Source: Eremomyces bilateralis CBS 781.70 (lineage: Eukaryota; Ascomycota; Dothideomycetes; Eremomycetales; Eremomycetaceae). From it: 49,552 nucleotides of DNA. Made by a program: the position numbers and the translations under genes. The stretch lies in assembly GCF_010015585.1 (NCBI RefSeq), contig NW_022985090.1, forward strand, positions 207,347 through 256,898. Direction: 5' to 3'. The notes beneath the pieces are model-generated. The model did not search any database. It worked only from the letters and a program-made list of their open reading frames with translations, and was not told the origin of the DNA. Positions 1 to 49,552 of the stretch are shown one piece after another. Numbering within the stretch: the first letter of the stretch is position 1; every line of letters starts with the position of its first letter.

Positions 1-22
1 AGAGAGAGAGAGAGAGAGAGAA
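1..22. repeat. (AG)n microsatellite at the window edge
   Basis: A run of about ten AG units opens the window. Read on the minus strand it is a CT run that continues the LTR relic at 1-185. The related LTR at 36767-37035 has a shorter CT-rich stretch at the same place, so this is probably an expanded internal LTR segment and not an independent satellite. Confidence 0.8.
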
Positions 23-185
23 GAAATCTCCCGGCACCTTTGTGCGCGAGATAGCGACTCTCCTCTCCAATGCCCTAATGCTGTGTTACCATGTTTGTTT
101 GCTTCTCTGATATAATCCACCAGCCACGTCTTCAGCCACAACCAAGGGAACAGGCCGCAGGCCTGGGACCCGTGGGACCATAACA
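1..185 (-). mobile_element. Partial solo-LTR relic, same family as the LTR at 36767-37035
   Basis: Read on the minus strand from 185, the sequence begins TGTTATGGTCCC, continues with a GGCCTG..GGCCTG..CCCTT block and a GTGGCT.GTGGAT segment, and later has ATCTCGCGCACA followed by a GGGAGATT and CT-rich stretch. The same blocks occur in the same order at 36767-37035, so both are copies of one LTR family. The far end lies outside the window. No internal retroelement coding region is seen beside it. The copy is diverged from its relative and looks old. Family is uncertain; the TG start fits LTR elements generally, and Ty1/copia is only a guess. Confidence 0.65.
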
Positions 186-312
186 ATTATAAATCAAGCT
201 TCCCAAAATTGTGTGTATCACGTGAGTTTCCTAATTAGGTCCCCCCTCCTTCATCTCCACACAGAGGCAGTGCAAAGGCATTAATTTAAGTCTAGAATAT
301 GTAAGAGGCTAA

Positions 313-1882
313 TTAAGCAAAGAAGTTATTATTTCCATCATTTTCAAGCACCTTTAGTAGGACTTTCTGGAATAAGTTAGCCTCCTTATCAACCTTCTCC
401 CTGGGACATCCTCTCCAGAGTTTATACAACGCATCTACCGCATTCTTCCGCTCTAAATTGCCTGATGGATTCCGTAGATCCTCAAACGGAAGCTTCAGCT
501 TCATCCAGTCCCATATACGCTCGACACGGTTAAGATCCGGGGATCTAGGGGGCCATTTAACGACGTTGATACCCTGCTCTTGTCGTTCCTGGATTGTCCA
601 CTTTCGTGCCTTTGTATGGGGCGAAGCATTGTCCTCAATAATCCAGACAGTCCTGCCTGTAACGCGCTGGATCGTTCTTGCGTACGGAAATAATAGCGGA
701 CGGAGTATCATCTCTCGATATCGAGCCCAATCGACCCCCCCTTTACCTTTATCGCGTTTAGCAAGCCCCTGTTTGAATTCCCATTCCGGACGACGCCGTG
801 CACGGCGTGTACCGTGTTCCTGATTTTCCCTATATATATAAAGTAAGTAGATAAGCAGATAATAGGGTAAGTAACGAAGATAAGCTCGGATTGAAAGAGA
901 CAGCTTGGGGAAGAATAGGAAAGACCTTAACGAGTACATGACGACTGCGACTTGGACCTTACCTCTGTATATTTACATTTAATTCCTGCAGATGACGGTA
1001 CTGGCGGGTCCCAGGACGCCGTACCTCGGCTCTGTCATGCTCCATCTCGTGGATCATGACCTGGTTCTCATCCGAGATCGTGCGATCGATGGTCTCTCGT
1101 TCCTCCTGTGTCTCCGCTTCCCACGCATGGCATGGTCCCGTGCCCTCTAAGTCAAATCCCCAGCATATTGCTCCCCAAAACATAATAGCTTGAAATACGT
1201 CTGGAGGGGATCGTGAGAAATCGAATGGATTAGCGCCTCGTGGGCGTGTAACCGCGAGGGGTTTCCGACTATTGTTTGTATTTACCAGCATCTCGTCTGT
1301 GAAGATAAAAATATCTTCATTTTCGAGCTTTGGTAGCGCCCAACTGGCAAGCCTTTTCCTGTCGTTTTTGTGCCAGGGGGTAAGCTCAAGCTTCCGTGGA
1401 GGCCGGCGTCGACGGAGAATAAACTCATCTTTAAGGATTCTATATGCTGTAGTTTTTGGCACTGGTATACCAAGGTTCTCGCTTACTTCGCGCGCGACTT
1501 GAGTCCAAGGCTTATCTTGTGCCTGTTCGTCCCGTGTCGCTGTATCGCGTAACGCGTCTTTGACAATGCCTGCCGTGGCCGGGCGCCCACGATGCTCCTC
1601 TTCTTGTGCGCAGGCATCGAGACTTCGCTGGAAATCGAGAAGCGATGGCTGCCAATTTAGAGGTAAATTTTCCCCTCCGCCAACGCGCAAGCACGCAAAG
1701 TCTTTGGCTCTTCCATACACACGTTGATAAGCGCTAGATACGCTCGTAGTTGGGATGCGGAGCTCGGTCGATATCTGGGGGAAAGTCTGGCCAAAGTGGC
1801 GGCATACAGCGATGGTGGCTAGCTGAGTAATCGATAAATTATGTCTCTGCGCGACTCGACGTGTCTGACGGATAGGAGGCAT
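313..1882 (-). mobile_element. Tc1/mariner-type (IS630 superfamily) transposase, one intron
   Basis: Exon 1 is 1882-963 and exon 2 is 829-313, with a 133 bp GT-AG intron (962-830) ending in a TATATA run; phases match (phase 2) and give 478 residues. The N-terminus has a helix-turn-helix (about residues 15-55) followed by a second DNA-binding segment. The DDE catalytic triad is visible: FTDEM (about residue 196), EDNASPHTK (about 371) and SPDLNRVERIW (about 409), with about 36 residues between the second D and the E. The transposase seems intact, which suggests recent activity. Element ends are not resolved: TCACGTG occurs at 218-224 and, inverted, at 2125-2131, but flanking TA target duplications do not match on both sides. 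An alternative reading without the intron would give two unrelated fragments, so I favour splicing. Confidence 0.85.
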
Positions 1883-2086
1883 CAGAAAATTTAAGTAAAT
1901 ATGGTGTAGGATAAATCACTAGATACTAGTAATATCAATAATGATTGAATGATTGTTTATTCCTATGCCCGTCAGGCCTCTCTGCGTGGCACATGTGGGG
2001 AATATCAATGGTGATGAAGCAATCTTGAGTTTCGATGGGGTTCGTCGAGCCCCTCTGCACGTGACACGTACAATATCAGGGTGCGC

Positions 2087-2131
2087 ATCGGTCCACCCCC
2101 CCACGTGACCTCAATCCACCCCCCCACGTGA
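2087..2131. repeat. Direct repeat of TCCACCCCCCCACGTGA
   Basis: Two copies of a 17-base unit (about 2091-2107 and 2115-2131) separated by CCTCAA-type sequence, each ending in the palindrome CACGTG. The CCACCC core is shared with the array just to the right (2226-2455). CACGTG is an E-box and could bind bHLH factors, but here it may simply be part of a decayed transposon end. Confidence 0.75.
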
Positions 2132-2225
2132 TTTTGAGCCAAAAGATGCGCTCTGATTGGTTGAAGGCTGGTGAGATTTGTCCCCCCCGTGCCTTTTGAT
2201 GAGTCCGTAAGGCGCGGGCACCTCT

Positions 2226-2455
2226 CCACCCATCTTGGGCTTTCCTACCACCCGTCTTCGGCACCCGACCACCCATTTTGGACACCTACGACCACCCGCT
2301 TTAGGCAACCCCTATCCCCCATTTTAGGTTAGCCACTCGTTCCGGCGGGGCAGAAGTGGTCGAGGGCCGTATAGGCGACAAAGAGTGCCCAAAAGTGGTG
2401 GTACGGGGTGCCCAAAACAGGTGGTTGGGGCTGCCCGAAATGGGTGGTGCGTCCC
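2226..2455. repeat. Two opposing arrays of degenerate CCACCC units
   Basis: On the plus strand about five units of 20-24 bases run from 2226 to 2330, each starting CCACCC and continuing with an RTYTTNGGC-like core. From about 2343 to 2455 similar units occur on the minus strand, starting CCACCC or CCAC and containing TTTTGGGCA or TTTCGGGCA. The two halves face each other around roughly 2335, so one strand could fold into a long imperfect hairpin. Such subterminal or inverted arrays are typical of non-autonomous DNA transposons, but no transposase or clear target duplication was found. Confidence 0.7.
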
Positions 2456-3712
2456 TTGCGACAAGTCTAGATGATAACGACAGCTTCTGGTGAATCGGAA
2501 TAATTCTGTATAGATCCTGTATAGATCCTGCATCGTTACCTGCTGGTCTACTAGGATCGTGTCTTGAGTCTTGACTAACTGCGTTGCTGTTAAGGGCTTA
2601 CTGTTTGTCCTTGGGGCGGTTGTCCAACATTTCCTTAAGCTTCTCGCTTCTTAGGCCTGACCGTGCTTGTGAGCACGGCAGATGCGGTGGTTATTGGAAA
2701 TAGTGGTGGCCTTGGCTGCCAGATCACGGAACGGATGATAAAATAAAAGCATCTGACCAAATCATCATTTGTTACTTGTTAGCGACCACTCTTTGCTAGA
2801 GAAGCATTTGTGTTTTCGTATTCCGTAATGGACGCGAAGTTCGAAATCCAATGGGGGATTTTGCTAGTCCGAGACTGTGACACTGATTGGAGCGTTGGGA
2901 AACTTGAAGCAACTATCCATATGAAACTGAGGATAAGTGTTTTTCATCAAGATTGAACACCGGATATCCATATTCCGATTCTGGAACATTTTGTCAAGTT
3001 GTCTGATTAAAGTCCCAGCCACAAAACGTACCATGATGCACGGCAATAATGCAGGCAATGTGGCGGTGTTGGGGTGGTACTACATCAGTATCGTGCGACT
3101 CAATGATTAAGTTCTGCTGATATTGCCGGAGAATCTGATACAGATACCACAATGTCCTGATATTGATCTAGAATGTCTCTCATCTTTCCTCTCCTTGGTA
3201 GACCTCGACCCCACACCAAAAGCAGACAACGATAACCACCGAGGTGGAGAACCGCGATGCATTTCGAGGCATGCTCGACATATCCGATCTTAAACGAGAT
3301 CCTAAACCCTAAGGGCATGGATATATCCGACATTGATCGTTCGTAAAGGGCCTTGAAACGCGCACCTGATTGGATAATCAACCCTGCCCTGTTTCAAAGA
3401 GCGAACCTGGGAGCGAACCCAATGTGGAGATGATAAAAGATATAATTCCACGTTGGTGGATTTGACGACACGTTCATCTGATTGAGAGAGTTGGATGCAC
3501 GCACCCCGCAATGCCATGGATGGGATATTGACCCAAGGAATATCCGCCTAATTGGGGTGATATCATGTATAGCAACGCTATTTCGAGGAGAAAATTTGCA
3601 ACTAGCAACATATAAAGATGGAGGGTGAAGTCGGAGAGTTGCGTCTGAGTGGACGTTCGACTTTCATGGCCACTTGAAGGTGAACGACCACGATTGATAT
3701 CCAATTCTCAGA

Positions 3713-4666
3713 ATGTTGTCCTCTCTTGCTCTTCTTGCCGCAATGCTCCCTGCAGCCTACGCCCAGGGAGGTTGCTCACCTCTCCACTTCGTTTGGGGTA
3801 TCTATCCTCCCTCCCCACCCCCCTCTCCATCCCACTGACACCCTCCCAGCCCGCGCAACCACCGAGCCCCCCACCGGCGTTGACAACGCCAACGCCGCCC
3901 AATTCGAAGCCGCCGCCGCCCGCTACTGGTCCAAAGGTTACGGCGCCGCCGGCTACTCCATCTACACCAACGTCACCTCCCTGATCCCCGACGCTACCGG
4001 CTACCCCGTGCACTACCCCGCTAGCTTCAGCGGCTGCAGCTCCGAGAACAAGGGCATCGCGGACCTGGTCTCCCAATTGACGACGCAGGCGGAACGCTGC
4101 CCGGAGCAGAAATTCGCTCTCGGCGGCCATTCGCAGGGGGGCGTCGTGCTCGTCCGCGCGATCCCGCAGATCCCCGCCGCCGTGCAGCAGCGCGTCATCG
4201 CGATCACGATGGTCGGCAGCCCGAATTGCCCGACGTCCGTGAAGGGGAAGTGCAAGTCCTACTGCAACGAGGGCGACTCGGTACGTATCCGCGCTCCCCC
4301 TGCTCCCCCTGCTCCCCCTTCATCCAAGCGACTATCGCAAGGCACCCTCTCCAGTGGCTAACACGTACGCAGATCTGCTCCGCCTCCGGCACCGGTTCGT
4401 CCGGCCGCTGCAACACGCGCCGCAACGCGCTGGTCGACCTGTTCCAGAGTGATCCGGAGTACGTCGACGGGGTGCTGGATCTGCGGTCGACGTCGGATCT
4501 GGAGGCGAGGGCGGCGCCGGATTGCAGCCAGCCGGAACCAGCTGAGAAAGGGCATCGTGCGAGCGGCGGGTCGGCGCATCTTGCGTATAGCGCGGATGGG
4601 TTCTATACCCGTGCAGCGGCGTGCTATATCTTGAGGGCGTTCACGGCAAGCCAGGGGGTTGCGTAG
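3713..4666 (+). CDS. Secreted CE5 family esterase (cutinase / acetylxylan esterase-like)
   Basis: Exons 3713-3797, 3850-4280 and 4373-4666; introns of 52 and 92 bp; 269 residues. Residues 1-17 are a signal peptide (MLSSLALLAAMLPAAYA), so the product is secreted. The mature start (about C21-PLHFVWARATTEPPTG) is typical of CE5, and GGHSQGG carries the nucleophile Ser at about residue 123. CNEGDS provides a candidate catalytic Asp (about 171) and SAHLAYSADG a candidate His (about 241). In known cutinases the Asp and His are close together; here about 70 residues separate them because of a Ser/Gly/Arg-rich insert, so the active-site assignment needs care. CE5 enzymes hydrolyse cutin, acetylated xylan or related polyesters outside the cell. 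Substrate cannot be chosen from sequence alone. Confidence 0.88.
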
Positions 4667-5500
4667 GAGAGGGCCCTGGGGTGGTGGAGAAGGAGTCAGT
4701 GGGACTGAAGGTAGGTGAGATGGGAACGAAAATTGTATAGCAAGAGCTGTTTCGACTGTTACTTGGGCTGTGAGAACTGTCCACCAGTACGCCCACTACA
4801 ATGTGCCTGTGTAATACCGCAACGTGTCCCCTATAACCATGCAACTACCGAGCAACTCGCAGTTAGCCATCCAAGTTCCCTTGGCTAAGATAGAAGCTCA
4901 CAACTCCTTCAAAAGCATACCGGCAAGTGAAACCTACCTCCCCAACAAACCTCGGCCTCCGCATCGCCATCCTCTTGGCGCCCAAGCCGACCAGAATGAA
5001 GAGCAAGAAGCTCGCCGAACCACTTTTGAATCCGGGAACGACGATCGCCAATTGTAGAATCTCCCTCATGCGAACCGTATGCAGGTAGCCCTGCATGACA
5101 TTCTCAGTTGCCGAAGCGGCCTAGGGTTGCGAAATCTGGCCCATCGGAGAGTCGTGCCAGTTGCCGAGCCTGCACTCCCTCTCGACGATCCTGGAGGGTT
5201 TGGAACCGTGGAGTGGAGGTCGGAGGAGCCGAGGTAGGTGGAGGATGAGGAGAAGAATTGTAGAGTGACGAAATGTGTGAGACAGGATAGGTATGCAGCT
5301 AAGAAATGTGTTGTGTAGAAATGGGTGGACATTTGGCTAGGGTATGGCTATTTGTTAACTTGGAGGAAATAGAGAACGTGGAACGTAACAGGATTGAAAA
5401 TGTCAAGAGGAAGTGTATCAAAATGTCGAACCCATTCGAGGAATGACTTTTCCACAGAGGACTTAGGCAATTCCGAGCTTGGCTGGGACGGCTCCTTCGT
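4667..5500. other. Intergenic region, no assignable gene
   Basis: Lies between the 3' ends of the esterase (+) and the NmrA-like gene (-), which converge here, so it should mainly hold terminator and 3' UTR sequence. A minus-strand frame around 5096-4863 encodes a short hydrophobic, arginine-bearing segment, and a different frame at about 5250-5120 looks codon-like, but the two do not join through convincing splice sites. I leave it unassigned. Confidence 0.5.
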
Positions 5501-6491
5501 CTACACCAAGGCGAATATCTTGTCTTCCCCCCATTTCGCCTCTCCCAATTCAACTCCACTCCACCATTTCTCAAGAAATTCTTCAATCGACACCGGGCTA
5601 ACACTGTCAACCAGCCTATTAAGCGTTGGCTCCACCTCGAACTTCCCCTCGGCAATCCCAATGCGCACCTGATTATAGAACCTCACCGCCGGCTCCTCCG
5701 CCAATTTCGTCATCTCCCCAATCGAATTCCTCTTCACCAACACCTTCCGCCCCGTCACCTTCTCAATCTTCCCCACCACCTCCCCCCACGTCGTCGTCTC
5801 CCCCACCATCCCCATTTCCTCCTCCCACCCCTCCAACTCCAACGCCCCCGCCACAAACCGACACACATCTCCAATCTCCGTAAACGTCACCCTTTCCTCC
5901 CCCCGCCCCGGCATATCCGCTGTCCCCGCCCGCACATTCACCACGAAATTCCACGCCCGCAAGCCCGCCAGCGCGACTTCCTCCCCCTTCGGAGTCCCCG
6001 TCGCGAAGGCGTTCATGAAAATCCCGCACGTGAACCGCGTATACTCCAGCCCGGAGGCTTTCACAGCATCCCAGACGGGGATCTTCGGCGCGTAGAGGTC
6101 GAAGCCTTCGTATTGGGAGATGGCGAACTCCGAGGGGGCGAAGCGGGTAACGTGGGCGGCTTGGGCGGCGGCGAGGAGGGCGAGTTGGGAGGTGCGGAAG
6201 ACGTCGCCGGAGGCGGCGATGGTGCTGAGGATAACGAGTATTAGCAAGGTACGTAGAGGTGCGGTGGGGCGATGGAGCACACCTGATAACGGTATGGACA
6301 CCGGTCAGAGCCTTCACGAGAGCTTCATGGTCGTCGTAGTTGACTGCGTGGACGTGGACGCCCAGTGCGGAAATCTCTGGCTGTGGTGTCCGGGAGATGA
6401 CGGTGACTTCATGCTTTCCAGTCTCGACGATGGTCTTCACGAGTGTGAGGCCGAAATTGCGCGTCGCTCCAGCAAGGGCCACGTGAACCAT
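5501..6491 (-). CDS. NmrA-like / isoflavone-reductase-like NAD(P)-binding protein
   Basis: Exon 1 6491-6283, intron 6282-6225 (58 bp), exon 2 6224-5501; 310 residues, the usual length for the family. The N-terminus has a beta strand and dinucleotide-binding turn (MVHVALAGATRNFG), a variant of the GxxGxxG motif. It is followed by GVHTVISTIAASGD at the exon junction, FAPSEF, and then an atypical-SDR substrate domain. Members bind NADP(H) and act either as reductases (PCBER/isoflavone reductase type) or as redox-sensing regulators such as NmrA. It is divergently arranged with the WD40 gene at 7149, sharing about 650 bp of upstream DNA. Which role applies here cannot be told. Confidence 0.88.
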
Positions 6492-7148
6492 CTCGTTTGA
6501 TGCTGAACGTGACTGTGGTAGAAAGAATTTGATGCTTACTTCAAGATTTCGAAAGCACGGGGGATAGATATACGAAAAGACTGGAAGGTGAAACTGGTTC
6601 TAAAGAATCTGACTGACTGCATCGAACGTTGACCTCCTTTTTATACATGTCTTAAGCAACTCAAGCAAGAGATAATCCTACCATTTTTGTCTAGCTCTAC
6701 CAAACGACTCTGCAAGCTATTACCAAGCAGCATGTTAAAATTTCACCGACTTGGCTGCAACTTGCTCATACAAAGTCGAATAGCTCTGTCGTTGAAGCTG
6801 TAGTTGAAGCTGAAGTCGGAGGAAGTTCGCGCCGAGAACTTGCTCATGGGAAGATTAGTCCCGACCGCGGACCGCCACCGCGGCACCGCGCCACCGCCTG
6901 ACCGCCGACTCTGATCACCGCCTGGTTACCGGACACACGGACCACAAACCCCCACATTTGAATGCCTTGGTGCCATAACATATTGCTGCCTTCATGCCTT
7001 ACTGCCTTGTGGCGGAGGCTTGCCGAAATGTTCCTTAGCAACTGGACGACTTTGTGTTCGGTTTGTTTACACCCCATCGTCAAAACTTTCAACCGCACAG
7101 AAGGATCGCGAGATGCTCCAATAACTCGACATCGTCCTTTCAACAACC
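6492..7148. promoter_or_regulatory. Shared upstream region of NmrA-like (-) and WD40 (+) genes
   Basis: A 657 bp divergent intergenic region. It contains GC-rich CCGCCAC/CCGCC iterations (about 6857-6930) and TGCCTT iterations (about 6963-7010). No coding signal is seen. The position makes it the promoter region for both genes; no specific factor site is claimed. Confidence 0.5.
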
Positions 7149-8780
7149 ATGGGACTCCATAGCTCCCCATTGATAAAATGTAAGTATCTCCAATCCCTAT
7201 ATCCAGTCCCAACCACTAACCCCCCAGCAACCTACCACTCCTCCCTCTCCCCCGACGGTCTCCACATTGCTACCGTCACCCCCACCCGCCTCCAACTCCG
7301 CTCCGTCACCTCCTCCACCATCCTCCGCACCATCCCAATCCAAACTGACTCCTCCCCCCGCTCCCCCCAATGGGCCCCCCTAACCACCTCCTCCACCTCC
7401 TCCACCCGCCTCCTCATCTCCTCCGACTCCTCAGTCCGCGTTTGGGACCTCCACCACCCCCGCTGGTCCGCCACCATCCACAACGGTAATGGCGGTATGG
7501 GGAAGATCTTGCACGCGGAGTTCACGAACGGGCCGGACGCGGTCATCGTAGTCTCGGATTTCGGGTCGCGGATGGTGGTGTGGGATCTGAGCAGTGGGCG
7601 GCGCGTGGAGATCCGGGACCCGAAGTTCGTGACGCGGGGGTGGGGGTTTCGGAAGGGCGGAGTGTGTGCATTGTTGTCGAGGCCCGGGCCGCAGGACGTG
7701 GTGACGATGCATGCGGGGGGATCGTGGGTGGTGTTGAGGACGGTGGTGGTGCCGACGGTGGATGCGCAGGGGGTGAAGTGGAGTCTGGATGGGCGGTGGT
7801 GGGTTGTGTGGGATGCGGCGAGCGCGGGGTTTAAGGTGTATATCTATACGCTGGACGGGAACCTCTATCGGACGTATGCTGGGGACGGCGGCGATGGGAG
7901 TCTCGGGTTGGGGATCAAGAGCGTGGAGTGGAGCCCGCGCGGGGATTATTTGGCCATCGGGAGCTTCGATAAGCGGGTTACGCTCCTCAGCACGCGAACT
8001 TTCTCTCCGATTGTCTATCTGGACCATACCGCATCTATCCAATTGGTTTCCGGTGCAGTGTGGCAGGAGCAGGTAAGCGCTACAAGCAGGACCTACACAC
8101 CCGCAGCGCAGCCGATCTCCCCGCCATCCATCCCGAGCTCAGCGACGGAATTCCCACCAAAGCTAGGGATCTCGATCATGGCATTCAGTCCCGACGGCTC
8201 CATGCTGGCCACGAGAGACGACGCGCATCCCACGACGGTCTGGCTCTGGGATCTCACCAAGATGGCACCGAAAGCTGTGCTTCTCCAATACTCCAGCATC
8301 AAGAGCATCCAATGGCACCCCGCATGCGCCGGGCTGCTCTTGATCATCTGCAACCCCGCGGATTCTGAGCCCGTCCTGCATATCTGGGAGACGCTCGACG
8401 ACGGGGCTTCACCACCGCAGATCATCACCCTGCCGAAAGGCGCCTTCGCCACCAAGTCGTCGGGCCCATCGAAGCTGGATGCACGATGGCTCCCGAAGTG
8501 GTCCGATAAGATCCCCGGGATCTTTGTTGGTGACTCGCAGAATTCGCTGCTCGTGTGGCCGGAGGGGAAGGAGGACTTTCCGGCTGAGGCACAGGATCCG
8601 CGTCCGGCGACGCCGGAGTGCGATGAGGTGGAAGACTCGCTGTTTGAGATCTTGAGTGGACGGGTTCCAACTCCAGGACAGACCAACACCATGTCTCTGG
8701 TCGAGGAGGAGGATGACCTGGATGATTCGGGCATTGTCGAAGACACTTTCCACAGTCGGCGGAAGATGGCGGTGACGTGA
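7149..8780 (+). CDS. WD40-repeat protein, WRAP73/Wdr8 family
   Basis: Exon 1 7149-7179, intron 7180-7227 (48 bp, a multiple of three and free of stops, so retention would add 16 residues), exon 2 7228-8780; 527 residues spliced. The repeats include VRVWDLHHPRW, MVVWDLSSGR, YIYTLDGNLYRTY followed by SLGLGIKSVEWSPRGDYLAI, and VWLWDLTKMAPK. The segment pairing YSLDG-like and GIKSV.WSP..LA.GS motifs is the hallmark of WRAP73 (WDR8). In animals and fission yeast that protein works with an Msd1/SSX2IP partner at the centrosome or spindle pole body to anchor microtubule minus ends. The C-terminal about 60 residues are acidic and probably disordered. Orthology is recalled from family features, not computed. 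Confidence 0.87.
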   Translation: MGLHSSPLIKCKYLQSLYPVPTTNPPATYHSSLSPDGLHIATVTPTRLQLRSVTSSTILRTIPIQTDSSPRSPQWAPLTTSSTSSTRLLISSDSSVRVWDLHHPRWSATIHNGNGGMGKILHAEFTNGPDAVIVVSDFGSRMVVWDLSSGRRVEIRDPKFVTRGWGFRKGGVCALLSRPGPQDVVTMHAGGSWVVLRTVVVPTVDAQGVKWSLDGRWWVVWDAASAGFKVYIYTLDGNLYRTYAGDGGDGSLGLGIKSVEWSPRGDYLAIGSFDKRVTLLSTRTFSPIVYLDHTASIQLVSGAVWQEQVSATSRTYTPAAQPISPPSIPSSATEFPPKLGISIMAFSPDGSMLATRDDAHPTTVWLWDLTKMAPKAVLLQYSSIKSIQWHPACAGLLLIICNPADSEPVLHIWETLDDGASPPQIITLPKGAFATKSSGPSKLDARWLPKWSDKIPGIFVGDSQNSLLVWPEGKEDFPAEAQDPRPATPECDEVEDSLFEILSGRVPTPGQTNTMSLVEEEDDLDDSGIVEDTFHSRRKMAVT

Positions 8781-8923
8781 GCCTCGTCTATCCGGACGCT
8801 TCGAGCCAGCCTGATTGCCTAGTCCTGGACCACCGCCCAGGAATCGACCGATTTGGATGGACATCGTTGGTTGTTCTATTAAAGAGGTCTATGACATCTG
8901 GAGGCCAAGTCGGCTTGAGCTGG

Positions 8924-10287
8924 CTATGGCAGTGCACTGTGCCCATTACTGGAACTCGGCAACTCGGTCGCCGTCCAGACGCGGTCCACAGCCAAAAACA
9001 TGTCGCGCAACAGCTCATCTATCTCGAGGCATGACTTTCTACTCGAGGACATTGTGCCGCCCGAGGGAATCCAAGAAACAGGACGTTTTGCCTCCGTCCA
9101 GGCGTATGCGTCTCTCTTAGTGAGCCAGCAACCGAGACAAATCCCACAGGACGCCCCCGTAGATTCTATAGAAATGGCATGGCTCAGGATCCGGGTGATG
9201 AGGGGCAACAGACGGGTGCGCAGCCCGCAATGGGAATGGTGCTGGTTGATCTGGTATTCGGGTGCTTTCCTTAGGTTTTCGAGGACGATGTTCATATCTC
9301 GGCTGACGGGATAGTCTTTTGAAGGGAGGGTCGGCGTCAGACTGCCGGTGATGGAGACGAGGCGACTGCGTTCGAAGAAGCGGACCATCTCGCCAAGTTG
9401 ATAGCTGTCGCACTGCGCCGAGGAATCGTATCCGAGCCGGCATTGTCGGTCGCCGGAGGAATAGAGTTTTATGAAATGGACCGGGATGGAATCCAACGTC
9501 TCCGCGACCATCTGCCTCCGGAACATGAGTTCTTCTGTACGACGAGCATGGTTAGTTTGAGGTTTCATATTCCTACTTCCGAATGGGTTTCCTTACCTTC
9601 CATCCTCCCCGGAAGCCTCCACCACGGTCCGCGATTCTCGTCAACGACCTCGTTCTCGTCATTCCAACATTCCGAACCTCTGGTAATCAACCATTTACTC
9701 GCCACCATGACGCATCGGCTCTGCTGGCCCAGGAGCCCCACGAATAATATCTTGCGTATCGTCGATTCCGTCGCCCGCGCGATGTTTTTCGAAAGCGCCT
9801 TGGTCACCACGCGATCGAGCACTCGGCCGATCGGGGACTTTCTTTGGAATGGAGGAAGAGCGTCAAACATGTCGGCCACGACCAGCAGATTGGCCATATT
9901 GGTGAGCGGCATGGACGCCCACTGGTCTAGGGAAACGTCGTGAATGACGGAGAGGAAGTCCTTGATGAGTAGCGGAAGGTTGGCGGGGTTGGATAATTCG
10001 ACGTTCCCAATATGATGAATCTCAATGACCGGGAGCGCATCGCCCTCGCTGCCATCTCGTCCATGGTGTGCCAAACGGCGTCCTTCGCTGAACTTGGACG
10101 GATGCAGGAGATTCTCAAAGTACGGGGAATTGGATCGAAGCTTCTTGGAGTCGACTTCGAAATGGAAGACGTCTTCGGAGATCTCTTCATGGCTGATGGC
10201 TAAGATCAGGTCCGGAGTGTTGGTTAACCGGATCGTTTCGCGGCGTGATGAATCGTCGTCATCTCCGCTCGGGGTTGCGGAGTCCAT
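8924..10287 (-). CDS. BTB/POZ-domain protein
   Basis: Exon 1 10287-9597, intron 9596-9535 (62 bp), exon 2 9534-8924; 433 residues from this start. An in-frame ATG at 10377 would add 30 residues; I prefer 10287 because it has A at -3 and G at +4 and the extra residues match no domain. The N-terminal third has the BTB pattern: DLILAISHEEISED, FHFEVDSKKLRSNSPYFENLL, and a later LLVVADMFD helix. The C-terminal part contains two Cys-rich bits (HCGLRTR; ASCGICLGCW). Fungal BTB proteins of this type are abundant and mostly uncharacterised; some act as Cullin-3 adaptors. No BACK or Kelch domain is visible. Confidence 0.78.
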
Positions 10288-10377
10288 CTTATACGCGAGC
10301 CACGAGTAGGCGGGGATACCGGATAGTGCTTGCTGTAGGTCACGAATTATATGCCTCTCCCAAAGATCTATTCTCAT

Positions 10378-11142
10378 CTAACCCATTCACGAATCCAGTC
10401 CCCCGCTGTACCTGTACATTGTAATACAGGCTGCAATATGGACACTGGAGGATTTAGCGGTGAGGTCAGCAGTCATTCATGAATCATGCTTCTCCCCGCT
10501 ACTTCCGCCAACCGACTCATGTCCAGTTGGCGTTGACGCGTTCGATGGAATTTTGTCGCGTGTTCTGTCTTTACTTCCACCCCCACCCATATTGAGGATT
10601 GACTATTATGGGACAAGTCTGCTGTCTGACAACTCTATAAAGTGCTCGAAGATGATCATGTGGCTTTATTGAGGTGTACGCTCTCTACGCTGAGGCTTCT
10701 CCTGGTGTACGTCCGCCAGCCGTAAAGTGTCCAACGCGATCGGTGCAGTCGTTGCTGGCAGCGACACCATCGTCGGCTTCATCGCGATCGAATCTGGGAG
10801 GCGTTGAGTGATTCCGATACATCGATCTGATTGAATTGATTCTGCCCAATGGACCCCTTCAGTTCTTTCTACTTCTACAATCCTGTCGATTTCCTTGCTC
10901 TTGCCTCCAAGCTGCCCCACTTGGTCGGTTCTCACTGCTAGTCTCTCCGCAAACCCCGCAAATCAAGTCACAGGATGGGGATGGGGATTTTCTGCCTTTT
11001 CTTCCGATTTTCGGAGTCAGAAAGCTGTTGTCTTCGAAGATACCTTATTCGTTTCTCGTAAAGCGCCTGCAGCTGTGTGTATTGAATCCCTGGAGCTTAA
11101 ATCCATACGTACTTGTATCCGAATTTTATAGCCGCCACCACA
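10378..11142. other. Divergent intergenic region between BTB (-) and SDR (+) genes
   Basis: About 765 bp with only short frames on either strand. It should contain the promoters of both neighbours. A T/C-rich tract at about 10855-10890 is the kind of pyrimidine stretch found upstream of fungal start sites, but no motif is claimed. Confidence 0.4.
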
Positions 11143-12077
11143 ATGTCTGGGAACGGAAGATTGGCCGGGAAGGTCGCGATTGTCACAGGGTTTGGATTCC
11201 TGAGATCTTTCGAATATGCCGGACTTGTTTCTAACCGGTTGACAGAGGCGCAAGCGGATTCGGAGCCGCCATCACAACATTGTTCGCCCAAGAAGGCTGC
11301 AATGTCCTCCTTTGCGATTTGAACGAAGAGCTGGCACATACCGTTGCCAAGCCGTATGCAGAATCTAAGCAGGTCCAGGTCTGCCACATGGACGTCACGA
11401 AGGAAGAGGCGTGGACCAGAGCTGTGAAGGCTTGCCTAGACAATTGGGGGGGAATTGATATTCTGGTCAACAATGCCGGGACAAGCTATAGGAACAAGGT
11501 ACATCGTTAAACACGCCCACAATATCTCCTTGTTACTGACAGGAGACCAGCCCACGCTAGACGTCACCGAAGCGGAATTCGACCTCGTCTTCAAGGTTAA
11601 CGTAAAGAGCATCTTCTGGTCCGTCAAAACCGTCGTCCCACAATTCAAGAAACAAGGCCGCGGCGGAAGCATCATCAACATCTCCAGCATTGGTGCCGCC
11701 CGCCCACGTCCCGGTCTTGTCTACTACAACGCCACGAAAGGCGCCGTCTCCAACGTACGTCGTTCCCTTCCTCACACCTACCCGAAACCCCCGCTGATAT
11801 CTCTATCTAGGCTACCAACGGTCTTGCGTCTGAGTTTGGCGCTGATCAAATTCGTGTGAACGATATCCGCCCCCTGCTCTCCGGGACCGGCCTCTTCGAG
11901 AGCTTCGTCGGCGTCCCCGACACGCCGGAGAATCGGGAGAAGTTCACAGGGCAGGTGCCGATGGGGAGGCTTACCGATCCTTTGGACATCGCGAAAGGGG
12001 CTTTGTTCTTCGCGAGCGATGATAGCAAGTTCGTCACGGGTGACTCGCTGGTGATTGATGGTGGAAAAAGCATCTAG
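11143..12077 (+). CDS. Short-chain dehydrogenase/reductase (classical SDR)
   Basis: Four exons: 11143-11189, 11246-11498, 11551-11754 and 11811-12077, with introns of 56, 52 and 56 bp; 256 residues, standard for classical SDRs. The cofactor motif TGGASGFG spans the first intron, NNAG follows in exon 2, and the active site reads ISSIG (Ser) and YYNATKG (YxxxK) just before intron 3. The C-terminal substrate/cofactor segment reads IRPLLSGTG where many relatives have a PG..TG turn, and ends VTGDSLVIDGGKSI. It would be a cytosolic NAD(P)-dependent oxidoreductase of unknown substrate. The second intron's acceptor is CCAG at 11550; the nearer TGACAG would bring in a stop. Confidence 0.9.
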
Positions 12078-12401
12078 GTTCTCCGGCGTGGTTGGAGAGG
12101 CCGTCCCGTCGTGATTTGGATAAAATCTATGATTCCCACGATCTCTGTATAATAACTTGAATTATAAGGCTTATGGTGGCACTACCACTTTCATATATGA
12201 TCCCGTAGCAATACCTGCCGTGAGTATAATTTTCTCCGACGTTGTTCCACTCTCGCCAAACGCCCATGCCTCTCTCTCTATTATGTGACGTATGTGGGGT
12301 GATCCATGTCCCTCACCCACCCTCCACCTCCCACCGCATCTCTCCCATCCCAACTCCGGCATTCCACGCGCAATGGCCCCGGACGCCATTACATCGCCAA
12401 A

Positions 12402-15359
12402 ATGCCGGGCATAGTGCGCCGGATGCTGGTCCTCGCCGCCATCGACGGCCTGGTCCTCCAACCCATCCCGCCGAGGAACCAGAAGCCCGCCACCGAGCCT
12501 GCCATCACTGTCGGTTACCGGACGAATGTGATCCAGCCGCTACAGCATGAGCGGCGCGAGGAGGCGAAGCTGTCGTCGTCGTTTGAAGCGCATGGGGTGG
12601 TTGGTACGTCAAGCGGGACAAATCCCCCCAAAAAGATTGAATACGCTGACTCTGTACCCCAGGCCTGCTCAAGTTCGCCAGCTCTTCCTTCCTCGTCCTG
12701 ATCTCCGCCCGCGACCAAGTCGCCCAAATCCACGGAACCCCCATCTTCACCCTCACCGACGTCGCCGTGATCCCCCTCTCCTCCCAACACGACGCAGAAA
12801 CAGCGATCGCACACATCCGCGCGACGCAGCAGCATACAGGTACAGATGAGGATGGAGAAGATACGGCGTCGGAGACGGAGACGATTCTGAGCGAGGAGTC
12901 GATGCCGACGCCGGAGCGGGAGGGGCTGCGGGAGGGGAAAGGGGGTGCGAGTGAGGTGGTGGAGGATGTGTTTGGGCGGAGGGGGATGTATGGGCGGTTT
13001 GCGGAGCGGTGGTTTTCGAGGAGGTGGCGGGTGGAGCCGGAGGTTGCGCCGGAGACAAGGGACGAGATGGAGTTGGAGGAGTTGAGGAAGAGGGAGGCGA
13101 GGGATGAAGCTGGTGAGCGGGGCTTGGAGACACCGCTGGACGAGACGGCTGCGGAGGAGGTAAATCGACCCGAGACTCCCGAGGCGGTGACGGGGGACGA
13201 AGACATAGACGAGCCGTTGCTGCCAAAGGTTTTGAAGGTTGCGAAATTGCTGTTCACGTCGAGGAGTTTCTACTTCTCGTATGACTACGACTTGTCAAGA
13301 ACGGTTACGGAGCAAGATACAGAACCGGATTCGGTGCCGTTAAGTCGAAGATTCAATTCATTGGTAAGTGCTCGTCATCTTTATCATGCACTGGATCTAA
13401 CTCAGGCAGTATTTCTGGAACCGTCATATTACGGATCCTTTTATGGAAGCCGGACAGCATAGCTTCGTCCTCCCTCTTCTACAAGGATTCGTTGGGCAGC
13501 GCGAGTTCGAGGTGGAAGTATCGCCGACCAGCAAGGAGGGGGCGATTGTCAGTGCATCCAAACCGGAAGGGGAAGATGAAGGGACAATAGAGAGCGCCGA
13601 ATCTCCAGGCGACCCCCAGCCAAGCCGTAAGCAGTATCTCTTAACCTTAGTCTCCCGTCGATCCGTCAAACGATCCGGCCTGCGATATCTGCGCCGCGGC
13701 GTCGACGAGGACGGAAACACCGCAAACAGCGTCGAGACCGAGCAGATCTTCTCCTCCTGCGACTGGGACGACCACGACACGAAGATCCATTCCTTCGTCC
13801 AGTGCCGCGGAAGCATCCCGCTCTTCTTCTCGCAAACACCGTACAGCTTCAAGCCGATCCCCGCCTTCTTCGGGTCGCCGGAGACGAACCGCGCGGCGTT
13901 CCGGCTGCATTTCTCGTCGTTGATTGAGCGGTACGGTAGGATTCAGGCGGTTTCGTTGGTGGATAAGAAGGCGACGGAGCGAAAGATTGGGCAGGAGTTT
14001 GAAGATTACGCGAACGAGGTCATCGATAGTGGAGTGCTAGGAGAGGGAAAGCTGGGTTTTCTATGGTTTGACTTCCATCATGCCTGTCGAGGGATGAAGT
14101 TCGAGAACGTCTCGGTCTTGCTCGACAGCATTTCTCCGTTCCTGGAATCCACAGCCTGGTCCATCCAAGAAGGGGACCGCCTCATACAACGACAGTCAGG
14201 CGTCCTCCGAACAAACTGCATGGACTGCCTCGACCGCACGAACGTCGTGCAATCCGCCTGTGGTCGAGATGTCCTGGAAAAACAGCTCGCTACATGTAAT
14301 GTCTTGATCAACCTTCACACTGATCCCAGCACATCATGGTTTAACACCCTTTGGGCCGACAACGGAGACGCCATATCTGCACAGTATGCAGGCACCGCCG
14401 CTCTCAAGGGTGACTACACGCGAACAAGAAAGCGGAATATCAGCGGCGCTCTGAATGACTTCCGGCTTACCTTGAATCGGTATTACAACAACATCGTCAA
14501 CGACTACCTCGCGCAGGCCGTCATTGATTACCTTCTCGGCCGCGCGTCCGCCCAGGTCTTCGTGGACTTCGAGGCCGAGATGATGTCCCAAGACTACGCG
14601 GTGGATTTGAAAAAAATGCGACAAGGCGCCATCGACAACTGCCTCCAGATCGCCGTCGAAGATGCGCGGGAGGAGTTCATCGCTGGCTACGCGCTGACGT
14701 CGCCACGGAGGCCATCCACTCTCAAGTCGCTCCCGTTCGAAGAATGCGTGCTGCTTTTGACGGGAAGCGCGCTGTACCTGTGTCGATTCGACTGGAACAC
14801 GGAGAAGCTGCGGGAATTCGAGCGCGTCGAGCTGGAGGACGTCATTGACATCACCCGCGGAGTGTACATCACGTCTACGTTGGCGCCCAAGCATTTAGAC
14901 GAGACAAAAAACATCGGAATCGTCATCCGATACGTCAGCAAAGGGCCACGAATGGTGCGGACGAATACCAGGAGCCTGGGAAACAAGCAGAAAGAAGGAG
15001 AGGTGACTCCTGAGGAAGGGGAGGACGATACGGTTGTGCACCAGCCGACGTCTCAGGAGACCAAGTTCTGGGCACTGAAAGCCGGTCAGCCGGTCTCGAC
15101 TTTGAAGAGCATACATAGCGACGCCACCGCGCTGAATGAGCGGGAGATTCTCGACCGCATATGTCAGGATGTGAAGCAGGCGGTCGACTCTCATCGCCAG
15201 CCCGCATCCGAGACAGAAGCGGAGCCTGGAAAGGAAGCATGGCGGAGGGAGCCGCTCACGGTGGAGGAGGACGACATTATCTCTGTTGCAGAGGCGAAGA
15301 AGAGCACGGGATTGCTTGAACAGATGACATATAACTTGAAGCGGCTGGTCTGGACCTAG
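12402..15359 (+). CDS. Sac2/INPP5F-type phosphoinositide phosphatase (SacI domain + hSac2 domain)
   Basis: Exons 12402-12603, 12663-13363 and 13410-15359; introns of 59 and 46 bp; 950 residues. Start chosen at MPGIVRRMLVLAAIDGLVL; an in-frame ATG at 12306 would add 32 unmatched residues. The first 80 residues and LLKFASSSFLVLISARDQVA form the SacI N-lobe. An acidic low-complexity insert (about residues 145-250) precedes the catalytic lobe, which starts YFWNRHI at exon 3. The Sac signature RTNCMDCLDRTN (CX5R) is at about 565-580. The C-terminal part (LPFEECVLLLTGSALYLCRFDW, then VELEDVIDITRGVYI) matches the hSac2 homology domain of Sac2/INPP5F, a PI4P phosphatase of endosomes. Substrate is inferred from family only. 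Confidence 0.9.
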
Positions 15360-15690
15360 GGAAGGTATATAGCGAGGTGTTGGTCCGGGTGCAGGGTGGG
15401 TAGATAATGTGTGTGCAGCACGAGCGGAATATGCGAATTAATACTTCTCTGAAAGGTCCAGAAGAAGGGTTTCATAGATACCAGCTAATAGGTTCACCCG
15501 CCTTGAATATTATGGCTTTGAATTGATTGTTGGGAGAGTTTGGGATGTAAATCGTCCAAGCGATATTCGATGTCGGAGCTTGAGATATTAAACTCCGATG
15601 GCCGTCAAAAGATCTGAACTCCAGGACTTCTTCAACTTTATCCCCCATTCTCCATCCTCTCACCCACCTCATCCACCCAATTCCTCCGTA
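15360..15690. other. Intergenic region between Sac phosphatase and ATP12
   Basis: 331 bp between tandem plus-strand genes; it must hold the Sac gene 3' UTR and the ATP12 promoter. An in-frame ATG at 15598 lies inside it, but the extra residues it would add are proline/serine-rich and unlike a mitochondrial presequence. Confidence 0.5.
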
Positions 15691-16843
15691 ATGAATCCCG
15701 TCCGCTCCATCACCCACCGAAGCGGAAGTCTCTCGCGACTCGCCCAAATCCAACAATGGCGATGTCTCCATAGCTCGGACAGATGGTCCGCCACGCCCAT
15801 CTCGCACCTCGTCGCGCCCGTCCCACCCCCCGAAGCACCGCAGGCGACCCGAACCCCGGCTGAAGAACGGTTGGATGCGAAGAGGAAGCGGGCGGAGTTG
15901 TTGGAGAGGGGCCGGGAGGCGCGAGTCAACCCTGCGAAGCCGGGGACGGCGCTGCAGAAGCGGTTTTGGAAGACGGTGTCAGTGAAGGAGACAAATGGTA
16001 TGGATAAACTCAGGTTTTTATTTAAGATTACAGAGGCTGATAAATTTTCCAGAGGGTCTACAGGTAATGCTGGACCACCGCCCGGTCCGAACCGCAAAGA
16101 CACGCGTCGTCGTCGTCCCGCATTCGAAACCACAACTCGCGACTGCGATTGCGCTCGAATGGGATCAATTGGTCAGCGCGCAGCAGGCGCTCAAGCACCA
16201 CTACATCCCCTTGACATCGCTCTTCTCCCGCGCCGTCGACATACAAGAGGCCGATGCGCAGAACCTCCCGAAGCTCCGCAACGACATCGTGAAAATGGCG
16301 CTGGGCTATCTCAGCACCGACACGCTCCTCTGCTGGGCGCCCGAACGCAGCATCCACGAGCCAGAAAACGCGGATGAAAAACCCCGCTCACTACGGAGTA
16401 TGCAGCGACAGATCGCGGAGCCGATCGTCGGATATCTCACTGCGACGGTCTGGCCTGGCATCGAGCTGAAACCCACCTTGGAGCCCGACTCCATCCTCCC
16501 TATACCCCAGCCGACACTAACCACGGAGGTGATCCGCGGATGGGTGTCTGGACTGCCTGCGTTTGAGCTCGCGGGTCTCGAGCGAGGGATCCTCGCGAGT
16601 AAGAGCCTGCTGGTCGCCGCGCGGCTGGTGGCGGAGTGGAGCCAGGAACTGGGGCTGGCGAAAGGGAAGGCGGGAAGGGAGAGGTTTGGGATCGAGGAGG
16701 CGGCGGAGGCGGCGAGTGTGGAGGTGAAGTGGCAGACGGATAATTGGGGGGAGGTGGAGGATACGCATGATGTGGAGAAGGAGGACTTAAGGAGGCAGTT
16801 GGGGAGTGTTATATTGCTTGTGAATGGGAGCAAGGGGAGCTAG
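15691..16843 (+). CDS. ATP12: Atp12, mitochondrial F1-ATPase assembly chaperone
   Basis: Exon 1 15691-15997, intron 15998-16052 (55 bp), exon 2 16053-16843; 365 residues (yeast Atp12 is about 325). The start at 15691 gives an Arg/Ser-rich presequence (MNPVRSITHRSGSLSRLAQ) suited to matrix import. The core has RFWKTVSV, LDHRPVRTAKTRVVVVP, the conserved IALEWDQL and a long helical segment including WAPER. Atp12 binds the free F1 alpha subunit and lets it assemble with beta. The C-terminal 60 residues are acidic. A TACGGAGTA 9-mer that recurs elsewhere in the window lies in the coding sequence at 16392-16400. Confidence 0.92.
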
Positions 16844-17475
16844 AGGGGTTTCGGATAGCTGCGGCAGATATACGGACCTTAATCATTGATGGAATGTTAG
16901 GACTACATGTATTATAGATAGACCAAATGAAGCGAGACGCTCACATATCTTACCGGTTTTCCTTGGAGGGGCCATGGACGCGAATATACCGGTAATGTAG
17001 GTCCAACGATCCATTGTTATATGTATGCCCATTCAACCGAAAGCCATTGGGCGGCTGATAGGATAAAAGCACCATACTCCGTATTAATAATGTAGTAGCC
17101 GTATGCAATATTACCTAACCCTTCCAACCTATCGATATCTCACCGCCGTTAAGCTCAGCTGTTGCTCTGGCCACCATGATGGAACACCTTTAATAATGCT
17201 ATTCCTGGTGTATCCCCTGTCCTTGTAATTGCACGACACCTATGACGGAATAGGAACTTTCTCCACCTCCTCTCCTCACCTGGTGATAAGTAATGTACTG
17301 AATACCGTCCGTTATTCAACTTTCTCCATCATTCTTCCCGATATAATTATTTGTCACCCCCCAGAGCGGCGCAAGCGGTCCAATTCTTGGGCCGTGAGAT
17401 CTATCATTTGGGTATACGCCGTAATAGAATCGTGTGCCCGCTACGGACCCTAATACCGACCCCAGACGTCACCAA
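16844..17475. other. Intergenic region between ATP12 and the Osh1-type gene
   Basis: 632 bp, AT-richer than the genes on either side. It includes one copy of the recurring TACTCCGTA 9-mer at 17075-17083. No coding frame, RNA gene or terminal repeat is recognised. The right part should be the promoter and 5' UTR of the downstream gene. Confidence 0.5.
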
Positions 17476-20400
17476 ATGGAGGGCCATAAGCGCTCGAAAT
17501 CCGCCATTGCGAAATCGCTCTTGCAGCGAGTCTCCAGCAGGCAGGATGTCACGAAGCTCGACTCGGAGACGAACTCATCTCTCTCCGCGACTCCCTCCAA
17601 CACCTCGGTCAATTCACCCGGCACCCCCGACCACCGCGATCTCTCTCGACACACCTCTCGCCAGCAAGCACCCGCGATGTCGAACGTACCGCCGTCTTCC
17701 CACGCTCCTCAGACATCCCCGCAGCCGTCTGGTGCCTCGATCGAGCAGTCCGTGCGGCTTTTCCGCGTCTTCGAGGCGCTGAGAAGCGGGGAAACGGACG
17801 CGATTGTGAAGGCGATCAAGGAACATTCCGCCGCCGAGAAGGACGAGAGCAAAGGCGGCGCGAAGGTGGAGGTGGCATCGATTCTTCATCTGGCGATACA
17901 ATGCGCGGAGGTACAAGTCATCGAGTTCCTACTACAGAACTACGTCGGACCCGACACCGAGAGCAAGTTGGACGTGAACGCGCGAGACCACGATGGAAAC
18001 ACGCCGTTGCATATCGCCGCGACGCTGGGCCGCGCTGCAGTCGTCAATCTGCTCCTCGAGCGGGGCGATGTCAACGATTCGATGCTGAACCACAGCGGGC
18101 AGGCTCCGCTTGACCTCGCCCGCAGCCCGGAGATCTTCCAGCAACTACAGCTGTTCCGATCGTTGTTCATCGACGCCGCGTCAAAGAGGCTGAAGGAGTT
18201 GGTAGCCGCGGGTGATTATCAGGGGATCGAAGCGATGTTGGCGGAGCCGAGGATCAAAGCCACGCTAGATGTCAATAGCGAGGAGCTAGCGAAGGACCCG
18301 ACAACGGTGGAAACGGGCGGGACGTTGCTCCATGAAGCGGCGCGGAAGAAGGATATCAAACTGATACAGATCCTGTTGCTTAACGGGGCTGATCCGTTCC
18401 GAAGGGATCGGAAAGGCAAGCTACCGCAGGGTGTCACGAACGACGACAGGACGAAAAGCATCATCAAGAAGTCTCCTGCTGCCGCTGCTGCACAGCGAGG
18501 GATTCAAGAGAGGACCATTCTTGGGGGGACGGCTGGCCTAGGACCTGGTGGACCGTCACCAGAGACGGTACTAGGAAGCAAAGAAGCACGTGAGATGAAG
18601 GGCTATCTGAAGAAGTGGACGAATTACACTTCTGGCTGGAAGCTGAGATGGTTTGTCCTCGAAGATGGAGTGCTGAGCTACTACAAGCACCAAGATGACA
18701 CCGGCTCCGCATGCCGTGGCGCGATCAACATGCGAATTGCAAAGCTGCATATGGACCCGCAGGACAAGCTGCGGTTCGAAATCCACGGCAAGTCATCGGT
18801 CAAGTATCACCTTCGAGCAAACCACCAGGTGGAGGCCAAGCGGTGGTATTGGGCGCTGAATAACGCGATCCAATGGTCAAAGGACGAGGCACGAGAAGAG
18901 GCGAAGCGTCTAAAGGAACCAGAGTCGATAAGGCACCCGTTGCCTCGACCAAGTAGGGAAATTGATATTGCCAGTGTGCAGAGCTCGCGAGCTGGCACCA
19001 GAGGACCGTCCACCAGCAATTTAGGTCTTCCAGGCCCTAGTAGTGAGTTTTGCTGAATGTGTGGCGCTCATTGCAACCTCTAACAGGTTATAGGTCGAAC
19101 AAGCACCGCAGGTGAAGAAGAAGATGCAACTGGCTCAGTGAACGAGCCTAGCATGGCCGGAAGAGAGAATGGAAAGTCGAGTCTACCCGTCGTCCGCCTC
19201 GAGGACGACCGGGACGACGACGACGAGGACTATGGCGACGATGCTAGCAGCAACGAACTGCAACTCCATAACCGGGACGCCTTCAACATAACCGCACAGT
19301 CCGCCAAACTTCATTTGGATTTGCTTGCCCAAGTATCCACCGCGCTCCAGAACGAGCGAAATAACAACCCTTGGACGCAGCTCTCCGATCCAGTGGTGGG
19401 CCAAGGCCTCGCTTCCTACGAAGCCGCCGTCGGGAACCTCAAGAGCCTCATCGGGGACCTCCTCCGCATCGGCAGAGACCGCGAATCCTACTGGCAGTAC
19501 CGTCTGGAACAAGAAGGCAACGTGCGCCGCATGTGGGAAGAAAGCATGACGCGCGTCGCAAAGGAGCAAGAAGCGCTCGAAAGCATGATCGGCGTATCCG
19601 AAGACAAGCGCAAGCGCACCAAACGTGCGCTTCGCGATGCGTTGGAGGGATTGTCCGTCGCGGATAGTATCCCGCACAGCCCTCAACGCCGATCGACCGA
19701 GTTCTTCGATACGACGGAGATCCCGAAGACGGAGGCGAATGGGTCGGCGTTGAAAGCAGCGATGCTGGCCGAACCGCGTCGGAAGTCGACATTGGCGGAT
19801 ATGACGGTGTTGTCGGAGAGCGAGTCGGACGACGAGGAGGAGTTCTTCGACGCGATTGGCGCCGGGGAGATGCAGGTGGTGGAGCTGCCGATGAGCCCGC
19901 AGCAGAAACAGATGGAGCTGCCGAAGACGCCGGAGGTGTCGTATGAGCGGACGACGGGGGAGCTGTTGGCGTCGTTTAAGGGGTATGAGGATCCGGTTCG
20001 GGAGCGGTTGGCGATGGATGCGGATGATCGGCCGAAGATATCGCTTTGGGTACGTGTGGACCTTTCTTGGGAGATTCAAGCTGACCTCTGGAATACAGGG
20101 CATTCTCAAATCTATGATTGGAAAAGATATGACGAAAATGACACTGCCGGTCTCGTTTAACGAGCCGACCTCTCTCCTTCAGCGCGTGGCGGAGGATATG
20201 GAGTACACCGACTTGTTGGATATTGCTGCCGATTGCGCCGACCCGACCGAACGGATGGTGTACGTCGCTGCATTCGCTGCGAGTGAGTACGCTTCCACGA
20301 TCGGGCGTGTCGCGAAGCCTTTCAATCCTCTCCTTGGTGAGACTTTTGAATATGCTCGTCCGGATAAAGGCTACCGGTTCTTCATCGAGCAAGTCAGTCA

Positions 20401-21321
20401 TCATCCTCCGATTGGCGCCGCATACGCCGAGTCACCGAAATGGGATTATTGGGTAAGTCACCACTATTGTATTCGCTTGCTACGAAACTCACAACCCACC
20501 AGGGCGAATCCGCCGTCAAGTCCAAATTCTACGGCAAATCCTTCGATGTCAACCCCCTCGGCACCTGGTTCCTCCGCCTCCGCCCCCGCAACGCCCCCCC
20601 GGAACTCTACACTTGGAAGAAAGTCACCTCCTCCGTTATCGGTATTATCACTGGTAACCCCAACGTCGACAACTACGGCCCCATGCACGTCCGCAACTGG
20701 ACCACCGGCGAAGTCTGCAACCTCGACTTCAAGGCCCGCGGCTGGAAAGCCTCGTCAGCCCATCAAGTCGGCGGGAAGGTGCTCGACGCCGACGGAAAAC
20801 CGCGCTGGACGATCGCAGGCCGCTGGAACGATAAGATCTACGCCAAGGTCGCATCGAGCAACGACGATGACGCATCGCTGCCGGTGGGCGAGGTGGAGCG
20901 ACGCCTTGAGAGCGCGGCGTCGCGTTCCCCGTCGCAGGCGTTCCTGGTCTGGCAATGCCACGGGAGGCCCACCGACATCCCGTTCAACCTGACGCCGTTC
21001 GTGGTGACGCTGAACGCCCTCCCCGACGCGCTGCGCCCGCACCTCGCGCCGACGGACACGCGGCTGCGACCGGACCAGCGGGCGATGGAGGATGGGGAGT
21101 ACGACTTCGCGGCGACGGAGAAGAATCGGCTGGAGGAGAAGCAACGGGCGAAGCGACGGGAGCGGGACGAGGCGGGGGAGGAGTTCGTCCCCCGGTGGTT
21201 TCGGAAGGGGCGGTCGGAGGAGACGGGGGAGACGTATTGGGTGTTTAACGGGGAGTATTGGAAGATGCGGGAGACGGGGAAATGGGAGGGGTTGGAGGAT
21301 ATCTTTTCTGAAGCGGAATGA
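17476..21321 (+). CDS. Osh1/Swh1-type oxysterol-binding protein (ankyrin + PH + FFAT + ORD)
   Basis: Exons 17476-19042, 19094-20049, 20099-20452 and 20503-21321; introns of 51, 49 and 50 bp; 1231 residues. The ATG at 17476 ([10 protein letters not shown]) is the first in frame. Order of domains: ankyrin repeats (about 130-310, e.g. [14 protein letters not shown]), PH domain (about 375-470, [20 protein letters not shown]), an acidic linker, a FFAT motif EEFFDAIG (about 768-775), and the oxysterol-binding domain from about 842 with the signature EQVSHHPP (about 935-943). This is the architecture of yeast Osh1/Osh2, which exchange sterol for PI4P at ER-Golgi and nucleus-vacuole contacts. The FFAT motif should bind VAP proteins of the ER. 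The Sac phosphatase upstream acts on the same lipid class, though the linkage is probably chance. Confidence 0.95.
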
Positions 21322-21448
21322 GCGGGACGAAGTAACAAGGATGAATGAGGGGAGATGGTTAATTAGGTATGCTCTGTGGCCAATTCTATGCGCATTTCTA
21401 CATCCCGAGGATCCGTCTTTCACGACCTGTCCCCTCCTCTTCAATACA

Positions 21449-22132
21449 TCACCTCGTCCCCTCTTCCATCAACCACTTCGTCCCCCCTTCTACCAACCCC
21501 GCCGCAATAATCTCATGCGTCCACCTCCCCACCTTCCCCTCCAACACCACCGCTTTCCCCCCCTTCTCCCTCCACATCACCGTATCATTCACAAACACCG
21601 TCTGCTCCCCCTCCTCCCGGATCTCCACCGCCAACAATCCCGTTACCGCCGGCCCCCGATAACTCCGCGGCGGATCGAACAGCATCTCGACTTTGCTGTC
21701 CGTGCGCGTGATGACGCGGTACACGCCGTTCACCAGATCGCCGATCTCGTAGTTGAGCGAGGTGAGGTACGGCGCGCTGAAGGTCTTCCGCACGCCGACG
21801 TCGCTGATCGCGAAATACAGCATCCACGCCGGCGGGTATCGCGAGAAGGCGACCATGTTGTGGCGGAGGTAGGTGGTCAGGATGGCGCGCGGGTCAGGGT
21901 AGCGTGGGAGGGCAGGGGTGGGGACGACTTTGGTGGCGCGCTCGTGCATGATGAGGTGGGTGGAGCCGTCGCGAGGGATGGAGGCGGGGAGGGAGAGGGA
22001 GGGGGATTGGAGGTGTGGGGTGGTGTGGCAGTGGACATTTTTGGTGAGGGAGGAGTGGAGATGGTGGAGGTAGAGGGCGGTGGTGGCGAGGGGGAGGGTG
22101 GTGAGAGTGAGGTAGAGGAAGGGGGAGGGCAT
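21449..22132 (-). CDS. Conserved hypothetical protein with N-terminal membrane anchor
   Basis: Single exon, 227 residues, convergent with the Osh1-type gene (127 bp gap). Residues 3-25 are hydrophobic and could be a signal anchor or signal peptide (PFLYLTLTTLPLATTALYL). The rest is a compact alpha/beta-looking domain with RYPDPRAILTTYLRHNMVAFSR, YEIGDLVNGVYRVITRTDSKVEML and a C-terminal TKWLMEEGTR. I do not recognise the family. The coding signal is clear from the length of the uninterrupted frame, high third-position GC and conserved-looking Trp/Tyr pattern. Function unknown. Confidence 0.7.
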   Translation of the reverse strand: MPSPFLYLTLTTLPLATTALYLHHLHSSLTKNVHCHTTPHLQSPSLSLPASIPRDGSTHLIMHERATKVVPTPALPRYPDPRAILTTYLRHNMVAFSRYPPAWMLYFAISDVGVRKTFSAPYLTSLNYEIGDLVNGVYRVITRTDSKVEMLFDPPRSYRGPAVTGLLAVEIREEGEQTVFVNDTVMWREKGGKAVVLEGKVGRWTHEIIAAGLVEGGTKWLMEEGTR

Positions 22133-22725
22133 GGTGGTGGTGGGGGATGGAGCTAGGAAATTATATTGGACTTTGGAGGGACAGAATACTCTATGGGAAG
22201 TATTAGGAGGTCAATTGGCCTTTTATGAAGTGGCGATGCGCGTTAATGAGGTCTCGGCATCGCGCTTGAATACGAGGATGGCCCGATTATGCTCGTATTC
22301 AGGACTTTGCTCCGATTTGTTGATTCCTCCGCAATGGAGGGCTTAAGAGATATTTTCGAGGCTCCAGAACGCAAGGAGCTACCATGCCGTGCATCAAATA
22401 TGTATTTTCTAAGAGAGACTCGAGAGACCAAAACCGTGAGGTAAGGTATCATTGTCCCTGGTCACAGTGCGCGTTTTGACGAATCTATATGTACAGCTCA
22501 GAGCATGGAAGACGAACCACCCGAACTGTAGGAATGCGTGAATTTCTACATCATTGAGAATACTTCTAATGTCGCGATGCAGTCAGTGTATTCATTCCAC
22601 TGATCGATATCCCGTGATCTATAGCATGGGTATACCGCTCGTCCGATGTTCAAACCCACCATCAAGGGAAGTCAAGTAAAGCGCAGTGCATCATCCGTAA
22701 CGTCGTCCAACCCCACGAAGGCACC
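22133..22725. other. Intergenic region, nothing recognised
   Basis: 593 bp between the start of the membrane protein gene and the 3' end of the elongase gene, both on the minus strand. AT content rises compared with the flanking genes. No RNA gene, repeat or coding frame that I can support. Confidence 0.45.
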
Positions 22726-25410
22726 CTACTCCCCGGCCCCGCCACTCGCCCTCCTCACCTCCTTCTTCATCCACTCCTTCAAACTCCTCCGCCTCCCTAT
22801 CCTCCCGCTCTCCGGACTCCCACCCCCACTCCCCGACGTCGACACTGACTTCGTACTCACACTCGGCGTCCGCTCCAACACCGCCGTCTCCTCGCTCTTC
22901 CGCGGACTCGGCGTCCGCGGCCGCGCCTTCGCTAACGTCGGCTTCTTCGTCGGGCTGGGGATCCGCGTGCGGCTCTTCTCGCGACTCGCCCGGTCGTCGA
23001 CGGCGCGCATGTTTCCGTCGTAGCTCGCGTCGAAGCTTGCGCCTGTGCCGATCGAGATGCCGCTGGCGTTGCTGTTTTGTCGACGGTTCATGTAGCGCTT
23101 CGCGTGCGGGCTGTTGGAGGCGTGGGACCGCCGCGCCGCTGCCGGCGCCGACTTTGCGTCCGGTTTTGCATCCGACTTCGTGGCTGACTTCGTCTCCGCT
23201 GTCGTCTTCTCCGGTGCCTACACTTGTCAGTCCCTAATCGAAAAGGGGCCAAGCGGGTACCGATGTCGAAACAACGACTGTGTATTTATTCGCTCCTGCT
23301 TACATTGCTCTCGGGAGGATTTTCGCTAACGACCTCCGCGTACGATAAGTTGCTTGTGGACGGATTCTCGCTAGCGACCTCCGCGTACGATGGGTTGTCG
23401 GAGACGAAGATGTGGGCAGGCGGGGATTGTTTGCTTTCGCGGATCTCGGACGCGCCGAAGGTGCCATAGGCGGAGTCGCCGGGGGCGAGGTAGGAGGAGC
23501 GGGAGATGGGGGCGTCGTCGTCGTGGGGGGTGTGGGTGAGGGTTTCTTGGACGGTGGAGGTAGTGGAGTCGACAGCGTCGGTGAGACTGCCTTTGGCGGC
23601 GGTGAGGATTTCGTGGGCGATTTGCGTGACGTGGGGGAGGGCATCCTGGACTTTCTCCGCGGCGTGCTGGCCGCCTTCGTGCAGCTTCTCGGCGACTTGA
23701 CTTCCCTTCTCTTTCGTCGCGTCCACCACCTTACCTCCGGTCTGCTTCGCCTCCTTTTTCACGTGTCTCCCCTGCTCCCGCACCGCACTGGGGCTCGCCG
23801 ACCGCGCCACCCGCTCCGCCGCCTCCACCACGCCTTCCTCGGCGCTTTCACCTAATCTGTTCAGTTCCCGATCGACAGCTCCAGCCGCCTCTTCAACGGA
23901 CCTTGATAACCTCCTTCGATGACTCCCGATACTCTGCTTCTCGTGCAGCTGCTTCGCGGCCGCATAGCGCCGGCTGTAACTTCGGATGAAGAACCGCACG
24001 AACAGCACCGTCAGCGGTGCCAGGTAGATCAGGTTCAACCACACCGCAAAACTCTGTCCCGCCGTGTCGATGCAGTCGACTTCCTGGTACACCGTCTCGT
24101 ATTGCGTCTGGAATCGCTCCTTCAGCTTCGTCGGCGCGTTCAAGATTTTCTGCGACGCCTCATGCGCGGGCACTTCAGGCATGGAGGGAAGGACATCGCC
24201 CGATCGGAGCGCGTTGTTGGCGAGGCCTTCTTCGCCGAACGCGCGGAGGATCCCGGCGTGCAGGAACGGGAGCCATTTGATCCCCGACGTCGCTGCCGAG
24301 GCCGCTGCCGAAAAGGCGGAGGAGACAGAGCTGGGGGCGGCCGTGGCAGCGGACGAGAGTGACGACGCGGCATTGACGGCCACTTGGATAGGTGTGGAGA
24401 CCGGGACCGTATACTTGACGAAGAGATGCAGTGCGGCGAAGGTGAATCCGACCAGGAACTGCGTGATTTGCAAGGTGGTCAGGGTACGCTTGATGACCTG
24501 CTTCACGGGGATCCGCAGGGCAGACAGGGTGTAGTAAGTGTACTGAACACTGTTAGCAGATGTGCCATTATGATTGAACACCGAAACTGACCATAAGCGC
24601 ATGGATGCCGGAGTTGATGAATGCAAAGATCCAAATCGGCGGCCCCATGTACCTAATGCCCGCCCACATGCAGAACATGGCCCCGGCATGATGATACGTC
24701 TGCAACGTGCTGCTCCGCTTCCCCTTCGCCAAAATGATCGCCGTATCCACCACCTCATAGAACTTGCTGAGATAGAACCACCACCCCCAAAACGCCAACC
24801 CCTCATTCCACAGCCGCCCGACATCACGCGAATCCGGCGACACCACCCCCGGCGCCACCACATCCTGCGCCAACTGGACCGCCGCGTTCTTCGACTGCCA
24901 GATCCCGCCCGTCACGTTGTAGTAGACCGCATCCCCGAACCCGCGCGGCCCGTGGATCTTGCACAACGCGTCCGCCGCGCCTGCAATCCCGTTCTCCGTC
25001 CGTAGCCCCGGCCACATCTTCCCCAGGAACTCGTACTCGCGATGCGACGGCCACGAATGGCGCAGGGCGCGTAGCATGGCGACGAAGGTCAGGGCGGAGT
25101 AGACGGCCAGCAGCACATTGTGCAGGATGACGAAAGCGTGGAAGGCACGGGTCTTGCTGATGGCCCAGGGCTTGAAGCCGCGGCGGCGGTTGACACCGTT
25201 GAGAGACACGGCAGTGATGGCGTAGAGGGTAGCGATGGTGATGGGCCATCTGACGTCGAGAACGGAGTTGAAGAGGGCCGGGGGAATGGTGAAGGGGGCG
25301 GCGAGGGTGCCGCTGGCGGACGGGGCAGGGAGCGCGGGTGGTTCGGGGGGTGGAGGGAAGGTGAAGAGGCTGAGGGGGGGGAGGCGGAAGGAGATGGAGG
25401 GACCGGACAT
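22726..25410 (-). CDS. ELO-family fatty acid elongase with long amphipathic/disordered C-terminal tail
   Basis: Exon 1 25410-24592, intron 24591-24543 (49 bp), exon 2 24542-23304, intron 23303-23218 (86 bp), exon 3 23217-22726; 849 residues. If the last intron is not removed, the protein would stop at 23286. The N-terminal half is a polytopic GNS1/SUR4 (ELO) condensing enzyme of the ER: FYEVVDTAIILAKGK, LQTYHHAGAMFCMWAGIRY and NSGIHALMYTYYTLSALR. The histidine box reads QTYHH where the textbook motif is HxxHH. After residue about 470 comes an Ala/Glu/Lys-rich stretch with LEA-like spacing, then a 45-bp tandem repeat encoding SYAEVxSENP, then a basic Ser/Pro tail. It should elongate very-long-chain acyl-CoAs with malonyl-CoA; the tail is atypical. 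Confidence 0.87.
23320..23405 (-). repeat. Tandem 45-bp coding repeat in the elongase tail
   Basis: Two adjacent units encode SYAEVASENPSTSN and SYAEVVSENPPESN. On the plus strand the shared core is GACCTCCGCGTACGAT. The repeat sits just before the second intron's donor, in a predicted disordered region. Confidence 0.8.
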
Positions 25411-28400
25411 GGTTGCGGTGGGGGGATATACCGGTGGAAGATGTAAGGAGGAGGGAGAGGGGAAGGAATGGAGAGATGGGAAGTGGTAGAGCGGTTGATA
25501 TTCCTCAATGCTGGGGTGGAGGGTTGATAAGTGTGTGTCGTGTGCGGGTCTAGGGACTGTGGCAGGGCTGCAAAGCCAATTGTTGCCAAGTCGATAATCT
25601 CAATTCATACAAGAAGGAAGGACATGTGAAAGAGAGCGATTTGCAGGATTCGGAAGGGATTTAAGTGTTGAGGAACGGAGACGGAGTGAAAAATGAGGTA
25701 GTGTTGTAGAGTGTGGAGTTGCAGAGGGTGAGGATTGTTTGGCGTTGGAGAAAACGGAAAGTTTCCCGCTTCCTCGTGTTGCGTTTGGCCGCTTTTTCTT
25801 CAACCTGGTGCTAGATTGTCAACGCCAGTGGGGAGACAGGAATTAATGACGTTGGTTTGGGTCGTGATAGGCACTGGGAGGCAAATGCGGTGATAGAATG
25901 ATACAATCATAAAATAATCGAATTCCAGAGATCTATACGGAAACCTTGGAACTGTGTCTCTCACCTGTTCCCGTATGCCTCTGCCTATTCCTATCAACAA
26001 GTAAATTCGGAATCTACTAATCTAGCTACCTAAGGTAATTAATCCATGCACAATTGATAAATTGAAGATTTCATCTACATACTATGTACAGTCCAGGCTG
26101 ACCATGGATACTTAAGCGTTCTCCTCTTCCCATTACCATTGGTAGAATCCTACAACCACATGCGAAATGCCTTCCTCCCCTGCCTCTGTCCCATCCAATG
26201 ATACAATCCATTTGTCGTATTTTCATGTGGAAGAACCGGGCACCATGACACTAACATCTGAAAACCATCTGTTTGAATGGTCCCCCCTTGGCTGAATAAT
26301 GAAGCTGTGAGGAATGGACGGGACATGGGCACATCGCCAACTACCGGACCCAAGTCCGTCGCATATTCCGTATCGCACATCGAAGCCTAGGATTCACCAT
26401 GTGCTTGGCGCCGTTGAAGTGGACCCTTGAGTTTGCGCGTCTCCGCCGTTTCGTGATGCTTGTTTGAAATCTGCGGACGGTAGGGACGGGGACAAGCGCT
26501 GATGGATGATGGTTCAAGCCTAAAAGAGGCGGAGATGCACTGCGGGTCAGGGTATTGCTGGTGTTTGGGCGTGATGGCTCGTATACAGATTAGAATACCG
26601 AGTCAATATTCATCAGATGTTGTCTCTTCAATCTTCCGAGGATCTGAATCCCTGAATGCGATACGGATGCTTGATTTGGGGGACGGGAATCCGATGGGAG
26701 GAAGATTCGTGGTCGCAGGGTCCAATCCATTCCGTCTACAAACATCGTCTCCCCAGCATTAAGAGCAGCCAAATCATCTCCAAATCACTGATGACCGAAC
26801 ACATCCAAACTAGCGAGACATATGCTCCGAAAAGAGGAGGATAAATATTACCTTGGTGCCATCCCCCAGATCAAATCAACGGCTATCACCAAATCCCTAA
26901 ACATCTCCGCGAGTCCCATCCCAACAACGTCACAGATGACATCAGTCCAGCATCATATCATGACCAGCAACTCTCTAGTGATATCAAACCCTTAAGGACG
27001 ACGCAGGGTCCAATTACGGTGATACAGATGTTCCTTGGGTGATTTATCTTCACGAAAATCACACCGTGATGCAAATCTCAATCCATCCAGCCCATATGCA
27101 CACGTCGATAATTCCTAATTTCCTACCATCTTGATATCCTCTCCTCCTATTCCTATCCCACCAACCAAAGTCAACATACAACATACTACCATCCATCACC
27201 CAACAATCCCGCGATCGTTCGCTTGCTGGGGATGTGGTGCTGATGAGAGTGATAGGTGTAGCTAGGTACTGTACCTACTTAGGCGAGGGGGCTGGAGTCG
27301 ATCGGGACTAGATCCGGAAGCTGGTCAACGTGCGACGCGGTTCATCGACAACGGCGTCGAGCGCATTATGTCGAAAGCGAAGACACCACGAAGAACCTGA
27401 AGGCATGGCGTATCGATGTGATGTCTCAGATCATGAAGGAGCTGCGTTCCAGAGAGGTCATGCTCCAAGATTGGTCGATCGTTCCCTTGTCATCGTTCTG
27501 TTCGTTCGATTCTATCGAGATCCGATGGCCCATTCCCAGCAGCGACCGATCCGGCGGTCTTCAACCAGTATATTCACGCTCCGCATATATGTCAACCGCT
27601 TCGTAAGTCACTCTTAGATCGGGCAGTTGGCCGGGCTAAGGCCAGGGATTTGGGGGAAGTCCGACACGTTTGCGAAGGGCATCTCGTTCGGGGAAGGGTA
27701 GAGGTAGGTAACAGGGAAGGTCTGAGGAATGGTCGAATGTTCTATTACGACTCCACGAGGGCTTAATCTTGCTCTACGGTAGTAATCCTTTAATTACCTG
27801 GCTAATTGAAGCGGTTTGTATGAAACATCTCCTGGATTCGGAGCTACGGCTTAGTATAATGTGTAGCGTACTAATAATGCCTTATGCCACGTGTCGGGGA
27901 CCTATCCGTCTATGGACTTTTGTACCCCCCCATGACGTAATAACCATCGTCTCAACCAACTTCCGTTGGAGGTTGATACAGTAAGGTGTAGGGTGGGCGT
28001 TGGACGCTGCGGTCCATCCACTCGAAAACTAATACCACGCGGCCCGGTTTGCCCCGGTTTCTCCCAGGCGCAATCCACATCACCACCCCAGAGCCCCCCT
28101 CAAATTCCACCACACCTCCAAAGCCCCCCGAAGTCGACGAAGAACCTCCACTCCCGCCACCACCTCCCGCCACCTCCCGCAACCCACCCCCCTCATGCGG
28201 AACGGGTGGCTGAAAGAGTGCGCCGTGAGGTTGAGGAGCGAGCTGTTGGTGGAGAAGGACCGGTGGATTTGTAGGCGTTGGTGGGGTGCGATGGTTGTGG
28301 GGAGGTGAGGGCAATGGTGTGGAGGAGAGGGAGGGAGGGAGGGATATGAGGCGGTGTTTGAGATGGAGGTAGGAGATGGGAGATGGGGTGATTGCTTGCG

Positions 28401-28551
28401 AATCTCGGACGGATGGAGACCGAAGTACGATTTCGATTTCGTCACTACCTTGGCCGCTATCTACCTCCACCCAGCACGAGTACAATCTGACGTAGATGAA
28501 CCGACGCAGGACGCAGGACCTTTGCCGATCGCCGATACCGATACGCGATCC
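25411..28551. other. 3.1 kb gene-poor gap with two weak coding-like remnants
   Basis: Starts upstream of the elongase gene (its promoter and 5' UTR) and ends at the PRP18 stop. Most of it is AT-rich with only short frames. Two stretches look faintly coding: about 27310-27606 (+), where two overlapping frames together resemble a helical protein, and about 28480-27990 (-), a proline- then glycine-rich frame containing VVMWIAPGRNRGKPGR. Neither matches a family I recognise and neither has a clean gene structure. A 15-base palindrome TAGGTACTGTACCTA lies at about 27264-27278. Confidence 0.4.
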
Positions 28552-29698
28552 TCAGCCCATCAACTGTAGCTGATCGTCTGGCGGCCACCGCGTCTGCGCA
28601 AACGTCAAGCAGCGTTTGATGCTCTGCAGGAATTTTCTCGTGATCTCGTCGCTCATGATGTGCGCCGTTTTATCGCTCTCGTGGAGTTTCTCGCGGGCCG
28701 AACGCTCGTGGATGCCGACCATGGTGACGCCGATGGGCCAGGCGCTGCAATGTATAGTTAGTTTACGAAGTCCAACGAACGGGGGGTGGTAGGAAGGAAA
28801 TAGAAAGGTCTGTCACTTACGCCTTGCCGATGCTCAGCCGCAGATACGCGTCATTCGCATCCACATATCGCCGCGCCTGCATATACCGCACGATCTCCAT
28901 AATCGGCTCCAAGATCCCATCATCCAACTCCTTCTTCTCCATCCGCTTAAACAATGGCTTCATGTCCTCCCGCGCCCGCACCATAGCCGAATACGCCGCC
29001 TTCCCCTGAAAGCTCTTCTGAACCTCCGCCTCGCGCGCCCCCAGCGCCGCCTCCCATTCGCTCAGCACCATCGTGAAGTAGCTCGCCAGCTGGCTGTATA
29101 CCACCTGCCGCCCGTCGTGGTCCGTCGGCATCGTTTCCCCGATTTTCATCTCCGCTTCTGGCACCAGCTTCAATGTCGTTGGAATCGGGCCAGTTGATAC
29201 CGTCACCACTTTTTGCCCGGTCAGTCGCTTATACCGCAGTCGCCGCGCCCGATCCCCCTCCCCAAACAACCGCACCGGCTCCCCCATCTCCCTCAACCCT
29301 TTCACCAGCTCCTCCTCATCCATCTCCCCCTCTTTCTCTCCCTCCTCCTTCTTCTCCTCCACCACTACCTCCGGCAACCCCAATCTTCTCCTCCTCTTTC
29401 TCTCCTTTTCTCTCTCCTCCTCTTCCCTCACCACACGACTCTCCTCTGCCAACCTCCTCCGCTTCTCCTCCCTCATCCTCGCCTTCTCCGCTTCATCCTC
29501 CTCGTATTTCCGCTTCTCCACGCGCTTCGTTTCGCGGGCCGCAGCGAGCGCTTCTTGCTCGGCGAGGTAGGCGGCTTCGCGTTGCGCTTCGAGCTCAGAG
29601 CGCTTGAGATATTTCTTTTGGTTAGGGCCGGTGGCGGGGGATTGGGAGGAGGATTTGGAGGCGGAGATTTGGGATTTGAGGAGGGAGGCGAAGTCCAT
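28552..29698 (-). CDS. PRP18: Pre-mRNA splicing factor Prp18
   Basis: Exon 1 29698-28821, intron 28820-28745 (76 bp), exon 2 28744-28552; 356 residues (human PRPF18 342). Start chosen at MDFASLLKSQIS, the conserved Prp18 N-terminus; the frame is open further up to 29950 but encodes a Gln-rich run unlike the family. Residues about 35-130 are a charged helix; the SFM motif follows (GEPVRLFGEGDRARRLR), then the five-helix Prp18 domain with QKSFQGKAAYSAMVRAREDMKPLFK and the conserved loop AAWPIGVTMVGIHERSAREK across the splice junction. Prp18 acts in the second catalytic step of splicing with Slu7, stabilising U5 contacts with the exons. Divergent from SAP18 (460 bp between starts). Confidence 0.95.
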
Positions 29699-30158
29699 GG
29701 TTGGGGTATGGGGATCGATGGATGGGGGGTCGTGGATGCAGCCGCTGGGCTGGATATAGAATGGGTTGCTCAAGTTGTTGGTGGGAGGTTGTAGTGTGTG
29801 AAATGTTATGAGTTCAAAGTGAAACCCACATGGTTGTTGACATTGTTGATGTTGTTGACGTTGTTGGAGTGAGAGATATGGTGTGAGTTTGAAGGGGGTG
29901 GATTCCTCCCCCGCGAAATCTTTCCACTGCAGAGTTCTGCCGAAGATCAACCGAACAACCTCACCTCTCGTCTTTCATTGATGTCACTGCGTTGCACCCA
30001 TTAAACCTTCGTCGCATCAGTGTATATCAGTTCTTCAGTCCTTAACTGTACCAAAGGTCATTCAGGTTTGCATAGTTGATGCTGGCCTAAAAGCCAATGC
30101 GCTCCTCCTCCTTCAACTGAGCACCTGTACTGTGCTCCGCACGCGCGATACATACGCA
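29699..30158. promoter_or_regulatory. Divergent promoter region PRP18 / SAP18
   Basis: 460 bp between two divergently transcribed nuclear genes. It contains an imperfect GTTGTTGAC/GTTGTTGAT iteration at about 29833-29868, within likely PRP18 5' UTR. No other motif is claimed. Confidence 0.5.
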
Positions 30159-30922
30159 ATGGCAGCACCACCAGCCAAGATCGATCGCCAGAAAACGACA
30201 CCTTTCCTCCTTAAACTATTCTACAGAACTGGTGGATATCACAGGTACCTCCCCCCTCACACTCTACACCATATCCCTCCGACCAGCCCGCAACTAACTC
30301 CTCTAGACTCGATGAATTCACCCCAAACAGCCCCCAACCTCCCCCCCCCCACCTCCAAATCTACACCTGGCCCACCTGCTCCCTCCGCGAACTAACCCAC
30401 CTCCTCACCGCTGCCCTCCCCTCCCTCCTCCCCTCCCCCGCCATCGGCACCCGCCTCACCTTCCGCCTCATCTTCCCCGACACCCGCTCCTCTGGCCCCG
30501 GCCCCCCACGCTACATCGCGAAAGACCTCGGAAGCGTGGTCATCGGCGCGGGCGGCCCCGGGGTCGAAGGAATTGAAGGCGCGACCACCGAAGACGAGAC
30601 GCGGAAGGCGCTGGAGAAGCTCGACGGCGATGCGGAGAAGACGTTGCAGGATGCGCGGTTCGTGATTGGGGATTATGTCGACTGTGCGGTCTTTCCGCCG
30701 TTGCCGAATGGGGATGTGGCAGCAGGATCGGCGCCGAGGTTTGCGGGACCGATGACGGGGGGCCCGGGGCGGGAGAATGGGTTTGGTGGTGGGCCGATTA
30801 GGCATGGGAGGGGGTTTCGGAACGAGGGGAGGGGTGGGAGTTTCTTGAGTGGGGATTGGAGGAGGGGAGAGGTACCGCCTGGGGGTGGGTTTCGTGGGAG
30901 GGGAAGGAGAGGGGGATATTGA
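30159..30922 (+). CDS. SAP18, Sin3-associated polypeptide / ASAP complex subunit
   Basis: Exon 1 30159-30244, intron 30245-30306 (62 bp), exon 2 30307-30922; 233 residues. SAP18 hallmarks: DRQKTTPFLLKLFYRTGGYHRLDEF at the N-terminus (split by the intron), LQIYTWPTCSLRELTHLL, LTFRLIFPD and FVIGDYVDCAVFPP. The ubiquitin-like SAP18 fold covers about residues 10-190, with a fungal insert rich in Gly and Glu (about 100-140). The last 60 residues are an RGG/GR-rich tail (RGRGRRGGY at the end), which suggests RNA binding. In animals SAP18 joins Sin3-HDAC and, with RNPS1 and Acinus, the ASAP splicing complex. Its divergent neighbour is also a splicing factor. Confidence 0.93.
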
Positions 30923-32418
30923 TGGCGTTTGGATGATATCGATCTGTTGCTTTGGTGGCGCACATGGCAAACGTCACTATGGGACGCAGATATTCTCGAT
31001 TAAATGTACCGCTTGAAGTCATATTTGCAGCGGGAACTACTAACTACTAGCCCTGGAAGGGCATGTACGATATTTTGTTAAAGAAATTCAAAACATTGAC
31101 GGACACAAGTTAAAAAAGGTACTAGCCAGACTCGAACCCATCTCTCACTCCTGCACTCAAATACCCCCTTAGTACCCCCTGTCCAAAACATAGCGTCCAA
31201 CCAAAGAGCAAAACTATAAAGCTTCGTGCGCCCTAGGTGACGGAGTCTCCCAGGCATTGAACAACCTCCCCACCCAGGTTTCTGGGTGTAGTGGAAGCGT
31301 CCTCGAGCGAACTCCAATTTTTCCAGCTAGTACTTGTCGGTATGGTGACACACCTTAGAGATGTGCTGCTGCTGAAGTGTTGTCACTACGCCATTCTACC
31401 ATTTCCCGCTGATAATTCAAGCTGCTTGATTAACTTATATATTGCATTTCATTCGCCCCCTTATTTATCACCTATTCAGTCCTATCTGATATTGATCTCG
31501 CTGCCTCTATTCTCGCTTGTCCTGTGTCGAGTGAATTCCAGTCCTTCCCTTCGGCTACCATACCTGCCCAGTGTATCATGATTTGCTGTCTACTACACCG
31601 GATTATGTCTGTCTCCTCTCCTTCCGAATTTGCCCGCTACCGGTTTTGCTTTCGACCTATCCTCATCTTCTGGCTACCAAGACCGCCGCAGTGCATTTGG
31701 GATTCCATGGTTTTGATTTTTACGTTCTGTACGCATGATGATCGCACTTGGAAACCATTATGAACTATGTTTGTTCTATGATTGGTTTGATACCACCTGA
31801 AAGCCCATTCTGCTACTGGTTGACTGTTAGATCCTTAATACGGAGGAGAGAGCATATACAACGCCAAGCAGAACCCACTGCCTACAAGATTCCTCCATCT
31901 TCCCACCCTATTCTTGCTTAATGCTGATGAGATATCAACATGTGTTGAGGGTAAAATAAAACTTTGAGGAGCGACTTCATGGAAGCTGTGGAGAGGGACA
32001 GGATACAATTGAGATTACTCTTCACCAATTAGATGCGATATGACCAGGCCTTCAGTATGGATTACGTGTTGAGGCGATTCATGATTGTGTGCTTCAGCAA
32101 CTGGAATACATAAAGGACGGAAGATACAAGTGAAGTAAAGCGAGTTTCTGACTTTCATGTAAGGAGATGATGAAAAGGACACGACACTCTAGACCGGCTT
32201 GACATATGTAAAAGGTTCCAACTTCGATGCAAAATCATATCTTTGGACGAGAGAAGGCACCTCATGCTGCATTATTCCTGGTGTCTTAGCGATAATGATT
32301 AAAACGATAAGATATTGGTCCAAAATATCAAGCGGCCCTTGGATTAGTGGATAGCTAATGGAATCTGCGGTAGGTAGGGGATCTGAAGGGGGTTTGGTTT
32401 AGACGAAGCTCCAGTTTC
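30923..32418. other. 1.5 kb intergenic region with a tRNA-like relic
   Basis: Lies between the 3' end of SAP18 and the 3' end of the amidohydrolase gene. Apart from the tRNA-like segment at 31118-31177 it has only short open frames and no recognisable domain. AT content is high from about 31400 on. Confidence 0.45.
31111..31177 (-). other. tRNA-like relic with B box and T-run terminator
   Basis: On the minus strand a 7-bp stem GGTACTA/TAGTACC encloses about 46 bases. The 3' half has GGGTTCGAGTCTGG, close to the RNA polymerase III B box, and the stem is followed directly by TTTTTT, a polymerase III terminator. The spacing is about 60 nt, too short for a nuclear tRNA, the T stem has mismatches and no anticodon arm is found. 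Best read as a decayed tRNA gene or tRNA-derived SINE piece. Confidence 0.3.
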
Positions 32419-34083
32419 TTACGTCCCGTCATCGAACACCTTTCGTCCACCGTACCATGTCTGTTGAACCTTCGCCGCCAACAACTTCTCTGGATTGTGT
32501 TCCATATCCACAATGACAAAGTCCGCCCGTAATCCAGCTTCGAGACTCCCTGTCCTCAAGTCATCGAAGCACGAATATGCAGCACCTCTAGTGGCCCCTG
32601 AGATGGCTTGACTGAGCTCGAGTGCTTCCTGGCGGTTGATAGGCGGGTAATTTCCCTCGGGATTCTTTGCTGATTTCCGTGTCGTTGCAACGTAGAGGTT
32701 ATGCAACGGAGCGTGGGGGGCAGTTGGGGAATCCGACCCCAGAGCAAGTGTCGCACCCTTATCTTGCATCTCTCGATATGCGAACGCGCGCTCCAGTCGA
32801 TGCGGCCCAAGTAGTTTCGGCCAGGCTTGACAAATGGATGGATCAGAGTGGACAGGTTGAATGGATGCTGTGATGCCGTACTTATGGAGGAGTTCGGCAT
32901 CTCCCGGAGATGTTAACTCCAAGTGCTCAATTCTCGGTCTCTTCTCTGGCTCGATGTGAGTTCCAATCGCGTCAATTGCCATTCGTACCGTAGCATCGCC
33001 GATCGCGTGGAGGGCACACTGCAATCCAGCTGAATTGGCCTTCTCAATAACCGGACTGAGCATCGATGGAGTCCAGACTGGATCGGTAGAGAGTCCATTG
33101 CTGGAATACGGTTCTAGTAGTCCTGCTGTGCAAGCATCGACTATACCGTCACAGATGACCTTGATACCGACAATGCGAAGATCCGGAGACGTTGTGCTAT
33201 TGTACTTCTTGTTTAGAGCAATCGCCCGTTCGACCTGAGCCACTCGAGGGGCATGACTTTCCTGGTCTTGCGGGTCTTTGTCTGGCCTGATCAGCCAGTA
33301 CGCCGAGATACTGACTGACAGAGGCCCGTCTGCCTCTCTTAAAGCAAGGAGCGCTTCCCACCCATTCTCGTCCATCGCCATATCCACCATGCCGGTATAT
33401 CCCGCCTCGTTGTAAGTCTTCATCGCACCCCGTAGAGCACCCAGCTTCTCATCCATAGTCGCGAGGTTGGCCAAATGCGGCCAAACGATCCCAAAGGTCG
33501 CTGCTTCCCCCAATAGTCCCGTCGCTTTGCCAGTATCGTCACGGTCAATTGTCCCGCCAGCGGGAGCCGTCAACTCGTCCGCTCCAAGCTCTTTTAGCGC
33601 AGCGGTGTTGCACCATACGAAATGCAGATCCTTGGAGTCGATATACACAGGCCGCGGATCGAGATCATCAAGCATGGTGGCTTTAGCTTCGGAATTTGTC
33701 ATGGAGTGCATCCATCCTCGACAGAGGATCCTATCCTTATCCGGATGAGCCTGCGCATAGTCCTTAATCCGCGTACGGATTTCTTCAAGGTTCGTGCATC
33801 CAGTTAAGTCGACCTTTTGGAGGGATTGTCCGAGGATGAGGAGATGTATGTGTCCATCGACGAAGCCGGGCAAGACGATTTTCCCTTTCAGATCGCGTAT
33901 TGAGGGATTCTTCTTTCTGATGTCGTCAATGCTCTGGTCGGATTTGGCGCCGATGCTTTCAATCAATCCATCTTTGATGAACATATAGTCGTGGAATACT
34001 GGGTCTTCTCCCCGAGGACCGGAGGTGAAGAACACTCCATTGATGAATAATGTGCCATTGCTGCTTGACGTTTGTAATTCCAT
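32419..34083 (-). CDS. YtcJ-type amidohydrolase (Amidohydro_3 family)
   Basis: Single exon, 554 residues from the first ATG (34083). Signs of the metal-dependent amidohydrolase superfamily: GKIVLPGFVDGHIHLL (HxH metal site, about residue 70-86), then WCNTAALKELG, the conserved VIGIKVICDG-like strand (IVGIKVICDG), ALHAIGDATVRMAIDA (metal His), RIEHLELTSP and LALGSDSPTAPHAPLHNLY (metal Asp), ending with ADFVIVDMEHNPEKL. YtcJ-like enzymes hydrolyse N-formyl or other C-N bonds; the substrate is unknown. No signal peptide, so cytosolic. It sits alone between two gene-poor stretches. Confidence 0.92.
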   Translation of the reverse strand: MELQTSSSNGTLFINGVFFTSGPRGEDPVFHDYMFIKDGLIESIGAKSDQSIDDIRKKNPSIRDLKGKIVLPGFVDGHIHLLILGQSLQKVDLTGCTNLEEIRTRIKDYAQAHPDKDRILCRGWMHSMTNSEAKATMLDDLDPRPVYIDSKDLHFVWCNTAALKELGADELTAPAGGTIDRDDTGKATGLLGEAATFGIVWPHLANLATMDEKLGALRGAMKTYNEAGYTGMVDMAMDENGWEALLALREADGPLSVSISAYWLIRPDKDPQDQESHAPRVAQVERAIALNKKYNSTTSPDLRIVGIKVICDGIVDACTAGLLEPYSSNGLSTDPVWTPSMLSPVIEKANSAGLQCALHAIGDATVRMAIDAIGTHIEPEKRPRIEHLELTSPGDAELLHKYGITASIQPVHSDPSICQAWPKLLGPHRLERAFAYREMQDKGATLALGSDSPTAPHAPLHNLYVATTRKSAKNPEGNYPPINRQEALELSQAISGATRGAAYSCFDDLRTGSLEAGLRADFVIVDMEHNPEKLLAAKVQQTWYGGRKVFDDGT

Positions 34084-35125
34084 AGCTAACACGACGCACG
34101 GAAAGGTGATGGAGAGTCGAGGTTGCGATCATTCGCAGCGAGTGAGAGGGGTAAATATAGATACTGATCTTCAATTGTATCTCCGATATCGCCGCTGGGT
34201 CTCCAATTATGAGGTGGTATAGGAAATATCAAAACAATCACTGAACAACTGCAGCATAGGTCGATCGCAGGCGATACTTGCAATTAACAACCTTTTACGG
34301 CTTGAAAAGTGGCTTCGGTTCTGTTTCGAAAGGTTCAAAGTCGGAAACTGGAGCTGGCGGGGGGTGAAGCCGACTTGCCACCTCATAAAAGCAGCCACCA
34401 AGACTCCAAAAATTAAGGTCTGCCATTGATACCTACTTGTCTGGAAATAATGAGGTACGTGTAAGTAACATGCGGATTTTATATTCATGGTAGAGTAAAA
34501 CCAGTCCGTTTTAGGTGTACGGTAGCAGCGATTCAGGGTTGTGCCTAACTGTAAGCCGATATCGATGCCTGAACAGTGACTAGAACATGTTGGGACTTGT
34601 AAGAGACTTGGAAAAAAGAGTAGGACTCTGAAAATTGTTAACGTCAATCGTGGCCTACCAGAGCCGTTGGATATTCGCCCGCTGAGAGTTCTCGATTCAA
34701 TAGGTTCAGGGTATCACGAGCAGGCCGAAGGCGGTGGATCCGCGTCTAGAATACAACAATTGCATAGCGAGCCTCTCACTTGAGAAGGACTACCTTAGTC
34801 CTTAATAAATTTGCTATTAGTGTTATACAATAGTTAGAGCATACGGCATCTTCAGGTAGAAGAGAGACGAGGCTCAATGTCACTGGTTTGAAAGAGGGCG
34901 GTCAAATATTCCACATGGTGCTTTCTAATGCTGTGTAACTAAGGGGATTCCTGCTAATTTAGATGTCAAGCAAATCAATGAACCAGATTTGAGTGTGAAT
35001 GCTATGTGATGTCTGTACTAAAATCAAGAGATAAGGAGGGCATACCGATACCTTCCCCCTCCCTGGCCAGAGTTTTATTGGCTGGGAGTGAAACTAACTT
35101 GATTCCTACAAGGCCTAGTTATAAC

Positions 35126-35960
35126 CAAATGCTTCTATTTGGGTTGTCCCTTATAAACCGATCACCGATGGTGCCAACAGCCTGTAACTTCCCCGGTCTA
35201 GGACATGGACGCCATGTTTCCCCCGTATTACTATCCCGAAGCTCAAGTCCAGGGGCATCACTAATGATCACCCTAATTTCGACCTCATCATCGTGCCCTA
35301 AATTAAACTGTTAATTCCTTGAGTTCTGAGTATACAGTATGAGTGACGTACAGTCGAATCCGTTGTCTTTGGCTGTTATGTCATACCTGACGAAAATTGA
35401 AGTTCGTCTTTCCTTCGGTCCGTACCCTGTACCATATGGATACTGAACGCGGCCAATTTGCTTAGGTAGCCCAAACTTTGAAGATCGGACACCACACTCT
35501 TTTCGATACGTTCTATGATCTTGTGCGCCTCGACAAATAAGTGTAGCACCTCCTCGGAAACATCAAATCCGGTGAAAGTCCGCCACCCCGAGAAGCAAAA
35601 CTCATCATACCCAAGGCTTCGGTGAACTGGCCAGGAGAGGGTATTCGCCCAGCTTATATATCCCACGAAAATACGTGTAAGTCTCAAAAGGTTGCTCAAT
35701 GGCATTGAACGAATAAGTATAGCCGATTTGGGGGGTGCCTTCGATCATCACGTAGCTAGATTCTCGACGTTGCTTGACTTGGTACAGGGACAGGAGGGCC
35801 CACTCTGAATATGCCTATACCATAAAGCAAGTAATCTTTAGGAAGTTTAATGTTACATTTTACAAACCAATTCCATTGCGGGTCTTATGGTCAAGTTTGG
35901 TGATACCGAGGTCACGAATCCGGAGGAGGATATATGGAAGGCAGCCTGGTCCTCGATGTA
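35126..35960 (-). pseudogene. Relic of a 2-oxoglutarate/Fe(II) oxygenase (isopenicillin N synthase-like) gene
   Basis: Three blocks on the minus strand, in gene order, read as one protein family in different frames. About 35760-35640 encodes GTPQIGYTYSFNAIEQPFET; 35690-35376 encodes a helical block ending MVQGTDRRKDELQF, followed after a frame change by RYDITAKDNGFD; about 35305-35126 encodes DDEVEIRVIISDAPGLELRD and ETWRPCPRPGKLQAVGTIGDRF. The last block has the typical double-stranded beta-helix wording of this family (SDAPGLELRD, then a GD turn). A further block near 35930-35850 (LLRIRDLGITKLDHKTRNG) may be the 5' part. The blocks are separated by stops and at least two frame changes, and the C-terminal iron-ligand region is missing. 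Not functional as read. Confidence 0.55.
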
Positions 35961-36766
35961 AACGCCTGATAATATATTGAAGAAATCTTGAGGTTTAATG
36001 AGGTGTCCAGGCTCTCATTAGCTGCAAGAAGAGAAGCATAAATAAAAGAAACCGAACGAGCGCTTGGTGTGACGGTGGAGGGGTTTGTAAAAAGACAGAA
36101 TGCAGTTGATTCAAAGGGTGTACGACATTTCAGTTTCCAACACTGGATACAATGGTGCAGTAATACAGAATATATTGGATCAGAAACATAAGTGGCAGCC
36201 TAGGTATCAATTCGGGTGTCATGTCTCGGACGGCGGGTTCAGCTAAGTCAGCTGCTTGCCCAGTCTCTAACACACTCTTGGTATTTTTGGTCGGATTTCA
36301 GGGGTTGAAGATTATGAGCACCAGAGATACAAACTCTTAGTCCTGTTTCAATGTGCAACACTTAGGGGGGAAACCACTTCGAGAACAAACAAACGGTTTC
36401 GAGGTGAGACATTACCCACTGAAACGACTGACAACGATTAGACAAAGAATAAGATAATAACCCAAACCACCCGAACATGAAAGGCAAGATGTCTCCAATT
36501 ATGAAATTCTAGATAGAGCTACGTTCTCTATATCGTAGCAATATATTCCATAGACTTCAACGAAAACTTGGTATGCAGACTCGTTGACTTGTATAGCATA
36601 GATAGGAGGCGGATGGACCCCATATACTTTGATGTGTTTCTTCCTGCCCGCAGCTAATGCCATATTATAGTCCGATGGAAATAGAAAATTGATCTGGTGC
36701 AGATAATAGACCTGCTGTAGTGACCCGTAAAATTTAGATGACGTTTGACGGGAAACACGGATACAA

Positions 36767-37035
36767 TGTTATGGTCCCGGGCCTGTGGCCTGGGCCCTTG
36801 AGTATGGCTGACGCCACAGGGATGTGGCTAGTGGATGGCATGGAGGATTATCAAGGAGATAGTCATATGGGAGCTATGTGTTAGGACGGGCTGTGTTAAG
36901 GAGTTGTGTTAGGATAGCAGAGAGAAGAGTTTATATCTCGCGCACAGAGGCGCTGGGAGATTCCTTCCTTCTCTCTCTTCAGTTTAGATAAATGGAACTT
37001 GGTAATCGCAGACCTTGCGCATCCAGTCCGTGTCA
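36767..37035 (+). mobile_element. Solo LTR (same family as 1-185)
   Basis: 269 bp starting TGTTATGGTCCC and ending CGTGTCA, flanked by TACAA on the left (36762-36766) and CACAA on the right (37036-37040), a 5-base target duplication with one difference. It contains the GGCCTG..GGCCTGGGCCC, ATCTCGCGCACA and GGGAGATTCC blocks shared with the window-edge copy. No primer-binding site or coding region follows, so it is a solo LTR left by recombination. The near-match duplication and divergence between the two copies point to an old insertion. Likely Ty1/copia or Ty3 class; not resolved. Confidence 0.65.
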
Positions 37036-37530
37036 CACAAGTTCTTTTTCTGAGAAGTTTGATGGTTAGTTTCGATTCGATTAGTTGATGATTTGGGTGC
37101 ATGGCAAAGGAAGGGTACGGGTGGCGGCTTCAAGACCCGTAGCTCTACATTCTGCTGGGTTTTTTGCATACGCATTATGCCGAATGTAGTGCCGAATGTA
37201 GTGCATTCTAGACCACCTTGGGAGCATTTGGGCCAACCACTCAGGAAAATGAGCCTTGACCAGGTGACCCAAAAGAATCACGTTCAACTAGTCTAAAGCG
37301 TAAAGAGCTAGAGGATCGGATACACTGAAGGTGTGCTTCGTTTTTGATACGACCAAGCCAAAACTTCTCGCCCAACCGTGATCTCCCAAGCACCGGAGTG
37401 GTTTCTTCCATCCGCGCATATTGAATGAATAACCAGAAGCATTCCACCCGATTATCCGAAAGAGTACATAAGCCCAAACAAACAGGAGGCATCCCTGGCC
37501 CGATCCAACGAAATCAAATTTTCTCCAGCA

Positions 37531-38529
37531 TCATAGCGTCGTCCCAAACAACTCCAACTCCCTCGCCCGCTGCTTAATCTCGATATCATCCGCCGTAACC
37601 TTCCCATGATCGAAATACGCCTCCACTTCCGACTCATCATCAATCGTCGCATGAGTCCCTAGTCCACTACGTCGCCCGCTCTCAATAAGCCCTAGCATTG
37701 AGTCCCGCGGACGGATCACCACCGGCCCAGGGACCATTCCATAGGCCAGTTGCACCGAGCGGGGGATCAGTGCGCGCTTTAGCAGAAACGTCCCGCCCTC
37801 TGAAGATCCCGTGCTGATGCTGGCTACGTCGGTTGACCTAGAGGTGCTGCTGCTCTCTCCAATGGAGTTATTGTCAAGAATTGGTATCCCGCTGGCCGCC
37901 GGAGTTCCAGAACTGGATACTTCTGACTTAACAGGAGTCTTCGCTCCAGGAATCCCTGGCGTCGGCGTCCCCGGCCTCGAAGGCGTCGCATCGCTAGGAA
38001 CCTCCTCCGGCATCTCAGGCACTCCCGACGTCCTCGGCGTCCCACTCATATGCGCCGACCCCGTCGTCCACGTCCCCCACGTCGCCCTCGACGCCCGCCC
38101 CTTCCCCTTCCCAAACTGCAGCCTCACCACCCGAACCGACCAATAGCTCATCGGCGCCACCGTACTCCCCCTCACATCCCAACTCCGCGGCGGCTGCCAG
38201 TCCCGTTCCGCCCTGAACGGCCGAAACATACGATTCCGCTCGCCCCACTCCTGAAAATACCTCGCGTTCAGCAGACTCGGATCCGCGTCCTCGGCGAGGT
38301 CGCACATGAAGTTGCGGTACGCGGCTTGGTTGTTTTTTTCTTTGATCTGCGCCATGTAGTCGAGCTGGACCTTCTCGGGGCGGCGGAGGGGGGACTCGTC
38401 GTCGTCGTCGTGGGGGCGGAAGAGCTTGTCGATGCCGGCGAGGAGGACGCAGAACATGATGGCGGTGGTGATGCAGATGGCTATGACGGCGGCGGCGCTG
38501 ATTTTCATTTCTTGGCGTTGGCTGGACAT
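37531..38529 (-). CDS. Single-pass membrane protein, conserved hypothetical
   Basis: Single exon, 332 residues. A hydrophobic helix at residues 10-32 (SAAAVIAICITTAIMFCVLLAGI) follows a short polar N-terminus, and is followed by an acidic DDDDE cluster. The middle contains NARYFQEWGERNRMFRPFRAERDWQPP and PMSYWSVRVVRLQFGKG, which look like a conserved core. Residues about 160-250 are Pro/Ser/Thr-rich with GTP and SGTP iterations, probably disordered. The C-terminus is helical (TADDIEIKQRARELELFG). I do not recognise the family. Placed tail to head with the TEP1 gene, 636 bp away. Confidence 0.7.
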   Translation of the reverse strand: MSSQRQEMKISAAAVIAICITTAIMFCVLLAGIDKLFRPHDDDDESPLRRPEKVQLDYMAQIKEKNNQAAYRNFMCDLAEDADPSLLNARYFQEWGERNRMFRPFRAERDWQPPRSWDVRGSTVAPMSYWSVRVVRLQFGKGKGRASRATWGTWTTGSAHMSGTPRTSGVPEMPEEVPSDATPSRPGTPTPGIPGAKTPVKSEVSSSGTPAASGIPILDNNSIGESSSTSRSTDVASISTGSSEGGTFLLKRALIPRSVQLAYGMVPGPVVIRPRDSMLGLIESGRRSGLGTHATIDDESEVEAYFDHGKVTADDIEIKQRARELELFGTTL

Positions 38530-39165
38530 GGTGGGGAGTTAGGGGACTGGCAGAGTGAGTGTGGCAGTGGTGGTAGGGGATGGCTAATCGTTTCGCCACG
38601 AGGTCGGGTTGTGATGGTAAGGCCGGTTGCTTTCGTCGCAGTCAGTGAGAGAATGCCGTCATGAGGTAGAAGTGTCGACGTACGCTGATTTCGAAAATAC
38701 AAACTTGGCTCCTCTGCAATGTTTTGGTGAAAAATCCACGGATTCACTGCGCTGGAGCGCTCCGCGTTTGCGATTTTGAGGGATGGAGGGAGCAAACAGA
38801 AAGGACGGGAGCCAAAATGAGAGAATGATAGAAGAACATATACTGGCGGCGCAAGAAGGGTGGTATTCACTGAGGCCGGTGTCGTGGTGTTATGGTGTTG
38901 TGGCCGTGTGCCGGATTGCGTTAGGGTGAAATCAAGTCGTTGAATTGACGCTCATAGCATGATTCAACCGCAGCAGTCCGCCTTGTTCATATTGAGAGAA
39001 TGTCGGGTTGTGTCACTGGTTAGGCCAAGGATAGGAGAGCGATGCTGTGATTTCACGGTGCTCTATAACGAATATAGAGGAACATAATAGATGGGGAGGA
39101 ATCAGGGGTGCAATAACATCCTAGGCCAGGTGTATCAATAAACTTACCGTTAACCCACCAGATCC
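38530..39165. other. Intergenic region upstream of the membrane protein gene
   Basis: 636 bp, containing the promoter of the 38529 gene and the terminator of the TEP1 gene, both on the minus strand. Only short frames are present. Nothing else is recognised. Confidence 0.45.
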
Positions 39166-41029
39166 TTAACTCTTATCCTCCCTCCCTTTACCTCCCCTTG
39201 CCTCCGCCTCATTTGACTCCCCCACCTCCAAGTCCTCCCCCTCCGGCCCCCTCGCCGCCACCATCTCCAACTCATCATCCGAACTCATATCCAACGGCTC
39301 CTCCTTTCCCCCCACCTTCCCCACCACCTTATTCACCACCTCCTTGACCCCCTTCGCCGCCTCCCCCGTCTCCTTCCCTGCCACCTTTCTCACCCCCAAC
39401 CCCTGCTGTTCATCCTCCCCTTTCTCCTCCGCCCCCTTCTCCATCACCTTCTTCTCCGCCGCCCCACTGGGCACCCCTAGAACCTCCTCCGCCACCTCCT
39501 CATCCCGCGGTGGCCGGTCCGGCGACTCTTCCGGATGCGCGCCCCCCCGCCAATCGGCGGCGACGCTCCCGCGCACGGGCTCGTCGGTTCCGGGTTCGGT
39601 GACGACGGTGCCGGGATATGGGACGGCGCGCCAGACGATGGCGACGCGGTCAAGGGCGCGGGAGCCCTTGCGGCTGGAGCCCTTGATGCCGTCCATATCG
39701 TCCCAGTCGATTTCGAAGACGCCGTCGGTGAGCGGGCCGGCGGGTTTGGCTGCTTTGTGGGTAGCTGGTTTTGACTGTGTGCTCGGGGTCGAGGGTTCCG
39801 TCGGGCTCTGGAGTGGAGAGTCGGGGAGCTGCTTGGTTTCGGTATCGGAGAGGGGGGTGGAGAAGGGGTTTGTGCAGCGTTCGGGGCCGGAGCCTTCGAA
39901 GAAGCAGTTGAACCAGACGTGGGCGACGGAGGTGACGAGGGTGAGGGTGCTGGTGGAGGCGGGGTGGCGGGTGACGGCGAGGTTGACGTCGGAAGTAGGG
40001 AGGATGAGAGGTTCAGAGGGCCGGAATATTGCTGCGGCGCCGTCTTTGGTCGTATCGGTTGTGGGCGCGTTGGATGGTTGGGTTTTTAGTGAAGGGTCGG
40101 GGGACTTGATTTGTGGAAGGGAGGTGTTGGAAGTGGTCGTGTTATCTGTGGGCGCTCTGCCGTCGCTTATAGAAGCAGTCTCGGGGGTATCTTTCCCGTT
40201 TTTCTTGTTGCCGCTGATGAATTCGTATGCAAGGTCCGCGAAACTGGTTTTCTGGATTTCACCGGAGACAATTTCCCGTTCTTCCCGGGTGAAAGTGTGA
40301 AACGTCTTGACCACCTTCCCTTCATCAACGAACCCTCGTACAGATACCTTGACTCCATCTCTTAAACCCCAAACATGGACCTCCAAAACTTCTATTTGTC
40401 TTTCAATGTAGATCTTCCCGTGATTCGTCCATCGATCGACGTACGAAAGACACCTCAGCTGCGACGGAATCGAAACGCCTGCGCCGAATCCCGGCCGCAT
40501 TCTCCGCGCGGTGAATCGCTGCAGAGCATCGTCCAGAGTCCATCCTTCTTCTGCGATTAAATATGCGCAACTCGACGTGCCGCTTCGACCCTTGCCAGCC
40601 TTGCAATGAACGACGATCACTCGCTCTTCATCCTCGTGTAACCAATTGCGCATGCTCGCGACAATCCTCGGAATCAGCGCGAACGGTGGCGGATGGTGAT
40701 CGGGCCATGGGAAGTGCCATACGCGACCGTACACCTCGTCATCGGGGTAGCCTGTCCCTTCGGCGCGGAATTCCCATATTGCCCACTTGTCTTTGTGTTT
40801 GGAGTCGAGGAATTTGACAAGTTCGTCGAGTGGATTGCGGTAATATCGCTTTGGATATGTCCCGGAAGGACCTGACGTTGCGATGATGCGATCGGTCACA
40901 TAACAGAGATCGAGACCAGCTTCAGGGTGACGGGCGCGCGGACTAGCGACGATTTGGCGGAGAATTGATGCCTGTTGGGGGTTAGTGATACGATCCAACG
41001 GAAAGGGATGAAGTTGATGGTGATACCAT
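39166..41029 (-). CDS. PTEN/TEP1-type phosphoinositide 3-phosphatase
   Basis: Exon 1 is the bare ATG at 41029-41027, then a 55 bp intron (41026-40972) and exon 2 40971-39166; 602 residues. The spliced start MASILRQIVASPRARHPEAGLDLCYVTDRIIA is the conserved fungal TEP1 N-terminus, which reads MTAIIKEIVSRNK... in animal PTEN; without the splice no ATG lies in frame near it. The catalytic P-loop HCKAGKGRSG is at about 124-133 (PTEN HCKAGKGRTG), preceded by the WPD-like FPWPDHHPPP. A C2-like segment follows (IYIERQIEVLEVHVW...), then a long Ser/Thr/Glu-rich tail with acidic clusters. It should dephosphorylate PI(3,4,5)P3 or PI3P-type lipids at membranes. Confidence 0.93.
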
Positions 41030-41398
41030 AAATGTCTAGTACATCAATGTCTAATATTTTAATATATGCGACACATACCGCGACCTGCACATCATGTTAT
41101 TCCAGTGTGTTACTCCTGACAGGACGTCCATCGTCTGCTGAAGGCACGTGTTTTTGACTTTTGAGGCTCTGGTGATGACGTCGTTGGTGGATCCCTGCAA
41201 AAGCTTGTCTTCGCTCGTCTTCTGATCTCTCCTCTCTTTCATCGTCATCCACTTGATAAGGTAGTTGATACTGTATACAAGTATCTTCACATACCATTCA
41301 ATTTGTCATTTCATTCGCTTTCATTCAGAAACGGGGTAAAGCAAGCGCCTATAGCAAGGCTGTCCCACCAACAGTCCTCAACCAACACGATCACCAGA
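41030..41398. promoter_or_regulatory. Divergent promoter region TEP1 / OM14-like
   Basis: 369 bp between two divergent genes. Contains the uORF above and TC-rich stretches at about 41215-41250 and 41306-41335. No further motif is claimed. Confidence 0.4.
41036..41044 (-). promoter_or_regulatory. Two-codon uORF (ATG TAC TAG) before the TEP1 start
   Basis: A minimal upstream frame ends 6 nt before the TEP1 ATG. If it lies in the 5' UTR, ribosomes initiating on it would stop almost at once and could reinitiate only with difficulty so close by, so it would be expected to lower TEP1 translation. Whether the transcript begins upstream of it is not known from sequence. Confidence 0.4.
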
Positions 41399-42294
41399 AT
41401 GTCGTACGCAGACGCTGCTGCCAGTGGGCCGAAGCAGAGTCCAGATGAGGTGAGTTACGCGACTCTTACTTGAGATACTTATGCTGACTTATAGCCAGGC
41501 GTAAGTTCTAAACTCTCCTTATCGCGCGATGAACCTTTCCACTGTGCCTAGTTCGTCATGTCAATGGTGCAAACATTGTGGCATGATACACCCCTGGCAA
41601 ACAGCCTCGCCTCGTGTCACAAGACCTATTGCCCTCGTCCAAGGAGATAGTGTTAGCCATCAAGAAAATTGCGAAATGGCTATATCTATGAACATTCCGA
41701 GCGGCGAGACTGCACAAGCGTTATCCCAACATACCCATCCGCAAACACGGCTAACTCCTCACTATCCAGTCGTGCCCCCGCCGTCCCTGAAGTCGCCAAC
41801 ACCGAATCCAGCACTCAATCCCTCATCGACGTCGACAGCCCTCACATCTCCTCCGTCCCCTCCGACTTCGAATCCCAGTCCGTCAAGACCGACACCCAAG
41901 CCAAGCGCCTCGACCGCGAAGCTGAAGCAGACGAGCTACGCGCCGAGACCGCTGCCAAGCAGGCCAAAGAGAAGGCAAATGCGAAGGCAAAGGCGGCGAA
42001 GAGCAAGGCCGGCGGCGCAAGCAAGTGCGTGAGGGAGAACGCGGGAAATCCGGTCGTGCTTGGGAACTTCGTGGCGCTGGGCGCGTTGGGGACGTTGCTT
42101 GGCATCGGCGGGTATAGGAAATACGTCTCGGGAGAACTTTCGTGGAAGGTTATGGGGATCAGTGCCGGGGCCGTGGGGCTTTTCGCTACTGGGGACTATT
42201 TCTTGAGCAAGTACGTGACTATTTCCCAGTCGATGAAGGATGATGCTAATAACGTCGTAGATATCTTTTCAAGAAGTACCCGCCGAAGAAATAA
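41399..42294 (+). CDS. OM14-like mitochondrial outer-membrane protein, with a 2-nt exon
   Basis: Exons 41399-41449, 41499-41500 (two bases, GC), 41770-42210 and 42261-42294; introns of 49, 269 and 50 bp; 175 residues. The sum of the exons is divisible by three only with the two-base exon, which gives MSYADAAASGPKQSPDE-A-RAPAVPEV. Exon 3 encodes a conserved SLIDVDSPHISSVPSDF block, a long Ala/Lys/Glu helix (about 75-110), and two hydrophobic segments (LGNFVALGALGTLLGIGGY and VMGISAGAVGLFATGDYFL). Exon 4 adds YLFKKYPPKK. The layout resembles the fungal OM14 family, whose yeast member helps recruit ribosomes to the mitochondrial surface. Family is recalled from pattern, not searched. Confidence 0.8.
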
Positions 42295-42889
42295 GGGTGC
42301 TGATGTGGATGGGCCAGCTGTTTTGTTCTTTTGATGCAATGATTTATCTCTACTCATAAAGCCTTGCTTCGGTTCTGTTGAAGCAATGCGGTTGGCGTTT
42401 CAAGTAATATGCAATGTAACATTCTCCAACATCTCGCTCTGAACCAACATGCAAATCGCGACCTCTTCTTACCTAGATGCTCCGTGGTTGATATCTCCGT
42501 GACCTAGCCCTGAATCTACCCGCCCCCCAATGTTGTCTCCTTGGTCTTTATACTAGACGCTGCTTGCCCCAAGATGTGGAGACTGAATGATATCCAGAAC
42601 CAGTCGTAGGACATGTTTGCCCCAAGGTCGATTAAGACGGTGTTGTCTCGTATAGCCCCCTAGGCTATGGCATTCATGTGGTATCAGTGAATGAAATCAA
42701 AACAAACACCCGATAAGTTTACTCCCCCACCAACCCGCCACTCCTTGACAAGCGAAGAACTGGCATCGCTGACACTACATGCCATTGCTGGGTCATTTGA
42801 TGGACAACACTGACATCACCTGAAGTTATTCAGTTCGGACTTCGTACCATTTGTCAAAACTACCTTCATCTCACGCATCTACCATCCTA

Positions 42890-43010
42890 GCAGCGACCAC
42901 TAAGGGAAATGCCATATCATTGCGGGCACTTGTTACTGAGGGAACTTACCATTGAGGAGACTTGTCACTGGTGGCACCCATCACTGAGGTCACCTGTCAC
43001 CGAGGGAATG
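42890..43010. repeat. Degenerate tandem repeat, unit 15-20 bp
   Basis: About seven imperfect copies of a CACTTGTCACTGAGG-like unit: e.g. GCACTTGTTACTGAGG, GAACTTACCATTGAGG, AGACTTGTCACTGGTGG, CACCCATCACTGAGG and TCACCTGTCACCGAGG. Unit length varies slightly, which is typical of an old minisatellite. Confidence 0.65.
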
Positions 43011-43501
43011 TTTCAAAATGGGCAATATTAGGGATTGTATCTCGCTCGAAGTCCGCTGGCCGAGACATCACTCATCAACAGTTAATCATTTCATTTGGCT
43101 TTCGGTCAGAGTTTTGGTAAGCTGTATGTTTTAGGTTGTGGGATTTTTGGTTCATTAACATTTTGCGAGTTGGCTTCTCACTTCACTGACAACACAACAG
43201 CAACATTGCGGAACTTTTGGAATTTCCCAGTGACGGTTCATCCTGAGGGCTACCGTCTGAATCCAACCAGTGGTATATCAAAATCGAGCGGGCTCATGGT
43301 CAATCGCTCTAGTTGTGACGTTGCTTTCTTAGTTGGATTTCACACAGCATCGAGGGAACTTTGTGACACGTCCAATGATGAGATTCCTCTCTTGAGTTTG
43401 AAGGAACTCTTTTGAGTGTCCAATGAGTATATGTTACACACTCTGAGGACCGACCACGATTGCACATGTCGGAAGCACACATTGAGAGCACCGTGTATAA
43501 G

Positions 43502-43860
43502 CTATCCAGGGCGCATCACCGAGAGTCCTCTACTGAAACATCCCATGAGCGCATCGTCTTTGGAATATTGTTGAGCGCGCTTTTCCGGAGTGTCTTCAAT
43601 AATCCCTTCGGCGGTGCCTCGTTTCGGCAGGAACACGCTGGATATGGTCTCGACCTGTGCAGGCGAGTACGTCCCGGCGGACTCCACCGAGTGAGCGACT
43701 TGATTCCAATCGGGCTCGGCCGAGCGGGCGACTGTCCATCAGGAAAGCGGATGGGCAGCATGAATGGTTCCTGCTAGCTGTGCGATATATAGGGCCCCGG
43801 TAGTAGCATCGTCCGGCATAACTTGAGTCTTGGACTTTCGTTGTACTGTCCTCTGTACGA
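43502..43860 (-). pseudogene. Unidentified coding relic with one in-frame stop
   Basis: One minus-strand frame stays open for about 120 codons except for a single TGA. Before it reads RTVQRKSKTQVMPDDATTGALYIAQLAGTI (in pieces), after it WTVARSAEPDWNQVAHSVES, then FLPKRGTAEGIIEDTPEKRAQQYSKDD-like sequence. Third-position GC and the amino-acid mix look coding, unlike the surrounding DNA. I recognise no family. It may be an exon of a decayed gene or a displaced fragment. Confidence 0.3.
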
Positions 43861-45647
43861 TACATGGCAGATCTGGGTGACCAATTCTATCATCTGTTCT
43901 TCTTGCCACTGGCTGATAATTTTTTAGGGAACTCTCCGCTTATTTCTCGAGAAGTCCCATATCGGGGAGTCTTACACTGTGTCCATGCAGATTTATGCAC
44001 TGAATCGAAACAGTGGCAGGCTAGCTGATGTACTGACGAAGCCGTACTTCTGATATCAAGTCTTGCAGATCCTGGTCTGTGACAGTCCGACATGCCCTGT
44101 CTCACTGATATTAGCAGGTTCGATGCTGCACTTTTCCTCCGCGGCAAGCATGCCGTTCGGGCAAATAGTCAGGAAGCACAAACCATTTCCGGTCAATTCT
44201 GGCTGAAGCGGGGCCTTCTACAGGATGAAATCAAACAAAATCGCTATTGGAATGCTCTGAGTGCTCATTTTAGCACAATAACCGACCTCAAACGCCAGAT
44301 CTGAGATTATGCCTTCAGTTCCACAGACAACTTTCCCATACCTTGATCTAACTTAAAGCATTAGCTGACTTAGTAGTAGCTAGCCAGTACTTCGGGGATG
44401 CCGACTACGGTGGCATTGGCAATTGTGTGTAGGGTGCGCACAGCCACTGCGGACCAAAGGTGCCTTTGCTGTTGCGATTGAAGCTGGGAGCCATAGCATA
44501 GCCATCCTCCGAACGAGTGGTTCATTGTGCACAGGTCCTGCATCCCCGGGACTTGACTGGTCATCCTCTCGGAGTATAGTTTCTGAGGCAAGTTGTGATA
44601 GAGAGACTCTACCATTCCCGACTGAAAATCTAGAGCCTGATGGTGCCTATATGTCGTTTTCTCATGAGTACCTATGAAAGCACGATGATACGAACAATAC
44701 AGAACTAAAGGTTTGTTTTTCATTTACATTTCTACTTAGTTGGTGCGACTTTGTGCACTCCTCTTTCCTGAGCCAGCTTGTTTCTGCTTGACTGTGGCTC
44801 AATGGTGGCGTCCTGCTGCTGTTGGCCACGTTCAGACAAGATCCTCAGCTGCTTTGGATGTCAATTGAAATATGAGATACTATACTATACTCCGTAATGG
44901 TATTTGAGTGCTGTGGTCCGTGCGAGGCCCATCAGTCTATTCGGCCATCGATGAAGCCCTGTTCCATTGAAACAGGTAGAAACTTGACATTCAGGTCGGT
45001 TTGATGTCTGCTCCTCTCTTGTAGGGCCGTCGAATGTCTTGTTTCTTTGACCTTTCATTGGGCGACAGGTTAGAGATCATTCGCGCGTCAAATAAGCTGA
45101 AGAGCCTAATGATAACTAAAATAATCACTACTTCTGAGTGTTTACAAAGGCACAAAGGAAGATAAAATATTCAGCGTCTGCAGGTTCAGCAATTGTTTGC
45201 GTTTGAGCAATTGAAGGGAGTCTTGAGAAAATTTCAGCGTTGAAGCTTGGAAAGATTTGCAATATCCATATGGTATGGATGGCTCGCTGTTTAAGGCGGG
45301 GATTCAGAGGAGAGCCAGCTAGGGGGATAGATGCCAAATTGAGCTGATGGTTATTTTTCTTTTTCTATCAACGAACTCATGAGATCTCGAATTCTAGATT
45401 GCGTCCCAGCCCCACAAATTTCCCCGTATTCGGGATCCCCGGATCTTCCGGTTTGTTTAGCGTCATCATGGAGAGAGGAAGTTGCTTCAGCTGAACAACA
45501 AAAACAATTGAAGCCCGTCTTTGTGTCAATGTCAAATACTGAACACGGTCTTCTCTTCCTGAAATTGAAATACCTATAATTAGTGTTGGAGTAAAACTTG
45601 AGTCCCATAACCGCTCATTGAAGCTTCTTGACGACCGGGAAACAATC

Positions 45648-46919
45648 ATGAGTTACAATAACTCGGTGCTTACCATCACGACGTCTGCTGTCCCTGATCC
45701 TTACGTGGTCCAGGCCCACGGGAAGTTCTATTTGGTACGCATTCGAACAGAGTGAGAGGTTGAACATGGTCTAACTTCCTTTCCAAGGTCTATACCGCTG
45801 GAGATCGAGTCGAGATCTGGTGCGGCAGCAATCTCTGTTGCTTGGAAGGGACTTGCCATAAGACCGTCGTCTGGTATGGCATCGGACATATCCCGAAGTG
45901 TACCTTTTATTGTTTCTAATATAGCTGCAGGCGACCACCGCCCGACAAGGAGTACTCTGGCGGCATCTGGGCTCCAGAGCTCCATATTGTTGACGGAAGA
46001 TGGTAAGCATATTGACACCCGCTCACCGCATCGACTAAGCGAGAGTAGGTATATCTACGTGTCTTGCGAGAATCCTCGAGAAGGAAATAAATCTCATCGT
46101 ATGTACGTGATCGGGGGACCACGTTCATCCGAAGACCCGTGCACCGGCGGATCGTGGGAATTCCTAGGTCCATTGCGCGGCATGCCTAATCAATGGGCTA
46201 TTGATGGCACGGTTGCGAGAATCAACAACCAGAACTACTTCATCTATTCTGGCTGGCCGCTGCATAACCCGTCGCAGTCCGACAACGTCCAATGTCTTTT
46301 TATTCAACGTATGACGTCACCGACCGAAACTGTCGGCGAGCCAGCCTGCATCTGCGAACCTCACGAGCATTGGGAGAAATCGGATGGGAAAGGCATCAAC
46401 GAAGGACCGCAATGGTTTGCCTCGCCTGATGGTTCCTGGCAAGGGCTCGCGTACAGCTGTGCTGGAAGCTGGACTCGAGACTACAAGATGAACACCCTCC
46501 GATACACTGGGGGGGATCCACTCAACAAAAGCAGCTGGCATAAGTCTCCCCAGCCGTTGATCCAGGCCCGCAGGCATCCGCCATTCGGCCCTGGACATGG
46601 CTCGTTCCTTCGTCATGATAACGGCGAGACGTTGAGTGTCTATCATGGTACGGATCGGGAAACTGACGGCTGGGAGAACCGCAAAGCGCGACTACAGCGA
46701 GTGGCTTGGACTTCCGAAGGGCCAAGTATGGGCACTGGCATTGTGGGAACTTTGGTGAATGACGAAGGAATGTTTTGGACGATGCCAGCTGCAAAGGACG
46801 AACGGTTCCGAGATGGTGTTGACGATGCAGTGTTTGATATGAAGGACAAGGTCGATGGCTTTAAGAATGATGTGACAGGGCATCTTGGAAGTTTGAAAGA
46901 CAAGTTTCGCAAGTTTTGA
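45648..46919 (+). CDS. GH43-like five-bladed beta-propeller glycoside hydrolase, cytosolic
   Basis: Exons 45648-45734, 45788-45873, 45931-46002 and 46049-46919; introns of 53, 57 and 46 bp; 371 residues. Motifs in order fit the GH43 propeller: AVPDPYVVQAHGKFYLVYTA (candidate base Asp), KEYSGGIWAPELHIVDGRWYIYVS at the exon 3/4 junction, MPNQWAIDGTVARI (second Asp) and GINEGPQWFASPDG (candidate acid Glu). GHGSFLRHDNGETLSVYHGTD is the late propeller strand. There is no signal peptide, unlike most arabinanases, so it may act on an intracellular or released oligosaccharide. The last 40 residues are an extra amphipathic helix (DDAVFDMKDKVDGFKNDVTG). Confidence 0.88.
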
Positions 46920-47360
46920 GAAGCGGGATATTCGGTGGTACTTGGTAGCCTGAATCCGGGAAGCTGGAAGTCGTACGGAGTATTGAGGTTAGTGATGTCT
47001 CAAATGCCCTTCCTTTGTTCATTGGTTTTGTTAGCATAACAGCTAATTACCCCCCGCCAGGGTACAGTCGCGAGCAGAATCGGTTTTCGGTTTTACACTT
47101 TGATTTGTTCTCACGGCACGGTCCTCCTATTACGAATCAGGGACGCAGATAATATAATCCCGCTTTCCAAATTACACAATCCACCATTTCAACTGGAGGA
47201 TTGCTGCCTTGGGCCCATCCAAATCATGTGATTTATTCTTCACAGTACAGAATGTTACTTAGGATATATCAGTAATAGAACAGTGTCATATCTCTATTCT
47301 ATATATCTTTTCTACGCATCCTCTCTTTCAAGCACGTGTAAAATGAGTATTTTTTGCTCT
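46920..47360. other. Intergenic region between GH43-like and STAND genes
   Basis: 441 bp between converging genes. One TACGGAGTA 9-mer lies at 46974-46982. Otherwise AT-rich with no features that I can support. Confidence 0.45.
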
Positions 47361-49395
47361 TCAGGCTGCTGCTGGCTTGCTCAGGCATAGCCTCACTGCC
47401 ATGCAGAGTACTAGCACCATCGGGGGGGGGATCTCTCTAAGCTCCTCTTTACCGTTAACTGATGTCCTGCTTGGTCCCAGTCTTTCCTCCTCTGCCTCTT
47501 GTTGCATAGCTGTAAAGCGATTCAGACACGCAATGGCTCTCGGGGGCTGAGAACCGAGCTTCTGCTTGTAGCCGTTGGATGCTCTCTGGTAGAGCTCGGA
47601 CGCCTCCTTATATTGCCCGCGCTTATGTAAAAGATAGGCAAGGCAGTAGACGGAAGTAAGTATATCAGGATGATCCATTCCAAGCTCCTTCTCATACCCT
47701 TCCAGCACTCGCCGGTTCCGCTTCTCCGCATCCGAGTACCCCCCCTGATCTTGTAGCATGCCCGCCAGGTTGTTCACGCTCGTCAGCGTAACTGGGTGAT
47801 GTACACTTAACTCCTTCTCCCTCCCTTCTAGCGCTCGCCGGTTCAGCTTCTCCGCCTCCGAGTACTTCCCCTGATCCCGCAGCACGCCCGCAAGGACATC
47901 AACACTTATTAGTGTCAACTGGTCTTCTTGTCCATATGCCCTTTCTCTAGTATTCAGCGCCCTTACTGCCATGCCGTGTGCTGTCTTATACCTCCCTATC
48001 ATCCACATATATCACGCAGAATTTATAAGAATCTGAGTCCAGTCTTTCAAGGACTCGTTAGTCACCGGCTTAGCGTCATATAACGATTTAGCGTGTGGAA
48101 GCAGTTGCTGGCACTTCGCCCAGTTCTTAAACCCGCCGGTGGGCAGCTCTCGTGCCATTAATTGTACGAATTGTTTCTTCCACCACTCGGCGTCGCTAAA
48201 CGACAATAGCCAGACTTGTGTGCAAAACTGCACCAGGGCGTGCATCTCACACATGTCAGTCTCGGCTGTCGCAGCAACAAGGGAGTAAGCTTGTAAGGTA
48301 TCAAAATCTTCGTCAAATTCATTATTAGCCTCGTCTTCGCACCCTGGTTTTGCCACTGTCCTACTGACTATCCTACTATGCCTGCGAAGTATCGACTCCG
48401 GAATACCTTGAGGGTTAAAGAAGCTCATAAGCGACAGCAAGTCTGCAGCAGACGGCATTTCTTCACGAATTCGCTCAAACGATATCTGCCACGTCGTTAC
48501 CACCGAGCTGGATGCACTATCGTCCCTACGGATATCGCCTATATCCAAATTTAGGAGATTTTCTCTCTTGTTGTTGTTTCTATGAAACTCGCCGAGGTAC
48601 TTAGGGATCGTCATTCGAGCTCGCCGGTTGATATATGCAGCGGCCTGGGTGATTGCAAGAGGGATGTAGTCGAGAGCACGCAGCAGATCAATTGCGTCGT
48701 CGGTCAACGCGTCCTGCAGCTTGTTCCGGAGGAGCTGTAGGCCTTGGGTCTCGTTCATTGCCCGTACTTCCTTGATATTCTTCTAGCCTCCTGATAGTCT
48801 GGCTGCTGCATCCTTGTTCCTAGAAGTGATCAGGGTCGATCCGTTCCGGCTTTGCGGGAGGTAAGCCGCCAGCGATGCCGGCGGGCTTCTCGACGGCTCG
48901 TCTTTCTTATCGTCTCGCGACGGGAAGAAGGTCTCGAGGTTATCGACGTTGTCCAGGATCATCGTCCATTGGCCGTTTGTCTCCTCGCACAGCCAGTTGC
49001 GGACCAGCCGTAAAATATCGGCCTTCGGATTCTCTCGCCCCGGAAACTCCAGCCTGTCTGCAATATCTCTATACGCTTCTTCGAACCGGGCCTTGGTGCT
49101 GGCGTGCAACCAGAATACGGACGTTTGCGGCGATGTATCGCGGATCTCGTGGCAGTATCGGATAGCTATTTGCGACTTTCTACCAGCTGTTAGCCTCCTA
49201 ACGGAATAAGCAGACGTTGGCATATGGTACCCTACGCCGCCAAGACCGACGAGCGCGGCGCGAGCGCCCAGTCTTGCGCACTTGTCGCAGATCCACGCTA
49301 GAATATCGGGCCGGTCGACGAAGTCGGAAGTCAGAGTCTGGGGCGAACGGGACGGCGGAGAAGGGGTTGCGTTGTCGGCTCGGTCCGTCTGTGCG
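47361..49395 (-). pseudogene. NB-ARC/TPR STAND (NLR-like) gene with two in-frame stops
   Basis: Minus-strand exon 49395-49231, intron 49230-49180 (51 bp), then one frame to 47361. The intron joins VGLGGVG to KSQIAIRY, making a P-loop (GLGGVGKSQ); TMILDNVDN is Walker B and GSTLITSRNKD the sensor region. A winged-helix/ARC segment follows (DYIPLAITQAAAYI), then three 42-residue TPRs (SEAEKLNRRALEGREKELSVHHP type). The reading frame is the same throughout but is cut by TAG at 48783-48785 and TGA at about 48014-48012. The 5' end (the effector domain) is missing: a candidate acceptor at 49396 leads into AT-rich DNA and a probable transposon end. In fungi such proteins take part in non-self recognition; this copy looks non-functional unless the stops are bypassed. 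Confidence 0.7.
47700..47960 (-). repeat. Tandem 126-bp TPR-coding repeats
   Basis: Successive TPR units share near-identical stretches, for example CGCCGGTTC.GCTTCTCCGC.TCCGAGTAC in two copies 126 bp apart on the plus strand. High identity between units is typical of STAND TPR or WD arrays, which gain and lose units by recombination. Confidence 0.6.
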
Positions 49396-49460
49396 CTGGT
49401 TTAAGCACAACTAGATATTATTAGATAACTAATTACAGTCGATAATTATTTGATGGTCAT

Positions 49461-49552
49461 TAGGGCTGGACACGAATATTCGATTACGAATATTCGTACG
49501 AATATTCGTAGTCGAATACGAATAAAATTTAGAATTTCCGCTTACTAATATT
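49461..49552. mobile_element. Possible hAT-type transposon end with CGAATATTCG palindromes
   Basis: From 49461 the sequence reads TAGGGCTGGACACG, resembling the C/TAGGG(N)TG ends of hAT elements, and is followed by three perfect copies of the 10-base palindrome CGAATATTCG (49473-49482, 49487-49496, 49499-49508) plus partial ones. Short repeated subterminal motifs are usual in hAT ends. The other end, the 8-base target duplication and any transposase lie outside the window, so this is a proposal. Confidence 0.4.

Follow-up and report, generated by a model that had tools for sequence, protein, structure and literature searches.

A predicted two-nucleotide exon in an OM14-like gene of Eremomyces bilateralis

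Introduction

A gene at positions 41399 to 42294 (+) of a 49,552-nucleotide stretch of DNA from Eremomyces bilateralis CBS 781.70, referred to here as the window, raises the question of how its first two clear coding blocks are joined. The first block ends in phase 0 and the second is entered in phase 2, so two bases (modulo 3) have to come from between them unless the borders differ. Could the missing bases be an exon of exactly two nucleotides? Exons of one or two bases probe the lower limit of spliceosome definition. According to PMC12940212, automatic gene models frequently overlook such exons, and the proteins are then assigned wrong N-termini or frames.

The window has fungal-type genes with short GT-AG introns and CTRAY branch sites, including genes for an oxysterol-binding protein, a Sac-type inositol phosphatase, an ELO fatty-acid elongase, an amidohydrolase, and a GH43 glycosidase. 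At 313-1915 (-) there are two neighbouring reading frames that resemble, by eye, a broken DDE (Tc1/mariner-like) transposase; a Pfam search at E 0.001 gave nothing for the second of them, at 959-1915 (-). Three frames follow in succession at 47361-49400 (-) and, again by eye, resemble a single NLR-like gene (NB-ARC/TPR) interrupted by stops or introns.

Gene structure and product

The proposed join, 41399-41449 + 41499-41500 + 41770-42210 + 42261-42294 (+), yields an open frame of 175 residues and has the following features.

41399 to 41449, plus strand: exon 1, 51 nt coding, MSYADAAASGPKQSPDE, with the ATG at 41399-41401 and the last codon GAG at 41447-41449, phase 0
41450 to 41498, plus strand: intron 1, 49 nt, GTGAGT...CTGAC-(11)-CCAG, with the AG at 41497-41498
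41484 to 41488, plus strand: CTGAC in intron 1, resembling a branch point, with the A 11 nt ahead of the intron's final base
41490 to 41494, plus strand: TATAG, an acceptor that is probably passed over, 7 nt away from the branch A and in the wrong phase
41499 to 41500, plus strand: exon 2, the two nucleotides GC, predicted to be bases 1 and 2 of the Ala-18 codon GC/T
41501 to 41769, plus strand: intron 2, 269 nt, GTAAGT (41501-41506)...CTAAC-(15)-CCAG, with the AG at 41768-41769
41770 to 42210, plus strand: exon 3, entered in phase 2 with the T of the Ala codon, followed by RAPAVPEV...
42211 to 42260, plus strand: intron 3, 50 nt, GTACGT...CTAAT-(11)-GTAG
42261 to 42294, plus strand: exon 4, terminus ...KYPPKK, with the last base of the stop codon at 42294

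The product of splicing through GC is predicted to be SYADAAASGPKQSPDE linked via Ala to RAP. The coding signal of exon 1 is weak, with a log-odds of +1.7 in the used frame and -5.2 and -12.4 in the remaining two, and that of exon 3 is +21.4 over 41771-42210. When exon 3 is read in phase 0 from 41770, it stops after SCPRRP. Re-reading of the sequence confirmed several points of an earlier note on this DNA: exon 1 ends in phase 0 with GAG at 41449, T-CGT-GCC runs from 41770, and AG (41497-41498), GC (41499-41500), and GTAAGT (from 41501) lie precisely where it had put them, with the branch-like CTGAC that it had described before the micro-exon located at 41484-41488. It was also right that the AG at 41473-41474 would leave an intron of 25 nt, and that the TATAG acceptor ending at 41494 gives the wrong phase.

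The OM14-like label proposed earlier for the gene was partly borne out. Residues 111-171 match positions 5-67 of the 70-position Pfam profile OM14_C at E 1.7e-4, but the score of 22.5 bits is below the curated cut-off of 26.1, which leaves the match suggestive. Hydropathy over 19-residue segments has two peaks, 1.91 for the segment that begins at residue 113 and 1.34 for the one that begins at residue 145, and these two hydrophobic stretches coincide with the matched region. C-terminal hydrophobic segments are a feature of OM14. The sequence thus suggests a probable mitochondrial outer-membrane protein, for which the OM14 label is reasonable but not established. Scans of viral and prokaryotic contig collections with the protein gave pattern matches of which 0 of 47 and 0 of 506, respectively, were confirmed as homologues; given the nature of these collections, the result does not indicate that fungi lack homologues. 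The PDB gave no match up to E 0.1. Literature searches returned no paper combining OM14, intron, and Aspergillus and nothing relevant to the peptide strings, and the excerpts retrieved for OM14, outer membrane, intron, and yeast contained nothing about an OM14 intron. We presume that Aspergillus relatives have a similar start to exon 1 and an Ala at the same place, a resemblance given no weight here.

On the opposite strand, a divergent upstream neighbour at 39166-41092 (-) is a dual-specificity/tyrosine phosphatase gene (PF00782, E 4.1e-9). Its predicted start and that of the OM14-like gene are about 300 bp apart, and the two genes may have a common promoter region.

Comparison of splicing routes

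We enumerated the products of one or two splicing steps from the ATG at 41399: each possible GT-AG intron of 40-400 nt from this ATG to 41850 was excised in turn, and each possible second excision was then applied to the product, with nested routes included. The 253 single and 22,494 two-step routes gave 331 distinct in-frame products. Scored with generic fungal splice weights, an intron cost, and a coding score, where both weights and cost were the analyst's choice, the GC exon was top with 11.43 versus 6.00 for the runner-up. The best nested routes reached 5.24 (rank 5) and 5.08 (rank 6). Extension of exon 3 upstream to the acceptors at 41656 or 41701 was rejected, as the branch sites are weak and the extensions have coding log-odds of -1.6 and -0.5.

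The splice matrices were then re-estimated from other introns in the window. A rough gene model called 26 introns, of which 12 served as references after the two introns under test had been excluded and 12 less sure ones dropped; one reference is intron 3 of the OM14-like gene itself. With a branch distance of 9-15 nt left free of penalty, again the analyst's choice, the GC exon was first in all six settings (three intron costs, each with the length penalty on or off), with a lead of 3.2-3.4 nats. It also came top of 1,882 valid routes when 19,482 ordered pairs were screened with a hand-made simple consensus score. The earlier reading of a two-nucleotide exon is hence supported by all three kinds of scoring. 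Its wording that this was the only legal GT-AG solution was too strong, since 11 of the 253 one-intron routes and 1,830 of the 22,494 two-step routes stay in frame. One counterexample, at rank 9, removes introns 41450-41551 and 41560-41769 and keeps an 8-nt exon; further in-frame routes beyond the earlier reading are nested (stwintron-like) or use the donor GTACGC at 41404 inside exon 1. The in-frame alternatives have poorer sites and lower scores, and the GC exon is clearly the best solution, though not the sole one.

The whole-window gene model that had called the 26 introns, which permitted very short exons, three-intron routes, and alternative starts, returned the identical structure with the ATG at 41399. 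The same model placed other tiny exons, of 2 nt at 17099-17100, 1 nt at 30021, and, on the minus strand, 0 nt between 6283 and 6282. These seem to serve for bridging genes, and the model's agreement on the GC exon is therefore weak if taken alone. The middle-site scores at these three places are 5.0, 3.6, and 6.2, respectively, versus 10.0 at the GC exon.

Fit to introns of the window and chance expectation

The 12 reference introns were picked for their canonical looks and so bias the comparison toward canonical solutions. They range in length from 46 to 92 nt, and their branch A precedes the intron end by 9-13 nt. Intron 1 (49 nt, branch distance 11 nt) agrees with them in size and in its donor and branch, as well as in the spacing from branch to acceptor. 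TATAG, at 7 nt from the branch A, is outside their range of 9-13 nt and may be bypassed for this reason. Intron 2, with its 269 nt, is about three to six times as long as the references (46-92 nt) and has a branch distance of 15; its donor and branch reach the maximum scores possible under the generic model. Its length, like the weak coding signal of exon 1, counts against the proposed structure. A structured or non-coding RNA within intron 2 was considered and rejected: at E values of up to 10, Rfam gave three matches in 41300-42400, all of them far under cut-off and none within the intron, and folding was unremarkable (z -0.28, with 75 of 200 shuffles folding equally well or better). Among repeats of at least 12 nt in 41300-42400 there is no direct repeat and a single inverted pair, which is located in exon 3.

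Good splice sites lie on either side of the GC exon, a 3' site with branch and YAG before it and the 5' site GTAAGT after it. We estimated how often such a block arises by chance by shuffling 41456-41745 with dinucleotides preserved and the outer sites fixed, and counting right-phase exons without a stop. A 2-nt exon whose middle sites equal the real ones in quality appeared in 2 of 20,000 shuffles, and an exon of up to 11 nt reaching the real score in 3 of 20,000. With the limit raised to 60 nt, 3 of 8,000 shuffles reached this score, and with a limit of 300 nt, 2 of 4,000 did. Among the 3,960 places on both strands of the window where AG and GT are separated by 0 to 11 nt, the GC site ranks first (10.0). 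The second-ranked place is the adjacent TATAG acceptor with the same donor (8.5), and the best elsewhere scores 7.6. When only the 340 places of exactly 2 nt are considered, the GC site is again the best and the next one has 5.2.

Alternative explanations

Three readings dispense with the two-nucleotide exon. If exon 1 ended at 41403, with the donor GTACGC at 41404, the protein would begin MS-QA-RAP if a 6-nt exon CCAGGC remained between introns 41404-41494 and 41501-41769, and MS-RAP if all of 41404-41769 were removed, leaving 159 residues. Both forms keep the frame, MS-RAP stays open, and the coding signal of exon 1 is weak; the MS-QA form is also the runner-up under the re-estimated matrices, 3.2-3.4 nats behind, and third (5.96) under the generic model. 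However, GTACGC scores 0.68 versus 3.40 for GTGAGT, and the early donor drops MSYADAAASGPKQSPDE, which is coding-positive in the right frame only. The MS-QA form would in addition need TATAG, whose 7 nt from the branch A compare with 9-13 nt in the 12 other introns. We consider exon 1 ending at 41403 very unlikely.

A stwintron of type [D1,2] would lose its internal intron, 41450-41551, before the rest, creating the donor G/TTCGT for an external intron that extends to 41769, and would give ...SPDD-RAP with no micro-exon. This route is in frame (rank 11 of 331, score 2.55), two more nested routes lead to MS-RAP (rank 5, 5.24) and to an exon 3 extended to 41657 (rank 6, 5.08), and stwintrons are reported in Hypoxylaceae, Xylariaceae, and Aspergillus. 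Yet the [D1,2] route lies 8.9 log units under the GC exon, its internal intron has the poor branch TGAAC, and the near-perfect block CTGAC-CCAG-GC-GTAAGT is left without explanation. Such a stwintron is extremely improbable. Only slightly less so is a single 320-nt intron, 41450-41769, combined with an assembly error or a true frameshift mutation close to the junction, in which AG-GC-GTAAGT would be coincidental. The outer sites of this intron, GTGAGT and CTAAC-CCAG, are good and assembly indels do occur, but a comparable middle block arose in just 2 of 20,000 shuffles, and the remaining reading frame is intact up to the stop.

Discussion

Our analysis makes a strong prediction: the OM14-like gene very probably has four coding exons, one of them a genuine 2-nt exon, GC, joined in two successive splicing steps. 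Ordinary GT-AG introns of 49 and 269 nt would flank GC, which would provide positions one and two of an Ala codon, with the T of exon 3 as its third base, and so restore the frame. As two bases can hardly carry a 3'-site complex and U1 snRNP together, the two introns would be removed successively, most likely by intron definition. The 49-nt intron, being short and of usual size, is the likelier to go first, which would join GC to exon 1; GTAAGT would then pair with the distant CTAAC...CCAG. The sequence analysis shows the anatomy of the locus, the need for two bases to keep the frame, the quality of the sites, and their rank among the alternatives; splicing in vivo through GC, the order of the steps, and constitutive inclusion are what we infer from this arrangement.

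Six alternative isoforms were translated. Skipping of GC leaves 23 residues, retention of intron 2 leaves 18, retention of intron 1, alone or together with intron 2, leaves 24, and use of the TATAG acceptor leaves 25; only the MS-RAP isoform from the 41404 donor is open (159 residues). Provided that exon 1 is right, exact inclusion of GC is therefore required, since skipping, retention, and TATAG use truncate the protein to 18-25 residues. A bolder and unlikely extension is that the two introns form an obligatory two-step complex intron, intermediate between an ordinary exon and a stwintron, with inclusion of GC regulated so that splicing sets the amount of an outer-membrane protein. Under such a regulated check, skipped or half-spliced RNA would carry a frame of 18-25 residues and probably enter mRNA decay. 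If confirmed, the GC exon would be a 2-nt exon within an ordinary fungal gene that is not a P450, and the compact locus would suit the study of intron-removal order and of transitions from exon to stwintron. A literature search for 2-nt exons, partial in coverage, gave no paper on fungi as judged by title.

Several known systems resemble this locus in part. CYP621A of Fusarium has a single-nucleotide exon, G, which, according to PMC12940212 (2026), was detected by a phase mismatch, is present in the Fusarium orthologues aligned by its authors, and is supported by 18 SRA reads shown there. Both cases are from filamentous ascomycetes and have an internal ultra-small exon between GT-AG introns that restores the frame within one codon. 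The genes are unrelated and the exon is 2 nt (GC) here versus 1 nt (G) there; moreover, the CYP621A exon is read-supported and seen in orthologues, whereas the GC exon is predicted from the window sequence. The Fusarium paper also refers to exons of 2-5 bp in Arabidopsis, Drosophila, and humans. APC11 of Arabidopsis has a constitutive single-nucleotide exon, for which the authors of PMC4674806 (2015) propose intron definition and recursive successive splicing; the same paper cites a potato invertase case in which the second intron is removed first. Like the APC11 exon, GC is too short for exon definition; unlike it, GC is predicted, while the 1-nt plant exon was experimentally tested.

Stwintrons (PMC6616335) share with this locus two introns in one place and two consecutive reactions. 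In a stwintron, the donor, branch, or acceptor of the external intron is interrupted by the internal intron, whereas at this locus nothing interrupts the donor of intron 2 and two bases stay in the predicted mRNA. Unlike a stwintron, the top-scoring structure thus consists of two whole introns that do not overlap, and GC stands between the AG and the GT that would directly adjoin in a zero-nucleotide recursive splice site. The coding micro-exon of Xlr2 in Trichoderma virens, another filamentous fungus, differs in being 20 nt long and included depending on glucose (PMC11121469). Considering these systems together, we predict that the GC exon belongs to a class of extreme micro-exons that is rare but has been described before.
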